Notes under the pieces: model-generated
Databases searched by the model: none
The model's input: the letters and a program-made list of their open reading frames with translations, nothing else
What the model was told of the DNA's origin: nothing
Shown here: piece after piece, positions 1 through 64,000 of the stretch
Numbering within the stretch: the first letter of the stretch is position 1
How the letters are laid out: each line of letters opens with the position of its first letter
Translations under genes and position numbers: made by a program
Assembly (NCBI GenBank): GCA_017984435.1
Contig: JAGNZK010000003.1
Span: forward strand, 46,798-110,797
From: Nitrosomonas sp.
Lineage (GTDB): Bacteria > Pseudomonadota > Gammaproteobacteria > Burkholderiales > Nitrosomonadaceae
DNA: 64,000 nt
Reading direction: 5' to 3'

Positions 1-1
1 C

Positions 2-463
<462 letters not shown>

Positions 464-475
464 TATTTGATTCTT

Positions 476-1021
476 ATGCTGACCTATCAACAAGTGCAAC
501 AGACTCTGGATACGGCTGATCTGATTTACTCAGAGCAGATCGTAGCGCAAACAGTACAACGCATGGCAGTAGATATCACGCAGGTTTTATCGCATCGGCA
601 ACCCTTGGTTTTATGTGTGATGGGCGGCGCAGTGGTATTTACCGGACAATTGTTGCCACAACTGCGGTTTCCGCTGGATTTTGATTATCTGCATTTGACG
701 CGCTACGACAAAAAAATGACGGGTGGTAAAATTCACTGGCAGGCGGAACCGAAAGAAGATCTGCGAGACCGGGTTGTTCTAGTGCTGGATGACATTCTGG
801 ATGAAGGAATTACTTTGTCTGCCATTCGTGACAAAGTATTGGAAAATGGTGCGAAAGCATTTTATAGTGCGGTGTTTGCGGAAAAAGCAACGGGAAGGCT
901 CAAACCATTCAAAGCTGATTTTGTCGGACTAACGGTACCTGATCGCTATGTGTTTGGTTTTGGCATGGATATTCACGGTGCCTGGCGGAATTTGCCGGCT
1001 ATTTATGCAGTAAAAGATTGA
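476..1021 (+). CDS. hpt: Hypoxanthine-guanine phosphoribosyltransferase
   Basis: Purine-salvage enzyme that joins hypoxanthine or guanine to PRPP, giving IMP or GMP in the cytoplasm. The PRPP-binding signature VLVLDDILDEGIT lies at about residues 101-113. The family's hydrophobic strand and loop (LVLCVMGGAVVFTGQL) lies at residues 44-60. The length of 181 residues fits. ATG at 476 is preferred; a TTG three codons upstream would add only three residues. It is followed after 19 bases by a nucleoside phosphorylase of the same salvage pathway. Substrate preference cannot be read from the sequence alone. Confidence 0.85.
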   Translation: MLTYQQVQQTLDTADLIYSEQIVAQTVQRMAVDITQVLSHRQPLVLCVMGGAVVFTGQLLPQLRFPLDFDYLHLTRYDKKMTGGKIHWQAEPKEDLRDRVVLVLDDILDEGITLSAIRDKVLENGAKAFYSAVFAEKATGRLKPFKADFVGLTVPDRYVFGFGMDIHGAWRNLPAIYAVKD

Positions 1022-1040
1022 ATCTGGAAACGAGAAAATA

Positions 1041-1787
1041 ATGCTTGCAATCATTGGCGGCAGTGGCATGACGCAATTATCCTGCCTGGAAATATCACGC
1101 CGGCAAATCATACGCACGCCGTATGGCGAACCTTCCGGACCGTTGACGTTCGGTAAAATCAGGGATCAGGATATCGTTTTTCTGGCGCGGCACGGCCACG
1201 GTCACACCATACCGCCGCATGCCATCAATTACCGTGCGAATTTATGGGCGCTGCATTCGCTGAAACCGTCCCATGTCATCGCCGTAGCCTCGGTGGGCGG
1301 CATTCGATCCGATTTGGCGCCGGGCCGACTAGTGGTTCCGAATCAGATTATCGATTACACCTACGGACGTAGTTTCACCTATTTTGACAGCACGGAAGAA
1401 CGCGTGACGCATGTTGATTTTACATTGCCTTATAGTCAGCAAACCCGTGCGTTATTGTTACAAGGCGCAAAAAATGCCCATACGGAAATTATCGATGGCG
1501 GAGTTTATGCCGCGACACAGGGACCCCGGCTTGAAACGACCGCTGAAATCAATCGGCTGGAGCGAGATGGTGCGGACATGGTGGGCATGACCGGCATGCC
1601 GGAGACTGCGCTGGCCAGGGAACTGGGATTAAATTATGCCACCATTGCCGTAATCGCCAATTATGCCGCCGGACGCGGCACTAACGTGAATGGCATTCCG
1701 CTCAAGGAGATTTACGCGGTGCTGGAACAGGCGATGGTGGGTGTCAGAAACATATTGGAACATGTGGTGAGCTGCTATGGCGATTAA
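1041..1787 (+). CDS. mtnP: MTAP-family phosphorylase, probably S-methyl-5'-thioinosine phosphorylase
   Basis: Member of the trimeric purine nucleoside / methylthioadenosine phosphorylase family, which splits a (methylthio)nucleoside with phosphate. N-terminal [10 protein letters not shown] is the family start. The phosphate and sugar site is seen in [20 protein letters not shown], and the late signature in [15 protein letters not shown] and [16 protein letters not shown]. The 248-residue length is normal. The choice between methylthioinosine and methylthioadenosine as substrate rests on resemblance to the Pseudomonas methylthioinosine enzyme and is an inference. The reading frame overlaps the start of the following def gene by 11 bases, suggesting translational coupling. 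With the preceding hpt it forms a purine-salvage pair. Confidence 0.8.
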
Positions 1788-2310
1788 ACCGGTACTAAGA
1801 ATGGGCGATCCTGTATTGCTCGAAGTCGCTAAAAAAGTCGATCGATTCGATACCTCCGAACTGCACGCGTTAATCCAGGATATGCACGACACTATGGAGT
1901 CGCTGAATGGCGCAGGCTTGGCGGCACCGCAGATTGGCGTGAGCTTGCAGGTGGTGATTTTCGGCTTTGAAAAGAATCAGCGCTACCCCGATGCCGACGA
2001 AGTCCCTTTTACAGTGTTGCTCAATCCGCAGTTGACACCGTTATCCGACGAAATGGAAGATGGCTGGGAAGGCTGCCTCAGCGTACCGGGAATGCGCGGC
2101 GTAGTGCCGCGCTACGCACACTTGCGCTACCAGGGTATGGATCAATACGGCAAAGTGATCGACCGTACAGTCAGTGGCTTTCATGCACGGGTGGTACAAC
2201 ATGAATGTGATCATTTACAGGGGATTTTGTATCCGATGCGGATCAAGGATTTTAGGCAGTTTGGGTTTACGGATGTACTGTTTCCTGGACAGGTGATTGT
2301 GGATGATTAG
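1777..2310 (+). CDS. def: Peptide deformylase
   Basis: Removes the formyl group from the N-terminal methionine of new proteins, a metal-dependent cytoplasmic step. All three family motifs are present: GLAAPQIG (residues 47-54), EGCLSVPG (98-105, metal-ligand Cys) and QHECDH (141-146, the HExxH-type metal site). The length of 177 residues is normal. It sits behind purine-salvage genes rather than beside fmt, the common def partner. A second def elsewhere in the genome is therefore possible, but cannot be seen here. Confidence 0.95.
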
Positions 2311-2382
2311 GTTTGTGTAAAATCTAATTCTTATAGACTGCTTAGAATTTAGTCAACCATCCCAAAATTAGAAGGCGAAACT

Positions 2383-3273
2383 ATGCACTCAGATTATGCT
2401 CAATATTTCAAATTTACAGGGCGTTCACGCTTGGAAAAATCTATCAATTCATTACTTGGGATCGTTGAGGGTATTGCGGTAGATTCGATAATTAATAATG
2501 CAGAAATTAATTTCTTAAAACTATGGCTGGAAGAACACAATGAATTGAAAGATTGTCATCCATATAACGAATTACTTCCTCTTGTTGAAAATTCATTAAT
2601 TGATGGTGTTCTTGAGGCAGAAGAAAAACAAGATATTGTATGGCTATGTAAGAAGCTTCGGTCTTCAGAATTTTTTGACGAGATAACAGCTGATCTTCAA
2701 AGACTTCATGCAGTACTTGGAGGAATAAACTCAGATGGTTTTATTTCAGAAGCAGAATTAGAAGGTCTTTCAGATTGGCTGTCTGAACATGGGCATTTAA
2801 AAATGTGCTGGCCTTATGAGGAAATTGAGAGTCTGATTATCGGCGTACTTTCTGATAAGAAAATTGATAATGAAGAACAAAAATTTCTCAAAGAATTTTT
2901 CTCAGAATTTACCGCAATTTTGGACAATCAAACAATTGTCAATCCTGTGCTTACTATTAATAGAAAGGTTATGGGTTTATGTTCTGTTTGTCCGGAAATT
3001 AAATTTTCTGGTAGTAAGTTTTGCTTTACCGGAACATCTTATAAATACACTCGGTCAGAGTTTTCCAAACTTGTAAATCAACTTGGTGGTGAAGTTATAA
3101 ATTCTGTTTCTACAAAACTGGATTATTTAATTATTGGTGCTGACGGTAACCCATGTTGGGCATATGCATGTTACGGTAGAAAGGTCGAGAGAGCGGTTGA
3201 ATTACGAAAAATAGGATCACGTTTGCTGATCGTGCATGAAAATGATTTTCACGATGCAATTGCAGATAATTAA
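2383..3273 (+). CDS. Orphan BRCT-domain protein with a duplicated N-terminal helical module
   Basis: Not recognised as a named gene. The C-terminal ~90 residues (about 206-293) form a BRCT domain: KFCFTGTSYKYTRSEFSKL, then LGGEVINSVSTKLDYLIIG, like that of LigA 2 kb upstream. The first 180 residues hold two related helical repeats, about 23-92 and 108-176. Each contains a WL-EH-LK-C-PY core (WLEEHNELKDCHPYNEL against WLSEHGHLKMCWPYEEI) followed by an acidic D-G or D-N ... EE segment that resembles TerB-like modules. The gene is clearly more AT-rich than its neighbours, which suggests acquisition. No catalytic site is visible. A DNA-damage or DNA-end binding role is only a guess from the BRCT domain. 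Confidence 0.75.
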   Translation: MHSDYAQYFKFTGRSRLEKSINSLLGIVEGIAVDSIINNAEINFLKLWLEEHNELKDCHPYNELLPLVENSLIDGVLEAEEKQDIVWLCKKLRSSEFFDEITADLQRLHAVLGGINSDGFISEAELEGLSDWLSEHGHLKMCWPYEEIESLIIGVLSDKKIDNEEQKFLKEFFSEFTAILDNQTIVNPVLTINRKVMGLCSVCPEIKFSGSKFCFTGTSYKYTRSEFSKLVNQLGGEVINSVSTKLDYLIIGADGNPCWAYACYGRKVERAVELRKIGSRLLIVHENDFHDAIADN

Positions 3274-3275
3274 GG

Positions 3276-3303
3276 AAAACATTGTTAAGTAACAATGATT
3301 ACT
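3276..3303. terminator. Candidate bidirectional terminator between convergent genes
   Basis: Stem CATTGTT (3280-3286) and AACAATG (3291-3297) with a four-base loop lies between the stop codons of the BRCT gene and hemJ. AT-rich flanks on both sides could act as short U-tracts. The stem is weak, so this is tentative. Confidence 0.35.
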
Positions 3304-3742
3304 TAATTAACTCAGAAACCACCACACCCAAATCCGGCTTAACCACCACCAGTATCACCACCGCAAACAGGACTAACACCGGAAATTCATTGAACCAGCG
3401 GTAAAACACATGACCATGCGTATTGCTGTCGGTTTTGAATGCCGTGACAAATTTTCCACAGTAATAATGATAGACAATTAATAGTAATACCAGAGCCAGT
3501 TTGGCATGCAACCAACCGCCGGAAAAACCGTAACCCAGCCATAGCCACACACCGAAAACCACGGTCAGCACTGCGCCGGGGGTCATGATGCCATAATACA
3601 GCTTGCGCTCCATGATTTTGAAGCGTTCTTTGCCGGGCTGATCCTCGCACATGGCATGATAAACGAACAAGCGCGGCAGGTAGAATAGTCCGGCGAACCA
3701 GGTGACCATGAAAATGATGTGCAGTGATTTTATCCAGAGCAT
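3299..3742 (-). CDS. hemJ: HemJ-type protoporphyrinogen IX oxidase (CopD / UPF0093 family membrane protein)
   Basis: Small inner-membrane protein of 147 residues. The N-terminal segment MLWIKSLHIIFMVTWFAGLF with the following LPRLFVYHAM is the HemJ signature, and three or four transmembrane helices are visible (about 3-20, 54-72, 80-98, 124-140). HemJ oxidises protoporphyrinogen IX to protoporphyrin IX in haem synthesis and binds haem through conserved histidines near the N terminus. Haem demand is high in ammonia oxidisers. It is transcribed alone on the minus strand, convergent with the BRCT gene. Confidence 0.8.
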   Translation of the reverse strand: MLWIKSLHIIFMVTWFAGLFYLPRLFVYHAMCEDQPGKERFKIMERKLYYGIMTPGAVLTVVFGVWLWLGYGFSGGWLHAKLALVLLLIVYHYYCGKFVTAFKTDSNTHGHVFYRWFNEFPVLVLFAVVILVVVKPDLGVVVSELIK

Positions 3743-3863
3743 GGCAGTGTGAAATGTTGGTGTTAAAGTTGTTATGATATTGGGTTTGTGATGTTAGTGC
3801 TATCCCATGAGTTCAGGTGGCGCATGGGCAACATCAGTATTTAGATTAAAGAACGGGATGACT

Positions 3864-5375
3864 ATGAATCAATATTATCAGCATTTAGTTGAAAAACTGG
3901 AAGAAATTGCGCATTTGAACGGTGTCATGAGCACGATCGGTTGGGATCAGGAAGTTGTGCTGCCAGTGGGTGCCGGCGAGGCACGCGCCAAGCAAATCGC
4001 CGCATTGGCGGGCGTTATTCATGAGCGCATGACGGATGCGCAACTGGGAGATTGTCTGGCTAAATTGAATCATCACGGGATTGATGCTTTCAATGAATTT
4101 GAGCGTTGTAATATTCGCGAAGCGCAGCGCGATTATGAATTGGAGACCAAAGTACCCAAGCGGCTGGTGCAGGAGTTGGCGGAATTGGGTTCGCGCGGGC
4201 ATGGCGTTTGGGTGACGGCACGCCAGGAGAATAAATTTTCAGATTTTGCACCGGTGCTGAAACGTTTTCTGGAATTAAAAAAAGAATGGGCGCAGTGTGT
4301 ATCACCGGATCTTGAGCCTTATGATGCGAATATTGATTTGTTTGAGCGCGGTACTACGATGGCCGTGATTACGCCGCTATTCGAACGTTTAAAGGAAGAA
4401 TTAATACCGTTGATTCATGCCATTCAAGACCATTCCTATCAACCGGATACATCTTTTCTGCAAGGTAGGTTTGCGCTGGATAAGCAAGAAGCATTGGCGT
4501 GTAAAATCAGCGGGGATATGGGATTCAATTTTGAACAAGGGCGCATCGATGTGTCGGTGCATCCGTTTTGCGGCGGCAGCCATCCGACCGATGTGCGCAT
4601 CACCACACGCTATAAAGATAGTAATTTTATCGAATCACTGTATTCGGTGATTCATGAAACTGGCCACGCGCTCTATGAACAGGGGCGACCACATGAGTTG
4701 GGTGATTTACCGGCATCGGAATCGTTGACGATGGGCATACACGAATCCCAGTCGTTGTTCTGGGAACGCATGATCGCACAGGGCAAACCTTTTTGTGCGC
4801 ACTATTTCGATACCATACGCGCGGCATTTCCGGAGAATCTGCAATCCGCTACGGTGGATTCGTTTTATCGCGCGATCAATACTTGCAAGGCGGATTTTAT
4901 TCGCGTGGAGGCGGATGAAGTGACTTATCCGTTGCATATCATTCTGCGCTATGAAATCGAAAGAGGTTTGTTTGATGGTTCGATGCAGGTTGATGATTTG
5001 CCGCATATTTGGAATGAGTTGATGCAGAAATACTTGGGAATCAAGCCGACAACCGACACGCTCGGTGTGTTGCAGGATTCGCATTGGAGCGGCGGGGCGT
5101 TTGGGTATTTTCCTTCATACACGCTGGGTGCGATGTATGCGTGCCAGTTTTATAAAACGCTGCTGAATGAACAACCGGAGACTGAAGCAAATATTGCAAC
5201 AGGGAATTTTTCGCCGATTAAAGGCTGGCTCAACGAGAAAATTCACCGCCAAGGCAGCCTGTATACACCACAAGAACTCATTCAGCGCGTTACGGGGGAA
5301 TCTTTAAATCCGGATCATTTTATTGATTATCTGAAGAATAAGTACCGTGAAATTTATGGACTGACTTCAGTTTAA
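3864..5375 (+). CDS. Thermostable carboxypeptidase 1 (M32 family, carboxypeptidase Taq type)
   Basis: Zinc metallocarboxypeptidase of family M32, cytoplasmic, trimming C-terminal residues from peptides. The metal motif HETGH lies at residues 264-268, preceded by SLYSVI and followed by ALYEQGRP, as is typical of the family. HPFCGGSHPTDVRITTRY and the IHESQSLFWERM segment are also conserved in M32. With the start chosen at the ATG before NQYYQHLVEKL the length is 503 residues, the usual family size. An in-frame ATG at 3807 would add 19 residues that look unlike the family. Confidence 0.92.
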   Translation: MNQYYQHLVEKLEEIAHLNGVMSTIGWDQEVVLPVGAGEARAKQIAALAGVIHERMTDAQLGDCLAKLNHHGIDAFNEFERCNIREAQRDYELETKVPKRLVQELAELGSRGHGVWVTARQENKFSDFAPVLKRFLELKKEWAQCVSPDLEPYDANIDLFERGTTMAVITPLFERLKEELIPLIHAIQDHSYQPDTSFLQGRFALDKQEALACKISGDMGFNFEQGRIDVSVHPFCGGSHPTDVRITTRYKDSNFIESLYSVIHETGHALYEQGRPHELGDLPASESLTMGIHESQSLFWERMIAQGKPFCAHYFDTIRAAFPENLQSATVDSFYRAINTCKADFIRVEADEVTYPLHIILRYEIERGLFDGSMQVDDLPHIWNELMQKYLGIKPTTDTLGVLQDSHWSGGAFGYFPSYTLGAMYACQFYKTLLNEQPETEANIATGNFSPIKGWLNEKIHRQGSLYTPQELIQRVTGESLNPDHFIDYLKNKYREIYGLTSV

Positions 5376-5384
5376 TTGACTGCT

Positions 5385-6209
5385 TTATGCTTGTCGTCGG
5401 CCCTGCGTATTCTCAATCCACTTTTTGACGCGATTGGCATCGCCGATACGGGTATTTTTGCCCCAGGAGTTCAGTAAAACAATCACTACGGGTTGGCCCG
5501 ATATGTTGGCTTGCATGACTAAACATCGCCCGGCCTCACTCAGGTAGCCGGTTTTGGAGACATCGATTTCCCAGCCTTGGTTGCGCACCAGACTATTGGA
5601 ATTGACATATTGTAATTGGCCACGCTTGTTTCCAGGAGACACAGAATGCTGGGATGTCGTTGAGAACTCACGAATTGCCGCATAGTTATTGGAAGCGGTG
5701 ACCAGTTTTGCCAGATCGCGCGCGGTAGCAACATTACTACTATTCAAACCGGAAGAATCGACAAAACGGCTGTTCGTCATGCCAATTTTCCTGGCTTTTT
5801 GATTCATGGCATTGACGAATGCCTGCGTGCCGCCAGGATAAGTGCGGCCAAGCGCTGCTGCGGCGCGGTTTTCGGATGACATCAGCGCCAATCGTAATAA
5901 TTCATGGCGGGGATAGCTGCTGCCAACGGGCAAGCGCGAGGAAGTGTGCTTCAACTTATCGACATCGGCTTGAGTAATGGTGATTTTTTCGTTCGGTGAT
6001 AGCCGTGCATCCAGCGTAACCATGGCGGTCATCAATTTGGTAATGGAAGCGATGGGCATCACCTTGTCGGCGTTTTTGTCATAAATGATGCGTGCATTCT
6101 GCGCATTGAAGACCATAGCTGCTTGAGATTTGATATCCGGGTTATTTTTTGCGAAGGTATTGTTGGTATAAAAAAACAGGACGCACAGTAACAGGATGGT
6201 TTGTTTCAT
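5385..6209 (-). CDS. pbpG: D-alanyl-D-alanine endopeptidase (PBP7-like, S11 family)
   Basis: Periplasmic serine peptidase acting on peptidoglycan cross-links or stem peptides. A signal peptide covers residues 1-20, ending at NNTFA. The three penicillin-binding motifs are all visible: SITK (S55, K58), SEN (112-114) and KTG (219-221). The length of 274 residues and the absence of a long C-terminal domain point to the PBP7/PbpG group rather than DacA. It lies convergent to the M32 carboxypeptidase with only nine bases between the stops. Confidence 0.88.
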   Translation of the reverse strand: MKQTILLLCVLFFYTNNTFAKNNPDIKSQAAMVFNAQNARIIYDKNADKVMPIASITKLMTAMVTLDARLSPNEKITITQADVDKLKHTSSRLPVGSSYPRHELLRLALMSSENRAAAALGRTYPGGTQAFVNAMNQKARKIGMTNSRFVDSSGLNSSNVATARDLAKLVTASNNYAAIREFSTTSQHSVSPGNKRGQLQYVNSNSLVRNQGWEIDVSKTGYLSEAGRCLVMQANISGQPVVIVLLNSWGKNTRIGDANRVKKWIENTQGRRQA

Positions 6210-6476
6210 TCTTTCTTGTCTCCAACGATTAGCAAAACCGTTATAATTTAAAAAGGCAAGCTCTACAGCAAAATTATCGGTATTCTACTATAGATTTGAA
6301 TATTTTTTAATGAAAATTTACAATAATAAATTATTTGTTTATAAAAGGTTATAAGCTTCTGTTGAGAATATTCATCAATAAATAAAATGCAACGCGCTGA
6401 TAGTATTGAAACACTGAACAGCCTGTTAAGATAAGCATGATTTAGTTGAATTCTCCCGGTCGCACCCCGCACAATC

Positions 6477-7271
6477 ATGCAGAAAACTACCCCGTTATTA
6501 TTACGCCTTATTCGCTTGACTCAATTGTTGCTGCATGTTGCTTCAGGGCTATTGCAATCGATTGTTTATCCGTACTTTCCGCTGCATATTCAGCGACGCA
6601 TGATGCAGCGTTGGGCAATGGGTTTGCTGTCTATTCTCCATATTAAGTTGCAGTGTCACGGCAGATTGCCGGGCGTGGAAGTGCCGCGCGCATTGTTCGC
6701 GGCTAATCATGTGTCGTGGTTGGATGTTTGTGTGTTGATGGCAGTTTGTCCGACGCGCTTTGTCGCCAAGGCGGAAATCAGCCATTGGCCGGTATTAGGG
6801 TTGTTGAGTAGAAATGCGGGCACATTATTTATTGAGCGTGCAAAACGCAGTGATACCGCACGCATCAATCAACAAATCAGCGAAGTGCTGGAAAAGGGTG
6901 AACGAGTGACTGTTTTTCCGGAAGGTACCACAGCCGATGGCACGCAACTCAATCACTTTCATGCTTCATTGTTGCAATCGGCCGTTACTGCAGACGCATT
7001 GCTTTATCCCGTAGCCATTCGTTATCGTAATGTGACGGGGAATATTTGCCGGGAAGCAGCCTATATAGACGCGTCACTGGTTTTATCGCTGCAAAAAATA
7101 TTGAGTCAGACTAGCATTGATGCGGAGTTAACGTTTGATGAACCGATTCCGTGCGGTATGAAAAATCGACGGGAGTTGGCGCGTTTAGCGGAACGGGCGA
7201 TTGCGGATACGCTGTCACTGCCTATTCCGCACAAGAAAGCTGAAAAACTTTCCGATCTTCCAACCGAATAG
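6477..7271 (+). CDS. plsC: 1-acyl-sn-glycerol-3-phosphate acyltransferase (PlsC family)
   Basis: Membrane-associated acyltransferase that adds the second acyl chain to lysophosphatidate. The catalytic block NHVSWLD (residues 77-83, the H-x4-D motif) and the substrate block FPEGTT (147-152) are both intact. A hydrophobic N-terminal stretch (about 5-30) should anchor it in the membrane. The length of 264 residues is normal. Its 3' end overlaps the 3' end of the convergent apaH gene by 50 bases. Some family members acylate other lipids, such as ornithine lipids, so the exact substrate is unproven. Confidence 0.85.
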   Translation: MQKTTPLLLRLIRLTQLLLHVASGLLQSIVYPYFPLHIQRRMMQRWAMGLLSILHIKLQCHGRLPGVEVPRALFAANHVSWLDVCVLMAVCPTRFVAKAEISHWPVLGLLSRNAGTLFIERAKRSDTARINQQISEVLEKGERVTVFPEGTTADGTQLNHFHASLLQSAVTADALLYPVAIRYRNVTGNICREAAYIDASLVLSLQKILSQTSIDAELTFDEPIPCGMKNRRELARLAERAIADTLSLPIPHKKAEKLSDLPTE

Positions 7272-8025
7272 CAGTCAATTGCCTGCCCCACACACAGCCG
7301 CTGTCCAACGCAATCAGATGATCCGCCAGGTACAATCCTAACGCAGACCAATGGCCACAGATGATGGTGCGTTGTTGACTGATGCGCTGAGGTAGGTTAA
7401 ACCATGGCAAGTAACCTGATGGAATGGATTGCGGATCGCCTTTAAAAGTAAGATCCATTCTGCCATCCGGTGTGCAAATACGCATTCGCGTCATGGCGTT
7501 GATGATAACCCGCAAACGATCATAGCCCGTCCATTCATCTTGCCAGTAACTCGGTTCATTGCCATACATCCGTGCAAATAATTCGTGATAATTATCTTGG
7601 CGTAAGGCACTTTCAACTTCCCGGGCCAATTGTTCCGCTTGTGGAATTGACCAGGATGGTAATAAACCGGCATGCACCATGGCATATTGGTTTTCGCTAT
7701 GAAATAATTTTTGCTGTCGCAGCCAATACAGCAGCTCATCGCGGTCGGGTGCATCCAAAATGGGTTGGATCGTATCACGCGGATGGTTTTTTGCGATGCC
7801 TGCGGCGACCATTAATAAATGTAAATCATGATTGCCGAGCACCATGACCATCGCATCGCCAGCCTGTTTGATAGTTCGCAATAGGGATAATGAATCAGGT
7901 CCGCGGTTCACAATATCCCCAACCAACCATAATTTATCGTGGGAAGGATCAAACCGGATCAGATCGATGAGCCGCTGAAATGCCGTAAAGCAACCTTGAA
8001 GATCACCGATTGCATAGATTGCCAT
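7222..8025 (-). CDS. apaH: Bis(5'-nucleosyl)-tetraphosphatase, symmetrical
   Basis: Splits diadenosine tetraphosphate (Ap4A) into two ADP and removes NpnN alarmones and RNA caps. Calcineurin-like metallophosphatase motifs are present: AIGDLQGC at the N terminus (the more usual form is GDxHG), VGDIVNRGPDS, and VLGNHDLHL. The length of 267 residues is standard. It lies 42 bases downstream of dapB on the same strand, so the two are probably co-transcribed. The last 50 coding bases overlap the end of plsC on the other strand. Confidence 0.92.
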   Translation of the reverse strand: MAIYAIGDLQGCFTAFQRLIDLIRFDPSHDKLWLVGDIVNRGPDSLSLLRTIKQAGDAMVMVLGNHDLHLLMVAAGIAKNHPRDTIQPILDAPDRDELLYWLRQQKLFHSENQYAMVHAGLLPSWSIPQAEQLAREVESALRQDNYHELFARMYGNEPSYWQDEWTGYDRLRVIINAMTRMRICTPDGRMDLTFKGDPQSIPSGYLPWFNLPQRISQQRTIICGHWSALGLYLADHLIALDSGCVWGRQLTAIRLEDRKVFQLSCAE

Positions 8026-8067
8026 TGTTGGCCGTCGCTTGTTTGATTAAGTGATTGCTGAGAAAGA

Positions 8068-8892
<825 letters not shown>

Positions 8893-8929
8893 TTAAATTT
8901 AAATAAAGAATAAAATATAAATGATCAGG

Positions 8930-9331
8930 TTACTTTGCTTCCACTTCATCGGACTTAACTTTTTCCGGTGCAGGATTAGCCTCGACGGGCTTGGGTTTGA
9001 TCGGATCTTTAGAGAAGCTCAGATAATTCTCAATATTCACCAACGTATCGTCTGCAAAAAAAAGAGTCAGCCGTTTTTGTTCAATAAGATCGCCTTTTTC
9101 ACGCCATATATACACATAATCCCATCGATTGTCGCGGAAAGTATCGACAATCAGTGGTGACCCCATCACGAAGAGGACCTGTGATTTAGTCATCCCTGGT
9201 TTTAGTTTTTCCAGCATTTCTTCGGTAACCACGTTGCCTTGTTGCACGTCAATTCGGTATAGAATATGGGGAAGAAATGAGCACCCTGCCAAGAGTAGAA
9301 AAACAAGCAGTGTGAAAGTTTTTGCAACCAT
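8930..9331 (-). CDS. bamE: Outer-membrane assembly lipoprotein BamE (SmpA/OmlA)
   Basis: Small lipoprotein of the BAM complex, which inserts beta-barrel proteins into the outer membrane. With the start at MVAKTFTLLVF, a lipoprotein signal ends in the lipobox LLAGC. The mature core carries the BamE signature LKPGMTKSQVLFVMGSP followed by WDYVYIWREKG. An upstream in-frame ATG at 9364 would add 11 polar residues before the signal and is unlikely. It is divergent from fur, a conserved bamE-fur arrangement, and is followed by dapB. The C-terminal tail is rich in Pro, Glu and Lys. Confidence 0.9.
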   Translation of the reverse strand: MVAKTFTLLVFLLLAGCSFLPHILYRIDVQQGNVVTEEMLEKLKPGMTKSQVLFVMGSPLIVDTFRDNRWDYVYIWREKGDLIEQKRLTLFFADDTLVNIENYLSFSKDPIKPKPVEANPAPEKVKSDEVEAK

Positions 9332-9408
9332 TTTATTGATATTAGCTGTTTCCAAAGTAGGCATAGCACTATATGATACAGCAAATCATTTTCTAAACAG
9401 AGATAACC

Positions 9409-9849
9409 ATGAGTAATTCGGGCGATCTGAAAAGCATAGACCTCAAAAATACTGGCCTTAAAACAACATTGCCGCGGCTCAAGATATTGAATTTATTTGA
9501 GCACAGTCGTGTACGTCACTTGTCTGCTGAAGATGTTTATAAAGTGCTACTCAATGAAGGTGAAGACATTGGATTGGCGACTGTTTATCGTGTTTTAACG
9601 CAATTTGAACAAGCGGGATTGTTGGAACGGCACCATTTTGAAAGTGGTAAGGCCGTATTTGAGCTTAAAAGCGATGGTCATCATGATCACTTGGTATGCC
9701 TGCAATGCGGACGTGTGGAAGAATTTTATGACGCGGAAATCGAAAAACGCCAAATAGCCATCGCGAAAGATCGTGGATTTAAGCTACAGGAACATTCATT
9801 ATCTCTCTATGCGGATTGCATTAAACCAGCTTGCCCTCATCGAAAATAA
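9409..9849 (+). CDS. fur: Ferric uptake regulator Fur
   Basis: Iron-responsive DNA-binding repressor. The winged-helix N-terminal half holds [11 protein letters not shown] and [20 protein letters not shown]. The dimerisation half carries the metal-binding [18 protein letters not shown], and the C terminus [10 protein letters not shown] supplies the second Cys pair. The length of 146 residues is normal. The 77-base gap to bamE must carry both promoters; I could not identify a convincing Fur box in it. A transglycosylase gene starts five bases after the stop. Confidence 0.95.
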
Positions 9850-9853
9850 CAAA

Positions 9854-11128
9854 ATGCAAGCGCTTGCATCAAGCTACGTGACAACAGCTACACTTTCTTC
9901 GCTGCATAGATTGAGCTGCGGGTGCCTATTTTTAGGAATTCTGGCGTTCTCCGGCTGGGCATCTGCACAAGCTCATATGGATAATAATCAGCAATTTAAC
10001 GAGTGCCTATCTCGAATAGGATCGCAAGCAAAAACCGAAGGCATTTCCGACAAAACAATCCAGCAAGTATTGAGCAAGGTGAAACACAGCCAACGTGTTA
10101 TTGAGCTGGACCGGCGCCAGCCTGAATTCACGCAAACATTTGCCAATTACTTTAATACGCGCATCAATGATGAACGCGTTCTACGTGGTCGGGAATTATT
10201 GACGAAACATCGTGCATTACTGAATAAGATTCAACAGGAAACCGGTGTTCCGGCACAATATCTGGTGTCATTCTGGGGCTTGGAAACTAACTATGGCGGT
10301 CACTTTGGTGATTGGTCAGTCACCGATTCATTAGCCACGCTTGCGTGCGATCCACGGCGCAGCAGCTTTTTTACGCAGGAGCTACTCAATGCGATGCGTA
10401 TCGTTGATGCGGGGGATATCTCTCCGGACCGAATGATTGGTTCATGGGCAGGCGCGATGGGGCATATGCAATTTATGCCTTCCACCTTTTTGCGTTATGC
10501 GAAAGATATGGATGGGGATGGACGCCGTGATTTATGGGGCAGTATTCCCGATGCGATGGGATCTGCAGCAAACTTTTTACGGCAATTGGGCTGGATTCCT
10601 GATTTAAACTGGGGGCAAGAAGTTCGATTGCCGTCATCCTTTGATTATTCACTGGCTGGACGGGATCAAATGCTGAGTCAGGCCGAATGGGCAAAACTGG
10701 GTGTTACCGCTGTTTCCGGAACGTCATTAGTACCAACAGAACAAAAAGCTGCATTGCTTGTTCCTGCCGGTCATCAAGGACCGGCTTTTCTGGTTACTAA
10801 GAATTTTTATATCATCATGCGCTGGAATCGATCCGAGTTTTATGCATTGTCAGTCGGGCATCTGGCGGATCGCGTTGCCGGTGCGGCAGCATTACAACGT
10901 ACACCGCCGACCGATACGGCAAAAATAACACGTGAACAAGTGCGTCAACTGCAGATGGATTTATCGACATTGGGTATTGATGCTGGCGAAGCCGATGGTG
11001 TTATGGGGTCACTAACGCGTCAGGCAATCAGCCGCTTTCAGCAACAGACGCAACGCATTGCAGATGGCCATCTGGATATTACGTTATTAACTGCAATTCG
11101 TGAGGCGGCCAGCATGTTATCCCGTTAA
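9854..11128 (+). CDS. Lytic murein transglycosylase, MltB family, with peptidoglycan-binding domain
   Basis: Cleaves glycan strands of peptidoglycan. The start is placed at ATG 9854, giving an N-terminal export signal (hydrophobic stretch ending GWASAQA). An upstream in-frame ATG at 9773 would lie inside fur. The catalytic domain shows SFWGLETNYGGHFGDW with the expected catalytic Glu, then SWAGAMGHMQFMPSTFLRYA, both typical of the SLT-2/MltB fold. A C-terminal peptidoglycan-binding type 1 domain begins near LQMDLSTLGIDAGEADGVMG. The signal lacks a clear lipobox, so the protein is probably soluble in the periplasm, as with MltB relatives rather than MltB itself. Confidence 0.88.
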   Translation: MQALASSYVTTATLSSLHRLSCGCLFLGILAFSGWASAQAHMDNNQQFNECLSRIGSQAKTEGISDKTIQQVLSKVKHSQRVIELDRRQPEFTQTFANYFNTRINDERVLRGRELLTKHRALLNKIQQETGVPAQYLVSFWGLETNYGGHFGDWSVTDSLATLACDPRRSSFFTQELLNAMRIVDAGDISPDRMIGSWAGAMGHMQFMPSTFLRYAKDMDGDGRRDLWGSIPDAMGSAANFLRQLGWIPDLNWGQEVRLPSSFDYSLAGRDQMLSQAEWAKLGVTAVSGTSLVPTEQKAALLVPAGHQGPAFLVTKNFYIIMRWNRSEFYALSVGHLADRVAGAAALQRTPPTDTAKITREQVRQLQMDLSTLGIDAGEADGVMGSLTRQAISRFQQQTQRIADGHLDITLLTAIREAASMLSR

Positions 11129-11154
11129 GAGATGACCTGAGCCTGATTGGGAAG

Positions 11155-12141
11155 TTAAGTCAGTAAATGTTTGATTGCTTCCTGCTCGGCAATTAGTTCT
11201 TGATAGCTCTTTTGCATTTTTTTTCTATCCGACTCACTGATTTCCAATCCCTGAACAATTTTGTATTGACCATTCTGGCAAGTGACAGGAAAACTAAAGA
11301 TGACGCCATTGGGAATACCGTAGCTGCCATTGGAAGGCACACCCATCGAAACCCAGTTACCTTCCGAAGTGCCAAAAATCCAATCCTGCATATGATTGAT
11401 AATGGCGTTAGCTGCACTGGCGGCACTCGATTTGCCGCGGCGTGCTTCGATAATCGCCGCACCGCGTTTTTGTACGGTTGGGATAAAGTGATTTTCTATC
11501 CATCCAGCATCTGTCAATAAAGAAGTTACTTTGTCGCCGCCAACAGTGGCATGGCTCAAATCAGGAAACTGCGTATTGGAGTGATTGCCCCATACGATCA
11601 TTCTTTTGATATCTGATACAGGTGCCCGAAGTTTCAGCGCAACTTGAGATAAAGCGCGATTATGATCCAGCCGCAACATGGCGGAAAAATTACCGGGATC
11701 AAGATCGGGTGCATTTTTTAAAGTAATGTAGGCATTCGTGTTGGCAGGATTACCAACGACTAATACTTTGACATTACGCTTGGCAGCTACATTCAGCGCT
11801 CTCCCTTGTTCAATGAAAATAGGGCTATTGGCTGCAAGGAGGTCCTTGCGTTCCATATTTTCGCCGCGTGGACGTGCGCCTACCAGCAAAGCAATATCTA
11901 CATTGTTGAACGCAACTTCCGCATGATCTGTCGTGATAATTTCAGTCAATAACGGAAAGGCACAGTCATAGAGCTCCATGACGATGCCATCGAATAAAGG
12001 TTGTGCATCAGTAATGTCATGCAACTGCAGAATGACTGGTTGGTCTTTGCCAAACATATCACCTGCTGCAATGCGATATAGCAGGCTATAACAAATTTGT
12101 CCAGTTGCACCGGTGACGGCTATACGAATAGGCGGTTTCAT
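11155..12141 (-). CDS. mdh: Malate dehydrogenase
   Basis: Interconverts malate and oxaloacetate in the TCA cycle. The nucleotide-binding loop [20 protein letters not shown], the motif [10 protein letters not shown] and the catalytic-His segment [16 protein letters not shown] identify the group-2 MDH family common in betaproteobacteria. The start is placed at [11 protein letters not shown]; an upstream ATG at 12168 adds nine non-conserved residues. The length of 328 residues is normal. It stands alone on the minus strand, convergent with the transglycosylase gene. Confidence 0.95.
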
Positions 12142-12472
12142 TTTTTCCAATCCTCGAGAAACCACCAATGCGTTGATAAAATTGGCAGTATGGGGAGAAG
12201 TGAACGAATTATACTTGCAATCAGAGTCTCACGGAAGAGTAAGTTTGCTCAAGATGTAACAGAATATCGATATGGTGTTGATTGCATATTAAAATACGAT
12301 AACGTATTAAGATTTTCGGTGATTCAAGTGAGCATGACACGCAATGTATAAGAGGTTTCTCAATGTTCTGATTGCTCATACCAATTTCAATGATGCGAGA
12401 TCAGACAGGTTTTTTACAGGAAAATAACGCATTGAACGAAATATCTGACAAGGTTTTTCTAGAATATTGGTA
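12142..12472. other. Gene-poor stretch between mdh and the sigma-factor relic
   Basis: About 330 bases without a supported gene. It must carry the mdh promoter. The only structure noted is a short AT-rich palindrome, AATACG (12293-12298) and CGTATT (12303-12308) with a four-base spacer, which could be an operator. An ATG-rich stretch at 12320-12400 has no coding character. Confidence 0.4.
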
Positions 12473-13575
12473 GTGCTTTATCGTAACGAATTTAGGCGCA
12501 TATTCGCTACACTTGTACGATTGTTGGGTGATTTTGATCAGGCTGAAGAAGTGTTGCATGATGCATTCAAGGCTGCATTGGATGAGATTCCGGAACAACA
12601 CGATGCATTAAGCAAACCCTGAAGACACATCGGACGAGAATCTGGAAGATGATCAGCTGCGGCTGATTTTTACTTGCTGTCATCCAAGTTTGTCGCCGGA
12701 AGCGCAGGTTGCTTTGACCTTGTGCGAGATTTGCGGTTTGACTACCGAGGAAATTGCACGCGCTTTCCTGATAACACCGAAAACGGCGGCTCACCGTATT
12801 GTGCGTACCAAAGCTAAAATCCGTGATGCACGGATACCGTATGAAGTTCCAGCACCTGAGGAACTGCCTGGATGTTTGGACTCAGTTTTGCAAGTTGCCT
12901 ATTTAGTGTTCAACGAGGGTTACTCAGCATCCTTCGGTATTCAGTTAACACGACATGATCTTTCCGGTGAGGCAATCCGTTTGGATAGGCTTTTAATGGA
13001 ATTGCTACCTGCAGAACCGGAAATCCTGGGGTTACTGGCACTTATGCTGTTGCAGGATTCCCGGCGCGCGGCGCGAACCACAGCGGAAGGCGACTTGATC
13101 TTACTTGATGAACAGGATTGATCGCTCTGGAATCGTGATCAGATCAATGAAGGTGTGACCCTAGTAAGACGAAGCTTTCGGTTTGTCAGGATTCGGTGCG
13201 TACACTGTGCAAGCTGCGATCGCTGCTATCCATGCTGAAGCACCCAGCACGGATGCAACGGATTGGCGGGAAATTGTTGGTTTGTACGATGTGTTGCTGC
13301 ACATTTATCCATCACCCGTGGTTGAGTTAAATCGTGAAGTTGCTCTGGCAATGCGCGATGGAGCGGAAATTGGACTTGGACGGGTGGAAGCATTGCTCTC
13401 ACGAGGTGAACCCGAAGATTATCATTTTATTTATGCCGCTCAGGCGGATTTTTATCGCAGACTCGGTCAAATCGATCAAGCTGCCACGGCTTACCGGCAA
13501 GCATTGAAGCTCGTGCAACAAGAGCCCGAGCGGCGATTTTTGCAAAGAAGATTGATTGAACTGCAAAATAAATAA
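12473..13575 (+). pseudogene. Broken ECF-type sigma factor (YCII/DGPF-associated, SigJ/ECF41-like group)
   Basis: Three fragments of one gene in three states. The first, from about 12473, encodes sigma region 2 (YRNEFRRIFATLVRLLGD, then FDQAEEVLHDAFKAALDE) and runs into a stop near 12621. The second, about 12645-13121, encodes region 4 and the middle domain (ALTLCEICGLTTEEIARAF, YEVPAPEELPGCL, VYLVFNEGYSAS-like) and ends in TGA where the family has Arg (DEQ-D-stop-SLWNRDQI). The third, about 13183-13575, is in another frame and encodes the C-terminal helical part (YTVQAAIAAIHAEAP to EPERRFLQRRLIEL). The region between 2 and 4 is deleted. This is clearly a decayed gene; the protein cannot be made. 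Confidence 0.85.
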
Positions 13576-13654
13576 GCCAATGTCGATTTCAGGTGCTACC
13601 GATCGACTAATGAGCGTCATCATATTATTTTCCACTCAAAATAAAGAACTTGCC

Positions 13655-13978
13655 ATGAAATATCTCTGCTTGGTTTATAGTGCGGAAAACTTGCTGGACA
13701 CCATGCCGGACAGTGATTGTCTTGCTTACGATGAAAGCATCCGCAAATCAGGATATTGCTTAGCTGCGGAAGCGCTGCAGCCTGTGCATACCGCAACGAC
13801 GGTTAGGGTGCGTGACGGTAAAATCAGTATTGCCGATGGTCCATTCGCTGAAACCAAGGAACAATTGGCCGGTTTTTATCTGATTGAAGCCAAAGAAGCT
13901 ATTCAACTGGCTGCCAAAATTCCACCCGCGCAGGTCGGGAGTATTGAAGTCAGGCCGATTCGTGAAATGGCACGGTAA
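13655..13978 (+). CDS. YCII/DGPF-domain protein
   Basis: Small 107-residue protein of the YCII-related (DGPF) family. It starts at MKYLCLVYS, and the family signature DGPFAETKEQLAGFYLIEA is intact. These proteins have a dimeric ferredoxin-like fold with a possible active-site His/Asp; no reaction is established for most of them. They are often encoded beside sigma factors of the type that is broken just upstream, so this gene has probably lost its partner. The reading frame is undamaged. Confidence 0.8.
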   Translation: MKYLCLVYSAENLLDTMPDSDCLAYDESIRKSGYCLAAEALQPVHTATTVRVRDGKISIADGPFAETKEQLAGFYLIEAKEAIQLAAKIPPAQVGSIEVRPIREMAR

Positions 13979-14126
13979 GGTGGGCAGGAAGTTTAAGGCT
14001 GCAAAAAATTTTGCCGGATTGTCGATTGCTTAGCTTTCCGTTCGACTAACCAATGAAATCTTACGGTCACTAAAAATAGCGAATAATAAGATTTAATTTA
14101 TTTTTCAATCTTAAAGAGATATCAAC

Positions 14127-14540
14127 ATGCGCTATATGATCATCGTAAAAGCGAACAAAGACTCAGAAGCTGGGGTCATGCCCAGTGAGCAACTCATTGC
14201 AGCAATGACGAAATTTCATGAGGAGCTGGCGGCAGGTATATTGCTGGATGCATCCGGCTTGCAAGTCAGTTCAAAAGGTTGGCGCATCCAATACAGCGGG
14301 GATAAACGTACCATGATTGACGGTCCTTTTGCTGAAACTAAGGAACTGATCGTTGGTTATACCTTGATTAAAGTGGCGTCGAGAGCCCAAGCTATCGACT
14401 GGAGTATGCGTTTTCCCAATCCTGTGGGCGTGGGGAGCGATGCTGAAATTGAAGTACGACAATTGTTCGAGCTGGATGATTTTGAATCCAGTGATGCAGT
14501 TGAGCGCTTTCGTGAGTTGGAAACGGGTAAAAACGGTTGA
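14127..14540 (+). CDS. YCII/DGPF-domain protein (second copy, C-terminally extended)
   Basis: A second YCII-related protein of 137 residues. It starts MRYMIIVKANKDSE, and the signature DGPFAETKELIVGYTLIKV is intact. The C-terminal tail (ELDDFESSDAVERFRELE) is typical of the longer subgroup. A clear ribosome-binding AAAGAG precedes the ATG. It is only distantly similar to the preceding DGPF gene, so they look like separate members of a cassette rather than a recent duplication. No substrate is known. Confidence 0.8.
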   Translation: MRYMIIVKANKDSEAGVMPSEQLIAAMTKFHEELAAGILLDASGLQVSSKGWRIQYSGDKRTMIDGPFAETKELIVGYTLIKVASRAQAIDWSMRFPNPVGVGSDAEIEVRQLFELDDFESSDAVERFRELETGKNG

Positions 14541-14571
14541 AATAAAAAACTATGACTAATAGGAGAACACA

Positions 14572-14934
14572 ATGGGAAAGTATGTTGATGGTTATGTAAT
14601 TCCGGTTCCTCAGAACAATCTGGATAAATATAAAAAAATGGCTGAATTGGCCGGTTCGATTTGGAAAGCGCATGGTGCTTTGGAATACATTGAATGTGCA
14701 GGAGACGATCTCGATCAAAAAGAACTCGTATCGTTTAAAAAAATGGCGGGTGCTTATGAGGATGAAACGGTTATTTTTGCATGGATCGTATTTGAATCGA
14801 GAGAGCATCGTGATCGAGTCAATCAGGTAGTAATGGCTGATCCGCGTTTAGCGGGAATGATGAATCCCGATTTTCCTTCTTTCGATTGTAAGCGGATGGC
14901 GTATGGTGGTTTCAAAGTAATTGTTAACCATTAA
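14572..14934 (+). CDS. DUF1428 family protein (YbaA-like)
   Basis: Protein of 120 residues beginning MGKYVDGYVIPVPQNNLDKY, which matches the DUF1428 family of dimeric alpha-beta barrel proteins. Other family-like segments are WKAHGALEYIEC and FDCKRMAYGGFKVIV. A good AGGAG site precedes the ATG. It follows the second YCII gene by 31 bases and completes a cassette of small ferredoxin-fold proteins that normally travels with the sigma factor broken upstream. Its function is unknown. Confidence 0.8.
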   Translation: MGKYVDGYVIPVPQNNLDKYKKMAELAGSIWKAHGALEYIECAGDDLDQKELVSFKKMAGAYEDETVIFAWIVFESREHRDRVNQVVMADPRLAGMMNPDFPSFDCKRMAYGGFKVIVNH

Positions 14935-15076
14935 CAGGCGTTGAAAAACGTTTTTGAGACAAGTTATACAAGGCAAAAACAGGCGAGAAAGCACGCAGTT
15001 CATGCGTAATAAATGAGCATTTTGAGCCTGTTTTTAACATCGCAGCGGCAATGCAGATAGTTTTTCAACGGCCTGT
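14934..15076. repeat. Nested inverted-repeat element (MITE-like), possibly doubling as terminator
   Basis: Outer arms: 14934-14949 (ACAGGCGTTGAAAAAC) and 15060-15076, whose reverse complement differs by a single inserted base. Inner arms: AAAAACAGGC (14975-14984) and GCCTGTTTTT (15026-15035), a perfect match. The element fills the whole gap between the convergent DUF1428 and rlpA genes and begins at the stop codon of the former. It has no coding capacity. Copies elsewhere in the genome would confirm a mobile repeat. Confidence 0.6.
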
Positions 15077-15082
15077 CAGAGA

Positions 15083-16045
15083 CTAGTCGATTACTAATAT
15101 GGGTGTGATGGCAAGGTGTTGGGTAATCGTGCTGGCAGTTTGCTTTGCAAGAATTTGATCGGGATAGGGGCCTGCATGAATTTTATACAGACCGTTATTT
15201 TTTGTAATGTTGATAGTATCGTTGAGCCATGGAATTTTCTTCCGCACATGCGTAAGAAAATTATGCGCATTATCCGGTGAACCAAATGCTCCCAATTGCA
15301 GATAAACCGAATTCATTTCCAGATTGCTATTAGTGATAGGTGGTGTTGCGGCTGCAGATGATTCAGTGACTGCTAGTTTTGCCGGATTATTGCTATCAGT
15401 CAATATACTTTCAATTTCAACCTGACCGCTGCCGCCTGCGAGTATTCCCAATTTATAAGCTGCTGTGTAAGATAGATCGATGAGGCGGTCAGATAAAAAT
15501 GGTCCGCGATCATTGAGACGCACAATAATCGATTTGCCGTTTTCCAGATTAGTTACTCGTGCGTAGCTGGGGAGCGGCAGGGTAGGGTGCGCAGCCGTCA
15601 TTGCATACATGTCATAGACCTCTCCCGATGCAGTATTGTTACCGTGATAACGACGGCCATACCATGAAGCGATACCACGTTCTTTATAGGGACGAAGTTC
15701 GGTCATGGGTCTGAATTGTCTTCCCAATGCAACATAAGGTCGCATATTCGCTAAACGCAGGGGCTCAGCTTTGGGAACGGCATCCGAAACCAGATGTAAA
15801 TCAGGTGGAGGGTTATCGCCCGGACCATCATCCAAATAATAACCACCGCCTTTTCTAGCAATCGAACCGGAGTTTGCATGGGTTGTTATCGAACTGGAGG
15901 AATATTTTTGTTTGGGCTGGTGATTGTACTGCGGTGTACTGCTGCAGGCTGTTAACAATGCAAAAATCAATGCTAATCCAAAAACTGGCGATGTCATTAC
16001 AGATACATAATATTGAAAAGAAAATGCTGAATAACTGTTTGTCAT
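15083..16045 (-). CDS. rlpA: Septal-ring lipoprotein RlpA with SPOR domain
   Basis: Lytic transglycosylase-like lipoprotein acting on denuded glycan. The double-psi beta-barrel domain shows GIASWYGRRYHGNNTASGE and VRLNDRGPFLSDRLIDLS. A C-terminal SPOR domain (VYLQLGAFGSPDNAHNFL onward) targets division sites. The lipobox is LLTAC. The start at 16045 overlaps the rodA stop as ATGA, which favours translational coupling; ATG 15997 would give a shorter, more usual lipoprotein signal. It is the last gene of the elongation operon. Confidence 0.9.
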   Translation of the reverse strand: MTNSYSAFSFQYYVSVMTSPVFGLALIFALLTACSSTPQYNHQPKQKYSSSSITTHANSGSIARKGGGYYLDDGPGDNPPPDLHLVSDAVPKAEPLRLANMRPYVALGRQFRPMTELRPYKERGIASWYGRRYHGNNTASGEVYDMYAMTAAHPTLPLPSYARVTNLENGKSIIVRLNDRGPFLSDRLIDLSYTAAYKLGILAGGSGQVEIESILTDSNNPAKLAVTESSAAATPPITNSNLEMNSVYLQLGAFGSPDNAHNFLTHVRKKIPWLNDTINITKNNGLYKIHAGPYPDQILAKQTASTITQHLAITPILVID

Positions 16046-17142
16046 GTTTTTATGAGTTTAGGATGTGTTTGAATACTCATTAAAATACCAAAACCGAGTA
16101 ACATTGTTACCATTGATGTGCCACCATAACTGATCAGTGGAAGTGGAACACCCACCACCGGAAGGATACCACTAACCATTCCCATGTTAACAAAAATATA
16201 AGTGCAGAAAGTTAGTGTAATTGAACCGGCAATGAGGCGCGTAAACTGTGTGGAAGCATTCGCCGTAATTACCATGCAACGTCCGATCACTACTAAATAT
16301 AACAATAATAATAAGGTATTGCCAATCAGTCCGAATTCTTCGGAGAAAACGGCAAAGATAAAATCGGTACTTTGTTCCGGTAAAAAATCCAATTGCGTCT
16401 GTGTGCCTTTTTGCCAGCCTTTCCCGATCATGCCGCCTGAACCGATAGCGATGGATGATTGGATCGTGTGATAACCGGCACCTAATGGATCTTGTGAAGG
16501 ATCCAGCAATGTCATGATGCGTTGACGTTGATAATCGTGCATGATTGACCACAATATCGGAAGGCTACTTGCTGCTGCTACCCCTAATCCAGCAATGATA
16601 CGCCATGATAATCCGGCCAGAAACAATACATAAAAACCGCTGGAGGCAATCAATAATGCAGTACCTAGATCAGGTTGTTTCAGGATCAAAAACACGGGCA
16701 ACATGAGTAGTATGGTTGCGCCAATATAATCTCTCAAACGTAAAGTGATTTCGTGTTTATCGAAGTACCAAGCCATCATAAGCGGTATAGCAATTTTCAT
16801 TAGTTCGGATGGCTGAATTTTTGTTACACCAACATCAAGCCAACGTCTGGCGCCATTATTAATTTCACCAAATAAAGCAACACCAATGAGTAAAACCAGT
16901 CCTATTATGTACATGGGCAATGCAAGACGCCTGATTTGTTGCAATGGAATATTGGCGACCGACCACATAACTACCAAAGCTACCAATATATTAACCATCT
17001 GATGACTGACTTTGTTGATATTGGCACCTGTGGCGCTATAGAGCACAATGAGTCCTACCGACATCAATATGAGAATTCCGACTAAAAGAAAGCCGTCGAT
17101 ATAACGTGTGAAATAGTACCAAATTTTTCTGATTTCAATCAT
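16042..17142 (-). CDS. rodA: Rod-shape glycosyltransferase RodA (SEDS family)
   Basis: Polytopic inner-membrane SEDS protein that polymerises lipid II during elongation together with PBP2. About ten hydrophobic segments are visible. SEDS signatures include GARRWLDVGVTKIQPSE, LKQPDLGTALLIASSG and the C-terminal VGVPLPLISYGGTSM. The length of 366 residues is normal. It lies 22 bases after mrdA, its functional partner. Confidence 0.95.
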   Translation of the reverse strand: MIEIRKIWYYFTRYIDGFLLVGILILMSVGLIVLYSATGANINKVSHQMVNILVALVVMWSVANIPLQQIRRLALPMYIIGLVLLIGVALFGEINNGARRWLDVGVTKIQPSELMKIAIPLMMAWYFDKHEITLRLRDYIGATILLMLPVFLILKQPDLGTALLIASSGFYVLFLAGLSWRIIAGLGVAAASSLPILWSIMHDYQRQRIMTLLDPSQDPLGAGYHTIQSSIAIGSGGMIGKGWQKGTQTQLDFLPEQSTDFIFAVFSEEFGLIGNTLLLLLYLVVIGRCMVITANASTQFTRLIAGSITLTFCTYIFVNMGMVSGILPVVGVPLPLISYGGTSMVTMLLGFGILMSIQTHPKLIKT

Positions 17143-17164
17143 AGCGTAGTCAGTTGTCGAACTA

Positions 17165-19126
17165 TCAATGGAATATTATTTCCTCATCTTCCGACTCCAT
17201 TTCCTGAAGATGTTCATGGACATGATCTGCAACAGATTCAGTAAGCTCAGCAGATTTTGTAGATGTCGATTCAGGTGATTGCCCTAATAGGAAATGATCA
17301 AATACTTGTCTGGCGATGGGTGCTGCGGTCGAGCCGCCTGTTCCGGTATTTTCAACCAACACCGCCAAGGCGATTCTGGGTGCTTCTGCGGGTGCATAAG
17401 CGATGAACATTGCATGATCGCGATGACGTTCATTGATGGATTTTTCATTGTAACGCTCTCCCTGTTTGATGCCGATCACTTGTGAGGTACCGGTTTTCCC
17501 GGCAAAGGTATAGGCTGCGTTGGTGCCTACTTTTGCAGCTGTACCGCCAGGACGGGTGACATCCACCAATGCATTTTTAACAATTTCGATATTCTTGGGT
17601 TTTAGATTAAGGTTATAGAGCAGTTTTGCAGGGATATCCTCAATATCTCCGGTTTGACTATTTTGTATTTGTTTGACCAAGCGTGGCAGATAAGCTTTTC
17701 CCTCATTGGCAATGATCGTGGTGGCAAAAGCGAGTTGTAGTGGTGTGGTCAGGTTGTAGCCTTGCCCAATGGCAACGGAAATCGTGTCTCCTGCATACCA
17801 CTTCTGCTTATATTGACGCATTTTCCAAGCGGATGAAGGCAGCAATCCGGAAACTTCACCCTCGATGTCAATGCCTGTTTTCTTCCCCAATCCAAATTGA
17901 CTGATAAAACTATGGATATTGTCTATTCCCAGATCGTTGGCGAGACTGTAATAATAGGTGTCGCATGAGACGACCAATGATTTGTGCAAATTAACCCTGC
18001 CATGACCGCCCGGTTTCCAGTCGCGATAACGACGGTCTACACCGGGCAAAGAAAAAAATCCAGGGTCACTCATGCTATATTCGGGGGTGCGTTTGCCTAA
18101 TTCCAGTGCTGCCAATGCCATAAAAGGTTTAAAGGTGGATCCTGGGGGATAAACGCCACGCAACGCCCTGTTGTTCAGCGGTCTGTCAATTGACTGATTG
18201 AGCAGATTCCAGTTTTCCTGATCGATACCGCCAATAAAAAGATTGTTGTCATAACCAGGTTTGCTGACAAAAGCCAGCACTTCGCCGTTATTGGGATCTA
18301 AAGCTACCAGTGCGCCACGATGATCGCCAAAAGCTTTTTCTGCAGCTTCTTGCAATCCAAGATCCAATGAGAGGATCAAATTATTGCCCGGGGTTGGAGG
18401 GGTGCGCGATAGAACGCGGATAGAACGACCTGCGGCATCCGTTTCTACCTCTTCAAAACCGGTGATGCCATGCAATTGTTTTTCATAACTTTGTTCGATA
18501 CCGATTTTCCCAATATGATGAGAGCCACGATAATTATTGACTTCTCCATCAAGCTCAAGTTGTTCCAGATCTTGATCATTGATGCGGCTGATATAGCCGA
18601 TTACGTGCGATATGATTTCTTTTTCCGGATATTGACGAAATACACGTGCTTTAATTTCAACACCAGGAAACCGATAGCGATTGGTTGCAAAACTTGCAAT
18701 CTCCACATCAGTCAAGCGATTGCGAATAGGTAAGCTTTTAAATCGTTTGCTTTCCTTCATCAGTTTTTTGAAGCGCTGGCGATCAATGGATGTTATTTCA
18801 ATAATTGTCGCCAATTCATCCAGCGTAGATTCAATATCCGGGACTTTGCTGGGAATGATTTCTAATGCATAAGCGGAATAGTTCTGTGCCAACACTTTAC
18901 CATGACGGTCATAGATTAAACCGCGATTGGGAACCAGCGGTAAAATGGAAATACGATTGGCTTCCGCCAACGTATGGTAGTGCTCTTGCTGAGAAACTTG
19001 TAAATAATAAAAACGCGTATAGAGTATTAGAAAGAATATCAATACAAATCCGGCGCTGACAGCAAGACGGTTACGAAATTTGTGCAGCTCAATCGGATGA
19101 TTGCGTAATTCTACTTTATGCTTCAT
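17165..19126 (-). CDS. mrdA: Penicillin-binding protein 2 (elongation transpeptidase)
   Basis: Class B PBP that cross-links peptidoglycan in the elongasome. There is one N-terminal membrane anchor at about residues 21-42. The dimerisation domain carries NRGLIYDRHGKVLAQN. The transpeptidase domain has STFK (S330 nucleophile), SCD (387-389) and KTGT (544-547). The length of 653 residues is normal. The C-terminal tail is acidic, rich in Glu and Asp. It overlaps mreD by four bases (ATGA type). Confidence 0.96.
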   Translation of the reverse strand: MKHKVELRNHPIELHKFRNRLAVSAGFVLIFFLILYTRFYYLQVSQQEHYHTLAEANRISILPLVPNRGLIYDRHGKVLAQNYSAYALEIIPSKVPDIESTLDELATIIEITSIDRQRFKKLMKESKRFKSLPIRNRLTDVEIASFATNRYRFPGVEIKARVFRQYPEKEIISHVIGYISRINDQDLEQLELDGEVNNYRGSHHIGKIGIEQSYEKQLHGITGFEEVETDAAGRSIRVLSRTPPTPGNNLILSLDLGLQEAAEKAFGDHRGALVALDPNNGEVLAFVSKPGYDNNLFIGGIDQENWNLLNQSIDRPLNNRALRGVYPPGSTFKPFMALAALELGKRTPEYSMSDPGFFSLPGVDRRYRDWKPGGHGRVNLHKSLVVSCDTYYYSLANDLGIDNIHSFISQFGLGKKTGIDIEGEVSGLLPSSAWKMRQYKQKWYAGDTISVAIGQGYNLTTPLQLAFATTIIANEGKAYLPRLVKQIQNSQTGDIEDIPAKLLYNLNLKPKNIEIVKNALVDVTRPGGTAAKVGTNAAYTFAGKTGTSQVIGIKQGERYNEKSINERHRDHAMFIAYAPAEAPRIALAVLVENTGTGGSTAAPIARQVFDHFLLGQSPESTSTKSAELTESVADHVHEHLQEMESEDEEIIFH

Positions 19127-19674
19127 AACGCATTCAGGTCTGATTTTTGCTTAAGGGGTGTACTCAACAAAAAGGAGATGGGTGCCCATAATAAGATACC
19201 TGTTGCCGTAGCAAAGAAGTATTGCCAGCCAGGTAAATGGGCTCCCCCCAATACGGCAATCAGAATAATCACCGTCTGCATGACGATTAATATCAGACCA
19301 ATCTGTGGCGCTTGTTGCATAAGGTTGAATATGCGCAAGCGTCGCCCAAGAATTAATGTGAGATAAACGGCAATACAATAAGCGAAGGCGTGTTGTCCCA
19401 GAATACTAGTGTTGCCGACATCCATCATTAATCCCATGCCAAAAGCGATGCTCATTCCCATTTTGTGCGGGTGATTAATACCCCAGTAAATGATTGCGAT
19501 GGCTACGAAATCGGGGCGAAATAATAATATATTTTCCGGTAGCGGTAAGAAATTGAGAATGAGAGCGATAGCCAGACTGATCGCAATATATCCACCGCTG
19601 GGTGGCACATACACATCTTGTCTGAAATAATCGTCTGCGTTTAAATTTTTGTCTCTAGTTTTTTTGTGATTCAA
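19123..19674 (-). CDS. mreD: Rod-shape-determining membrane protein MreD
   Basis: Small polytopic protein of the elongasome. Five or so transmembrane helices are visible, with the family segment FRPDFVAIAIIYWGINHPHK and GMGLMMDVGNTSILGQHAF. The 183-residue length is slightly longer than usual because of a basic N-terminal extension that overlaps the mreC 3' end by 20 bases. It is positioned between mreC and mrdA as expected. Confidence 0.93.
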   Translation of the reverse strand: MNHKKTRDKNLNADDYFRQDVYVPPSGGYIAISLAIALILNFLPLPENILLFRPDFVAIAIIYWGINHPHKMGMSIAFGMGLMMDVGNTSILGQHAFAYCIAVYLTLILGRRLRIFNLMQQAPQIGLILIVMQTVIILIAVLGGAHLPGWQYFFATATGILLWAPISFLLSTPLKQKSDLNAL

Positions 19675-20545
19675 TTTTTTGTATCTCTAAAGGACCATCA
19701 GGAGCTGGTTGTACGAGCGACAAAATCAAGACTTGCCGGTTTCGATCGACCCCAGCTATGGGTGCACTGATAACTTGGGCGAAATCATCGGTTGGATCCC
19801 GTTCGATTCTGAGTACCGTTGCAACAGGGATGCCTGGAGGATACACGCCACCGATGCCGGAAGTAATCAAAAGGTCGCCTTGCTGGATATCGATGTTAAC
19901 CGATAAGTAACGTAACTCCAGTTCATCGTTTTTTCCTGTTCCTGAAACAACGGAACGTAGGCTATTACGCAAAACCTGTACGGGAACAGAATGATTTTTG
20001 TCGGTGAGTAGTGTCACTTCGGATGACCAAGGATATAACCGTGTAATTTGCCCAACGATACCTTTATCGTCAATGACTGCCTGACCCAGTTGGACATTAT
20101 GGTAACCGCCTTTATTGAGAGTGATTTTATGGCTGAATGGGTCGCGCGGCGTCTGTAGAATTTCGGCTAAAACGGCTTTGGCTTGGTTGTTTGTTTCAAT
20201 TTGCTGAACGGCGCCGAGCAATTTGCGCAATTGGGTATTTTCAGCTTCGAGTGCATGCGATTTTAGAAGTTGTTCCCGATCTTCCAAATATTGCTGCCTG
20301 AGTTTTATGTTTTCTTCCAATAAATAAAAACTGGCAATGGATTCCTCAATCTGATCATAAATATGGGTTGGAATATAAGCAATTTTCTGCAATGGAAAAA
20401 TAACAACACCGATAGTTTGACGTAGTTCGGGAAAATATTTGAAACGCAAATCTTCCGCAATGAGCAAGCAAGACAGAAAGACAAATACTAACAGCCGCGT
20501 AAACGGACCTGGTCCATGTCTGAAAAACTGAGGAGCTGTTTCCAT
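19655..20545 (-). CDS. mreC: Rod-shape-determining protein MreC
   Basis: Periplasmic scaffold of the elongasome with one N-terminal membrane helix (about residues 15-32), a coiled coil (about 70-112) and a double beta-barrel domain. The typical segment DKGIVGQITRLYPWSSEVTL and the later ITSGIGGVYPPGIPVATV are present. The length of 296 residues is normal. It lies 78 bases downstream of mreB; the gap shows no obvious terminator. Confidence 0.95.
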   Translation of the reverse strand: METAPQFFRHGPGPFTRLLVFVFLSCLLIAEDLRFKYFPELRQTIGVVIFPLQKIAYIPTHIYDQIEESIASFYLLEENIKLRQQYLEDREQLLKSHALEAENTQLRKLLGAVQQIETNNQAKAVLAEILQTPRDPFSHKITLNKGGYHNVQLGQAVIDDKGIVGQITRLYPWSSEVTLLTDKNHSVPVQVLRNSLRSVVSGTGKNDELELRYLSVNIDIQQGDLLITSGIGGVYPPGIPVATVLRIERDPTDDFAQVISAPIAGVDRNRQVLILSLVQPAPDGPLEIQKIESQKN

Positions 20546-20623
20546 TATGTCCAGTGTGTAGAAGTCTGGTTCTTGTTCTGATTCAGTTGGTAAAAAAGGA
20601 GCCGGTTGATAATCAAATTTTAT

Positions 20624-21706
<1,083 letters not shown>

Positions 21707-21714
21707 TTATGATT

Positions 21715-21744
21715 TATGACGAAAGCGAATATGACGAAAGCGAA
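21715..21744. repeat. Exact 15-bp tandem repeat in the mreB-gatC divergent promoter region
   Basis: TATGACGAAAGCGAA occurs twice back to back (21715-21729 and 21730-21744), 33 bases upstream of the mreB start codon. It may be a regulator site or simple slippage. Confidence 0.7.
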
Positions 21745-21834
21745 TAATAAATAAAACCATCAAAAAATAATACGCCGGTGAAACCGGGCATGATACCCTA
21801 ATACTTATCCAATTATAAGGTTTACCCATTTAAC

Positions 21835-22122
21835 ATGACGCTATCTGTAGATGATGTAAAACGCATTGCTGATCTTGCTTATATTGAAATTGACGAAGGC
21901 GAGGCAAAAGCTACATTGGCCCAGTTATCCGGCATTTTTAGCCTGATTGAAACCATGCAAGCGGTTGATACATCCGCGGTGGAACCCATGTCTCACGCGC
22001 AAAGTGTGGTGCAACGTTTACGTGAAGATGAAATAACCGAAATCGATCAGCGCGAGCTATGCCAATCGATAGCGCCGCAAGTTGAAGCGGGTCTCTATCT
22101 GGTTCCCCAGGTGATTGAGTAG
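21835..22122 (+). CDS. gatC: Asp/Glu-tRNA(Asn/Gln) amidotransferase subunit C
   Basis: Small structural subunit of GatCAB, which converts misacylated Glu-tRNAGln and/or Asp-tRNAAsn to the correct amides. Signatures are [12 protein letters not shown] at the N terminus, [21 protein letters not shown] and the C-terminal [14 protein letters not shown]. The length of 95 residues is standard. The gap of 111 bases before gatA is unusually wide for this operon and shows no gene or clear structure. Confidence 0.95.
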
Positions 22123-22233
22123 CTGATTAAGAAATCGCTGTGATTGGGTGAGCTGGAAGATTACAACAAAACCACCTGAAAGTATAAGAACAATAACGAT
22201 TGACCATTTCTATTTCCCCTATTCGTAAATACC

Positions 22234-23682
22234 ATGTTTAATGCCAGCCTTAAGCAGCTCTCCAGTCAACTTGCCGGGAAAAAGATTTCAAGTACTGAGC
22301 TGACAACGGAGTTTCTCAAACGCATCAGGATGCTGAATTCCGAATACAATGCGTTTATTACCGTCAATGAGGAAATAAGTCTTGCGCAAGCGCAAGCTGC
22401 GGACAAAATGCTCGCTGTGGGGCAAGCTAATCCATTGACCGGTATTCCCATCGCGCAGAAAGATATTTTTTGCGCCAAAGGCTGGTTGACAACCTGCGGT
22501 TCGAAGATGCTGTCGAATTTTGTCTCACCGTATGACGCCGGTGTTATTGAGCGTTTCAATCAAGTGGGGGCGGTCAATATTGGTAAAACCAATATGGATG
22601 AATTTGCCATGGGGTCGAGTAATGAGACATCATTTTATGGGCCCGTAAAGAACCCGTGGGATCATGCCGCAGTGCCTGGTGGCAGTTCAGGCGGTGCGGC
22701 TTGTGTGGTTGCAGCAAGACTGGCGCCTGCGGCGACCGGCACGGATACTGGTGGCTCCATCCGCCAGCCTGCTGCATTGTGCGGCATTTCCGGCATTAAA
22801 CCGACGTATGGATTGGTATCACGTTATGGCATGATTGCTTTTGCCTCGAGTCTGGATCAGGGTGGGCCTATGGCCAAGTCGGCAGAAGATCTGGCACTGC
22901 TGCTGAATGTCATGGTGGGATTTGATCCGCGCGACTCGACCAGCTTGCAACGCGATGTCGAAGATTATGCACAGAATCTGCAAAAACCCTTAGCGGGCCT
23001 GCGCATTGGTTTGCCCAAGGAATATTTTGCCGAAGGCATGAGCAAGGATGTCGAAAGCGCGATAGAGAAAGCCTTGGACGAATATCGCAAACTGGGTGCG
23101 GAAATGGTCGAAATTTCATTGCCTAACGCATCCTTGTCAATTCCTGTTTATTACGTATTGGCACCTGCTGAAGCTTCGAGTAATTTATCCCGTTTTGACG
23201 GCGTGCGCTATGGTTACCGCGCAGAATCATATAGCGATCTGGGCGATATGTATCGCAAAACGCGCGCGCAAGGCTTCGGTGCAGAGGTGAAGCGGCGTAT
23301 TTTGATTGGCACGTATGTTTTGTCGCATGGCTATTATGATGCCTATTATATTAAGGCGCAGAAGTTGCGCCGCCTGATCGCACAGGATTTTACCGACGCC
23401 TATCAACAGTGTGACATTATCATGGGTCCTACGACGCCTACCGTCGCTTTTAATCTGGGAGAAAAAAGCGGTGATCCGATCCAAATGTATTTGTCGGATA
23501 TTTACACCAGCGCCGCCAATCTGATCGGATTGCCGGCAATGTCGATTCCTGTCGGTTTTGGCGATAAGCACCGGCCGGTCGGCTTGCATATCATTGGTAA
23601 TTACTTTAGGGAAGCGCAAATGCTGAATGTGGCGCATCAATATCAGCAGGTGACCGACTGGCATTTGAAATCGCCTGTTTAA
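22234..23682 (+). CDS. gatA: Asp/Glu-tRNA(Asn/Gln) amidotransferase subunit A
   Basis: Amidase subunit that releases ammonia from glutamine. The Ser-cisSer-Lys triad is seen in [14 protein letters not shown] (Lys), [18 protein letters not shown] and [19 protein letters not shown] (Ser residues). The length of 482 residues is normal. It lies between gatC and gatB and is expected to be co-transcribed. Confidence 0.97.
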
Positions 23683-23729
23683 ACCAATCGTTCATCCATG
23701 AAAATATAAATCTTGTCGGAAAATACATC

Positions 23730-25169
23730 ATGCAATGGGAAATTGTCATTGGTCTTGAAGTACATACGCAGCTTTCAACGCGATCAAAAATCTTCTCGGG
23801 TGCTTCCACCGTCTATGGCGCACCGCCGAACACCCAAGCGTGTGTGATCGATTTGGCATTGCCGGGTGTTTTGCCAGTACTCAACAAAGGTGCAGTTGAA
23901 CGGGCGATTAAACTGGGCTTGTCAGTGGGTGCGAAAATCAATTCGCCATCCATTTTCGCGCGCAAGAATTACTTTTATCCGGATTTGCCTAAAGGCTATC
24001 AGATCAGTCAATACGAATTGCCGGTGGTGCAGGGCGGTAGCATTCAGATTCAAGTGGGTGAGATTGAGAAAAGCATTCGTCTGACGCGTGCTCATCTGGA
24101 AGAAGATGCCGGTAAGTCGCTGCACGAAGATTTCCATGGCATGAGCGGTATCGATCTGAATCGGGCCGGCACACCGTTATTGGAGATTGTCTCAGAACCC
24201 GATATACGCAGTAGCGCGGAAGCGGTAGCGTATGCGAAAACATTGCATTCACTGGTACGCTGGATCGGTATCTGTGATGGCAATATGCAAGAAGGCTCGT
24301 TTCGCTGCGATGCGAATGTATCGGTGCGGCCATTGGGAACAGAAAAACTCGGCACGCGTTGTGAAATCAAGAATCTGAATTCATTCCGTTTTCTTGAGAA
24401 GGCGATCGACTATGAGGCCAGAAGGCAAATAGAAATCCTTGAAGATGGCGGCACAATCCGCCAGGAAACTCGTCTGTACGATGCCAATAAAGACGAAACA
24501 CGCACCATGCGCACCAAGGAAGATGCCAATGACTATCGCTATTTCCCCGATCCGGATTTATTGCCGCTGGAAATTCCGCAAAGCTGGATTAATCAACTAA
24601 AAGAAGCGCTCCCGGAATTACCCGCAGCCAGGCGTAACCGCTATATCACTGAATTTGGTTTGTCGGCTTATGATGCCGGTATTTTGACCGGTACGCGTGA
24701 AGTGGCGGATTACTTTGAGGATGCAGTAAAACAATTGCCTTCACAGGCTAAGCTCTGTGCCAACTGGATTATGGGTGAGGTCACCGGACAGTTGAATAAA
24801 GAAGGTGTTGAAATTACCGCTTGTCCTATTAAACCCGCGCAACTCGCTGCACTGTTAGCACGTATCAGTGACAGCACTATTTCCGGCAAAGCCGCCAAGA
24901 CGGTTTTTGAAAGCATGTGGCAGGGCGAGCTGGATAGAGATATCGATGCCATCATAGCAGCCAAGGGTTTGAAGCAAATCTCCGACGACAGTGCTATTGA
25001 AAGATTGGTAGACGAAGTATTGGCCGCCAACGCACAACAAGTTGTCGATTACCGCAACGGTAAAGAAAAAGCCTTCAATTCACTGATTGGTCAGATCATG
25101 AAGGCTACCCAGGGTAAAGCCAATCCGGCGCAAGTAAATGCCATTTTGAAGAAAAAATTGACTGGATAA
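23730..25169 (+). CDS. gatB: Asp/Glu-tRNA(Asn/Gln) amidotransferase subunit B
   Basis: tRNA-binding and kinase subunit that activates the misacylated tRNA. The N-terminal [20 protein letters not shown] is the GatB signature. [31 protein letters not shown], and [12 protein letters not shown] follow, with a YqeY-like tail at the C terminus ([12 protein letters not shown]). The length of 479 residues is normal. It is the last gene of the operon; no clear terminator follows. Confidence 0.97.
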
Positions 25170-25470
25170 GTCTGCGCGTTTGAGAACCGTGGATTTGTTG
25201 ACGGGTTGACGAAGAAATCAAAAATAAGGTCTACTCAGTTGTTAGCTGAATGAATGCAACGACATCGGAGTAATTGCACATTTCTGATATTTATTCATTG
25301 ATAGTGCAATGACTTTTAATCGAATAGTGATATTGTCGCAACATAGGAACTTGCTTTGCATCAAATTTGGCAAAAACCGTTATTTTTATCACAGCGTAAA
25401 TCATTTTGATTCTATAACCTTATCGATTTCTCTGTGAGCATTTCACTCAACTTTATCGGAGTGACCCTAC

Positions 25471-25523
25471 TTGAATCTCTTTCGGGTTTAATTCCTCGCT
25501 CCTTGCGGCGGGGTGCTTCATTC
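25471..25523. repeat. REP-like palindromic repeat, copy 1
   Basis: A 53-base unit containing the hairpin CCTCGCTCCTTGCGGCGGGG (25494-25513), preceded by TTTCGGGTTTAATT. Nearly the same unit occurs at 31147-31199 and a degraded one at 62638-62689, all in the same orientation. Between copies 1 and 2 a stem pair changes from G-C to A-T together, so the hairpin is conserved. The rest of 25170-25930 otherwise contains only the regulator relic and untyped AT-rich sequence. Confidence 0.65.
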
Positions 25524-25547
25524 TCTACAGACGACTTAACCACAACT

Positions 25548-25661
25548 ATGATTGAACAATCTCATACATCAGCATCATACCAAGCAGAACTGAGTGGTAG
25601 CGAGCATCGCATTGCTTATCTTGTATGTAAGGATTTATCTACGAAAGAGATGAGTGTGTAA
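25548..25661 (+). pseudogene. Deleted and truncated copy of the downstream LuxR-type regulator
   Basis: A 37-codon frame reads MIEQSHTSASYQAELSG then SEHRIAYLVCKDLSTKEMSV. It joins the first six codons of the intact regulator at 25931 (MTEQSH) directly to its codons 159-185 (ASYQSKLSDGERQIAYLAC, RGLSAKEIS), so the receiver domain and linker have been removed. It stops where the intact gene has a Gln codon (CAA to TAA). Similarity continues past the stop to about 25805, matching the 3' flank of the intact gene at about 26624-26735 (TTTTGCCC and ATCTATTT blocks). It is therefore a relic of a duplicated gene plus flank, not a small functional gene. Confidence 0.75.
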
Positions 25662-25930
25662 TTATCTTCCATAGTTCTACATGGCAGGGATGTTTTGCCC
25701 ATAAAATCTTTTAGAATGGCAATGTTCTGAGGATAAATGCCATCTATTTTTAAGAAAGTAGATTTGGTAAAATTATTCCTCACTTAAATTAAATAGATAG
25801 CGGTATCTTTGTTGTCTGTTTATTCGCCTAATTGTGAGTCTCAAAAGAAGAATAAGGGTATGATGATGACTCAAGTCAATGGTCTAAGCTCGGTACCTGT
25901 GGTTCATACAATTTAAGTAAACCTAAAAAC

Positions 25931-26623
25931 ATGACTGAGCAATCTCACATAAAAATCCGCGTACTGGTAGCAGAGAGCTTTGAGCTTGTACGTATGGGTT
26001 TGCGTGTATTGTTTGAAAATCATCCGACCATACGCTTGGTTGCGGAAACCAATTGCATCGAAGATTTATTTGGTTTGGCCGTGCAACATAAACCGGACGT
26101 GGTTCTCGTTGACTTACAATTAAACAACGGTAATTGTGCCGAATATATTCCCAAGTTGCTGAATGTTTGTCCAAAAAGTAAAGTGCTGGCTTTTTCCCAT
26201 CACAATAGTGAGCATACGTATTTGCAAACATTTCGTTCAGGAGCGGTCGGTATTATCAGCAAACACCATTCTTCCGAATTGCTATTGAAAGCCATTTATG
26301 CGATTCACGCAGGCCAAGTTTGGTTTGATCGCAGTATTACCAAGTTGTTATGGCAAGCGCAGTTTGATGCTGCTGTAGTGCCGGAAATACAAACCGATAC
26401 CCAAGCATCGTATCAATCAAAGTTGAGTGATGGCGAACGTCAAATTGCCTATCTGGCATGTCGAGGTTTATCCGCTAAAGAGATAAGCGCGCAATTATTT
26501 ATTGCGGAGAAAACCGTACGCAATCAGTTGTCAATCATTTATAAGAAGATTGGCGTCAAGAAACAGATTGAGCTATGCCTGCAAGCTCCTCTATATGATT
26601 ACTTTGAAGATTCAAATTCGTAG
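25931..26623 (+). CDS. LuxR/NarL-type response regulator
   Basis: Protein of 230 residues with an N-terminal receiver domain (about 9-122) and a C-terminal LuxR-type helix-turn-helix (about 163-225: LSDGERQIAYLACRGLSAKE, then VRNQLSIIYKKIG). The likely phosphoacceptor D61 (VVLVDLQL), S89 and K111 are present. The acidic pair that normally binds Mg2+ near residues 15-16 reads E-S rather than D-D, so phosphorylation may be weakened or lost. No histidine kinase lies nearby. It precedes the multicopper oxidase pair by about 245 bases on the same strand, and a relic copy lies upstream; control of the oxidase genes is an inference from position. Confidence 0.85.
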   Translation: MTEQSHIKIRVLVAESFELVRMGLRVLFENHPTIRLVAETNCIEDLFGLAVQHKPDVVLVDLQLNNGNCAEYIPKLLNVCPKSKVLAFSHHNSEHTYLQTFRSGAVGIISKHHSSELLLKAIYAIHAGQVWFDRSITKLLWQAQFDAAVVPEIQTDTQASYQSKLSDGERQIAYLACRGLSAKEISAQLFIAEKTVRNQLSIIYKKIGVKKQIELCLQAPLYDYFEDSNS

Positions 26624-26869
26624 GACATTTTGCCCGGAAGATGCTGAGAGATAGCTGTATTTTTGGGACAAATGACATCTATTTCCCAGAAAATGGACTT
26701 GATATAATCATCTTCCCGTCAAATTAGAGAGATGACAATCATTAATTCCTACAGTCCATCTATCAGATCATAAATTAAAAACAAAAACCTTGATTGATTT
26801 GCCGGGGCGTACTTTTCGTACACGTTGCATTGGGTATGCACTTTTTCACATTTAAGGAGGATGGTTAAA

Positions 26870-27871
26870 ATGTCGTTTCAGCCTAGCCAACTTGGTTACA
26901 TCATGGCGTTTCCCAAGAGCATTGATGCTACGCCATATACGTCACACAATGCTTTATTCAGGCGGTTATTCATAGCATTTTTTCTCATATTGACGTCATC
27001 TTTATTACTGATTGGCAAGAGTGATGCTGCAGAGCATATTATTCGATTAACAACAGAAGAAACCCGGGATGATGGGTTTGGCAACAAACTGCTGGCCTAC
27101 AAGATGTTAGGCCATGTGGTGGATGGCGTGGATATTACAGATCATTATAGTGCGGTAGCGACAATTCCCGGGCCAACAATCTTGTTAACCGAAGGTGACA
27201 CGGTTAAGCTGACTATTCTGAATGAAATCCCCGGTAATGCCTCCGCGGTTGCAGGTATCAGCAAGCAAGTCAGCGTGCATGTTCATGGTGTTCACTACAA
27301 CATCCTCAGCGATGGTACGCTCAAAGTAATCAACAATCAGCTTGATGAGGGAGCGGGGGCCGGACCGGAAGATACTTTCGCATTCTATGAATATGAATGG
27401 AATGTTGCACCGGGAACTGCGGGTACCTGGCCATATCATGATCATAATTTTGAGAGTCATAACGGTTCGGAAAATAAAGGGCTTTTTGGTGCAATCATTG
27501 TTAATCCGATCGGTTCTCCCAGCTTTGCCAAAGAGTATGTGCTCTATCTGGGTGACGACGCTTTCTGGGGGATGGAAATCGATGGAATTACCAAAAAACA
27601 ATCCAAGCATGGTGTCAATCCGCCACTGGCTGCTCTAAAAAACAGCGATGTCCGCTTTCATCTGATTGCTATGGGTACTGACATCCACAAGTTTGTGCTG
27701 AATGGTTATCAGTGGTTCGATCCGGGAACGCATAACCTTATTAATCAAGTCGCAATTGGTCCGCTTGAGAAGCATGTATTTACTGTCAAAGCGAAACAAA
27801 GTACACGCTATATGGATAACCACCTGTCCAATAAGTTAATGGGCATGGCAGGTAAATTTAATGTGCAGTAA
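26870..27871 (+). CDS. Two-domain multicopper oxidase-like protein, keeps only domain-1 copper ligands
   Basis: Exported cupredoxin protein of 333 residues. The start is at ATG 26870, nine bases after a strong AAGGAGG; a TATAAT at 26703-26708 is a possible -10. A hydrophobic segment (about 33-50) followed by KSDAA is a late signal peptide or anchor. Domain 1 has HVHGVH (137-142) and YHDH (H190, H192), four trinuclear-cluster histidines. In domain 2 the expected H-x2-H-x-H reads HKFVLN (273-278) and the expected HCH...H...M reads MDN...N...M (315-326), so all four cluster histidines and the type-1 Cys are gone. It overlaps no longer frame of worth and is followed 34 bases later by its partner. 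Alone it cannot build a trinuclear site. Confidence 0.85.
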   Translation: MSFQPSQLGYIMAFPKSIDATPYTSHNALFRRLFIAFFLILTSSLLLIGKSDAAEHIIRLTTEETRDDGFGNKLLAYKMLGHVVDGVDITDHYSAVATIPGPTILLTEGDTVKLTILNEIPGNASAVAGISKQVSVHVHGVHYNILSDGTLKVINNQLDEGAGAGPEDTFAFYEYEWNVAPGTAGTWPYHDHNFESHNGSENKGLFGAIIVNPIGSPSFAKEYVLYLGDDAFWGMEIDGITKKQSKHGVNPPLAALKNSDVRFHLIAMGTDIHKFVLNGYQWFDPGTHNLINQVAIGPLEKHVFTVKAKQSTRYMDNHLSNKLMGMAGKFNVQ

Positions 27872-27905
27872 ACAAGCGGATAAGCATACAGAAGATAAGG
27901 ATAAC

Positions 27906-30668
27906 ATGATGAACAAAAAGAATATTCCTGGATTAAGAAATCCAGCCTCAATGCTGACGGTTTTGATACTGTTTGCTGTGATGTTTCTGATATCACCAAT
28001 GGCATGGGCAGCAACGCATTATTTTACACTGACCGCTAAAACCTTACCTAACGGTCAATTAGGCTATGCATTGGGTGGCACCGAAGGTGGCAGCGATGCA
28101 GAAGCTGCCATTCCCGGTCCGGCACTATTTGTAAAGCAGGGCGATGTGGTGAGTGTGACACTTTTTAATGATACCGCATCCGAAGTGGGTTTTAAGGTGC
28201 CCGGTCTAAAAAACAAGAACACTACGAGAACGCGTCCGGGACAAGTTCAAAAGTATACGGTTCAGGCGAATAAAGCGGGCACGTATGTGTACCATGGCGA
28301 TGGAAAAGAGCTCCTGGGTTTGTTTGGTGCACTGGTTGTCGATAAGGCCAATGGTCCGATTGACAGCTATGTTGATGATAATGGCAGCATTATTCCAGTC
28401 ACAAAAGCGAATTTGGATAAACAATTCGTTTTGTTCATGGTCGGTTCAACTTTCTGGGGAACCGAGATATCCGGTGACGGTACACAGCAAAAACCGTTAT
28501 GGACCAATCCAAACCTGGGTGCCATAGAGAATGATATTGTTCGTTTTCATATTCTGTCCGTGGGACCCGGCCATACATTCCATTTGCACGCGCATCGCTG
28601 GCTTAAAACCGGAACAAATACGGTCATCGATACTAAATTACTGGACGAAGGCTCGGATACCCATACATTTACCATCAAAGCAGGCAGCGGTGTGGGTGCC
28701 GGAGATTGGCAATATCATTGCCACTTGTTTGCCCATATGGAAGCAGGCATGCACGGCAGTTTCAGAGTTGATCCAATGGGTGGTAGCGGTGTCAGTATTG
28801 CAGGTGCATCCCCTTACGGCAGAATTTTACTGGGTACGAAAGACGAACCCGGTCTGGTAACTTTTAAAGTATCCGACGAACCTGCCAGCTGGTTTAGAAG
28901 CGCGCGTGGTGATGCGATTGTTGGATTGCCTTACGACATTAAAACAAAATCCCTGGAAGTGATGTCTCCGGGCAGTAGTGTCCACTTCATCATGTCTGAC
29001 ACCAATGCCGTGCACACCATCAGCTCTCTGTTATGGCCTACGGGCGCGCATCACATGCCTTTCGATCAAACCGATGCTTATCGGGGCGGCGCGATTGTGA
29101 AATTGGATACGCCGGGACTGTATGTATTTACTTGTAAAGTACATCCTTACATGTTCGGTGCGGTTATTGTTGATGATCCTAATACGGAAGGGTTGGATCT
29201 GGGGAATCCGGAGGCTGACTATAAAATTGATCTGGTGACCGGTATCAAAGGTTTACCGACCAGTAGTGATCTTGCCATCCGTTTGCTGAAAACATTCTTC
29301 ATTGCCACTTCACCAAGTAACTGGCAGGATTATTCATCCGGTCTGTGGAATGTCAGATTTCCTACGCTGCCTGTTAGAATTTCAGGAACGCCATTCGGCA
29401 ATATCGTTGATGGTGGACTGGCGGCGCCGCTGACGATTCTGAATGTGAATAATCAAGCGCTTTCGACACCTGTTCCTCCGACGACACCTGGCGTCGGAGA
29501 GGTTTGGGTCAATACCCAGTTTGAGAAAACTGCCGGTAAATACAAACCGGGTACCACAACTGTGATTGATGCGACCAATTGGACAGTTAAACGCAAAGTT
29601 GCGTTGCCTCACATCAACAACAATAATCCGCATAACATGTGGTCTAATCGGGATCAATCGGTTATTTATCAAACACAATGGTTTGATAACAAATTCACGA
29701 TGATTAATCGTGAAAATGGCAAATTAATCAAAAATATTAAAGTGGGGTATTCACCTTCTCATGTGGTGACATTACCGACTACGGATGATATTACAATCGC
29801 GATCAACGGCGAGAATGGTATCTCTGTCATTCCGGTGGGCACCACAAGGGTCACCAAAATGATGCCGACGCAGGCGCATGGACATATCTCCGCTAATCCG
29901 CATGGTCATTGGATTAGCGCCGATGGTTCCAAAATCGTGACACCTAACATCAACACCAATGATATCGGGATTTATAACGCCGCCGATGGCGATATACAGG
30001 CTCGCACGCCAACAGGACAAAATGCGCCCGGCGCTCATCCGATTGCAATTGGCATGATGCCGGATTCCAGCAAAATTTACGCCGCCAATCTGCTACATCA
30101 CACGCTCAGTGTGGTGAATGGTAATACCGGCGCATTGATGAAAACCATCAATCTCATTGCCGATTATAATCCGATCAACGGATCGTTTGCAGACAATGAT
30201 GGTAATGGAAAAATTGCTGTTGGCGTACTGCCAATTCAATCGCCTGTTTCTCCGGATGGTAAAGCAGTGGTAATTGCCTCAACGGGTGGACAGATTGTCA
30301 TTGTCGATACAGCGACTGACACCATTGTCAAATCGCTGGATTGCGACCCGGGTTGCCACGGCGCTAACTTTGGTGCGAAACAAGGTGGCGGTTATTATGC
30401 TTATGTCACGAGCAAATTTGGTAACAGACTTACTGTCGTAGATATCGACCCGAATGGAGATGGCGATATAAAGGATGCAGACATCGTTGGCTATGTTTCT
30501 TTGGTTGACAGCGAAGATACCGCTAAAGATGATACCGTTGTTGGCTTGCCAGGATTTGGTGGTCAGGGAGTACTGGCTGTTCCGAATGTCTATAATGGCT
30601 GGGTACAAAACCTTCCTGCAATTTGGAAAAATGATCTGACTGCTGCACAGCAAAATCCAATAGACTAA
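27906..30668 (+). CDS. Multicopper oxidase-like protein with extra blue-copper domain and beta-propeller, keeps only domain-2 ligands
   Basis: Exported protein of 920 residues. Starts at 27906 or 27909 follow an AAGG; an in-frame start at 27861 would overlap the previous gene. Signal peptide cleavage is probable after MAWA. Cupredoxin domain 1 has lost the cluster motif (KVPG at 97-100 in place of HxHG; YHGD in place of YHDH). Domain 2 is canonical: HTFHLHAH (223-230) and HCHLFAHMEAGM (271-282), giving type-1 and half of the trinuclear ligands. A third cupredoxin follows with H370 and C410, H413, M416 (FTCKVHPYM), a plastocyanin-like site. The last ~400 residues form a YVTN-type beta-propeller with repeated His-containing blade starts. 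A terminator follows. A role as an exported oxidase or electron-transfer complex with the preceding protein is inferred. Confidence 0.85.
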   Translation: MMNKKNIPGLRNPASMLTVLILFAVMFLISPMAWAATHYFTLTAKTLPNGQLGYALGGTEGGSDAEAAIPGPALFVKQGDVVSVTLFNDTASEVGFKVPGLKNKNTTRTRPGQVQKYTVQANKAGTYVYHGDGKELLGLFGALVVDKANGPIDSYVDDNGSIIPVTKANLDKQFVLFMVGSTFWGTEISGDGTQQKPLWTNPNLGAIENDIVRFHILSVGPGHTFHLHAHRWLKTGTNTVIDTKLLDEGSDTHTFTIKAGSGVGAGDWQYHCHLFAHMEAGMHGSFRVDPMGGSGVSIAGASPYGRILLGTKDEPGLVTFKVSDEPASWFRSARGDAIVGLPYDIKTKSLEVMSPGSSVHFIMSDTNAVHTISSLLWPTGAHHMPFDQTDAYRGGAIVKLDTPGLYVFTCKVHPYMFGAVIVDDPNTEGLDLGNPEADYKIDLVTGIKGLPTSSDLAIRLLKTFFIATSPSNWQDYSSGLWNVRFPTLPVRISGTPFGNIVDGGLAAPLTILNVNNQALSTPVPPTTPGVGEVWVNTQFEKTAGKYKPGTTTVIDATNWTVKRKVALPHINNNNPHNMWSNRDQSVIYQTQWFDNKFTMINRENGKLIKNIKVGYSPSHVVTLPTTDDITIAINGENGISVIPVGTTRVTKMMPTQAHGHISANPHGHWISADGSKIVTPNINTNDIGIYNAADGDIQARTPTGQNAPGAHPIAIGMMPDSSKIYAANLLHHTLSVVNGNTGALMKTINLIADYNPINGSFADNDGNGKIAVGVLPIQSPVSPDGKAVVIASTGGQIVIVDTATDTIVKSLDCDPGCHGANFGAKQGGGYYAYVTSKFGNRLTVVDIDPNGDGDIKDADIVGYVSLVDSEDTAKDDTVVGLPGFGGQGVLAVPNVYNGWVQNLPAIWKNDLTAAQQNPID

Positions 30669-30700
30669 TAATTAACTTCCGTTGAGGCAGTTTCTAATTA

Positions 30701-30734
30701 CGGCTACCAGATTAATACTGGTAGCCGTTTTTTA
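30701..30734 (+). terminator. Rho-independent terminator after the oxidase pair
   Basis: Perfect ten-base stem CGGCTACCAG (30701-30710) and CTGGTAGCCG (30718-30727), a short AT loop, then a run of seven T. It ends the regulator/oxidase transcription unit 33 bases after the stop codon. Confidence 0.9.
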
Positions 30735-30742
30735 TTCATATC

Positions 30743-30962
30743 AAGCAAACGTGGCGATGGGGAAGTCGATTGGTTTGGCAGCGGGAACTGGGGCTGATAG
30801 AACAAACGCTGCACAACTGGGTGAAATTGGCAACGGCAGGCAAACTTAACGGTACGAGTACCAAGATTGTTACACCGGAATAAATGGATCTATCCCGGTT
30901 ACGTACTGAGAACGTAAGGCTGAAATGGGAATGTGAGATCCTAAAAAAAGCAACGGGAATAT
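30743..30962 (+). pseudogene. Relic of an IS3-family orfA
   Basis: Reads QRELGLIEQTLHNWVKLA, then GKLNGTSTKIVTPE, an in-frame stop, then MDLSRLRTENVRLKWECEIL with KKATG, which is the C-terminal half of an IS3 orfA helix-turn-helix/leucine-zipper protein. The TAA replaces a Gln codon (usual form TPEQM). The N terminus and all of orfB are missing. It lies just after the oxidase terminator and marks the accessory boundary. Confidence 0.75.
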
Positions 30963-31021
30963 TCCCTTGCCGAGATGTGTACGATATTCGATTGGTGTCG
31001 AACGGCTAGAATCTACTAGGG

Positions 31022-31055
31022 AAAAATAAAAAGCCACTGCCTGTTGCGGTTGGCT
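31022..31055 (-). terminator. Candidate terminator for the GGDEF-EAL gene
   Basis: On the minus strand an imperfect stem starting AGCCA and closing TGGCT is followed by TTTTTATTTTT (31022-31032). It lies about 150 bases downstream of the stop at 31207, beyond a REP-like repeat. Confidence 0.45.
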
Positions 31056-31146
31056 CTTGAATCCACCAGCTTGATTGATCTCCAGTCAAACGGAATTTTT
31101 ATTATTGACTGTGACGGGAACAATCTCCCGAGATTTTCCCGTTAAA

Positions 31147-31199
31147 TTTAATTTCTTTCGGGTTTAATTCCTCACTGCTTGCGGTGGGGTGCTTTATTC
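31147..31199. repeat. REP-like palindromic repeat, copy 2
   Basis: Same 53-base unit as 25471-25523 with few differences. The hairpin CCTCACTGCTTGCGGTGGGG lies at 31170-31189. It ends seven bases before the stop codon of the minus-strand GGDEF-EAL gene, the usual place for REP elements. Confidence 0.65.
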
Positions 31200-31206
31200 A
31201 AGATAT

Positions 31207-33732
31207 TTATTTCTGCCGTATCTTTAAAGGTTTCGCCGAGTCTGTATGAAACAAATAGGGTTCAGCGAGTCCGAAACCTTGAACGTAATCGACGCCTATT
31301 TCTTCCAGCAATTGCAATGTTTCGGTATCTTCTACCCATGCAGCGATGGTTTTTAATCCCATGATATGTCCAATGCGATTAATGGATTCAATTATCGCGC
31401 AATCAACGGTATCAGTGAGTATGCCCTTGACCAGTCGTCCATCGATTTTTAGATAGTCCAATGGGATATCTTTCAAATAACTAAAGGAAGATAAGTTACT
31501 GCCAAAATCATCTATTGAGAAACGGCAGCCCAGTTCTTTAAGGGTTGAGATGAATTTTATGACATGTTTCAGATCGGTTAATGCAACATTCTCAGAAATT
31601 TCAAAGCAGATATTCGACGGGTTTCTTTTGTAGGTTTTGAGTTTGTCAACTACAAAATTAAGAAAATTCTCATCGCTTAACGCGTATCCTGATAAATTAA
31701 TCGCGTATATATTCTTGGATTGGTTATAAAAACGAGCCTCGAGCAATTCGAGAGATCGCTCCACTACCCAGCGATCGATTGTCAGCATCTGATCGTAACG
31801 CTCGACAGAAGGAAGGAATGAACCGGGTAAAATGAGTTGGTTCTGCTCGCCTTGTAGACGCAAGAGAAATTCACCATGTTCTTCAAGCGCATTTTTATTG
31901 GAGAGCGCGATGATCGGTTGAAAATATAAACACAATCGCTGATCGGCTATCGCTTTTTGTATGCGTGGCAACCATTGCATAGTACCGGATTTTTTTTGTA
32001 ACCCGCTATCATTCGCTTGATAGACATGGACCCGATTTCTTCCTTCATTTTTAGCGGTATAACAAGCGCTATCGGCGGCACTTAATACTTTTGCAAAGCC
32101 TTCATTATTATGAGTGATTGGGAATAATCCAATGCTGACACCAATAGTGAAGGTTTTATCCTGCCAGTAATAACGGAAGCTTTGTACTAATTCACGGAGC
32201 GTGTTGGCAACTTGGAGCGCCTCATTCTGTGGGCAGTGTTCCAGGATAATGCCAAACTCATCGCCACCAAGGCGTGCCAAAGTGTCTCGGGTACGTAGCT
32301 TGGAGTGCAGTAGTGCTGTCACTTGGCGCAACAATTCATCGCCTGCACTATGCCCACAAGTATCATTGACGATTTTAAATTGATCCAAGTCAAGATACAA
32401 AAGTCCATGGATATCATTTTTGCGAATCGATGTCAGAATTTTACGCAAGCGATTTTCAAATTCATCGCGATTTAACAAGCCAGTCAGAGAATCATGTGCT
32501 GCTTGATAGGCGAGTTTTTGAGTCAGTTGACGTTGTTTTGTCACATCCCGGAAAGTGAGGACAGTTCCGATCACATTTTTTTTATTATTCTGAATCGGCG
32601 CAACAGAATAATCGATAATACATTCCTGTTTGTCTTTGCGAATCAGTATGCATTCCTGATTTCTTTTGGATTTCTTTAATGCATTTAGACAGTTGGCAAG
32701 TGGATCTTCAATGAGTGCTTGTGTGCTTATTTCCTTAATGCGAAAAATATGCTGTAAAGGTGCATCACTCGCATCCTGGTTACGCCAACCGGTGAATAGT
32801 TCTGCGACTGGATTCAGATAGGTAATGTTTCCCAAGGAATCCGTGGTGATAACTGCATCACCGATACTGGCTAATGTGACTTGAAAGAGCTCTTTTTCCT
32901 GATACAAAATATCATTGGATAGCGCCAGTGCTTCAGTACGTTCTATCACACGTTGTTCTAATAGCTCTTTCGCATTTTGCAATGCTTTTTGCGTCAGATC
33001 TTTTTCTGTAATTTGTTCCTGTAACTTGAGGTTAATGGCACTTTGGCGATCTTGGGATTGGAGTAAACGATTTAATAGATCAAAATTACTGAACCGTAAA
33101 TTCAGTGAATTGGTAAGTGTTTGATGTAATCGATGCGAGATTCTCCCCATGATGGAAACGAAAAGTAGATAAGTCAGGGCTATCGCAATACTGGTATCAC
33201 TCTCATGAATCACTACCTGATAGATGAAAGGGATGGCAACGGGTACTGCGAAAGCTGGGAAAGCGCCTTTGTAGGATGATAAGGTGGCTGTTGCCCCTGC
33301 GATCATGCCCCCCAGTAAATAAGCAAGAAACAATTGATGCAATGCGCTGTTACCCACAAAAAAGATACCTCCGGCGATACCCCACAGTAGTCCTGATAGT
33401 AAGACGCCGGATATAAAAAGATGTCCCCAAGTAACTGACTCAGTAACCGAGGGATCTTTACGGAAAAAGGATCTGACTAACAGAAATCTAATAAGAGTCA
33501 GCAGGTAGGTTGCTGCTAACCAGTTTAATAGCCAATCTTTGGAAATATAATTCCAGAAAACAAAAACTAATGCGGTTGAGATAATAAGCGTCGCAAAAAG
33601 TGCTTTAGTAGCTTGCTGATAAAGCAATTTTATCTGTTCGGCAAGAAGCGCGGCAGAATGATTGGATTGCTGAAACTTAGAATCTTCATTGTAATTATCC
33701 AGCATCGATTCCTTGTAATCATTTTTCATCAC
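31207..33732 (-). CDS. Membrane-bound PAS-GGDEF-EAL protein (cyclic-di-GMP turnover)
   Basis: Protein of 841 residues. Six hydrophobic segments (about 43-198) form a MASE-like sensor, then a coiled coil (about 235-285), a PAS domain (about 285-400), GGDEF (489-493, RLGGDEFGIIL) and an EAL domain (about 590-830). The cyclase site is canonical and an inhibitory RxxD site (480-483) is five residues before it. The EAL domain keeps E621 (EFLLR), N679, E711, DDFG (741-744) and K762, but the AEGVE motif reads AAWVE (797-801), losing a conserved Glu. It should make c-di-GMP; phosphodiesterase activity may be impaired. It is monocistronic on the minus strand. Confidence 0.9.
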   Translation of the reverse strand: MMKNDYKESMLDNYNEDSKFQQSNHSAALLAEQIKLLYQQATKALFATLIISTALVFVFWNYISKDWLLNWLAATYLLTLIRFLLVRSFFRKDPSVTESVTWGHLFISGVLLSGLLWGIAGGIFFVGNSALHQLFLAYLLGGMIAGATATLSSYKGAFPAFAVPVAIPFIYQVVIHESDTSIAIALTYLLFVSIMGRISHRLHQTLTNSLNLRFSNFDLLNRLLQSQDRQSAINLKLQEQITEKDLTQKALQNAKELLEQRVIERTEALALSNDILYQEKELFQVTLASIGDAVITTDSLGNITYLNPVAELFTGWRNQDASDAPLQHIFRIKEISTQALIEDPLANCLNALKKSKRNQECILIRKDKQECIIDYSVAPIQNNKKNVIGTVLTFRDVTKQRQLTQKLAYQAAHDSLTGLLNRDEFENRLRKILTSIRKNDIHGLLYLDLDQFKIVNDTCGHSAGDELLRQVTALLHSKLRTRDTLARLGGDEFGIILEHCPQNEALQVANTLRELVQSFRYYWQDKTFTIGVSIGLFPITHNNEGFAKVLSAADSACYTAKNEGRNRVHVYQANDSGLQKKSGTMQWLPRIQKAIADQRLCLYFQPIIALSNKNALEEHGEFLLRLQGEQNQLILPGSFLPSVERYDQMLTIDRWVVERSLELLEARFYNQSKNIYAINLSGYALSDENFLNFVVDKLKTYKRNPSNICFEISENVALTDLKHVIKFISTLKELGCRFSIDDFGSNLSSFSYLKDIPLDYLKIDGRLVKGILTDTVDCAIIESINRIGHIMGLKTIAAWVEDTETLQLLEEIGVDYVQGFGLAEPYLFHTDSAKPLKIRQK

Positions 33733-34010
33733 AGATCAACTATGGAAAATTTACATACTCTATAAGTTAATTTTCCGGTGAAACGAATGGATGGAAGTAA
33801 GTTTAATTTAATTTTGGAAGATTGCGTCTTAAATGTAAAAGCGCTCATTAAATTAAGTTGCTCAGGTTGGTAAAGACAAAACTCACATTCCTGTATTGTT
33901 TTATGTCGGATAGATCTTATTGACAGAGAAAAAATTATACTCAAGAATCCAGATAAATAACAGAATCACTAGATATCATCATTACTAATAGCAAAACTAC
34001 TAGGAATAAA

Positions 34011-35378
34011 ATGATCAGATCAAATAGTGTTACCGCTCATTCTTATCATGGTTGTTTTTGTCATTTCTGTTATTTTTTGTTGTGTTTCTCAGTTCCTGTA
34101 TCAAGTGCTGGCATCGCGATAATGGAACAGAGTGTCAAGGAGTTGGGACAGGCGTTTTCCGGTGCCCCGACCAATATCGAAGATGGCAGCATGGTATTTT
34201 TTAATCCTGGTGCGATGAGTCAAGTCCGAGGCAGATTATTATCGGTATCGGGATATATCGTAGCACCATCGATAAGCTTTCAAAATAGTTCTTCACATTT
34301 GAGTCCGTTACTTGGTGGCGCGCCTCTCAAAGGCGGCAATGGCGGGGATTCGACAAATCCGATTTTTATTCCGAATTTTTATTATGTTCAGGAACTGACA
34401 AAGCGGATAACAGCCGGTCTTGGCATTAATATGCCATTTGGTACACGAAATAGCTATCACTCGGATTGGCAAGGGCGCTATCAGGCGATCGATTCAGAAA
34501 TTATGACCGCAAATTTCAATCCATCTTTATCGTTCAAGGTGACGGAGAAATTTTCGGTGGGTGCCGGTTTCAATGTGCAATACCTGCAATCCAAGCTTAC
34601 TAACGCGATCGATTTTGGAACAGCTTGTCTTCCGGCTATGGGGCCGATACCTTGCGCCAATCAGGGATTGCTGCCGCAAGTAGCAGACGGGCATGCTTCC
34701 CTGAAAGGGGACAGCGTGGGATTTGGTTATAATTTCGGTGCGTTTTATGCCCTGGATCAAGATACCCGCTTAGGTGTCAGCTATCGCTCCAGGATTGCAC
34801 ATGACGTGCATGGCAATGCGAATTTTTCTGTGCCTGATAACGCGATGCTTCTGGCACAAAATGGCCATTTCATTGATACCAATGCGCGTACGTCCGTCAC
34901 ATTACCCGATAATGTTTTATTTGGTTTTTCTCACCGCCTTAATCCCCGCTGGACTATTTCTGCAGATGCGATGTGGACGCATTGGAGTTTAATCCGCGAA
35001 CTCCGGACAGACTTCTCATCGGCACAACGCGATGATGTGCTGGACTTAAAATGGCAAGATACGTGGCGATATGCTGTTGGTGTCAATTATTTTTCCGCAA
35101 CCAACAAATGGATGCTGAGAAGCGGGTTTGCTTATGATCAGACGCCCGTTCTAAATTCACAGCATCGATCACCGCGCATTCCTGATAGTAGTCGCTATTG
35201 GCTGACCGCCGGTTTTACATATGCCGTACTAAAGAATGTCAATATACATGGTGCTTATGCACATTTGTTCATGGATGATGCTGCTATCAATAGGCGAGGG
35301 GCAACGGGTGATTTTCTTGTGGGACAATACTCCGAACAAGCCAATATCGGCGGACTGCAAATGGATTGGCGCTTTTGA
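34011..35378 (+). CDS. Outer-membrane transport protein, OmpP1/FadL family
   Basis: Outer-membrane beta-barrel of 455 residues, a likely channel for hydrophobic compounds. After an export signal ending VPVSSA, the mature N-terminal hatch reads GIAIMEQSVKELGQAFSGAP with the family's NxxxxxxNPA-type segment (EDGSMVFFNPGAMSQV). Alternating-residue beta strands run to the end, which closes with the C-terminal aromatic WRF expected for BAM recognition. The first residues (MIRSNSVTAHSYHGCFCHFC) are longer than a normal signal, so an internal start is possible. Substrate unknown. Confidence 0.85.
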   Translation: MIRSNSVTAHSYHGCFCHFCYFLLCFSVPVSSAGIAIMEQSVKELGQAFSGAPTNIEDGSMVFFNPGAMSQVRGRLLSVSGYIVAPSISFQNSSSHLSPLLGGAPLKGGNGGDSTNPIFIPNFYYVQELTKRITAGLGINMPFGTRNSYHSDWQGRYQAIDSEIMTANFNPSLSFKVTEKFSVGAGFNVQYLQSKLTNAIDFGTACLPAMGPIPCANQGLLPQVADGHASLKGDSVGFGYNFGAFYALDQDTRLGVSYRSRIAHDVHGNANFSVPDNAMLLAQNGHFIDTNARTSVTLPDNVLFGFSHRLNPRWTISADAMWTHWSLIRELRTDFSSAQRDDVLDLKWQDTWRYAVGVNYFSATNKWMLRSGFAYDQTPVLNSQHRSPRIPDSSRYWLTAGFTYAVLKNVNIHGAYAHLFMDDAAINRRGATGDFLVGQYSEQANIGGLQMDWRF

Positions 35379-35511
35379 TCTCATCTGCGTGTCGATACAT
35401 CATATCGACAGATAGTTTTCTGAAAATTATCATTGATTGCGGTATCTTATAGTGACCAATAGTTTTGGCGCTACAGGAAATTCTTACCATTCATAGAAAC
35501 TGAGACAATCC

Positions 35512-37350
35512 ATGGATAAAAAAGTACAAATCAATTTCTGGTTTATCATCGTGGCGATACTGAGTTTGCTATTGATACAGAATCTGTATACGCAATACAC
35601 CCACGTTAAACCTATTCCATACAGTCATTTTCAACATTTACTGGAGCAGGGGAGTGTGGCTGAAATTGCGATTACCGAGCATCAGATCTTTGGTACGCTC
35701 AAGGAAAAACACGCCGATGGATTTAAGGATTTTGTGACCACAAGAGTTGAACCCGGATTGGCGGAAATACTGGATAAGCATAATGTGGTATATACCGGCG
35801 TTGTTCAGAGCACGTGGTTACGAGATTTACTCTCCTGGATTGTGCCAACGGCTATTTTTGTCGGTATCTGGTTATTTATCATCCGGCGTATGGGCAACAA
35901 TATGGGCAGCGGGTTGATGTCGATTGGTAAAAGTCACGCCAAAGTGTTTGTGGAAAAAGAAACCAAAGTAACCTTTCATGATGTGGCAGGCGTGGATGAA
36001 GCCAAAGAGGAATTGGTGGAAATTGTCAATTTCCTTAAAAATCCGGCAGATTATGGCCGTTTGGGTGGGCGGGCGCCTAAAGGCATATTGCTGGTTGGTC
36101 CGCCGGGTACCGGCAAAACATTACTGGCGCGTGCTGTGGCGGGTGAAGCCGGGGTACCGTTTTTTTCTATTTCCGGCTCGGAATTTGTCGAGATGTTTGT
36201 TGGCGTGGGAGCCGCCAGAGTGCGTGATTTGTTTGAGCAGGCACGGCAGATGGCGCCAGCTATCATTTTTATTGATGAACTGGATGCGCTGGGTCGGGCC
36301 CGGGGTGCTTACGGCTTGGGAGGAGGACATGACGAAAAGGAACAAACGCTGAATCAATTGCTGGCCGAGCTGGATGGTTTTGATTCCAGCAGTGGGATTG
36401 TGTTGCTGGCGGCTACCAATCGGCCGGAAATTCTTGATCCGGCATTATTGCGCGCCGGACGGTTTGATCGCCAAGTGCTGGTGGATCGGCCCGATAAGCT
36501 GGGACGTGAGCAAATTCTGGCGGTGCATGCAAAGAAAGTGAAATTGCATACGGATGTCAAAATCGAACAAATCGCCGCTTTAACCCCTGGATTTACCGGC
36601 GCAGATTTGGCAAACCTGATTAATGAAGCGACTTTGCTGGCGACACGGCGTGCTGCCACGTCCGTCACCATGGATGATTTCAACAATGCCATTGAACGCA
36701 TCGTAGCCGGTCTGGAGAAACGTAATCGTTTGTTGAATCCTAATGAGCGAAAAGTGGTCGCATTTCATGAATTGGGGCATGCGATGGTGGCGCTGGCACT
36801 GCCCGGCACGGACGAAGTGCACAAAGTATCCATTATTCCGCGCGGTGTCGGCGCATTGGGCTATACCATTCAACGTCCGACGGAAGATCGTTTCCTGATG
36901 ACGCGCGTGGAACTACAAAATAAAATGGCGGTGTTGCTGGGTGGGCGTGCTGCCGAACAAGTCGTGTTTAGCGAAGTATCTACCGGTGCGGCGGATGATC
37001 TGGTACGTGCCACCGATATTGCCCGTGCCATGGTGCTGCGGTATGGCATGAGTGAGGCCTTGGGGCATGTGTCGTATGACCGCGAACAGTCTGCTTTCCT
37101 GCAAACGAATGTTCCTATGCCGCAGAATCGCAATTACAGCGAAGAAACAGCTAATAAGATTGATATCGCGGTACGCGCATTGGTCGATCAGGCATTGGAG
37201 TGTGCTGTGAATATCCTGCAAACTAACCGAACCTTGCTGGATCAAACTGCGGAAGAATTATTGAAAACTGAAACACTCAACCAACCTGAAATCATCAAGC
37301 TGAAACAGATGATCACTGCTAATGCATCGAGACGCGCTACGACCCAATAA
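35512..37350 (+). CDS. ftsH: ATP-dependent zinc metalloprotease FtsH
   Basis: Membrane-anchored AAA+ protease that extracts and degrades membrane and short-lived proteins. Two transmembrane helices (about 8-25 and 105-125) flank a periplasmic domain. Walker A GPPGTGKT is at 196-203 and Walker [10 protein letters not shown] near 254. The zinc site reads HELGH (419-423) instead of the usual HEAGH, which keeps HExxH. The length of 612 residues lacks the long C-terminal tail of many FtsH proteins. It is not next to rlmE/folP, the common ftsH setting, so it may be a second paralogue. Confidence 0.93.
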
Positions 37351-37602
37351 AAATCAATATAAACCAAACTTTCGGAGAAAAGTGGATTAAAATTGATGTT
37401 TGTCGGATTTTAGGAATATTTGTCAGTTCATAACAGCAAGTTTTATGGTTAAAATCGGATCTGGTCAACTTATTGATGATAATATCAACAATAATCAGAT
37501 GCTCATCGATTATTTAACGCTGATGGGGAATATTTGATTCGTTACAAAGTGCTGAGGCTGTTGTTCTTTCGTTGTTTCTTCAGATAAATTTCACTATCTA
37601 GT

Positions 37603-38415
37603 ATGCCACCTGAAACTTTAATTGAGGTCAATGACCTGAATTTTTCCTACGACACGCGCGCGATTTTGCGAGGTGTCGATATGACCATGCCACGTGGCAA
37701 AGTCATCGCCATTATGGGCGGTAGCGGCTCAGGTAAAACTACGTTACTTCGATTGATCAGTGGCGCAATTCAACCAACCTCCGGTTATGTGAAGTTTGCC
37801 GGAGAAGTGGTGCATGAGCTTGATCGTGACGCACTTTTCAAGTTGCGGCGCAAGATGGGGATGTTGTTTCAGTTCGGCGCATTGTTTACGGATTTATCGG
37901 TTTTTGACAATGTCGCATTTCAGATGCGCGAGCATACCAATTTGCCGGAATCCATGATTCGTGATCTGGTACTCATGAAACTGCACGCCGTGGGTTTACG
38001 CGGGGCGCATCATTTAATGCCCAATGAGTTATCCGGCGGGATGGCGCGGCGTGTGGCTTTGGCGCGTTCCATCGCGTTGGATCCGATGCTGATTATGTAC
38101 GATGAACCATTTACTGGGCTTGATCCGATTTCATTGAGTGTCATCGGAAATTTGATTCGCCGGTTAACCGATGCACTCGGCATGACATCGATCGTGGTGA
38201 CTCATGATGTACAGGAATCCCTGAAAATTGTGGATTATGTTTATTTTATTGCAGATGGTGTCATCGCAGCCCAGGGTACACCGAAGGAAGTGCGCGAATC
38301 GATCGCACCTTTTGTGCATCAGTTCATACATGGTGAAGAAGATGGACCGGTACCGTTTCATTATTCCGCTCAGGCGTATCAAAAGGATTTGAATTTGGAG
38401 GGCGGGCTTGCCTAG
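37603..38415 (+). CDS. mlaF: Phospholipid ABC transporter ATP-binding protein MlaF
   Basis: ATPase of the MlaFEDB complex that moves phospholipids between inner and outer membranes to keep outer-membrane asymmetry. Walker A GGSGSGKTTLLRLISG, the signature LSGGMARRVALARS and Walker B IMYDEPFTGLD are all present. The length of 270 residues is normal. It overlaps mlaE by eight bases. The 252-base gap to ftsH holds no gene and should carry the operon promoter; I see no confident -35/-10. Confidence 0.94.
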   Translation: MPPETLIEVNDLNFSYDTRAILRGVDMTMPRGKVIAIMGGSGSGKTTLLRLISGAIQPTSGYVKFAGEVVHELDRDALFKLRRKMGMLFQFGALFTDLSVFDNVAFQMREHTNLPESMIRDLVLMKLHAVGLRGAHHLMPNELSGGMARRVALARSIALDPMLIMYDEPFTGLDPISLSVIGNLIRRLTDALGMTSIVVTHDVQESLKIVDYVYFIADGVIAAQGTPKEVRESIAPFVHQFIHGEEDGPVPFHYSAQAYQKDLNLEGGLA

Positions 38416-39205
38416 ACGTATCGTATCCGGCATTCGGAATGTCGGCCATCGGGTGATTGACAGTGTCTGGCGGTTGGGTATGGCCAGCCGTTTTTTTATC
38501 CTGGTATTATTAAAATCCGGCACCAGCCTGCGCCGTTTTAATTTGGTTGTACGTGAATTGTATTTCACCGGTGTCTTGTCATTGATTATTATCGTGGTAT
38601 CAGGGCTTTTTGTCGGCATGGTGCTGGGTTTGCAAGGCTACGAGACACTACAGAAATATGGCTCGGAATCAGCGGTTGGTACGTTGGTGGCACTATCTTT
38701 GGTGCGTGAACTGGGGCCTGTCGTGGCGGCGTTGTTATTTGCCAGCCGTGCGGGTTCAGCGATTACCGCAGAGATTGGATTAATGAAAGCCACGGAGCAA
38801 TTGGCAGCGATGGGAATGATGGCGGTTGATCCGATTGCGCGAGTGGTGGCGCCGCGTTTTTGGGCTGGCGTAATTTCCATGCCGTTTCTGGCGGCGATGT
38901 TTTCGGTGATGGGGGTTTTTGGCGGCTACCTGGTTACCGTGGTATTTATTGGCGTGGATGAAGGTTCCTATTGGTCGCAAATGCAGAGCGCGGTTGATTT
39001 TCGTTTTGATATCATAAATGGTTTTATCAAAAGTTGTTTCTTCGGCGTGGCGGTTACTGCCATTGCGGTTTTTGAAGGTTATGATGCGCCGCCGACTGCG
39101 GAAGGCGTGTCAGGGGCGACAACGCGTACGGTCGTAACTTCGTCATTAGTCATTTTGGGACTTGATTTTATTTTGACCGCTTTCATGTTTAGAGGGGTGA
39201 GTTAA
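38408..39205 (+). CDS. mlaE: Phospholipid ABC transporter permease MlaE
   Basis: Inner-membrane permease of the Mla complex with five or six hydrophobic helices. Family segments are VVSGLFVGMVLGLQGYETL, ASRAGSAITAEIGLMKATEQ and YDAPPTAEGVSGATTRTVV. TTG at 38408, inside the mlaF end, gives a 265-residue protein of normal size; ATG 38480 would remove 24 residues. Its stop shares one base with the mlaD start (TAATG). Confidence 0.94.
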   Translation: MPRRIVSGIRNVGHRVIDSVWRLGMASRFFILVLLKSGTSLRRFNLVVRELYFTGVLSLIIIVVSGLFVGMVLGLQGYETLQKYGSESAVGTLVALSLVRELGPVVAALLFASRAGSAITAEIGLMKATEQLAAMGMMAVDPIARVVAPRFWAGVISMPFLAAMFSVMGVFGGYLVTVVFIGVDEGSYWSQMQSAVDFRFDIINGFIKSCFFGVAVTAIAVFEGYDAPPTAEGVSGATTRTVVTSSLVILGLDFILTAFMFRGVS

Positions 39206-39672
39206 TGCAGCGGACAACAATGGATTTATGGGTGGGATTGTTTGTGGTCACGGGTATTATCGCGCTCATGATATTGAGTCTTAAAGTCGGTAATCTGAAT
39301 GTTTATAATCCTTCACAAAGCTACATCCTTACCGGAAATTTTGAGAATATCGGTGGTTTGAAGGTTCGCGCGCCGGTCAAAAGCGCCGGCGTGGTGGTAG
39401 GACGAGTAACCGACATTCAGTTTAGTACGCAGACTTATGATGCCGTGGTAACCATGAGTATGGATAGTCGTTTCCCGTTCCCCAAAGATACTTTCGCCAG
39501 CATCCTGACATCAGGATTGCTCGGCGAGCAATATATCGGGCTAGCTGCGGGCGGGGATGAAGCGCAGTTAAAGGATGGTGATAAAATTATGAAAACCAAT
39601 TCGGCCATGGTGCTTGAAGAATTGATCGGACGTTTTTTGTTTAATAAGGCATCGGAGGATGATTCTTTTTGA
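39205..39672 (+). CDS. mlaD: Phospholipid-binding MCE protein MlaD
   Basis: Single-pass membrane protein with a periplasmic MCE domain that forms the hexameric lipid channel. The N-terminal helix is about residues 8-27. The MCE signature is FENIGGLKVRAPVKSAGVVV, then GLLGEQYIGLAAGG. The length of 155 residues is normal. It carries neither a His-rich tail nor fused extra MCE domains. Confidence 0.94.
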   Translation: MQRTTMDLWVGLFVVTGIIALMILSLKVGNLNVYNPSQSYILTGNFENIGGLKVRAPVKSAGVVVGRVTDIQFSTQTYDAVVTMSMDSRFPFPKDTFASILTSGLLGEQYIGLAAGGDEAQLKDGDKIMKTNSAMVLEELIGRFLFNKASEDDSF

Positions 39673-39746
39673 TTGAACGGATATTTGTTAAATTTATTCT
39701 TGTTGGTTTAACATTGCATATTACTTAAAATTTTGGTGAGAGAACG

Positions 39747-40367
39747 ATGAAAAGATTTATTGGGATAATTGGTTTAATACTTTCTAATTTGTTGGTATTT
39801 CCTGCATGGTCAATGGATCTTGCGCCTGATAGGCTGGTTGACAGAACAGTTCAGGAAGTCATGGATATTATTCAGAAAGATGAAGAATTAAAGAATGGCA
39901 ACAAAGAAAAAATGCTCGATTTGATCGAATCTAAAATATTGCCGCATTTTAATTTTACGCGCATGACACAACTCGCCATGGGGCAGCACTGGTCAGCCGC
40001 TGCGCCGGAGCAGCAAAACAAGCTGGTACATGAATTTCGCACATTGTTAGTACGCACTTATTCGAATGCATTGACGAGTTATCAGGATGAAACGATTAAA
40101 GTAAATCCCATACAATCGCTGGGTGATCGCGTGGAAACCATGGTACGTACTGTCGTCATTCAAGGTAATGGAAAACAACCGGTGCCGATTGATTACAACA
40201 TGGAAAAAAAACCGGATGGCTGGAAAGTTTATGATGTGACGGTTGCCGGTGTAAGCCTGGTGACAAATTATCGTGGAACCTTTAATAGTCAAGTGCGCAA
40301 GGGCGGCATTGAGGGGCTGTTGAAAACATTATCGGACAAGAATAAATCCTTGGAAGGCAAAAAGTAA
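39747..40367 (+). CDS. mlaC: Periplasmic phospholipid carrier MlaC
   Basis: Soluble lipid shuttle between outer-membrane MlaA and the inner-membrane complex. A signal peptide ends at PAWS. Family segments are ILPHFNFTRMTQLAMGQHW, LVRTYSNALTSYQDETIKV and DGWKVYDVTVAGVSLVTNYR. The length of 206 residues is normal. It starts 74 bases after mlaD with a GAGAG site. Confidence 0.92.
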   Translation: MKRFIGIIGLILSNLLVFPAWSMDLAPDRLVDRTVQEVMDIIQKDEELKNGNKEKMLDLIESKILPHFNFTRMTQLAMGQHWSAAAPEQQNKLVHEFRTLLVRTYSNALTSYQDETIKVNPIQSLGDRVETMVRTVVIQGNGKQPVPIDYNMEKKPDGWKVYDVTVAGVSLVTNYRGTFNSQVRKGGIEGLLKTLSDKNKSLEGKK

Positions 40368-40376
40368 TATCAACCG

Positions 40377-40715
40377 GTGAGTAATCTGAATACTTTATCT
40401 GCAATGGTTTCTTGTGATGGCGATAGAATTATCGTGCAAGGGTCTGTTACCATTGATAATGTTGTCGCTCTAACGCAACAAGGGGTAGCTCTGTTTGACG
40501 AGCATCATCGGGTAATTGACCTGGATAAAGTGACCGGTGTTGATTCAACCGTTATCAGTATGTTGCTGGAATGGTTACGTGCAGCGCGTCAAAAATGCTA
40601 TTCATTACAGTTTATCAATATGCCCGCAAGCCTTGAAAGCCTGATTCAACTATATGGGGTAGCGGAATTGATCCTGGTTCCTGTGAATAAGACCACGGAT
40701 CAAAGCGCCGCCTGA
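40377..40715 (+). CDS. mlaB: STAS-domain protein MlaB
   Basis: Cytoplasmic STAS-domain regulator/stabiliser of MlaF. It starts at GTG nine bases after the mlaC stop. The core reads VIDLDKVTGVDSTVISMLLEW, the STAS-type D-x-S/T segment. The length of 112 residues is slightly above the norm. A strong palindrome covers its stop codon. Confidence 0.85.
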   Translation: MSNLNTLSAMVSCDGDRIIVQGSVTIDNVVALTQQGVALFDEHHRVIDLDKVTGVDSTVISMLLEWLRAARQKCYSLQFINMPASLESLIQLYGVAELILVPVNKTTDQSAA

Positions 40716-40732
40716 TCAGGTAGCGCTTTGAT
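40699..40732. other. Strong palindrome over the mlaB stop codon
   Basis: Perfect ten-base arms ATCAAAGCGC (40699-40708) and GCGCTTTGAT (40723-40732) enclose a second perfect palindrome CCTGATCAGG (40711-40720). No T-run follows, so it could be a 3' stabilising hairpin or attenuator between mlaB and the next transporter rather than a classical terminator. Confidence 0.6.
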
Positions 40733-40776
40733 ATATCGGGAATCTTAAGCACTATTTTCTCTAATTAATCCATCCG

Positions 40777-41694
40777 ATGTTGCCAGCTATTGAAGTCAAG
40801 CAAGTGTGCAAGCGCTATGGCGATTTGTGTGTATTGACTGATATTGATCTTGAGGTTCACACGGGGGAATTTTTTGCTTTATTGGGTCCGAATGGTGCCG
40901 GTAAAACGACCCTGATCAGTATTATCGCCGGCCTGTCTCTGGCCAACAGCGGTTCAGTCAATGTCATGGGGCACCATGTCACCACGCACTATCAACAAGC
41001 CCGTCTAAATTTAGGTATCGTGCCGCAAGAATTGGTATTTGATCCTTTTTTCACGGTACGTGAAACCTTGTTAATACAATCGGGCTATTACGGTATCAAG
41101 GCAAATACGCGCTGGGTGGATGAAATCATTGAGCGTTTGGATCTGACCGATAAGGCTGATGTGAACATGCGTGCGTTGTCGGGAGGTATGAAACGCCGTG
41201 TTCTGGTTGCGCAGGCATTGGTGCATAAGCCGCCGGTGATTATTCTGGATGAACCGACAGCCGGCGTGGATGTTGAATTACGTCAGACACTGTGGGATTT
41301 TATCAAGCAACTCAATCAGGATGGCCATACCATTGTTTTGACCACGCACTATCTGGAAGAAGCAGAAACATTATGCAATCGTGTTGCCATGCTTAAGGAA
41401 GGAAAAATCGTTGCATTGGATAGCACGCAAAATCTGATTGGGAAAATGGCGGTAGGGAAGTCAATACGCTTGAGATTGTTACCGGACACACTGCCGTCAA
41501 CACTGCAACCGTTACAAATCAGTCATAACGATGGCATATACGAACTCCGAATTGAAAACTACGCACAGGTGGAATCCATTTTGTCGTCATTACGCGCTGC
41601 GAATTGCCAGATACTGGAGATGCATTTGCAGCAACCTGATCTGGAAGATGTCTTTGTCAGTATCATGACGGAAAGCGGAAATCCATCAAAATGA
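40777..41694 (+). CDS. yadG: ABC exporter ATP-binding protein (YadG-like)
   Basis: ABC-2 type ATPase of 305 residues. Walker A GPNGAGKTTL, signature LSGGMKRRVLVAQAL and Walker B VIILDEPTAGVD are intact. The C-terminal ~80 residues form the accessory domain common in this group. It overlaps the permease start by four bases (ATGA). The pair regularly follows mla genes in betaproteobacteria; its substrate is unknown. Confidence 0.88.
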   Translation: MLPAIEVKQVCKRYGDLCVLTDIDLEVHTGEFFALLGPNGAGKTTLISIIAGLSLANSGSVNVMGHHVTTHYQQARLNLGIVPQELVFDPFFTVRETLLIQSGYYGIKANTRWVDEIIERLDLTDKADVNMRALSGGMKRRVLVAQALVHKPPVIILDEPTAGVDVELRQTLWDFIKQLNQDGHTIVLTTHYLEEAETLCNRVAMLKEGKIVALDSTQNLIGKMAVGKSIRLRLLPDTLPSTLQPLQISHNDGIYELRIENYAQVESILSSLRAANCQILEMHLQQPDLEDVFVSIMTESGNPSK

Positions 41695-42446
41695 CTGGTT
41701 TTCTTACATTACTGTATAAGGAATTGCTGCGTTTCTGGAAAGTGGGTTTCCAAACGGTCTTGGCGCCGATGATATCTACTTTATTGTATCTGCTGGTTTT
41801 CTTTCATGTGCTGGAAGCGCATGTGGAGGCTTATCCGGGGATAGCTTACACCACTTTCCTGATTCCCGGACTCGTGATGATGGCGGTCATACAAAATGCG
41901 TTTGCCAATTCATCTTCCAGCATAATTCAGTCCAAAATCAGTGGCAATATTGTATTTATCCTGTTGTCGCCATTGTCCTATCAAGCTATATTTTTTGCGT
42001 ATATTCTGGCGTCTGTAGTGCGGGGATTGTTGGTCGGTTTGGGTGTTTATTTGGTGACGCTGATATTTTTTGATATTCCGCTGCAATTGCCTTTGTGGGC
42101 ATTGTTGTTTGTCATTCTGGGTAGCGCGATACTCGGTGCATTGGGTTTGATCGCCGGTATCTGGGCGGATAAATTCGATCAATTGGCAGCGTTTCAGAAT
42201 TTTATCATTCTACCATTGACATTCTTATCCGGCGTGTTTTATACCGTACATTCACTACCTGTCGGTTGGCAATACTTGTCTCATCTCAATCCGTTCTTTT
42301 ATATGATCGACGGATTTCGCTACGGCTTCTTTGGCATATCGGATATTTCGCCTTATATTAGCCTGACGATTGTGGCAATATGCTTGCTGGCAATTTCCAT
42401 GTTGGCCATTCGACTGCTCAAAACAGGCTATAAGTTGCGTTTCTAA
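41691..42446 (+). CDS. yadH: ABC-2 type permease (YadH-like)
   Basis: Inner-membrane permease of 251 residues with six hydrophobic helices. The ABC-2 signature region is LPLTFLSGVFYTVHSLPVGW followed by LNPFFYMIDGFRYGFFG. It partners the ATPase encoded immediately upstream, with a four-base overlap. Substrate unknown. Confidence 0.88.
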   Translation: MTGFLTLLYKELLRFWKVGFQTVLAPMISTLLYLLVFFHVLEAHVEAYPGIAYTTFLIPGLVMMAVIQNAFANSSSSIIQSKISGNIVFILLSPLSYQAIFFAYILASVVRGLLVGLGVYLVTLIFFDIPLQLPLWALLFVILGSAILGALGLIAGIWADKFDQLAAFQNFIILPLTFLSGVFYTVHSLPVGWQYLSHLNPFFYMIDGFRYGFFGISDISPYISLTIVAICLLAISMLAIRLLKTGYKLRF

Positions 42447-42494
42447 GAAATAATTACTTATTTACCTACTAACAATGCATCAAGGAGGATTGTA

Positions 42495-42737
42495 ATGATT
42501 ACAGCAGAGTATATAAAAACCACGATTGAATCATCGTTGCCGTGTGAATATGTGAAGGTGGAAGGCGATGACGGACGCCATTTTCTGGCGTTGATTGTCA
42601 GTGCCGAATTTGTCGGAAAAAATACCGTTCAACAGCATCAACTGGTATACAAATCGTTGGGTGATAAAATGAAGCAAGAGGTTCACGCGTTATCAATGAA
42701 AACACTGACACCTGAGCAATGGACTGATAAATCCTGA
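42495..42737 (+). CDS. ibaG: BolA family protein IbaG
   Basis: Small 80-residue BolA-fold protein. Motifs are IESSLPCEYVKVEGDDGRHF and the helix-turn LVYKSLGDKMKQEVHALSMKTLTPEQW. Such proteins pair with monothiol glutaredoxins in iron-sulfur and iron handling. An AGGAGG site lies nine bases ahead of the ATG. Location after the mla-yadGH genes is a conserved order, where murA often follows; murA is not here. Confidence 0.9.
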   Translation: MITAEYIKTTIESSLPCEYVKVEGDDGRHFLALIVSAEFVGKNTVQQHQLVYKSLGDKMKQEVHALSMKTLTPEQWTDKS

Positions 42738-42831
42738 GGAAGCAGGATCACGTTTGAAAGAACCTTAAAACAGTTTTACCAGTCCGAATTCGTTATAATT
42801 ACCCTCTTTTATCGCTCAATCTGGAATTTCA

Positions 42832-43617
42832 TTGTTTAGAATACTCGGCGCTTTAACAGGCTTCTTCATCTTTGGTTTTTTAGGTATATTCCTGGGTTAT
42901 TTTATCGGAAGCTTCATTGACCGTTTCCGAACGTTTGGTTCCGGCGGGATGAATCCATTTAATGCCCCGCGCCGTCAATCGGTTTTCCTGGAAACCGTTT
43001 TCATTTTGATGGGTAAATTGGCCAAGGCGGATGGCCGTGTTTCAGAGACAGAAGTATCGCATGTGCAACAGTTCATGCAAAAACTGGGCATGACACCCGA
43101 TCATCGACTCAAAGCCATTGCACTTTTCAAGCAAGGTGCTGCCGTAGATTATGATATCCATCCAAAAATCAACGAATTCCTCGCCGTATGCGGTTATTCC
43201 AATAATTTGAAGCAGATGTTGCTGGTTTATCTCATTATTATGGGATTATCCGATGGACACCTGAATGCTGCCGAAGAAGAACTTCTGAAAGAAGTGGCCG
43301 GGCGCCTTGGATATAGCCAGATTGCCTTCAGGCAATTGCTCGAGATGGTGCTGAATCAGGCGCATTTTGCCGGTGGCCAAAGCACATCAGCCAGCGCACT
43401 GGAAGATGCCTATAAAGCATTAGGTGTCAGCAAAGAAAATACGGACCAGGAAATCAAGCGCGCTTATCGTAAGTTAATGAGTCAATATCATCCGGATAAA
43501 TTGATGGGACAAGGCGTACCAGAAGAGATGATCGCGGTGGCGACTGAACAGGCGCAAGAAGTCCAAACGGCCTATGATCTCATCAAGAGACATCGTGATC
43601 AGAACGCAGCCGCTTAA
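42832..43617 (+). CDS. djlA: DjlA-like co-chaperone (TerB-like plus DnaJ domain)
   Basis: Type III membrane J protein of 261 residues. A glycine-rich N-terminal transmembrane segment (about 5-27) is followed by a TerB-like helical domain (about 50-175) with MGKLAKADGRVSETEV and IIMGLSDGHLNAAEEE. The C-terminal J domain (about 190-258) carries the HPD motif (220-222), needed to stimulate DnaK. The start is a TTG at 42832. A perfect TATAAT (42794-42799) lies upstream, although its -35 is unclear. Confidence 0.88.
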   Translation: MFRILGALTGFFIFGFLGIFLGYFIGSFIDRFRTFGSGGMNPFNAPRRQSVFLETVFILMGKLAKADGRVSETEVSHVQQFMQKLGMTPDHRLKAIALFKQGAAVDYDIHPKINEFLAVCGYSNNLKQMLLVYLIIMGLSDGHLNAAEEELLKEVAGRLGYSQIAFRQLLEMVLNQAHFAGGQSTSASALEDAYKALGVSKENTDQEIKRAYRKLMSQYHPDKLMGQGVPEEMIAVATEQAQEVQTAYDLIKRHRDQNAAA

Positions 43618-43647
43618 CCGGGTATTTGAATAAAACGTCATTGAGAA

Positions 43648-44256
43648 ATGAAACCGCTGCTTTTTAGCTTCCGCCGCTGTCCTTTTGCGATTCGTGCCCG
43701 ATTGGCGATCAAGGTCAGTGGTGTTGATGTGGATACGCACGAAGTCAGTCTGCGCGCCAAACCCAAGGAAATGCTGGAATGCTCACCGAAAGGCACCGTG
43801 CCGGTGCTAAAATTCGCTGACGGACACGTGCTCGAGCAAAGTTTGGATATCATACATTGGGCGCTTGCCATCAATGATCCTGAACATTGGCTGGATGACG
43901 ATTCGGCGGTAACTGCTGAAATGATGGCATTGATTCAACACAATGATGAATCGTTTAAGCCGAAACTGGATCTGTATAAATATGCCGTGCGCTATCCGCA
44001 GCACCCTGAATCCTACTACCGTGAGCAAGCAGAACCCTTTCTGGTTGAATTGGAATCACGCTTGAGTAACGATGGCTATCTGCTGAGTGGCCGCTATACA
44101 TTGGCGGATATGGCCATCTTCCCTTTCATTCGGCAGTTTAGCAATGTCAATCCGGATTGGTTTTATGCTTCTCGCTATCACCACCTGATTGCATGGCTGG
44201 ATCGGTTGACCGGTTCGCAATTATTTCAACATGTGATGCAGAAAGAAGCTGAGTAA
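43648..44256 (+). CDS. Glutathione S-transferase-like protein
   Basis: Protein of 202 residues with a thioredoxin-fold N-terminal domain (MKPLLFSFRRCPFAIRAR, a CPFA active-site-like motif at C11; then KGTVPVLKFADGHVLEQS with cis-Pro) and a helical C-terminal domain (SGRYTLADMAIFPFIRQF). The Cys rather than Ser/Tyr suggests glutaredoxin-like or omega-class chemistry. It starts 30 bases after djlA. Substrate unknown. Confidence 0.82.
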   Translation: MKPLLFSFRRCPFAIRARLAIKVSGVDVDTHEVSLRAKPKEMLECSPKGTVPVLKFADGHVLEQSLDIIHWALAINDPEHWLDDDSAVTAEMMALIQHNDESFKPKLDLYKYAVRYPQHPESYYREQAEPFLVELESRLSNDGYLLSGRYTLADMAIFPFIRQFSNVNPDWFYASRYHHLIAWLDRLTGSQLFQHVMQKEAE

Positions 44257-44458
44257 CTACAAGTTGTCACAACATTAAGACCCCGTACAATACCGCTATC
44301 GTTCACAGATTCAGCAATAATAACCATGCAAAATTAATATTCAATGTTATAAATGCATGGATGATAAACGATTTTTTGAAAAGACTCCTGCACAACCTAG
44401 CCTACCATTGCAATAACCAACTAGAATAGAGTTAGTTAAAAGACGGTTGGAGTAAAAG

Positions 44459-44712
44459 ATGCAGATGAGTTTTGGAACACTGGAATTGTCGCAGCGCTTG
44501 AAGCGAGATAATGTGCTGATGAAGATTGATACCCTGATTGAATGAGAGGAATTACGTCCGAAGCTTACGGGTATATACAAGCGCGAGTTATCGCATGGTG
44601 GAGGACAGGAACCGTTTGATGCGCTGATGATGTTCAAAGCGATCCTACTGGGTCAGTGGCATAATTTATCGGATGCCGCGTTAGAGCTTTGGGTATTTCA
44701 TTGTGACGACCT
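44459..44712 (+). pseudogene. Relic of an IS5-family transposase
   Basis: The N-terminal region reads MQMSFGTLELSQRLKRDNV then MKIDTLIE, a stop, then EELRPKLTGIYKRELSHGG and FDALMMFKAILLGQWHNLSD, typical of an IS5-family transposase start. The stop replaces a Trp codon, and the frame is lost after ALEL near 44690. The catalytic DDE part is absent. Most of the 505-base gap 44257-44762 is this relic; the remaining upstream part shows no gene. Confidence 0.75.
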
Positions 44713-44762
44713 TATTCTTCGTTTCGTTAAAATTTGTGGAATTTTATAGATACTTCTCATGT

Positions 44763-47700
44763 TCAATAAACGATCTCAACATTCTCTGTTTTAAAATGCG
44801 TGTTTAACGATTGCAGCAGGTCGTCATGAAGATTTACCTGCCAGTCGTTCCCTAATTCAAGATCGGCACTGGCAAATTCATTGTGATAGGCGAGTGTTAT
44901 CGGGCAGTAATTACCGAGAGGTTTTGGGGTTTGATTGGAGAAGGGGACCAGCAGTGTTTTGAGGTTGGAAACTTGGCTGAGGGTGAATGGATCGCAATGA
45001 ATCCTGATTTGCTTGGCGAATCGGGAGCGTATTCCGGCGAAATCATAGAGTTGCTCGGCGGTGATTCTCAACTCATCACCTTCTTCGCCATTGTGCCCAC
45101 GGTTACTGACTTTCGCTTCCACGATCAGAAGCTGATCCTCTTTTAACCATGATCGGTTGGCATCGAACAATTCACTAAAAACTACCAGTTCAACACGTGC
45201 TTTGCCGTCATCCAGGTTAATGATGGCCATTCTACCACGGCGCGTCATTTGCACGCGGATTGAATGGATGATTCCGGCGAGCAGTTGCGGCTCGCGACTG
45301 GAGTTCAATCGATCCAGTCGGGTGCGGATGAAGCGTTTGAGTGCTGCGGCGTAAGTATCGAAAGGATGTCCGCTAAAATAATAGCCTAGGCTGATTTTTT
45401 CATGACGTAATTTTTCCCGGTCTGGCCATGATTCCACATGAATCAATTGCGCTTGCATGTGTGATTGACTCTCAGCTTCACCGAATAAATTAGCTTGACT
45501 GACAGCCTGACTCGTTTGCTCGGCGGATTCGATAGCCAAGCCGACAGAAGCCAACAGGCTGGCGCGGTTAGGATTGAGTGAATCAAACGCACCGACGCGG
45601 ATCAGTGATTCCATCACGCGGCGATTGGCAATACGCCGATCGACATGGTTACAGAAATCGAATAAATCAGTAAAACCCCCCATTTGTTCGCGTGCAGCAA
45701 TGATTGAGTTAATCGCGGATTCTCCGGTACCTTTCACCGCGCCGAGACCAAAACGGATGGTTTTGTTGTCGACCGGAATAAAACGGTAACCGGAAAGATT
45801 AATATCCGGCGCAAGTATCGTCAGTCCGTTGGCGATGCTGTCTTCAACAAAAATATGTACTTTATCGGTGTCGTCCATGTCGGCGGACAAGCATGCGGCC
45901 ATAAATTCGGCAGGGTAGTGCGCTTTCAGATAGGCAGTTTGAAAGGCAATCAGCGCATAAGCAGCAGCATGGGATTTATTAAAACCGTAACCTGCGAATT
46001 TTTCCATTAAACCGAACAGTTCGGTGGCTTTATCCTGACTCAAGTTATTGTTGATAGCGCCGGCGACGAAAATATCCCGTTGTTGCGCCATTTCCTCAAC
46101 TTTCTTCTTGCCCATGGCGCGGCGCAACAAATCGGCGCTACCGAGACTGTAGCCGCCGATGACTTGCGCTATTTGCATGACTTGCTCTTGGTAGATCATG
46201 ATGCCATACGTTGGGCCCAGGATCGGCTCCAGGCGCGGATCCAGATATTCAATCGTTTTCTTGCCATGCTTGCGATCAATAAATTCCGGAATCAGATCCA
46301 TCGGACCGGGGCGATATAGGGCAACTAGCGCAATAATATCTTCAAAACAATCCGGTTTTGCTTTCTGCAATAGATCGATCATGCCGCGCGATTCAAACTG
46401 AAAAATGCCGACTGCGTTGCCTTTACGCATCAGTGCGTAGGTGAGTGCATCGTCAAGTGGCAGTGTCTCCAGTGAAAAAAGTTGCACAGTCGGATCGGTT
46501 TTTGTAGCAGACTCGGTGTTTGGATGCGATTGACGGATATAACCGATAGCGCGATCCAACGTGGTCAGCGTGCGCAAGCCCAGAAAATCGAATTTAACCA
46601 GGCCGATTTTTTCGACGTCGTCTTTGTCCAGTTGGCTGACCACGGAATCCGCCGATTCGGTGCAATAGACTGGACAAAAATCGGTGATTTCACTGGAAGC
46701 GATGAGTACACCGCCGGCGTGCATGCCGATATTGCGCGTAATACCTTCGAGGCTTTCCGCCAATTCCAGCAAATTGCGTACATCTTCCTCCTCCTCGGCG
46801 CGTAAATTGAGCTGCGGTTCGAGCTGACGGGCTTTTTTTAACGTCATGCCGAGCTCAAAGGGTATCAATTTAGCCAACTGGTCGACGAAGTTATACGGCA
46901 AGTCCATGACGCGACCGATATCGCGGATTACCGCTTTGGCCGCCATCGTGCCAAACGTAGCGATTTGTGAAACTTTCCCGGTACCGTAGCGTTGCTTGAC
47001 GTATTCGATGACCAGTTCGCGCCGATCCTGGCAGAAATCGATGTCAAAATCCGGCATCGAGATGCGCTCAGGATTCAGAAAACGTTCAAATAGTAAATCG
47101 TAACGCAACGGATCGAGGTCGGTAATTCCCAATGAATATGCCACTAATGAGCCCGCTCCAGAGCCGCGACCAGGCCCAACCGGCACATTGTTATGCTTGG
47201 CCCAGTTAATAAAATCCGCTACGATCAGAAAATATCCGGCAAATCCCATCTGGATAATGGTATTAACTTCAAATTCAAGGCGGGATTGATACTGGGGTAT
47301 TTTGTCATTACGCAGGGTTGTATCGGGAAACAGGCCTACCATGCGGTTTTTCAGACCGATGCTGGCTTGGTCGTGTAAATATTGTTCGAGGCTTTCGTTG
47401 TTAGGCGTAGGAAACAAAGGCAGCCGGTTTATACCCAATTCCAATACCAGATTGCAACGCTTGGCGATTTCTATCGTATTGGCTAATGCACTGGGAATAT
47501 CGGCGAACAGTTGGGTTATCTCGGCCTGGGTTTTAAAATATTGCTCCTCCGTAAAGTTTCTTGGGCGGCGTTTGTCTTCCAGCGTATAGCCTTCGGCGAT
47601 ACAAACACGTGCTTCATGCACTCTGTGATCTTCCGGATTCAGGAATTGTATGGCTTGTGTGGCGACAACGGGCAGATTGAATTTTTGAGCGAGTGCCAGC

Positions 47701-48266
47701 GATTGCTGAACCAGCATCGCTTCATTGGTATGACCATCGCGTTGGATTTCAATATAGAAGCGATCGGGAAACAGATCAGCCCATTTTTGTGCCAGCACCT
47801 CAGCTTGTTGTGGATTATTTTGTAGAATGCATAATCCGATGTCACCCAAACGGGCGCCTGACAGCGCGATGAGTCCTTGTGATCCCCATTCATCGGTATT
47901 TAGCCAGGCTTCTTTGATCTCGGCTCTGCCGTGATGTTGGTTTTCCCGATAGGCGCGTGATAACAGGCGGGATAATAATAAATAACCGGCGCGGGATTGG
48001 CAGAGTAATAATAACCGAATGGGTTTGTTGCGATCCGCTTCATTGGTGATCCAGACATCACATCCAAGAATCGGCTTAATGCCGTTTTTATGGGCACTTT
48101 GATAGAATTTGACCAGACCGAAAAGATTGGAAAGATCGGTTAATGCCAATGCCGGCATGTGGTCTGCTCTTGCTTTTGCAACGACCTCGGCAATACGGAT
48201 CGTGCTATCCAGAATGGAATATTCGCTGTGCAGGCGTAAGTGAATAAAAGCAGGATGGGTTGGCAT
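44763..48266 (-). CDS. dnaE: DNA polymerase III alpha subunit
   Basis: Catalytic subunit of the replicative polymerase, 1167 residues, normal length. The N-terminal PHP domain begins HLRLHSEYSILDSTIRI. The C-family polymerase core shows GPGRGSGAGSLVAYSLGITD and the catalytic PDFDIDFCQDRRELVIEYV, and later MGKKKVEEMAQQRDIF and GYGFNKSHAAAYALIAFQ. OB and tau-binding regions follow. It is transcribed divergently from trhP and ends just after an IS5 relic. Confidence 0.97.
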   Translation of the reverse strand: MPTHPAFIHLRLHSEYSILDSTIRIAEVVAKARADHMPALALTDLSNLFGLVKFYQSAHKNGIKPILGCDVWITNEADRNKPIRLLLLCQSRAGYLLLSRLLSRAYRENQHHGRAEIKEAWLNTDEWGSQGLIALSGARLGDIGLCILQNNPQQAEVLAQKWADLFPDRFYIEIQRDGHTNEAMLVQQSLALAQKFNLPVVATQAIQFLNPEDHRVHEARVCIAEGYTLEDKRRPRNFTEEQYFKTQAEITQLFADIPSALANTIEIAKRCNLVLELGINRLPLFPTPNNESLEQYLHDQASIGLKNRMVGLFPDTTLRNDKIPQYQSRLEFEVNTIIQMGFAGYFLIVADFINWAKHNNVPVGPGRGSGAGSLVAYSLGITDLDPLRYDLLFERFLNPERISMPDFDIDFCQDRRELVIEYVKQRYGTGKVSQIATFGTMAAKAVIRDIGRVMDLPYNFVDQLAKLIPFELGMTLKKARQLEPQLNLRAEEEEDVRNLLELAESLEGITRNIGMHAGGVLIASSEITDFCPVYCTESADSVVSQLDKDDVEKIGLVKFDFLGLRTLTTLDRAIGYIRQSHPNTESATKTDPTVQLFSLETLPLDDALTYALMRKGNAVGIFQFESRGMIDLLQKAKPDCFEDIIALVALYRPGPMDLIPEFIDRKHGKKTIEYLDPRLEPILGPTYGIMIYQEQVMQIAQVIGGYSLGSADLLRRAMGKKKVEEMAQQRDIFVAGAINNNLSQDKATELFGLMEKFAGYGFNKSHAAAYALIAFQTAYLKAHYPAEFMAACLSADMDDTDKVHIFVEDSIANGLTILAPDINLSGYRFIPVDNKTIRFGLGAVKGTGESAINSIIAAREQMGGFTDLFDFCNHVDRRIANRRVMESLIRVGAFDSLNPNRASLLASVGLAIESAEQTSQAVSQANLFGEAESQSHMQAQLIHVESWPDREKLRHEKISLGYYFSGHPFDTYAAALKRFIRTRLDRLNSSREPQLLAGIIHSIRVQMTRRGRMAIINLDDGKARVELVVFSELFDANRSWLKEDQLLIVEAKVSNRGHNGEEGDELRITAEQLYDFAGIRSRFAKQIRIHCDPFTLSQVSNLKTLLVPFSNQTPKPLGNYCPITLAYHNEFASADLELGNDWQVNLHDDLLQSLNTHFKTENVEIVY

Positions 48267-48328
48267 GGTGTTACAATTCGAGTCTGCGGTAATTCTGTCA
48301 TTTATACAATCGAGCGCTATTCTACATT

Positions 48329-49699
48329 ATGTTGAAATCACCAGAACTTTTACTTCCTGCCGGCTCCCTGGAGAAAATGCGCATTGCTTATGCATTTGGC
48401 GCTGATGCCGTGTATGCCGGCCAGCCTCGTTATTCGATGCGTGCACGCAATAACGAATTTGCTTTGGAGCAACTAAAAACAGGTATCACGGAAGCCCATG
48501 CTCTGGGCAAGAAATTTTTAGTTGCCAGCAATATCATGCCGCATAACGCCAAAATTAAAACGTACCTGGAAGATATGGCGCCGGTCATTGCCATGCAACC
48601 GGATGCGTTGATTATGGCTGATCCCGGATTGATTATGATGGTGCGGGAAAAGTGGCCGGACATACCGATTCATCTGTCGGTTCAGGCGAATACGGTGAAT
48701 TATATGGGCGTCAAGTTCTGGCAGAAAATAGGCTTGACGCGCGTCATTTTGTCGCGCGAATTATCGCTGGATGAAGTGGCGCAGATTCGCGATTATTGTC
48801 CTGATATGGAACTGGAAGTTTTTGTGCATGGTGCGCTGTGTATCGCTTATTCTGGACGTTGCCTGTTATCGGGATATTTTAATCACCGTGATCCGAATCA
48901 AGGCACTTGTACCAATTCATGCCGCTGGGATTATAAGGTTAAATCCGCCGAAGAAAATCCAAGTGGTGACATCCAGGAAGTAGAAAAAATCGATTTTGAT
49001 TTTGGTCAGGCGATGATGGAATCTAATCAACAATCCGGCATGGCGAGTGGGTGTGGATCGATTCCCCGCCATCCTGCTGCCGATCAAGTGTACCTGATCG
49101 AAGAAAAAGAACGGCCAGGGCAGTTAATGCCGATCATGGAGGACGAACATGGTACGTATATCATGAATTCCAAGGATCTGCGCGCTGTCGAGCATATTGA
49201 ACGGTTAGTGAACATAGGTGTGGATTCGCTGAAAATCGAAGGGCGCACCAAATCTTTATATTATGTGGCACGTACCGCACAGGTTTATCGCAAGGCGATT
49301 GACGATGCCGTCGCCAACAGACCGTTTGATCCGACTTTGTTAGGTGAACTGGAGGGCCTTGCGAATCGCGGCTATACCAGCGGGTTTTATCAGCGCCATA
49401 GCACGCAGGAAACCCAGAATTATCTGCGTGGGCATTCCGAATCCAATCGTAGTCAATATGTTGGCGACATTACTGGTTTTGATGCGGCTAATGGCATGGC
49501 GGAAATATTGGTTAAAAATCGCTTTCAGGTAGGCGATCGCCTCGAGATTATTCATCCGGAGGGTAATCAGGTGGTTGAGTTATCGCAGATGCTGGATGCT
49601 AAAGGGAAACCTGTTTTAATAGCACCCGGCAGTGGTCATCGGGTCAAAATACCGCTGACTGGTAATATTGCGCATGCATTTGTCGCCAGATTTTTCTAA
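48329..49699 (+). CDS. trhP: tRNA 5-hydroxyuridine formation protein TrhP (U32 peptidase family)
   Basis: U32-family protein (YegQ) needed, with prephenate, for 5-hydroxyuridine at tRNA position 34. Signatures are LLLPAGSLEKMRIAYAFGAD, YAGQPRYSMRARNNEF and the Cys cluster SGRCLLSGYFNHRDPNQGTC then TNSCRWDY. The Cys residues may bind an iron-sulfur cluster. The length of 456 residues fits TrhP rather than RlhA. Peptidase activity is not expected despite the family name. Confidence 0.9.
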   Translation: MLKSPELLLPAGSLEKMRIAYAFGADAVYAGQPRYSMRARNNEFALEQLKTGITEAHALGKKFLVASNIMPHNAKIKTYLEDMAPVIAMQPDALIMADPGLIMMVREKWPDIPIHLSVQANTVNYMGVKFWQKIGLTRVILSRELSLDEVAQIRDYCPDMELEVFVHGALCIAYSGRCLLSGYFNHRDPNQGTCTNSCRWDYKVKSAEENPSGDIQEVEKIDFDFGQAMMESNQQSGMASGCGSIPRHPAADQVYLIEEKERPGQLMPIMEDEHGTYIMNSKDLRAVEHIERLVNIGVDSLKIEGRTKSLYYVARTAQVYRKAIDDAVANRPFDPTLLGELEGLANRGYTSGFYQRHSTQETQNYLRGHSESNRSQYVGDITGFDAANGMAEILVKNRFQVGDRLEIIHPEGNQVVELSQMLDAKGKPVLIAPGSGHRVKIPLTGNIAHAFVARFF

Positions 49700-49717
49700 G
49701 AAATTGTCATTTTCAGG

Positions 49718-50737
49718 CTAGTTTTGCCGGCATTGATAATAAAAGAAACTGAGTATCTTTTTAGGTAGCCAATTCAATTTTCCTGGAAACGGGCCTTGTA
49801 TAAATCCGGCATGGCCGCCCTGTTCCGGGAATTCCAGCATGACTGCCGCTGACACATCTTCCTGTGCTGGTAACACGGATGCCGGCATGAAGGGATCGTT
49901 GCGCGCATTAATGACTAAGGTGGGTACCTTGATATGCGTCAGCCAAGGTTTGCTGCTCGATTGACGCCAATAGTCATCGGTACCGCGGAAACCATGCAGA
50001 GGAGCCGTGACCAGATTGTCAAAATCATAAATTGTGGTGCATTTCTTGAGTGCTTTGGCATCAAACAAACCGGGAAATTGCTCCAGTTTATCCAGTGCTT
50101 TGTATTTGAGTGTATTCAGAAAGTGGCGTGTATAGACTTGATTAAAACCAATATCCAATGCGGAACCCGCAGCAGCCAGATCAAGTGGTACGGATATCGT
50201 GGCAACACCTGCTACTAATTTCTTTGCCTGTTCTCCTTTTTCACCTAGCCATTTCAATAAGGCATTACCACCCAACGAGACACCAATGACATAAACGGGT
50301 TGTGTGGCGCTTGTTGCTTGCGTCTGACTGGTGATTCGCTGCAGCATCCAATCAATTTCAGCGGAATCACCGGCATGATAAGCACGAGACAATCGATTAG
50401 GTTTTCCGGAGCATCCGCGGAAATGAATGACAGCGCTACGCCAATTGTAATGCTTTAAGCGATTGGTAATACTCAGAATATAGTGACTGCACGATCCACC
50501 TTCCAAACCATGGAAAAATACAATTAAAGGTGAATGCGCAGAGCCATCTACCCAATCGACATCAACAAAATCCCCGTCATCGAGTTCCCAACGTTCACGT
50601 CGGTATTTAAAGAGTTGCGCTGGCTTATAGAAATAGGGGTAAAGTGTTTGCATGTTTCCGCCAGGTAACCAGGATGGCGCTGTATAAGGTTTTGTATAGA
50701 TTGGGATTGTATTTTCTGACATATTTTCTCTTTTCAA
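49718..50737 (-). CDS. yheT: Alpha/beta hydrolase, YheT family
   Basis: Predicted esterase/lipase-like hydrolase of up to 339 residues. Family segments are PSWLPGGNMQTLYPYF, FHGLEGGSCSHYI, the nucleophile elbow GVSLGGNALLKWLGE and the catalytic-His loop EQGGHAGFIQG. MSENTIPIY (start 50722) is a plausible alternative start five codons in. Substrate unknown. It is convergent with trhP, separated by 18 bases. Confidence 0.85.
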   Translation of the reverse strand: MKRENMSENTIPIYTKPYTAPSWLPGGNMQTLYPYFYKPAQLFKYRRERWELDDGDFVDVDWVDGSAHSPLIVFFHGLEGGSCSHYILSITNRLKHYNWRSAVIHFRGCSGKPNRLSRAYHAGDSAEIDWMLQRITSQTQATSATQPVYVIGVSLGGNALLKWLGEKGEQAKKLVAGVATISVPLDLAAAGSALDIGFNQVYTRHFLNTLKYKALDKLEQFPGLFDAKALKKCTTIYDFDNLVTAPLHGFRGTDDYWRQSSSKPWLTHIKVPTLVINARNDPFMPASVLPAQEDVSAAVMLEFPEQGGHAGFIQGPFPGKLNWLPKKILSFFYYQCRQN

Positions 50738-50809
50738 GTCCTCAAATATGCGAATGATAAAACTTGGAAATAGTTAATTATTCGGGTTTTTATTAGTTAT
50801 TTGCTACTC

Positions 50810-50853
50810 ATTCTGACATGGTAGTTTACTTATTCTGACATGATAGTTCATTT
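50810..50853. promoter_or_regulatory. Two 22-bp tandem direct repeats upstream of the giant RTX gene
   Basis: ATTCTGACATGGTAGTTTACTT (50810-50831) is followed at once by a copy differing at three positions (50832-50853). The spacing of 22 bases is close to two helical turns, fitting side-by-side regulator binding. Further on, CATGTCATGTCATAATT (about 50894-50910) repeats the TGACATG-like core in the opposite sense. It lies 83-126 bases ahead of the start codon. Confidence 0.5.
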
Positions 50854-50935
50854 GTCTGATCGATGAATGGGTAAATATACAGTTGAGAATTATCATGTCA
50901 TGTCATAATTATTTATATAAATCATAAGGATGGGC

Positions 50936-53900
50936 ATGAATGATCAGCAATTGGAAATAATACGAATGATTCATGCCATGTTCAGAGCGGCGCCAGGTGC
51001 ACATCATTTAAGTGAATTTGTCACTTTTACTGACAATGCTGATCGTTCTGTTAGAGATCTGGCCGATATTCTTGCACAGACTGATATTTTTAAACAGTCG
51101 TTATATGCAGACACCTTGTCCAATAATGATTTTGCCAGTCAATTTGTAGAAAATACCGTTGGTCACCTGGTAAGTATGGAAAATAAATCATGGGCGGTTT
51201 CAGAAATAGAAAGAATGTTAGATCAGGGCGAAAGTCGTGGGGAAGTCATACACTGGGCGGCGATAGCGCTGGCATCGGTTGATTCAACTAATGCAGACTG
51301 GGGTGCGGCAGCGCAACAATTTAATCATCAAGTTGAAGTCGCTGCCTTCTATTCCATTGATCAAGCCGGGCCGGCGACGAGTCTGGCTGTCTTACAACAA
51401 GTCACTGCGAATATTACCGATGATATTGCCATGGTAGTCCCGGCTAAAGCGTTATTAGAATCGGGTGTCACTGGAAAAGTAATGGATGGTTATATCAATG
51501 GGGCATTCGTATTTGCAGATTTGAATGGGGATGAACTACTGAATCCTGGCGAGTCTAGTGTAATCACTGATGCGCTAGGCAATTATACGTTACAGGGTGT
51601 AGCCGGATTCGGCCAGTTAATCGTGTCCGGGGGAACCGATATTTCCACGGGCAAGTTATTGGAAGGGAATATGACGGCACCGGCAGGTTCGACAGTCGTC
51701 AATTCACTGACCACACTGGTTGATGCGGTAGCGAAAAATAATGCCATGACAGTGGCGGATGCTGCTGTGGAAGTGTTGACATCACTGGGTTTAAATACGG
51801 ATATTAATCCGCTTCACTTTGATCCGATTAAAGAAACACTGCGTACCGATACCGATGCGAATGCAATCGATATTGCAGTGACTATGCATGTCGCAACCGT
51901 TCAAATCCAGATACTCATCAGTCAAACAGCTGCGGTATTGAATGGTGTGGGGGTCTCGATAGATGAGGCTACAGCGATTGATCAGGCTTACGAGGCACTG
52001 GCCGCATCGTTGGTGAACAATACGGAGTTGTTTGATTTAACATCCAACGATGTGATTGCGCAGGTGATTCAGGATGCTACGATATTATCCGGTGCTGATA
52101 CTGCAGCGGTATTTAAAGTTGGTGTTTTGCTCACCGACGCTGCGCAAACTATTGCCAATTTAAACCAGGCAGTTACTAACGCATCCACCAGTAGTGCAAA
52201 TCAATCAAAAATCCTATCCAGTATTGCGGCGGTGCAAATTGTGGCTGAAGACATTGAAGACACGATGGTATTAGGCGCTGCAACGGGAAATGTCAGCGAT
52301 ACGGTAACCAGCACAATGGGATCCGCTTTAAGCGGCGCAATCGCAGCGGCTGGTCCCACGGTCGGTGATGTGACCGGTGATGGCGTGCCGGATCCGCTAC
52401 CATTGCCGCCACCGCCATCTTCCGGAGGCGGTGGCTCTTCGCCTCCTATACCCACCATTGAATCTTTTTTAGCGACAAATGCTACGGCATTTTCAGGTAC
52501 GGCGGCGCATGATATTTTGTCCGTTTCTACGGCAGCAACCTGGACCCCTTTGATAATGACACCGGTTTTGTTAAATGGCGGTACAGGTACCAATACGCTG
52601 AAAGTACAAGATGGTTCAAGTATTGCCGCTGCGGTCGTGATCAACTTTCCAAATTTAACCTTTGATGCGACGGGAGTGGCAGGAACCAACGACGTCACTA
52701 TGACAGCATCGCAGAATCAGCTCTTTACAGGAACCATAACGGCGGCAGGCAGCGGTGTCAATGGCGAGAAAATTACCATTGCGGGTGATGGCGCTATTAC
52801 CACCTTGGCAAACATAGAGAATTACAGCATTGGAGCCGACTCAACAAATGCACGTACGGTAACCGTTGCAAATGCCGGTACAAGTGTAACGAGCAGTTCT
52901 GCATCGGATGCGGTTACTTTTAACCTTGGTGCGTTGACTTATACCGCTACGATTACGGGTGAAACCACTGTCGATGATATTCTCAGCTTGGCAACGGGCG
53001 CGGATATGAGTAGTGGCACTATCACTTATGTAGAAGCGCTGACCTTGGCATCGGGGGCGTCGGTTACACTATCGGCGGCACAAAATCAAAATTTCACCGG
53101 AACTATAACAGCGGCAGGCAGCGGCGTGGGTGGTGAAAAGATCACCATCGCAGGTGATGGCGCGGTTACGGTTTTGTCAAATATCGAAACTTATGAGCTG
53201 GGGGATGATACGACCAATGCCCGTGCGCTGACTATCGGTTCCACCGCATTGAACCTGATTGCCAATAATGCGAGTGATACGGTCACTGTCAACGCAGCGG
53301 CACTGGCACAAAATACCGCATTGACTATCGCAACGACAAGTGATTCGGCATTGGTAGTGAATAGTCTGGCGGGTGATTTGGTTGCTTCCAATCTCAGTGG
53401 ATCGCTGGCAGTAACTACAGCCAACGCTGCCGATAACGGCATCAGTATTACGACGGGATCAGCCGCAATTTCGGTGAATGTGGCCACCGGTGCGGCATCC
53501 GATACTGTGAGTATCAATGCGGCTACTTTGGCAAATAATATTGCCTTGACCGTCACTTCCGGCGGGGGTGCGGCAGGTATCGTCAATGTTGCTGATTTGA
53601 CCGGTAATCTGGTTGTTTCAAACCCGACGAGCGGCACGATTGGTGTTGCAGTGACCGATAACACGGTCGATGATGGGATCGCCATCACCGCAGGGGCAGC
53701 CAATTTTGCAATTACCGGTGTTGCGGATGGCGATACCGTGACGGTAACAGGATTTACCGGATCGACATTGACTGGAGCAATTGCCGGTACAACGGGTAAG
53801 TTGAATATTACCGTAGGTACGGGAACGAGTAGCGTTACGACAGGTGCAGGCGATGATAGCTTTACTTTTGTCGCAACGACCGGTCTGACGAGTGCGGATA

Positions 53901-56431
53901 CGGTGGATGGCGGGGCAGGGACGGATATGGTCGCGCTCACTGGCAATACGGCTGTCGCGGCAACTAATTTTAATAATGTCAGGAATATCGAAACCATTAC
54001 TGTTGCCAATACGAACACGGCTGTTGCGATTACTACTCAGGATTTGCTGGTAGCCGCAGGTGCCACTTTGACGTTATCAAATGCGGCTAATTCGGGCATA
54101 TTGACCTTTATTGGTAGTGCAGAAACAGACGGTAATTTCAACATCACTGGCGGTACGGGTGTCGATAACATCACTGGCGGAGCTGGTAATGATACGTTTA
54201 CCTTTATCGCCGGGACAGGATTGACTACTGATACAGTGAACGGTGGCACGGGGACAGATACGGTGACGTTGACCGGTACCACGGCGGTGACTGCGGCTCA
54301 GTTCAACAATGTGAGTAATATCGAAGTTATTACATTGCCCAATATGATCAACACCGCTGTCGCCATCACTACAGTTAATGCGTTGGTTGCAGCGGGTGCA
54401 ACTCTAACGCTATCGAATTCAGCTAATGCGGGCATTCTGACATTTAATGGCGCGGCGGAGACAAATGGCGTGTTCAATATCACCGGCGGCACAGGGAATG
54501 ACAGTATCACTGGTGGTTCTGGAAATGACACGCTTGCCGGCGGCAACGGTAACGATAGTATTACAGCGGGTTTGGGTAATGACACCTTGTCCGGAGATGC
54601 GGGTAATGACACTTTTACGTTTGCTGCAGTTACCGGATTGACCAGTGGAGATACACTGAATGCAGGTGCAGGAACGGACACGGTGGCTTTGACTGGCAAT
54701 ACCGCCTTCACTGCGTCAGATTACTTTGACAATGTTAGCAGCATCGAAGCGATTACGCTCGGCAACACTAATACGGCTGTCACTATTACTACGCAGGATG
54801 CCCTGGTTGCTGCAGGCGCCACTTTAACGCTAACAGCTTCTACTTCTGGTGGATTAACATTTAATGGCGCTGCAGAAACGGACGGTGCATTTGCTATCAC
54901 TGGCGGCACGGGGAATGACAGTATCACGGGTGGCGATGGTGCAGATAGTATTGTTGGTAGCACCGGAAATGACAGTATTGTCGGTGGAGGTGGCGACGAT
55001 TTGTTTACCTTTGTTGCAGGCACTGGGCTAACCAGTGCGGATACCACCGTGAACGGAGGTGCGGGGATTGATACGGTCACATTGACGGGTAATACGACGA
55101 TTGCTGCGACCAATTTTGACAATGTGAGTAATATCGAAGTCATTACGCTTGCCAATACGACCACGGCTGTTACCATTACTGCTAAGGATGCACTGGTTGC
55201 AGCAGGGGCTGCTTTGACGCTTCAGGCAACTTCACTGACTACCGGTGTGCTGACATTTAATGGCACTGCAGAAACCGATGGTACTTTTAATATTACAGGT
55301 GGCGGCGGCGCAGATATTATCACGGGCGGTGCGGGGAATGACATCATTGACGGTGGTGCGGGAAATAATAATATAACGGCTGGGCTAGGTAATGATGCGA
55401 TCGTTGGTGGTTCGGGGAGTGAAACCTTCACGTTTGCCGCTGCTACCGGTCTAACCAGTGGAGATACACTGGATGCCGGTGCAGGAACGGATATCGTTGC
55501 TTTATCCGGTAATACAGCTTTTTTTGCATCAAATGATTTTGACAATGTTAGATATATCGAAACTATTACATTGGCCAATACGAATACGGTTGTTACCATT
55601 ACTACGAAGGATACCTTAGTTGCAGCGAGCGCAACGCTGACACTGACGAATGCTGCTAATTCAGGAACGCTGACATTTATTGGCAGCGCGGAAACAGACG
55701 GTCTATTCAGTATTACCGGCGGGACAGGCAATGACAGTATTTCCGGAGGTTCCGGGAATGATACACTCGCCGGTGGTACTGGTAACGATACGCTCATAGG
55801 TGGCTCGGGCAATGATAGTATTACCAGCGGCGCAGGCAATGACAGTATTACTGGAAATGCAGGTGCTGATACGATTCCTCTGGGCAGCGGTGCGAATGAT
55901 AGTACCCGGCAGACAGTCATTTACAGTTCCATTTCAGATGGTGGTGCTGCCGGTGCAAGTAGTGGAGCGGACGCGATTACCCAGTTTGATGCCAATGCCA
56001 ATGATGCCACGGATGATCTGATTCAGGTCTCAGGAGTGTTTAAAACAGTGGTGGATGACGATAATGATGGTACTCTGGATTATTCGGCGAGTGATGGAGT
56101 TGATTTAGGAAATCAAGCTATTGACGGTGGTGCTGATCAGGAAGCAACTGCGTTGCTTGATGCAGAGATAGAGATTGCGTTGGCGGCGTTCACTACGCCA
56201 GGGTTGGCGAGCGTTCTGACCGAATTAGGAGAAGAGATTGATTTTTCCGGTATTGCCACAGGTGAGGAGCACTTGTTCATCGTCAATTTCTCAGCTACGC
56301 AAGCTGCAACGGTGCTGTATACGGCTGGATCCGGCGGTGACGATATCATCGTTGCAACGGACATTCAGGTGCTGGGTATCGTGACGCATAATGACGGCAC
56401 CGGTTTGATTGCCAGTAATATGACATTCTAG
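50936..56431 (+). CDS. Giant RTX/S-layer-like secreted protein
   Basis: Protein of about 1831 residues, extremely rich in Thr, Ala, Gly, Asn and Asp. ATG 50936 follows AAGGA by five bases; ATG 50930 overlaps that site. The N-terminal ~150 residues resemble the helical region seen in S-layer/DUF4214-type proteins. Then comes an all-beta domain with a Ca2+-like DLNGDELLNPGE loop, a Pro/Gly hinge (about residue 485-510, PLPLPPPPSSGGGGSSPP), two copies of an FTGTITAAGSGV unit, and five long modules (about 53830-55900) each ending in RTX nonapeptides (GGTGNDSITGGSGNDTL). There is no N-terminal signal; RTX repeats and a hydrophobic/acidic C terminus suggest type I secretion. No secretion ABC/HlyD genes are nearby. 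The frame is open throughout. Confidence 0.85.
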   Translation: MNDQQLEIIRMIHAMFRAAPGAHHLSEFVTFTDNADRSVRDLADILAQTDIFKQSLYADTLSNNDFASQFVENTVGHLVSMENKSWAVSEIERMLDQGESRGEVIHWAAIALASVDSTNADWGAAAQQFNHQVEVAAFYSIDQAGPATSLAVLQQVTANITDDIAMVVPAKALLESGVTGKVMDGYINGAFVFADLNGDELLNPGESSVITDALGNYTLQGVAGFGQLIVSGGTDISTGKLLEGNMTAPAGSTVVNSLTTLVDAVAKNNAMTVADAAVEVLTSLGLNTDINPLHFDPIKETLRTDTDANAIDIAVTMHVATVQIQILISQTAAVLNGVGVSIDEATAIDQAYEALAASLVNNTELFDLTSNDVIAQVIQDATILSGADTAAVFKVGVLLTDAAQTIANLNQAVTNASTSSANQSKILSSIAAVQIVAEDIEDTMVLGAATGNVSDTVTSTMGSALSGAIAAAGPTVGDVTGDGVPDPLPLPPPPSSGGGGSSPPIPTIESFLATNATAFSGTAAHDILSVSTAATWTPLIMTPVLLNGGTGTNTLKVQDGSSIAAAVVINFPNLTFDATGVAGTNDVTMTASQNQLFTGTITAAGSGVNGEKITIAGDGAITTLANIENYSIGADSTNARTVTVANAGTSVTSSSASDAVTFNLGALTYTATITGETTVDDILSLATGADMSSGTITYVEALTLASGASVTLSAAQNQNFTGTITAAGSGVGGEKITIAGDGAVTVLSNIETYELGDDTTNARALTIGSTALNLIANNASDTVTVNAAALAQNTALTIATTSDSALVVNSLAGDLVASNLSGSLAVTTANAADNGISITTGSAAISVNVATGAASDTVSINAATLANNIALTVTSGGGAAGIVNVADLTGNLVVSNPTSGTIGVAVTDNTVDDGIAITAGAANFAITGVADGDTVTVTGFTGSTLTGAIAGTTGKLNITVGTGTSSVTTGAGDDSFTFVATTGLTSADTVDGGAGTDMVALTGNTAVAATNFNNVRNIETITVANTNTAVAITTQDLLVAAGATLTLSNAANSGILTFIGSAETDGNFNITGGTGVDNITGGAGNDTFTFIAGTGLTTDTVNGGTGTDTVTLTGTTAVTAAQFNNVSNIEVITLPNMINTAVAITTVNALVAAGATLTLSNSANAGILTFNGAAETNGVFNITGGTGNDSITGGSGNDTLAGGNGNDSITAGLGNDTLSGDAGNDTFTFAAVTGLTSGDTLNAGAGTDTVALTGNTAFTASDYFDNVSSIEAITLGNTNTAVTITTQDALVAAGATLTLTASTSGGLTFNGAAETDGAFAITGGTGNDSITGGDGADSIVGSTGNDSIVGGGGDDLFTFVAGTGLTSADTTVNGGAGIDTVTLTGNTTIAATNFDNVSNIEVITLANTTTAVTITAKDALVAAGAALTLQATSLTTGVLTFNGTAETDGTFNITGGGGADIITGGAGNDIIDGGAGNNNITAGLGNDAIVGGSGSETFTFAAATGLTSGDTLDAGAGTDIVALSGNTAFFASNDFDNVRYIETITLANTNTVVTITTKDTLVAASATLTLTNAANSGTLTFIGSAETDGLFSITGGTGNDSISGGSGNDTLAGGTGNDTLIGGSGNDSITSGAGNDSITGNAGADTIPLGSGANDSTRQTVIYSSISDGGAAGASSGADAITQFDANANDATDDLIQVSGVFKTVVDDDNDGTLDYSASDGVDLGNQAIDGGADQEATALLDAEIEIALAAFTTPGLASVLTELGEEIDFSGIATGEEHLFIVNFSATQAATVLYTAGSGGDDIIVATDIQVLGIVTHNDGTGLIASNMTF

Positions 56432-56618
56432 TTTTAGGTTGTGGTAGTTTCAGTTATCCTCGTTTATCCCATAAAAATTTATCCATCATCTGGAATAGAT
56501 ATTTATCTCTGATCTGATTCCAGGAATAGTCATTGATAGGCTTATGGCGAGATGTTTAATAGTTTAAAATCTATCAGATGGTTATTTTAGTCAGCATGAT
56601 TCTCGGATTTAAATAGTG

Positions 56619-57449
56619 ATGAAAGTAAAAAGGCAGAACAAGCCGGTAAGGAAAAAAATACCTGTTACACAAGATCATCCAACGACGCTTGCACCGATAC
56701 TTCCCGGTACATTCACACCAGTTACTTTTAAGTTACAGAAGTTACTGGCGCAAAAGGGATTGGGATCGCGGCGGGAAATGGAAGCATTGATTGCTGCCGG
56801 TGAAGTCAGTGTGAATGGCAAAATTGCTGTGGTAGGTGATCGGGTTGGTGCGGAAGATGTCGTGCGTATCGGTAAGCGGGTGATTCGCTTGAATCTGGAA
56901 GAAAGTTTACCTAAGGTTTTGCTTTATCATAAACCTGAAGGTGAAATTGTCAGCCGGCATGATCCCGAAGGGCGTCCTTCGGTATTCGATAAATTGCCTC
57001 ATCTTCGATCATCAAAATGGATTGCGATTGGACGTCTGGATTTTAATACCAGCGGTTTGCTGGTTTTTACAACCGATGGTGTATTGGCCAATCGGTTAAT
57101 GCATCCCCGTTTTGAAGTGGAGCGCGAATATGCGGTACGGATACTGGGAGAGTTGACCTCCGAGCAGATGACACAATTGACTACGGGTGTCGAGTTGGCT
57201 GATGGTCCGGCGGCTTTTTCGTATTTGACCGAGCAGGGGGGGGAAGGGATCAATCATTGGTATCGTGTCATTCTGAAAGAGGGCAAGAATCGTGAGGTCC
57301 GGCGGATGTTTGAAGCGATTGGGCTGACGGTAAGTCGCTTGATGCGTGTACGCTTTGGTCCGATCAATCTGCCGCCGAGGATTAAACGAGGGCAGTGGCT
57401 GGAATTAGAAGAGAAAGAAATTCGGCGCTTGCTAAGCTTGGTTGCATGA
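56619..57449 (+). CDS. rluB: 23S rRNA pseudouridine synthase RluB
   Basis: Makes pseudouridine in 23S rRNA (position 2605 in E. coli). An N-terminal S4 RNA-binding domain (about residues 38-85: [20 protein letters not shown]) is followed by the RsuA-type catalytic domain with [17 protein letters not shown], where the Asp is the nucleophile, and [17 protein letters not shown] basic 35-residue N-terminal tail precedes S4. GTG 56616 would add one residue. RluE/RsuA paralogues are less likely given the size and S4 layout. Confidence 0.88.
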
Positions 57450-57474
57450 TCGATAGAAAGCGGTTAAAGAATAA

Positions 57475-58371
57475 TTATGTGGATAGCTGATCACGTCTCA
57501 GCATAAAAACAAACTCATCGCCAGCGCTAGTTTCCAGCCAGGTAAATGGCAGTTGAGGATAAGCCTGTTCCAATGCATCGCGGTTATGACCAATTTCAAC
57601 CAGCAATATGCCGTCGTCGGTTAAATGCAGGGCTGCCTGCTGCAAGATCAAATGCGTTGCATCCAGACCATCGATACCGCTCGCCAGCGCATTTTGCGGT
57701 TCGTGCCGGTATTCCTGAGGTAATTGTGCCATGGATTCGGCGTTTACATACGGTGGATTACTGATGATCAGATCGTATTGTCTGTCAGGTAAAGTTGAGA
57801 ATAGATCGGATTCGATCAAATGAATTCTGTTTTCCAAACCATAGTCTTGCACATTCTTGTGTGCTACTGCAAGCGCCTGAATAGAAATGTCAATTGCGTC
57901 AATGTGTGCATTTTCAAAGCTGTGCGCCATGAGAATCGCTAGACAGCCTGAACCGGTGCACAGATCTAATGCAGAAGAAATATAGTCTGGATCAGTGACC
58001 CAGGGTGAGAGTTGCGTTTGCAGCAATTCGGCAATAAATGAGCGCGGAATAATCACACGTTCGTCGACATAAAAACTATAATCTCCTAGCCAGGCTTCAT
58101 GCGTAAGGTAGGCAGCGGGGACTCTGCCGGCGGCACGGCGTTCAATGACATCCAGTACTTGCGTGCACTCAGTATCAATCAAGCGTGCATCGAGGAATGG
58201 TTCCAGTTGATCCAGTGGTAAATGCAAGGTTTTCAGAATAAGATACGCCGCTTCATCATAGGCATTAGATGAGCCATGGCCAAAATGCAGACCAGCTTGA
58301 TTAAATTGGCTAACAGCAAAGCGTAGAAGATCGCGGATAGTGCGAAGTTGAGATTGGGCTTGAGCAATCAT
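57475..58371 (-). CDS. prmB: Ribosomal protein L3 N5-glutamine methyltransferase PrmB
   Basis: SAM-dependent methyltransferase of 298 residues acting on a Gln of ribosomal protein L3. The SAM loop ALDLCTGSGCLAILMAH and the amide-methyltransferase motif IISNPPYVNAESMAQLP are intact. The N-terminal segment LRFAVSQFNQAGLHFGHGSS and the RVPAAYLTHEAWLGDYSFYV stretch favour PrmB over PrmC. It is transcribed alone on the minus strand. Confidence 0.88.
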   Translation of the reverse strand: MIAQAQSQLRTIRDLLRFAVSQFNQAGLHFGHGSSNAYDEAAYLILKTLHLPLDQLEPFLDARLIDTECTQVLDVIERRAAGRVPAAYLTHEAWLGDYSFYVDERVIIPRSFIAELLQTQLSPWVTDPDYISSALDLCTGSGCLAILMAHSFENAHIDAIDISIQALAVAHKNVQDYGLENRIHLIESDLFSTLPDRQYDLIISNPPYVNAESMAQLPQEYRHEPQNALASGIDGLDATHLILQQAALHLTDDGILLVEIGHNRDALEQAYPQLPFTWLETSAGDEFVFMLRRDQLST

Positions 58372-58513
58372 TGTTATGGGAATTCTAGAATTTTAACGGG
58401 TTGGAAAATAGCTGTCTGTGAAGCGGTGTCTTGACAATAAGTAACAATGTAGCATAAATCGCTAACGATGAAGCGCTTCTGAATAATCGATGCACGTATT
58501 TTAGAGTATTATT

Positions 58514-59023
58514 TTGAACGAAGCCAAGATATTGAAAAATAATGATGATATGAGTTTTATGCGAATTGCATTGGCATTGGCCCGTCAGGCGCAAGATGAT
58601 GGTGAAGTGCCGGTAGGTGCGGTGATAGTACAAAATGAAGTTGTAGTTGGACGCGGGTATAATCGTTCAATTATTGCTACCGATCCGACCGCGCATGCTG
58701 AGGTGATGGCCATGCGCGATGCTGGCAATAATCTGGCAAATTATCGTTTGCTGGATTGCACGTTATATGTCACATTGGAGCCTTGTGTCATGTGTATTGG
58801 TGCAATTTTTCATGCGCGCATTAAACGTTTGGTGTATGCGGCGGCAGATCCGAAAACCGGCGCTTGCGGTAGTGTCATTGATTTATCATCGGAGACACGG
58901 CTTAATCATCATATGCAGGTAACGGCTGGAGTTATGGCACCTGAGGCTAGTTTGTTGTTAAAACAGTTTTTTGCACATAGGCGTAAAGTGTCCGGGCGGG
59001 ATGATCGTGAGAATAAATATTAG
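58514..59023 (+). CDS. tadA: tRNA-specific adenosine deaminase TadA
   Basis: Converts A34 to inosine in tRNAArg. The zinc site is HAEVMAMRD (His and the proton-shuttle Glu) and EPCVMCIGA (two Cys). TTG 58514 gives 169 residues; ATG 58550 gives 157 and is equally plausible. It overlaps the following L,D-transpeptidase gene by 23 bases if that gene begins at 59001. Confidence 0.93.
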   Translation: MNEAKILKNNDDMSFMRIALALARQAQDDGEVPVGAVIVQNEVVVGRGYNRSIIATDPTAHAEVMAMRDAGNNLANYRLLDCTLYVTLEPCVMCIGAIFHARIKRLVYAAADPKTGACGSVIDLSSETRLNHHMQVTAGVMAPEASLLLKQFFAHRRKVSGRDDRENKY

Positions 59024-59489
59024 TATTGCAACTCAGCGACTTGATCTACTGGACGAGCAGAGTCATATTATTAAGCAATATCTGATTTCATCGGCAAAAA
59101 ACGGTACAGGGCAGGAAAATGGCAGTTTCCGTACACCGCTGGGAAAACATATTATTCGTGCCAAGATAGGGTCTGGCCAGACGATAAATACCGTTTTTAT
59201 TAAACGGCGGCCAACGGGTGAGATATATAGTCCGGAGTTGGGACAACAATACCCTAAGCGCGATTGGATTCTCACGCGCATTTTATGGTTATCCGGCTGT
59301 GAACGGGGATTTAATCGTTTAGGTTCAGTTGATACCATGCGCCGCTATATTTATATTCATGGCAGTCCGGATAGTGTTGAAATGGGTAAACCGGGTTCAA
59401 TTGGATGTATCCGGATGCGCAATAGAGATTTATTGGAGCTGTTTGGTTTGGTCAAAGCCGGAACTCCGGTTGAGATTAATGCGAAGTAG
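59001..59489 (+). CDS. L,D-transpeptidase (YkuD) family protein
   Basis: YkuD-fold protein of 162 residues. The late signature reads IYIHGSPDSVEMG then KPGSIGCIRMRN. The catalytic Cys is present but the usual SHGC reads SIGC, losing the conserved His beside it. Start 59001 (MIVRINISIA) is chosen; ATG 58971 lies deeper inside tadA. No signal peptide is visible, which is odd for an enzyme expected in the periplasm. It may be a divergent subgroup with altered or no transpeptidase activity. Confidence 0.8.
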   Translation: MIVRINISIATQRLDLLDEQSHIIKQYLISSAKNGTGQENGSFRTPLGKHIIRAKIGSGQTINTVFIKRRPTGEIYSPELGQQYPKRDWILTRILWLSGCERGFNRLGSVDTMRRYIYIHGSPDSVEMGKPGSIGCIRMRNRDLLELFGLVKAGTPVEINAK

Positions 59490-59575
59490 GATTATTCTTG
59501 CAAAAGTAAGAAAATATTAATGGGTGTCTCAAGTCGATTGAGAATGAATGGTTTTGGATAATTGGGAGAAAATCT

Positions 59576-60079
59576 ATGAAGCTTCAAGCAAGAATTAATA
59601 CACCGAAAGAATTAATTAATTTTTTGTTAATGTTGATTTTAATTTTATCTACGCCTGGCATACTTCTAGCGGATGAGATTGGCGATGTCTCAACTAAATT
59701 TAAGATGTTGGGAGCAAATGATAAGATTGTTATTGAGGCATTTGACGATCCTGAAATTAGTGGCGCAACTTGTTATTTGAGTCGAGCAAAAACTGGGGGT
59801 GTTGGCGGAATGGTTGGAGTTGCCGAGGATACTTCGGATGCTTCAATCGCTTGTCGCCAGATTGGGCCGATTTCTTTGCCGGAGAATGTAAAGAATGGTA
59901 AAGAGGATGGTAAAGAGGTTTTTAAAAAAAGCACATCTTTGCTATTCAAATCACTACAAGTCGTTCGATTTTATGATGCCAAAAGGAATGTATTAGTGTA
60001 TTTATCTTATAGCGACAGAGTTATTGAAGGATCTCCTAAAAACAGTATCTCAATTATTCCTGTTGCTCCATGGCATTAA
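59576..60079 (+). CDS. creA: CreA family periplasmic protein
   Basis: Protein of 167 residues. After an export signal ending GILLA comes the CreA core: [40 protein letters not shown], and [16 protein letters not shown]. Two conserved Cys could form a disulfide. CreA proteins have no established biochemical role. The signal region (residues 17-32) is preceded by an unusually long basic N terminus. It stands between an L,D-transpeptidase and hemA. Confidence 0.87.
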
Positions 60080-60206
60080 TAAGATGATTGGAATACAGAT
60101 AAGAATAGAAAATAAATTATTTTCATTGATGGTATTTAGGAGTTGCTAATATTATAATGGCGGGCTATTTATTATCAATTGCTTACATTGACTAACATTA
60201 TCTTTC

Positions 60207-61463
60207 ATGCAGTTATTCGCCTTCGGTATTAATCATCACACTGCACCACTGGATGTGCGTGAACAGGTTACTTTTCCTGAAAATACAATGGAGCATGCAT
60301 TGCATGACTTGGTCGGACGCAATCCGATTAAAGAAGCAGCTATTGTGTCCACCTGTAATCGTACGGAAGTATATTGCTGCACCGACAAACCTGAAGATGC
60401 CATGACGTGGCTGGCGGATTTTCATCATCTACAGACACGTGAACTCGATCCTTACCTGTACAAATTGCCGCGCGAGCAGGCGGTGAAGCATGCGTTCAGG
60501 GTTGCTAGCGGATTAGATTCTATGGTTTTGGGTGAACCACAAATACTGGGGCAGTTAAAAAGTGCCGTGAAATCCGCTGAACATGCAGGTACGTTGGGTT
60601 TGTTGCTGCATAAATTATTTCAACGTACATTTTATGTCGCCAAGGAAGTTCGAACCTCGACTGAGATTGGTACCAGTTCGGTATCGATGGCTGCTGCTGC
60701 TGCACGGCTGGCTGAGCGGATTTTTGGTGATATTGGTGATCAGCGTGTGTTGTTCATTGGTGCTGGGGAAATGATTGAATTATGCGCTAATCATTTTGCT
60801 GCACGTAATCCAAAGAAGATTACCGTTGCTAATCGTACAACAGAGCGCGCGGAAGCATTGGCCAATCGCTTTATTAATGCACAGGCCATTACACTAAGTG
60901 ATTTACCGGAGCAGCTGGCGTTGCACGACATTATTGTGACTTGTACGGCGAGTCCGTTACCTATCTTGGGAAAAGGCATGGTGGAGCGTGCGATCAAGAT
61001 ACGTAAGCATCGCCCTCTATTTATCGTCGATTTGGCTGTGCCGCGCGATGTTGAGTCTGAAGTAGCAGAGTTGGATGACGTATTTCTCTACTATGTTGAT
61101 GATTTGTCTGAAATTGTAAAAGAAGGATTGGATTCGCGCCAGAATGCAGTTGCTCAGGCTGAAACCATTATTGATTCAAATGTGGTGGATTTTATGCGTT
61201 GGATGTCAACGCGAGAAATGGTTCCAACTATCCGTGCATTACGCGATCAGGGTGAACGCTACCGTCGTCATGAATTGGCTCGAGCTCAGAAACTGCTGGA
61301 GAAGGGTGAAGATCCAAAAAAAGTTATTGAATCACTGAGTAATAGCCTAACGAATAAATTCTTGCATGTGCCTTCCAATGCTCTGAATTATGCAGCGGCT
61401 GATGAACGTGAAGAATTAGTCGAATTAATTAATCGACTATACCAATTGCATCGCCCACAATGA
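60207..61463 (+). CDS. hemA: Glutamyl-tRNA reductase
   Basis: First committed enzyme of C5-pathway tetrapyrrole synthesis, reducing Glu-tRNA to glutamate-1-semialdehyde. The N-terminal [14 protein letters not shown] and the catalytic C50 in STCNRTEVY are intact. [13 protein letters not shown] lies near the C-terminal dimerisation helix. The length of 418 residues is normal. Its stop overlaps the prfA start (ATGA), the usual hemA-prfA coupling. Confidence 0.97.
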
Positions 61464-62542
61464 ACAAAAACATCACGGACCGACTCACTCGTTTGAGTGT
61501 GCGTTTGGAAGAATTAAATCAATTGCTGAGCAGCCAAACTGCGACAGCAGATCTCGATAATTATCGCAAACTCACACGTGAGCACGCTGAGATTGTTCCC
61601 ATTGTTGAACTCTATCGCGCTTATCGGCAAAGCGAACAAGATATGCAAACCGCACGGGAGATGCATGCTGACCTGGAAATGCGTTCTTTTGCAGAAGCGG
61701 AAATACAAGCAGGTAAAGAACAACTGGTAAGAATTGAGTCGGAAATACACAAGCAATTACTCCCGAAAGATCCTAACGATGAACGTAATATTTTCCTGGA
61801 AATACGTGCAGGAACCGGAGGAGATGAGTCGGCCTTGTTTGCCGGCAACTTATTCCGGATGTATTCACGCTATGCTGAGAGACGAGGTTGGCAAGTTGAG
61901 ATTATTTCGCAGAGCTTGTCTGACATTGGTGGTTATAAGGAAATCATTGCCAAAATTATTGGTCAGGGTGCTTATTCCCGGCTTAAATTTGAATCAGGCG
62001 GTCACCGTGTTCAACGTGTACCAGTGACCGAAACGCAAGGAAGGGTACATACTTCGGCTTGTACTGTGGCTATTATGCCGGAAGCTGATGAAGTCAGTGA
62101 AGTAGTGCTCAATCCTGCTGAGTTGCGCATAGATACTTTTCGCGCTTCAGGTGCTGGTGGTCAGCACATTAATAAAACAGATTCGGCAGTACGTGTTACC
62201 CATTTACCTACTGGCATTGTAGTGGAATGTCAAGATGGACGCTCGCAACACAAAAATAAAGCGCAGGCCCTGAGTGTATTGGCAGCGCGGATTCATGATA
62301 AACAAATGCAGGCACATCATGCAGAACAGGCAGCTACCCGAAAATCACTCGTGGGTACTGGTGATCGATCAGAGCGAATCCGTACTTACAACTTTCCTCA
62401 AGGACGTGTGACGGACCATCGTATTAATCTAACACTCTATAAAATGGATCAGATTATGGATGGTGATGTGGATGAGCTTTGTTCAGCACTAATGGCTGAG
62501 CATCAGGCAGAGTTATTAGCAGCTTCGGTACAAGATAATTAG
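61460..62542 (+). CDS. prfA: Peptide chain release factor 1
   Basis: Reads UAA and UAG and triggers peptide release. The codon-recognition motif PVT (188-190, the P-x-T of RF1) and the catalytic GGQ (233-235, [15 protein letters not shown]) are present. The length of 360 residues is normal. The usual downstream partner prmC, which methylates the GGQ glutamine, is absent here; repeats and IS remnants follow instead. Confidence 0.97.
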
Positions 62543-62637
62543 TTGCTTCTGAGATGCTGCAACTATCTGATAATAAAGTGGAATAATATATTTTTATTAA
62601 CTATGTCATCCGAGAATGGTAAGATAGCCTCTTATGT

Positions 62638-62689
62638 TTTAATCTTTTTGGATTTAATTGCTCGCCCTTTGCGACGAAGTGTTTTATTT
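62638..62689. repeat. REP-like palindromic repeat, degraded copy 3
   Basis: Aligns over its length with the units at 25471 and 31147 (TTTAAT, TTTGGATTTAATT, CTCGC, GAAGTGTTTTATTT) but the hairpin is partly destroyed. It lies about 95 bases after prfA. Confidence 0.5.
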
Positions 62690-62766
62690 AGAACGTTGAT
62701 TAAAGATACTTGTCGTCCCTGCAAAACTGACCTTGCCCCGGTAATTCGTACATCTTAATGCGCTTA

Positions 62767-63440
62767 TTATGCGGTTTTTTTCAACTGTGCCACAAGCCAG
62801 TTTTGCTCAAACTTCATTGGACTGATGTAATTCAGTGTCGAATGCAGTCTTCTGTGGTTGTAGTAGTTAAGCCAATCAATCACTTCATCCATTGCCTGAC
62901 GGCGTGTTTCAAACCGTATTCCATACAATCTACCTACCTTCAACGATCCCCACAGGCTTTCGATGGGAGCATTATCCCAACAGTTTGCTTTTCTGCTCAT
63001 TGAACTGTGCATGCCATATTCAGCCAGTGTATTCTGAAATACGTGACTGCAATACTGACTGCCGCGATCAGAATGGAAGATGAATCCAGGTTCTGGTCGT
63101 CGTCTGAACCAGGCCATCTTTAGCGCATCCGTCACCAAGCTGCTCTGCATATGGGGTTGCATGCTCCATGCCCACAACCTGACGGCTATACAGATCAAGA
63201 ACCACCGCCAGATACAATCAGCCAGCATCGGTTTGAGTATAGGCGATATCGCTAACCCACACACGATTAGGTGCATCAGGTTGGAAGTTTCGATTGAGTA
63301 AATTTGGCACAATCGGCAGACTATGCTTGCTGTCGGTGGTTACGATGAATTTACGCTTTCCGCGCGCTTTGATGTTGTGCTCCTTCATGAGCCGCCGAAC
63401 TCGTTCTTTCCAAGCTCGCACACTATTAGCCCGAAGTTCG
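62767..63440 (-). pseudogene. Broken IS3-family orfB transposase
   Basis: Reading from 63440 down: ELRANSVRAWKERVRRL, then TTDSKHSLPIVPNLLNRNF and VWVSDIAY, a TGA in place of Trp after TDAG, then LYLAVVLDLYSRQVVG, a frameshift, then WSMQPHMQ, FHSDRGSQYCS, and the C-terminal SLKVGRLYG and YNHRRLHSTLNYISPMKFE. This is an rve-type DDE integrase core with D, D and E regions visible but in two frames. The 5' end is cut at about 63440 by an IS256-type terminus. It cannot be active. A possible IS end lies near 62711. Confidence 0.85.
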
Positions 63441-63470
63441 AGGGTGTCCTAGATTTTGTGTAAATGGTTG

Positions 63471-63875
63471 TTAATAGTGCCGAGGCATTCTTTCGTTAAA
63501 TTGAATGGTAAACCTGTTTAGTGCAGGTTTCCAATCTCTTAGTGGCATAGACCATTTTTTGGCGATATTGCTGAGTGCCAAATAGAACAATTTGATCACA
63601 GCGTCATCGTTGGGAAACGATCCGCGGTTTTTGCTGACTTTGCGCAGATTCATATTGACTGATTCAATTGCGTTGGTAGTATAGATGATGCGGCGTATCT
63701 CAGGCGGGTAGTCGAAAAACGGGATGATGCGCTGCCAGTTATTGCGCCAAGACAGAGCAATGGGTGGATAAGCCGAGTTCCATTTATCTTCAAAGGCGGA
63801 TAGCGCTTGTTCAGCCTCATCAATGGTGGCGGCGCTGTAGACCAGGCGTAAATCGGCGGCCACTTTCTTGCGTGA
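63471..63875 (-). pseudogene. IS256-family transposase, C-terminal part only
   Basis: Encodes RKKVAADLRLVYSAATIDEA, FFDYPPEIRRIIYTTNAIES, and FPNDDAVIKLFYLALSNIAK, the C-terminal third of an IS256-type (mutator) transposase, ending at its true stop. Similarity begins at 63875; upstream codons belong to the next element, so an apparent ATG at 63905 is false. The element's right end GGGTGTCC starts at 63442. Confidence 0.85.
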
Positions 63876-64000
63876 GGGTGTAAATAATTTTGTGTAAATG
63901 GTCATTTAGCAGGAAACTGCGTATTTATTTTTGGAGTAAAAATGACTACACCTAAATCCCTACCGACCGACTTAATTGATAGCTTGCTGGCGGATTACAA
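63876..64000 (+). mobile_element. Left end of a second IS256-type element (runs off the window)
   Basis: Begins GGGTGTAAATAATTTTGTGT at 63876, closely matching the terminus at 63442 (GGGTGT, then TTTTGTGTAAATGG). It interrupts the transposase gene of the first element. A new transposase gene starts inside it. Confidence 0.75.
63942..64000 (+). CDS. IS256-family transposase, N-terminal fragment (3' end outside window)
   Basis: ATG 63942 follows GGAG. The visible frame, MTTPKSLPTDLIDSLLADYK, is a typical IS256-family transposase start. It is open to the window edge, so this may be a complete element. Confidence 0.8.
   Translation, partial: MTTPKSLPTDLIDSLLADY

Follow-up and report, generated by a model that had tools for sequence, protein, structure and literature searches.

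A gene pair with complementary copper-ligand loss in ammonia-oxidising bacteria, probably encoding one split multicopper oxidase

The window, a stretch of 64,000 nucleotides from Nitrosomonas sp., contained two neighbouring genes, A and B, whose products are very likely the two subunits of a single periplasmic multicopper oxidase. The pair probably arose by duplication of an intact two-domain oxidase gene (M), fusion of one copy and opposite losses, and in its simplest assembly the enzyme would be a ring of composition A2B or AB2. This reading gave the best explanation of the ligand pattern, the co-occurrence and adjacency of the genes, their relatives and the fold of each half. A working oxidase built from both A and B is most likely in ammonia-oxidising bacteria, and the evidence for a heteromer, though strong, is indirect.

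Domain state of the two genes

All features described here lie on the forward strand. Gene A (26870..27871) encodes a secreted two-domain multicopper-oxidase homologue with a live domain 1 and a domain 2 devoid of the cluster and type-1 Cys ligands. In domain 1, two cluster histidines were found in HVHGVH (27278..27295) and two in HDH (27437..27445), and all four are present in 69/69 A. In domain 2, HTFHLHxHRW was replaced by HKFVLNGYQW (27686..27715), with the first His, a former type-1 ligand, retained and both cluster His gone, and YHCHxxxHMxxGM was replaced by YMDNHLSNKLMGM (27809..27847), preceded by a shortened loop, with the cluster His and type-1 Cys gone and the Met retained. The four cluster positions of this domain read V, N, M and N, and the type-1 Cys position reads Asp. 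Among the A proteins, the former type-1 positions still held His1 in 62/69 and the axial Met in 66/69, with Asp at the former Cys in 60/69; with the retained His and Met, domain 2 of A might bind something itself. A ribosome-binding-like aaggagg was seen by eye immediately 5' of the ATG of gene A. Directly upstream of A is a response-regulator gene of NarL/LuxR type (25931..26623; family name by eye), a possible regulator. Of the 59 distinct A loci having 2 kb of upstream sequence, 33 have a homologue of this gene upstream in the same orientation.

Gene B (27909..30668) is an M-like oxidase fused to a cupredoxin-propeller module, in the order dead domain 1, live domain 2, cupredoxin domain 3 and seven-bladed propeller. 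Its frame is open from 27840, and an earlier start is possible at 27861 or 27906. In domain 1, GFKVPGLK (28188..28211) replaced (S)(I/V/L)HVHGVH, with the cluster His gone and about 13 of the following residues deleted, and GTYVYHGDG (28278..28304) replaced GTWxYHDH with a single His remaining, as in 40/66 B, so that the cluster positions read K, P, H and D. Domain 2 contained HTFHLHAH (28572..28595), which supplies type-1 His1 and two cluster His (66/66 B), and HCHLFAHMEAGM (28716..28751), which supplies two further cluster His together with the type-1 Cys, His2 and Met.

An earlier note on this DNA had assigned HVHGVH and HDH, V/N/M/N and the Asp at the type-1 Cys to the upstream protein, and K, P and D in domain 1 with HTFHLHAH and HCHLFAHMEAGM in domain 2 to the downstream one, and all of these agreed with the sequence. 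Its pooled total of exactly one type-1 site was not borne out, because the third cupredoxin of B holds a second type-1 site, in the motif VHTISS ... FTCKVHPYM (29010..29159). The His, Cys and His of this site were conserved in 82/82 among B and cupredoxin-propeller proteins. The C-terminal part of B has the seven-bladed propeller fold of the YVTN/YncE type (29478..30632), with five nearly invariant His at 29631, 29760, 29901, 29907 and 30357. Both the third cupredoxin, with its second type-1 copper site, and the propeller had been overlooked in that note.

Complementary loss and strict pairing

Ligands were counted in a single alignment comprising 69 distinct A, 66 distinct B and 12 sequences of the intact relatives (M). 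At the four cluster positions of domain 1, His was present in 69/69, 69/69, 69/69 and 69/69 A, and in 0/66, 0/66, 40/66 and 0/66 B. In domain 2, each of the four cluster His and the type-1 Cys were present in 66/66 B, and the cluster His in A were 0/69, 0/69, 0/69 and 1/69, the lone H, in L029, belonging to a Y-E-D-H loop that has no Cys. For type-1 His2 and Met, the count in B was 64/66 only because two rows had been cut at 345 residues; both carry the full motif. All twelve ligands were kept in M (12/12). The live half was complete and the other half lost in 69/69 distinct A and 66/66 distinct B, and this complementary loss is more than chance. The dead domains had a mean within-family identity of 59% for domain 2 of A and 56% for domain 1 of B. 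Frame breaks at a few loci (L027, L044, L051 and L094), mostly in draft or metagenome assemblies, would fit decaying pseudogenes or an annotation artefact, but nearly all loci had full-length open frames, and this explanation was ruled out, with next to no probability left to it, by the identity of the dead domains and the invariant ligands in the alignment of 69 A and 66 B.

Gene A was found in 73/126 family genomes and B in 74/126, the two genes were adjacent, and B was present in 73/73 genomes with A. A fragment of B without A was detected in G095, where the match begins 287 bases into its contig. As A was absent from 53/126 family genomes, the A/B system is dispensable. The genome survey proposed earlier, which asked whether homologues occur apart, thus favoured the pair, with B present in all 73 genomes that have A and the complementary loss constant across the family. 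It is improbable that A and B act separately, A as a metal or copper binder via its domain-1 His and B as an electron carrier or copper binder, with coincidental losses. The two complete type-1 sites of B could carry electrons alone, and the H/D/M trio in the dead domain 2 of A is constrained; however, the domain-2 cluster His of B, invariant in 66/66, are needless for a lone electron carrier, half a cluster (the domain-1 His of A, 69/69) is useless alone, and the pairing was strict in 73/73 genomes.

Four other proteins in the genome of the window matched Cu-oxidase_3, which would allow A and B each to complete a site with another intact oxidase encoded elsewhere. One of them (L003) was NirK, with 471 bits versus a cut-off of 296, while the other three (L001, L004 and L006) have their own motifs, complete-looking by eye, and no M-type gene was detected in the 126 family genomes, which makes such a partner very improbable. 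An intact two-domain oxidase partner, which the earlier note had named as evidence against its reading, was not found among these four multicopper proteins, none of which is an intact two-domain oxidase of type B. Single chains of about 1000 aa from the same genus (L055-L058) were considered as a fused ancestor and rejected, since they matched A in domain 1 only and did not match B, and L055 has glyoxal/galactose-oxidase-like Kelch domains; L055-L058 thus belong to a different family.

The link of the A/B system to organisms with a copper monooxygenase was suggestive and not strict. PF02461 was found in 8/16 genomes of one sample and 9/11 of another. The genomes in which it was missed included Nitrosomonas europaea and the draft genome of the window, both of which ought to carry it. 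The others were two archaea, as PF02461 may not extend to their amoA, together with G158, G164, G187, which looks complete, and three MAGs of sponge type.

Intact relatives and origin of the split

Methanotrophs and two archaeal ammonia oxidisers have one intact two-domain oxidase gene, M. In methanotrophs, which would thus still make the ancestral type of oxidase from one gene, a separate gene for a cupredoxin-propeller comes after M in all cases but one. This methanotroph system (L127-L134, L137 and L161-L168) is like A/B in gene order, and its homology covers A and B in full, but unlike A/B it has one oxidase gene that is intact and a cupredoxin-propeller that is not fused to it, and its ligands are not split. 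We know of no name for or study of this system.

Given that B joins an M-like oxidase and a cupredoxin-propeller in one gene, the pair probably originated from an M-type oxidase gene with a downstream cupredoxin-propeller gene, through duplication of M, fusion of the second copy and loss of opposite halves of the site. The tree was built with 90 rows (44 A, 38 B and 8 M), from which near-identical rows and the broken loci L044, L051, L088 and L124 were excluded. Because this tree was midpoint-rooted and M was not monophyletic in it (2 changes), we infer the direction of the split, from intact M to the pair, from the M ligands and the gene order and not from a rooted tree.

Predicted assembly and known oxidases

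The halves of A and B each superposed on small-laccase subunits, in the type-B two-domain arrangement. A type-B chain has a type-1 site and all eight cluster His; A lacks the domain-2 half of this set and B the domain-1 half, and only the two pooled make it complete. At the gene level, the pair shows the pattern proposed for a split multicopper oxidase, with two genes of complementary halves that always occur together. Small laccases form three-chain rings, and SLAC is a trimer. The small laccases (Streptomyces SLAC, 3cg8 and relatives) have the two-cupredoxin fold of A and B and the same motifs as A and B pooled, but every chain holds both halves and there is one chain kind, whereas A and B hold one half per gene and B has an extra cupredoxin and a propeller. 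According to PMC3192119, the cluster of small laccases lies where domain 1 of one chain touches domain 2 of its neighbour.

In the split enzyme, domain 1 of A and domain 2 of B would each give four His to a trinuclear cluster lying between them, and the type-1 copper carried by the same domain of B would feed it. Electrons would enter via the B type-1 sites in domains 2 and 3, the donor perhaps being a substrate or a partner bound to the propeller, and pass to the cluster, where O2 would be reduced. The simplest assembly would be a six-domain ring made up of three two-domain units, as A2B or AB2, in which a single interface is live and the other two are dead. In the six-domain ring of ceruloplasmin, hephaestin and bacterial six-domain oxidases, only one of the three possible clusters has survived, as stated in PMC3600357. 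Since a six-domain ring is filled by three two-domain chains, A and B cannot alternate in it, and a ring with a single composite cluster, like that of ceruloplasmin, appears to fit better than an alternating ring. The claim of the earlier note that the two proteins are obligate partners in an alternating heteromer is thus retained in part: two partners with one shared trinuclear site are supported by the fixed ligand loss, adjacency, co-occurrence, intact M in other lineages and lack of another partner among the multicopper proteins of the window's genome, while the alternating form is unlikely.

A real A/B pair in another assembly, for example an AB heterodimer that closes on itself or a larger ring of even number in which live and dead interfaces alternate, is a less likely alternative. 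It gains from the fold of a read-through A+B chain (16 rows; pLDDT 70, pTM 0.62, copper loops pLDDT <50), a low-confidence model that was unlike ceruloplasmin (TM 0.2-0.3, rmsd about 20 A) and in which the expected ring was not seen. Foldseek of this chain ranked ceruloplasmin, hephaestin and MnxG best by E-value, a sequence-like ranking with TM 0.2-0.3, and ceruloplasmin was not among the 50 structure matches listed for the A and B halves. Against such assemblies, both halves superposed on subunits of three-chain rings, and three chains cannot alternate. As related genes share history, congruent trees and adjacency alone are no proof of contact between A and B.

The proposed A2B or AB2 enzyme also differs from other known systems. 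Ceruloplasmin, hephaestin and MnxG are one chain, with six cupredoxins in ceruloplasmin, whereas A and B are separate chains with two and three cupredoxins. MnxEFG and the heterodimeric fungal laccases resemble A/B in having more than one subunit kind, but there a single subunit contains the cluster, and the partner is not known to supply half of the site. NirK has two cupredoxin domains and binds copper where two chains meet, but A and B scored 13.9 and 35.2 bits against the NirK model (TIGR02376, cut-off 296 bits), and domain 1 of A has no type-1 Cys. No earlier account of a bacterial multicopper oxidase that is split or heteromeric was found in open-licence PMC text. In phage-infected N. 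europaea, two multicopper oxidase genes, not necessarily A and B, were up by log2 6.16 and 6.14, as reported in PMC13356812.

If true, the pair would be a very clear example from nature of two duplicated genes that share out one active site; as the undivided form still exists in other lineages, the origin of an obligate heteromer would be testable step by step. The dead interfaces of A/B would have their counterpart in ceruloplasmin, but would lie on separate chains that can be swapped. Single-chain motif surveys, in which such genes are called laccase or degenerate, would miss enzymes of this kind. The bacteria that perform the first step of nitrification would have a conserved and apparently unnamed copper oxidase.

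The complementary ligands of two adjacent genes

The window, harboured by a draft genome of 2.80 Mb in 85 contigs, carried the upstream gene A (26870-27871, + strand) and the downstream gene B (27909-30668, + strand), which were arranged head to tail with overlapping open frames and both encoded secreted proteins. In the domain scan, A matched Cu-oxidase_3, while B matched Cu-oxidase_3, Cu-oxidase_2 and a lactonase/YncE-type propeller; small, two-domain laccases were the nearest solved relatives for both. The motif coordinates that the earlier note gave for A and B were checked against the sequence and were all correct.

Loci were sampled from genus relatives and from one genome per species; the latter set gave 178 candidate stretches and 99 relatives, of which the best 80 were kept, representing 79 distinct loci. 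After identical sequences were dropped, 69 distinct A (>300 aa), 66 distinct B (>800 aa) and 12 relatives were aligned. All four trinuclear-cluster histidines of the first cupredoxin domain (D1) were present in 69/69 A, and by position in 0/66, 0/66, 40/66 and 0/66 B. In the second domain (D2), all four cluster histidines and the type-1 Cys were retained in 66/66 B, where two rows missed the last type-1 ligands solely through the row cut at 345 residues, and by position the histidines were found in 0/69, 0/69, 0/69 and 1/69 A, with the Cys in 0/69. These counts bore out the complementary ligand loss claimed earlier, and the pattern is the rule, not an accident.

In the dead D2 of A (27686-27847), the former type-1 His1 was still His in 62/69 sequences and the axial residue still Met in 66/69, while the former Cys was Asp in 60/69; the trio may be either a leftover under constraint or another site. 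In the propeller of B (29631-30359), five nearly invariant histidines lay in PHNMW, PSHV, PHGHW (two) and GCHG, each present in 81 or 82 of 82 B and cupredoxin-propeller proteins, and perhaps form a further putative metal site.

Pairing, correlated distances and distribution

Among 126 family genomes (four genera), A was detected in 73 and B in 74, and 53 were without A. Some genomes had two or three pairs, and 81 copies of each gene were counted. The earlier note proposed obligate partners, and in the genome survey homologues did occur as adjacent pairs: 73/73 A genomes contained B, and in 93/100 split-type A rows B adjoined A on the same strand, with -39 to +187 nt between the two ORFs. The remaining 7/100 rows were four loci at a contig end and otherwise a disrupted copy or a frame-broken B, and the sole B without A (G095) was a fragment that began 287 bases inside its contig. 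Distances among the A sequences were correlated with those among the B sequences (r 0.92, 62 pairs; best of 999 permutations 0.16). The correlation extended to two pairs inside one genome, G002 (L041 and L042; L049), where the tree placed both partners of each pair beside the same relatives. A and B often lay in one frame with a single stop codon between them (e.g. L067, L034, L042, L054, L070, L104, L118, L123, L125), from which loss of that stop would fuse A and B in one step.

Genes flanking the pair varied from locus to locus. A response-regulator gene (25931-26623) lay directly upstream of A in the window, and a homologue preceded A at 33 of the 59 distinct A loci whose sequence included 2 kb of upstream DNA; the association was weaker in Nitrosospira and Nitrosovibrio, and the regulator was absent at the N. 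europaea locus (L100). According to PMC13356812, two multicopper oxidase genes rose by log2 6.16 and 6.14 in phage-infected N. europaea, near-equal values that would fit an A-B operon if the two genes are A and B.

A search with A in 399 genomes of the order matched nine, all of the same family. With B, four of 369 genomes of the class were matched: two Nitrosomonas with pairs, and two (G187, G414) with an intact single-gene two-domain oxidase (M) and a cupredoxin-propeller. In one methanotroph family, 12 of 121 genomes matched. Pairs were also found in MAGs named Chromatiales (L105) and Pseudomonadales (L119), and A only, before a contig end, in one named Nitrospirae (L102); these three occurrences may reflect mis-binning. 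The copper monooxygenase family PF02461 was matched in 8/16 and 9/11 genomes of two tested sets; among the misses were N. europaea, the draft genome of the window and G187, where M is present; a link of the oxidase system to copper monooxygenase metabolism is suggestive only.

The undivided oxidase and a probable origin of the split

More distant relatives encoded the single oxidase M with every ligand in 12/12, at ten loci of methanotrophs or gammaproteobacteria (L127-L134, L136, L137) and two of archaeal ammonia oxidisers (L135, L138); eight further M genes had all His and Cys motifs. A separate gene for a cupredoxin-propeller protein, the homologue of the C-terminal two thirds of B, followed M at nine of the ten bacterial loci (eight by neighbour listing, L132 by overlap) and at 8/8 further loci. 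At L136 just a short unmatched ORF followed, and at the archaeal loci no cupredoxin-propeller was found after M. A is thus the counterpart of M, and B that of M joined to the cupredoxin-propeller in a single chain.

Compared with methanotroph M, A averaged 50.6% identity in D1 and 35.3% in D2, and B showed the reciprocal pattern of 35.2% and 50.2%. M-conserved positions kept in A only numbered 33 in D1 vs 8, and those kept in B only 25 in D2 vs 5 (p 1.5e-7). In each dead half, the loops round the lost sites were deleted. In the tree, which had a midpoint root only, A and B each formed one group with 100/100 support, and M lay between them, not as one clade. In the simplest history, whose direction we infer, M would have been duplicated, the second copy fused to its neighbour, and opposite losses followed.

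Other arrangements were also observed. The window's genome encoded a stand-alone cupredoxin-propeller protein of 611 aa (L139 6966-8798; G000:C18:23968-25704) with no oxidase gene nearby in the 16 kb fetched, and similar proteins were seen in many family genomes. Secreted proteins with GIGGTG-type repeats (L139 10299-12041, L140 3591-5429) were encoded close to such genes. At L055-L058 of the same genus, single chains of ~1000 aa held both multicopper-oxidase halves with a cupredoxin between them, and that of L055 had a Kelch/galactose-oxidase-like C-terminal part.

A putative shared cluster

Each protein is without the opposite half of the cluster and neither half is useful alone; a shared cluster, to which A contributes its D1 and B its D2, is therefore the likeliest mechanism. 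The chemistry and the fold are already known; searches of open PMC text found no bacterial multicopper oxidase that is split or heteromeric in this way, and a single cluster divided between two linked paralogues appears to be undescribed in that literature. The trinuclear cluster would lie where D1 of A meets D2 of B, and the type-1 copper in D2 of B would feed it, with the third cupredoxin domain and the propeller of B as possible electron entry or docking parts. Small laccases form a ring of six cupredoxins. If this ring were kept, three two-domain chains would assemble as A2B or AB2, with exactly one complete interface each; the alternating heteromer proposed in the earlier note is ruled out for such a ring, whose three chains cannot alternate strictly. 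The putative ring with one complete interface would resemble ceruloplasmin, in which, according to a passage of PMC3600357, one of three ancestral clusters remains.
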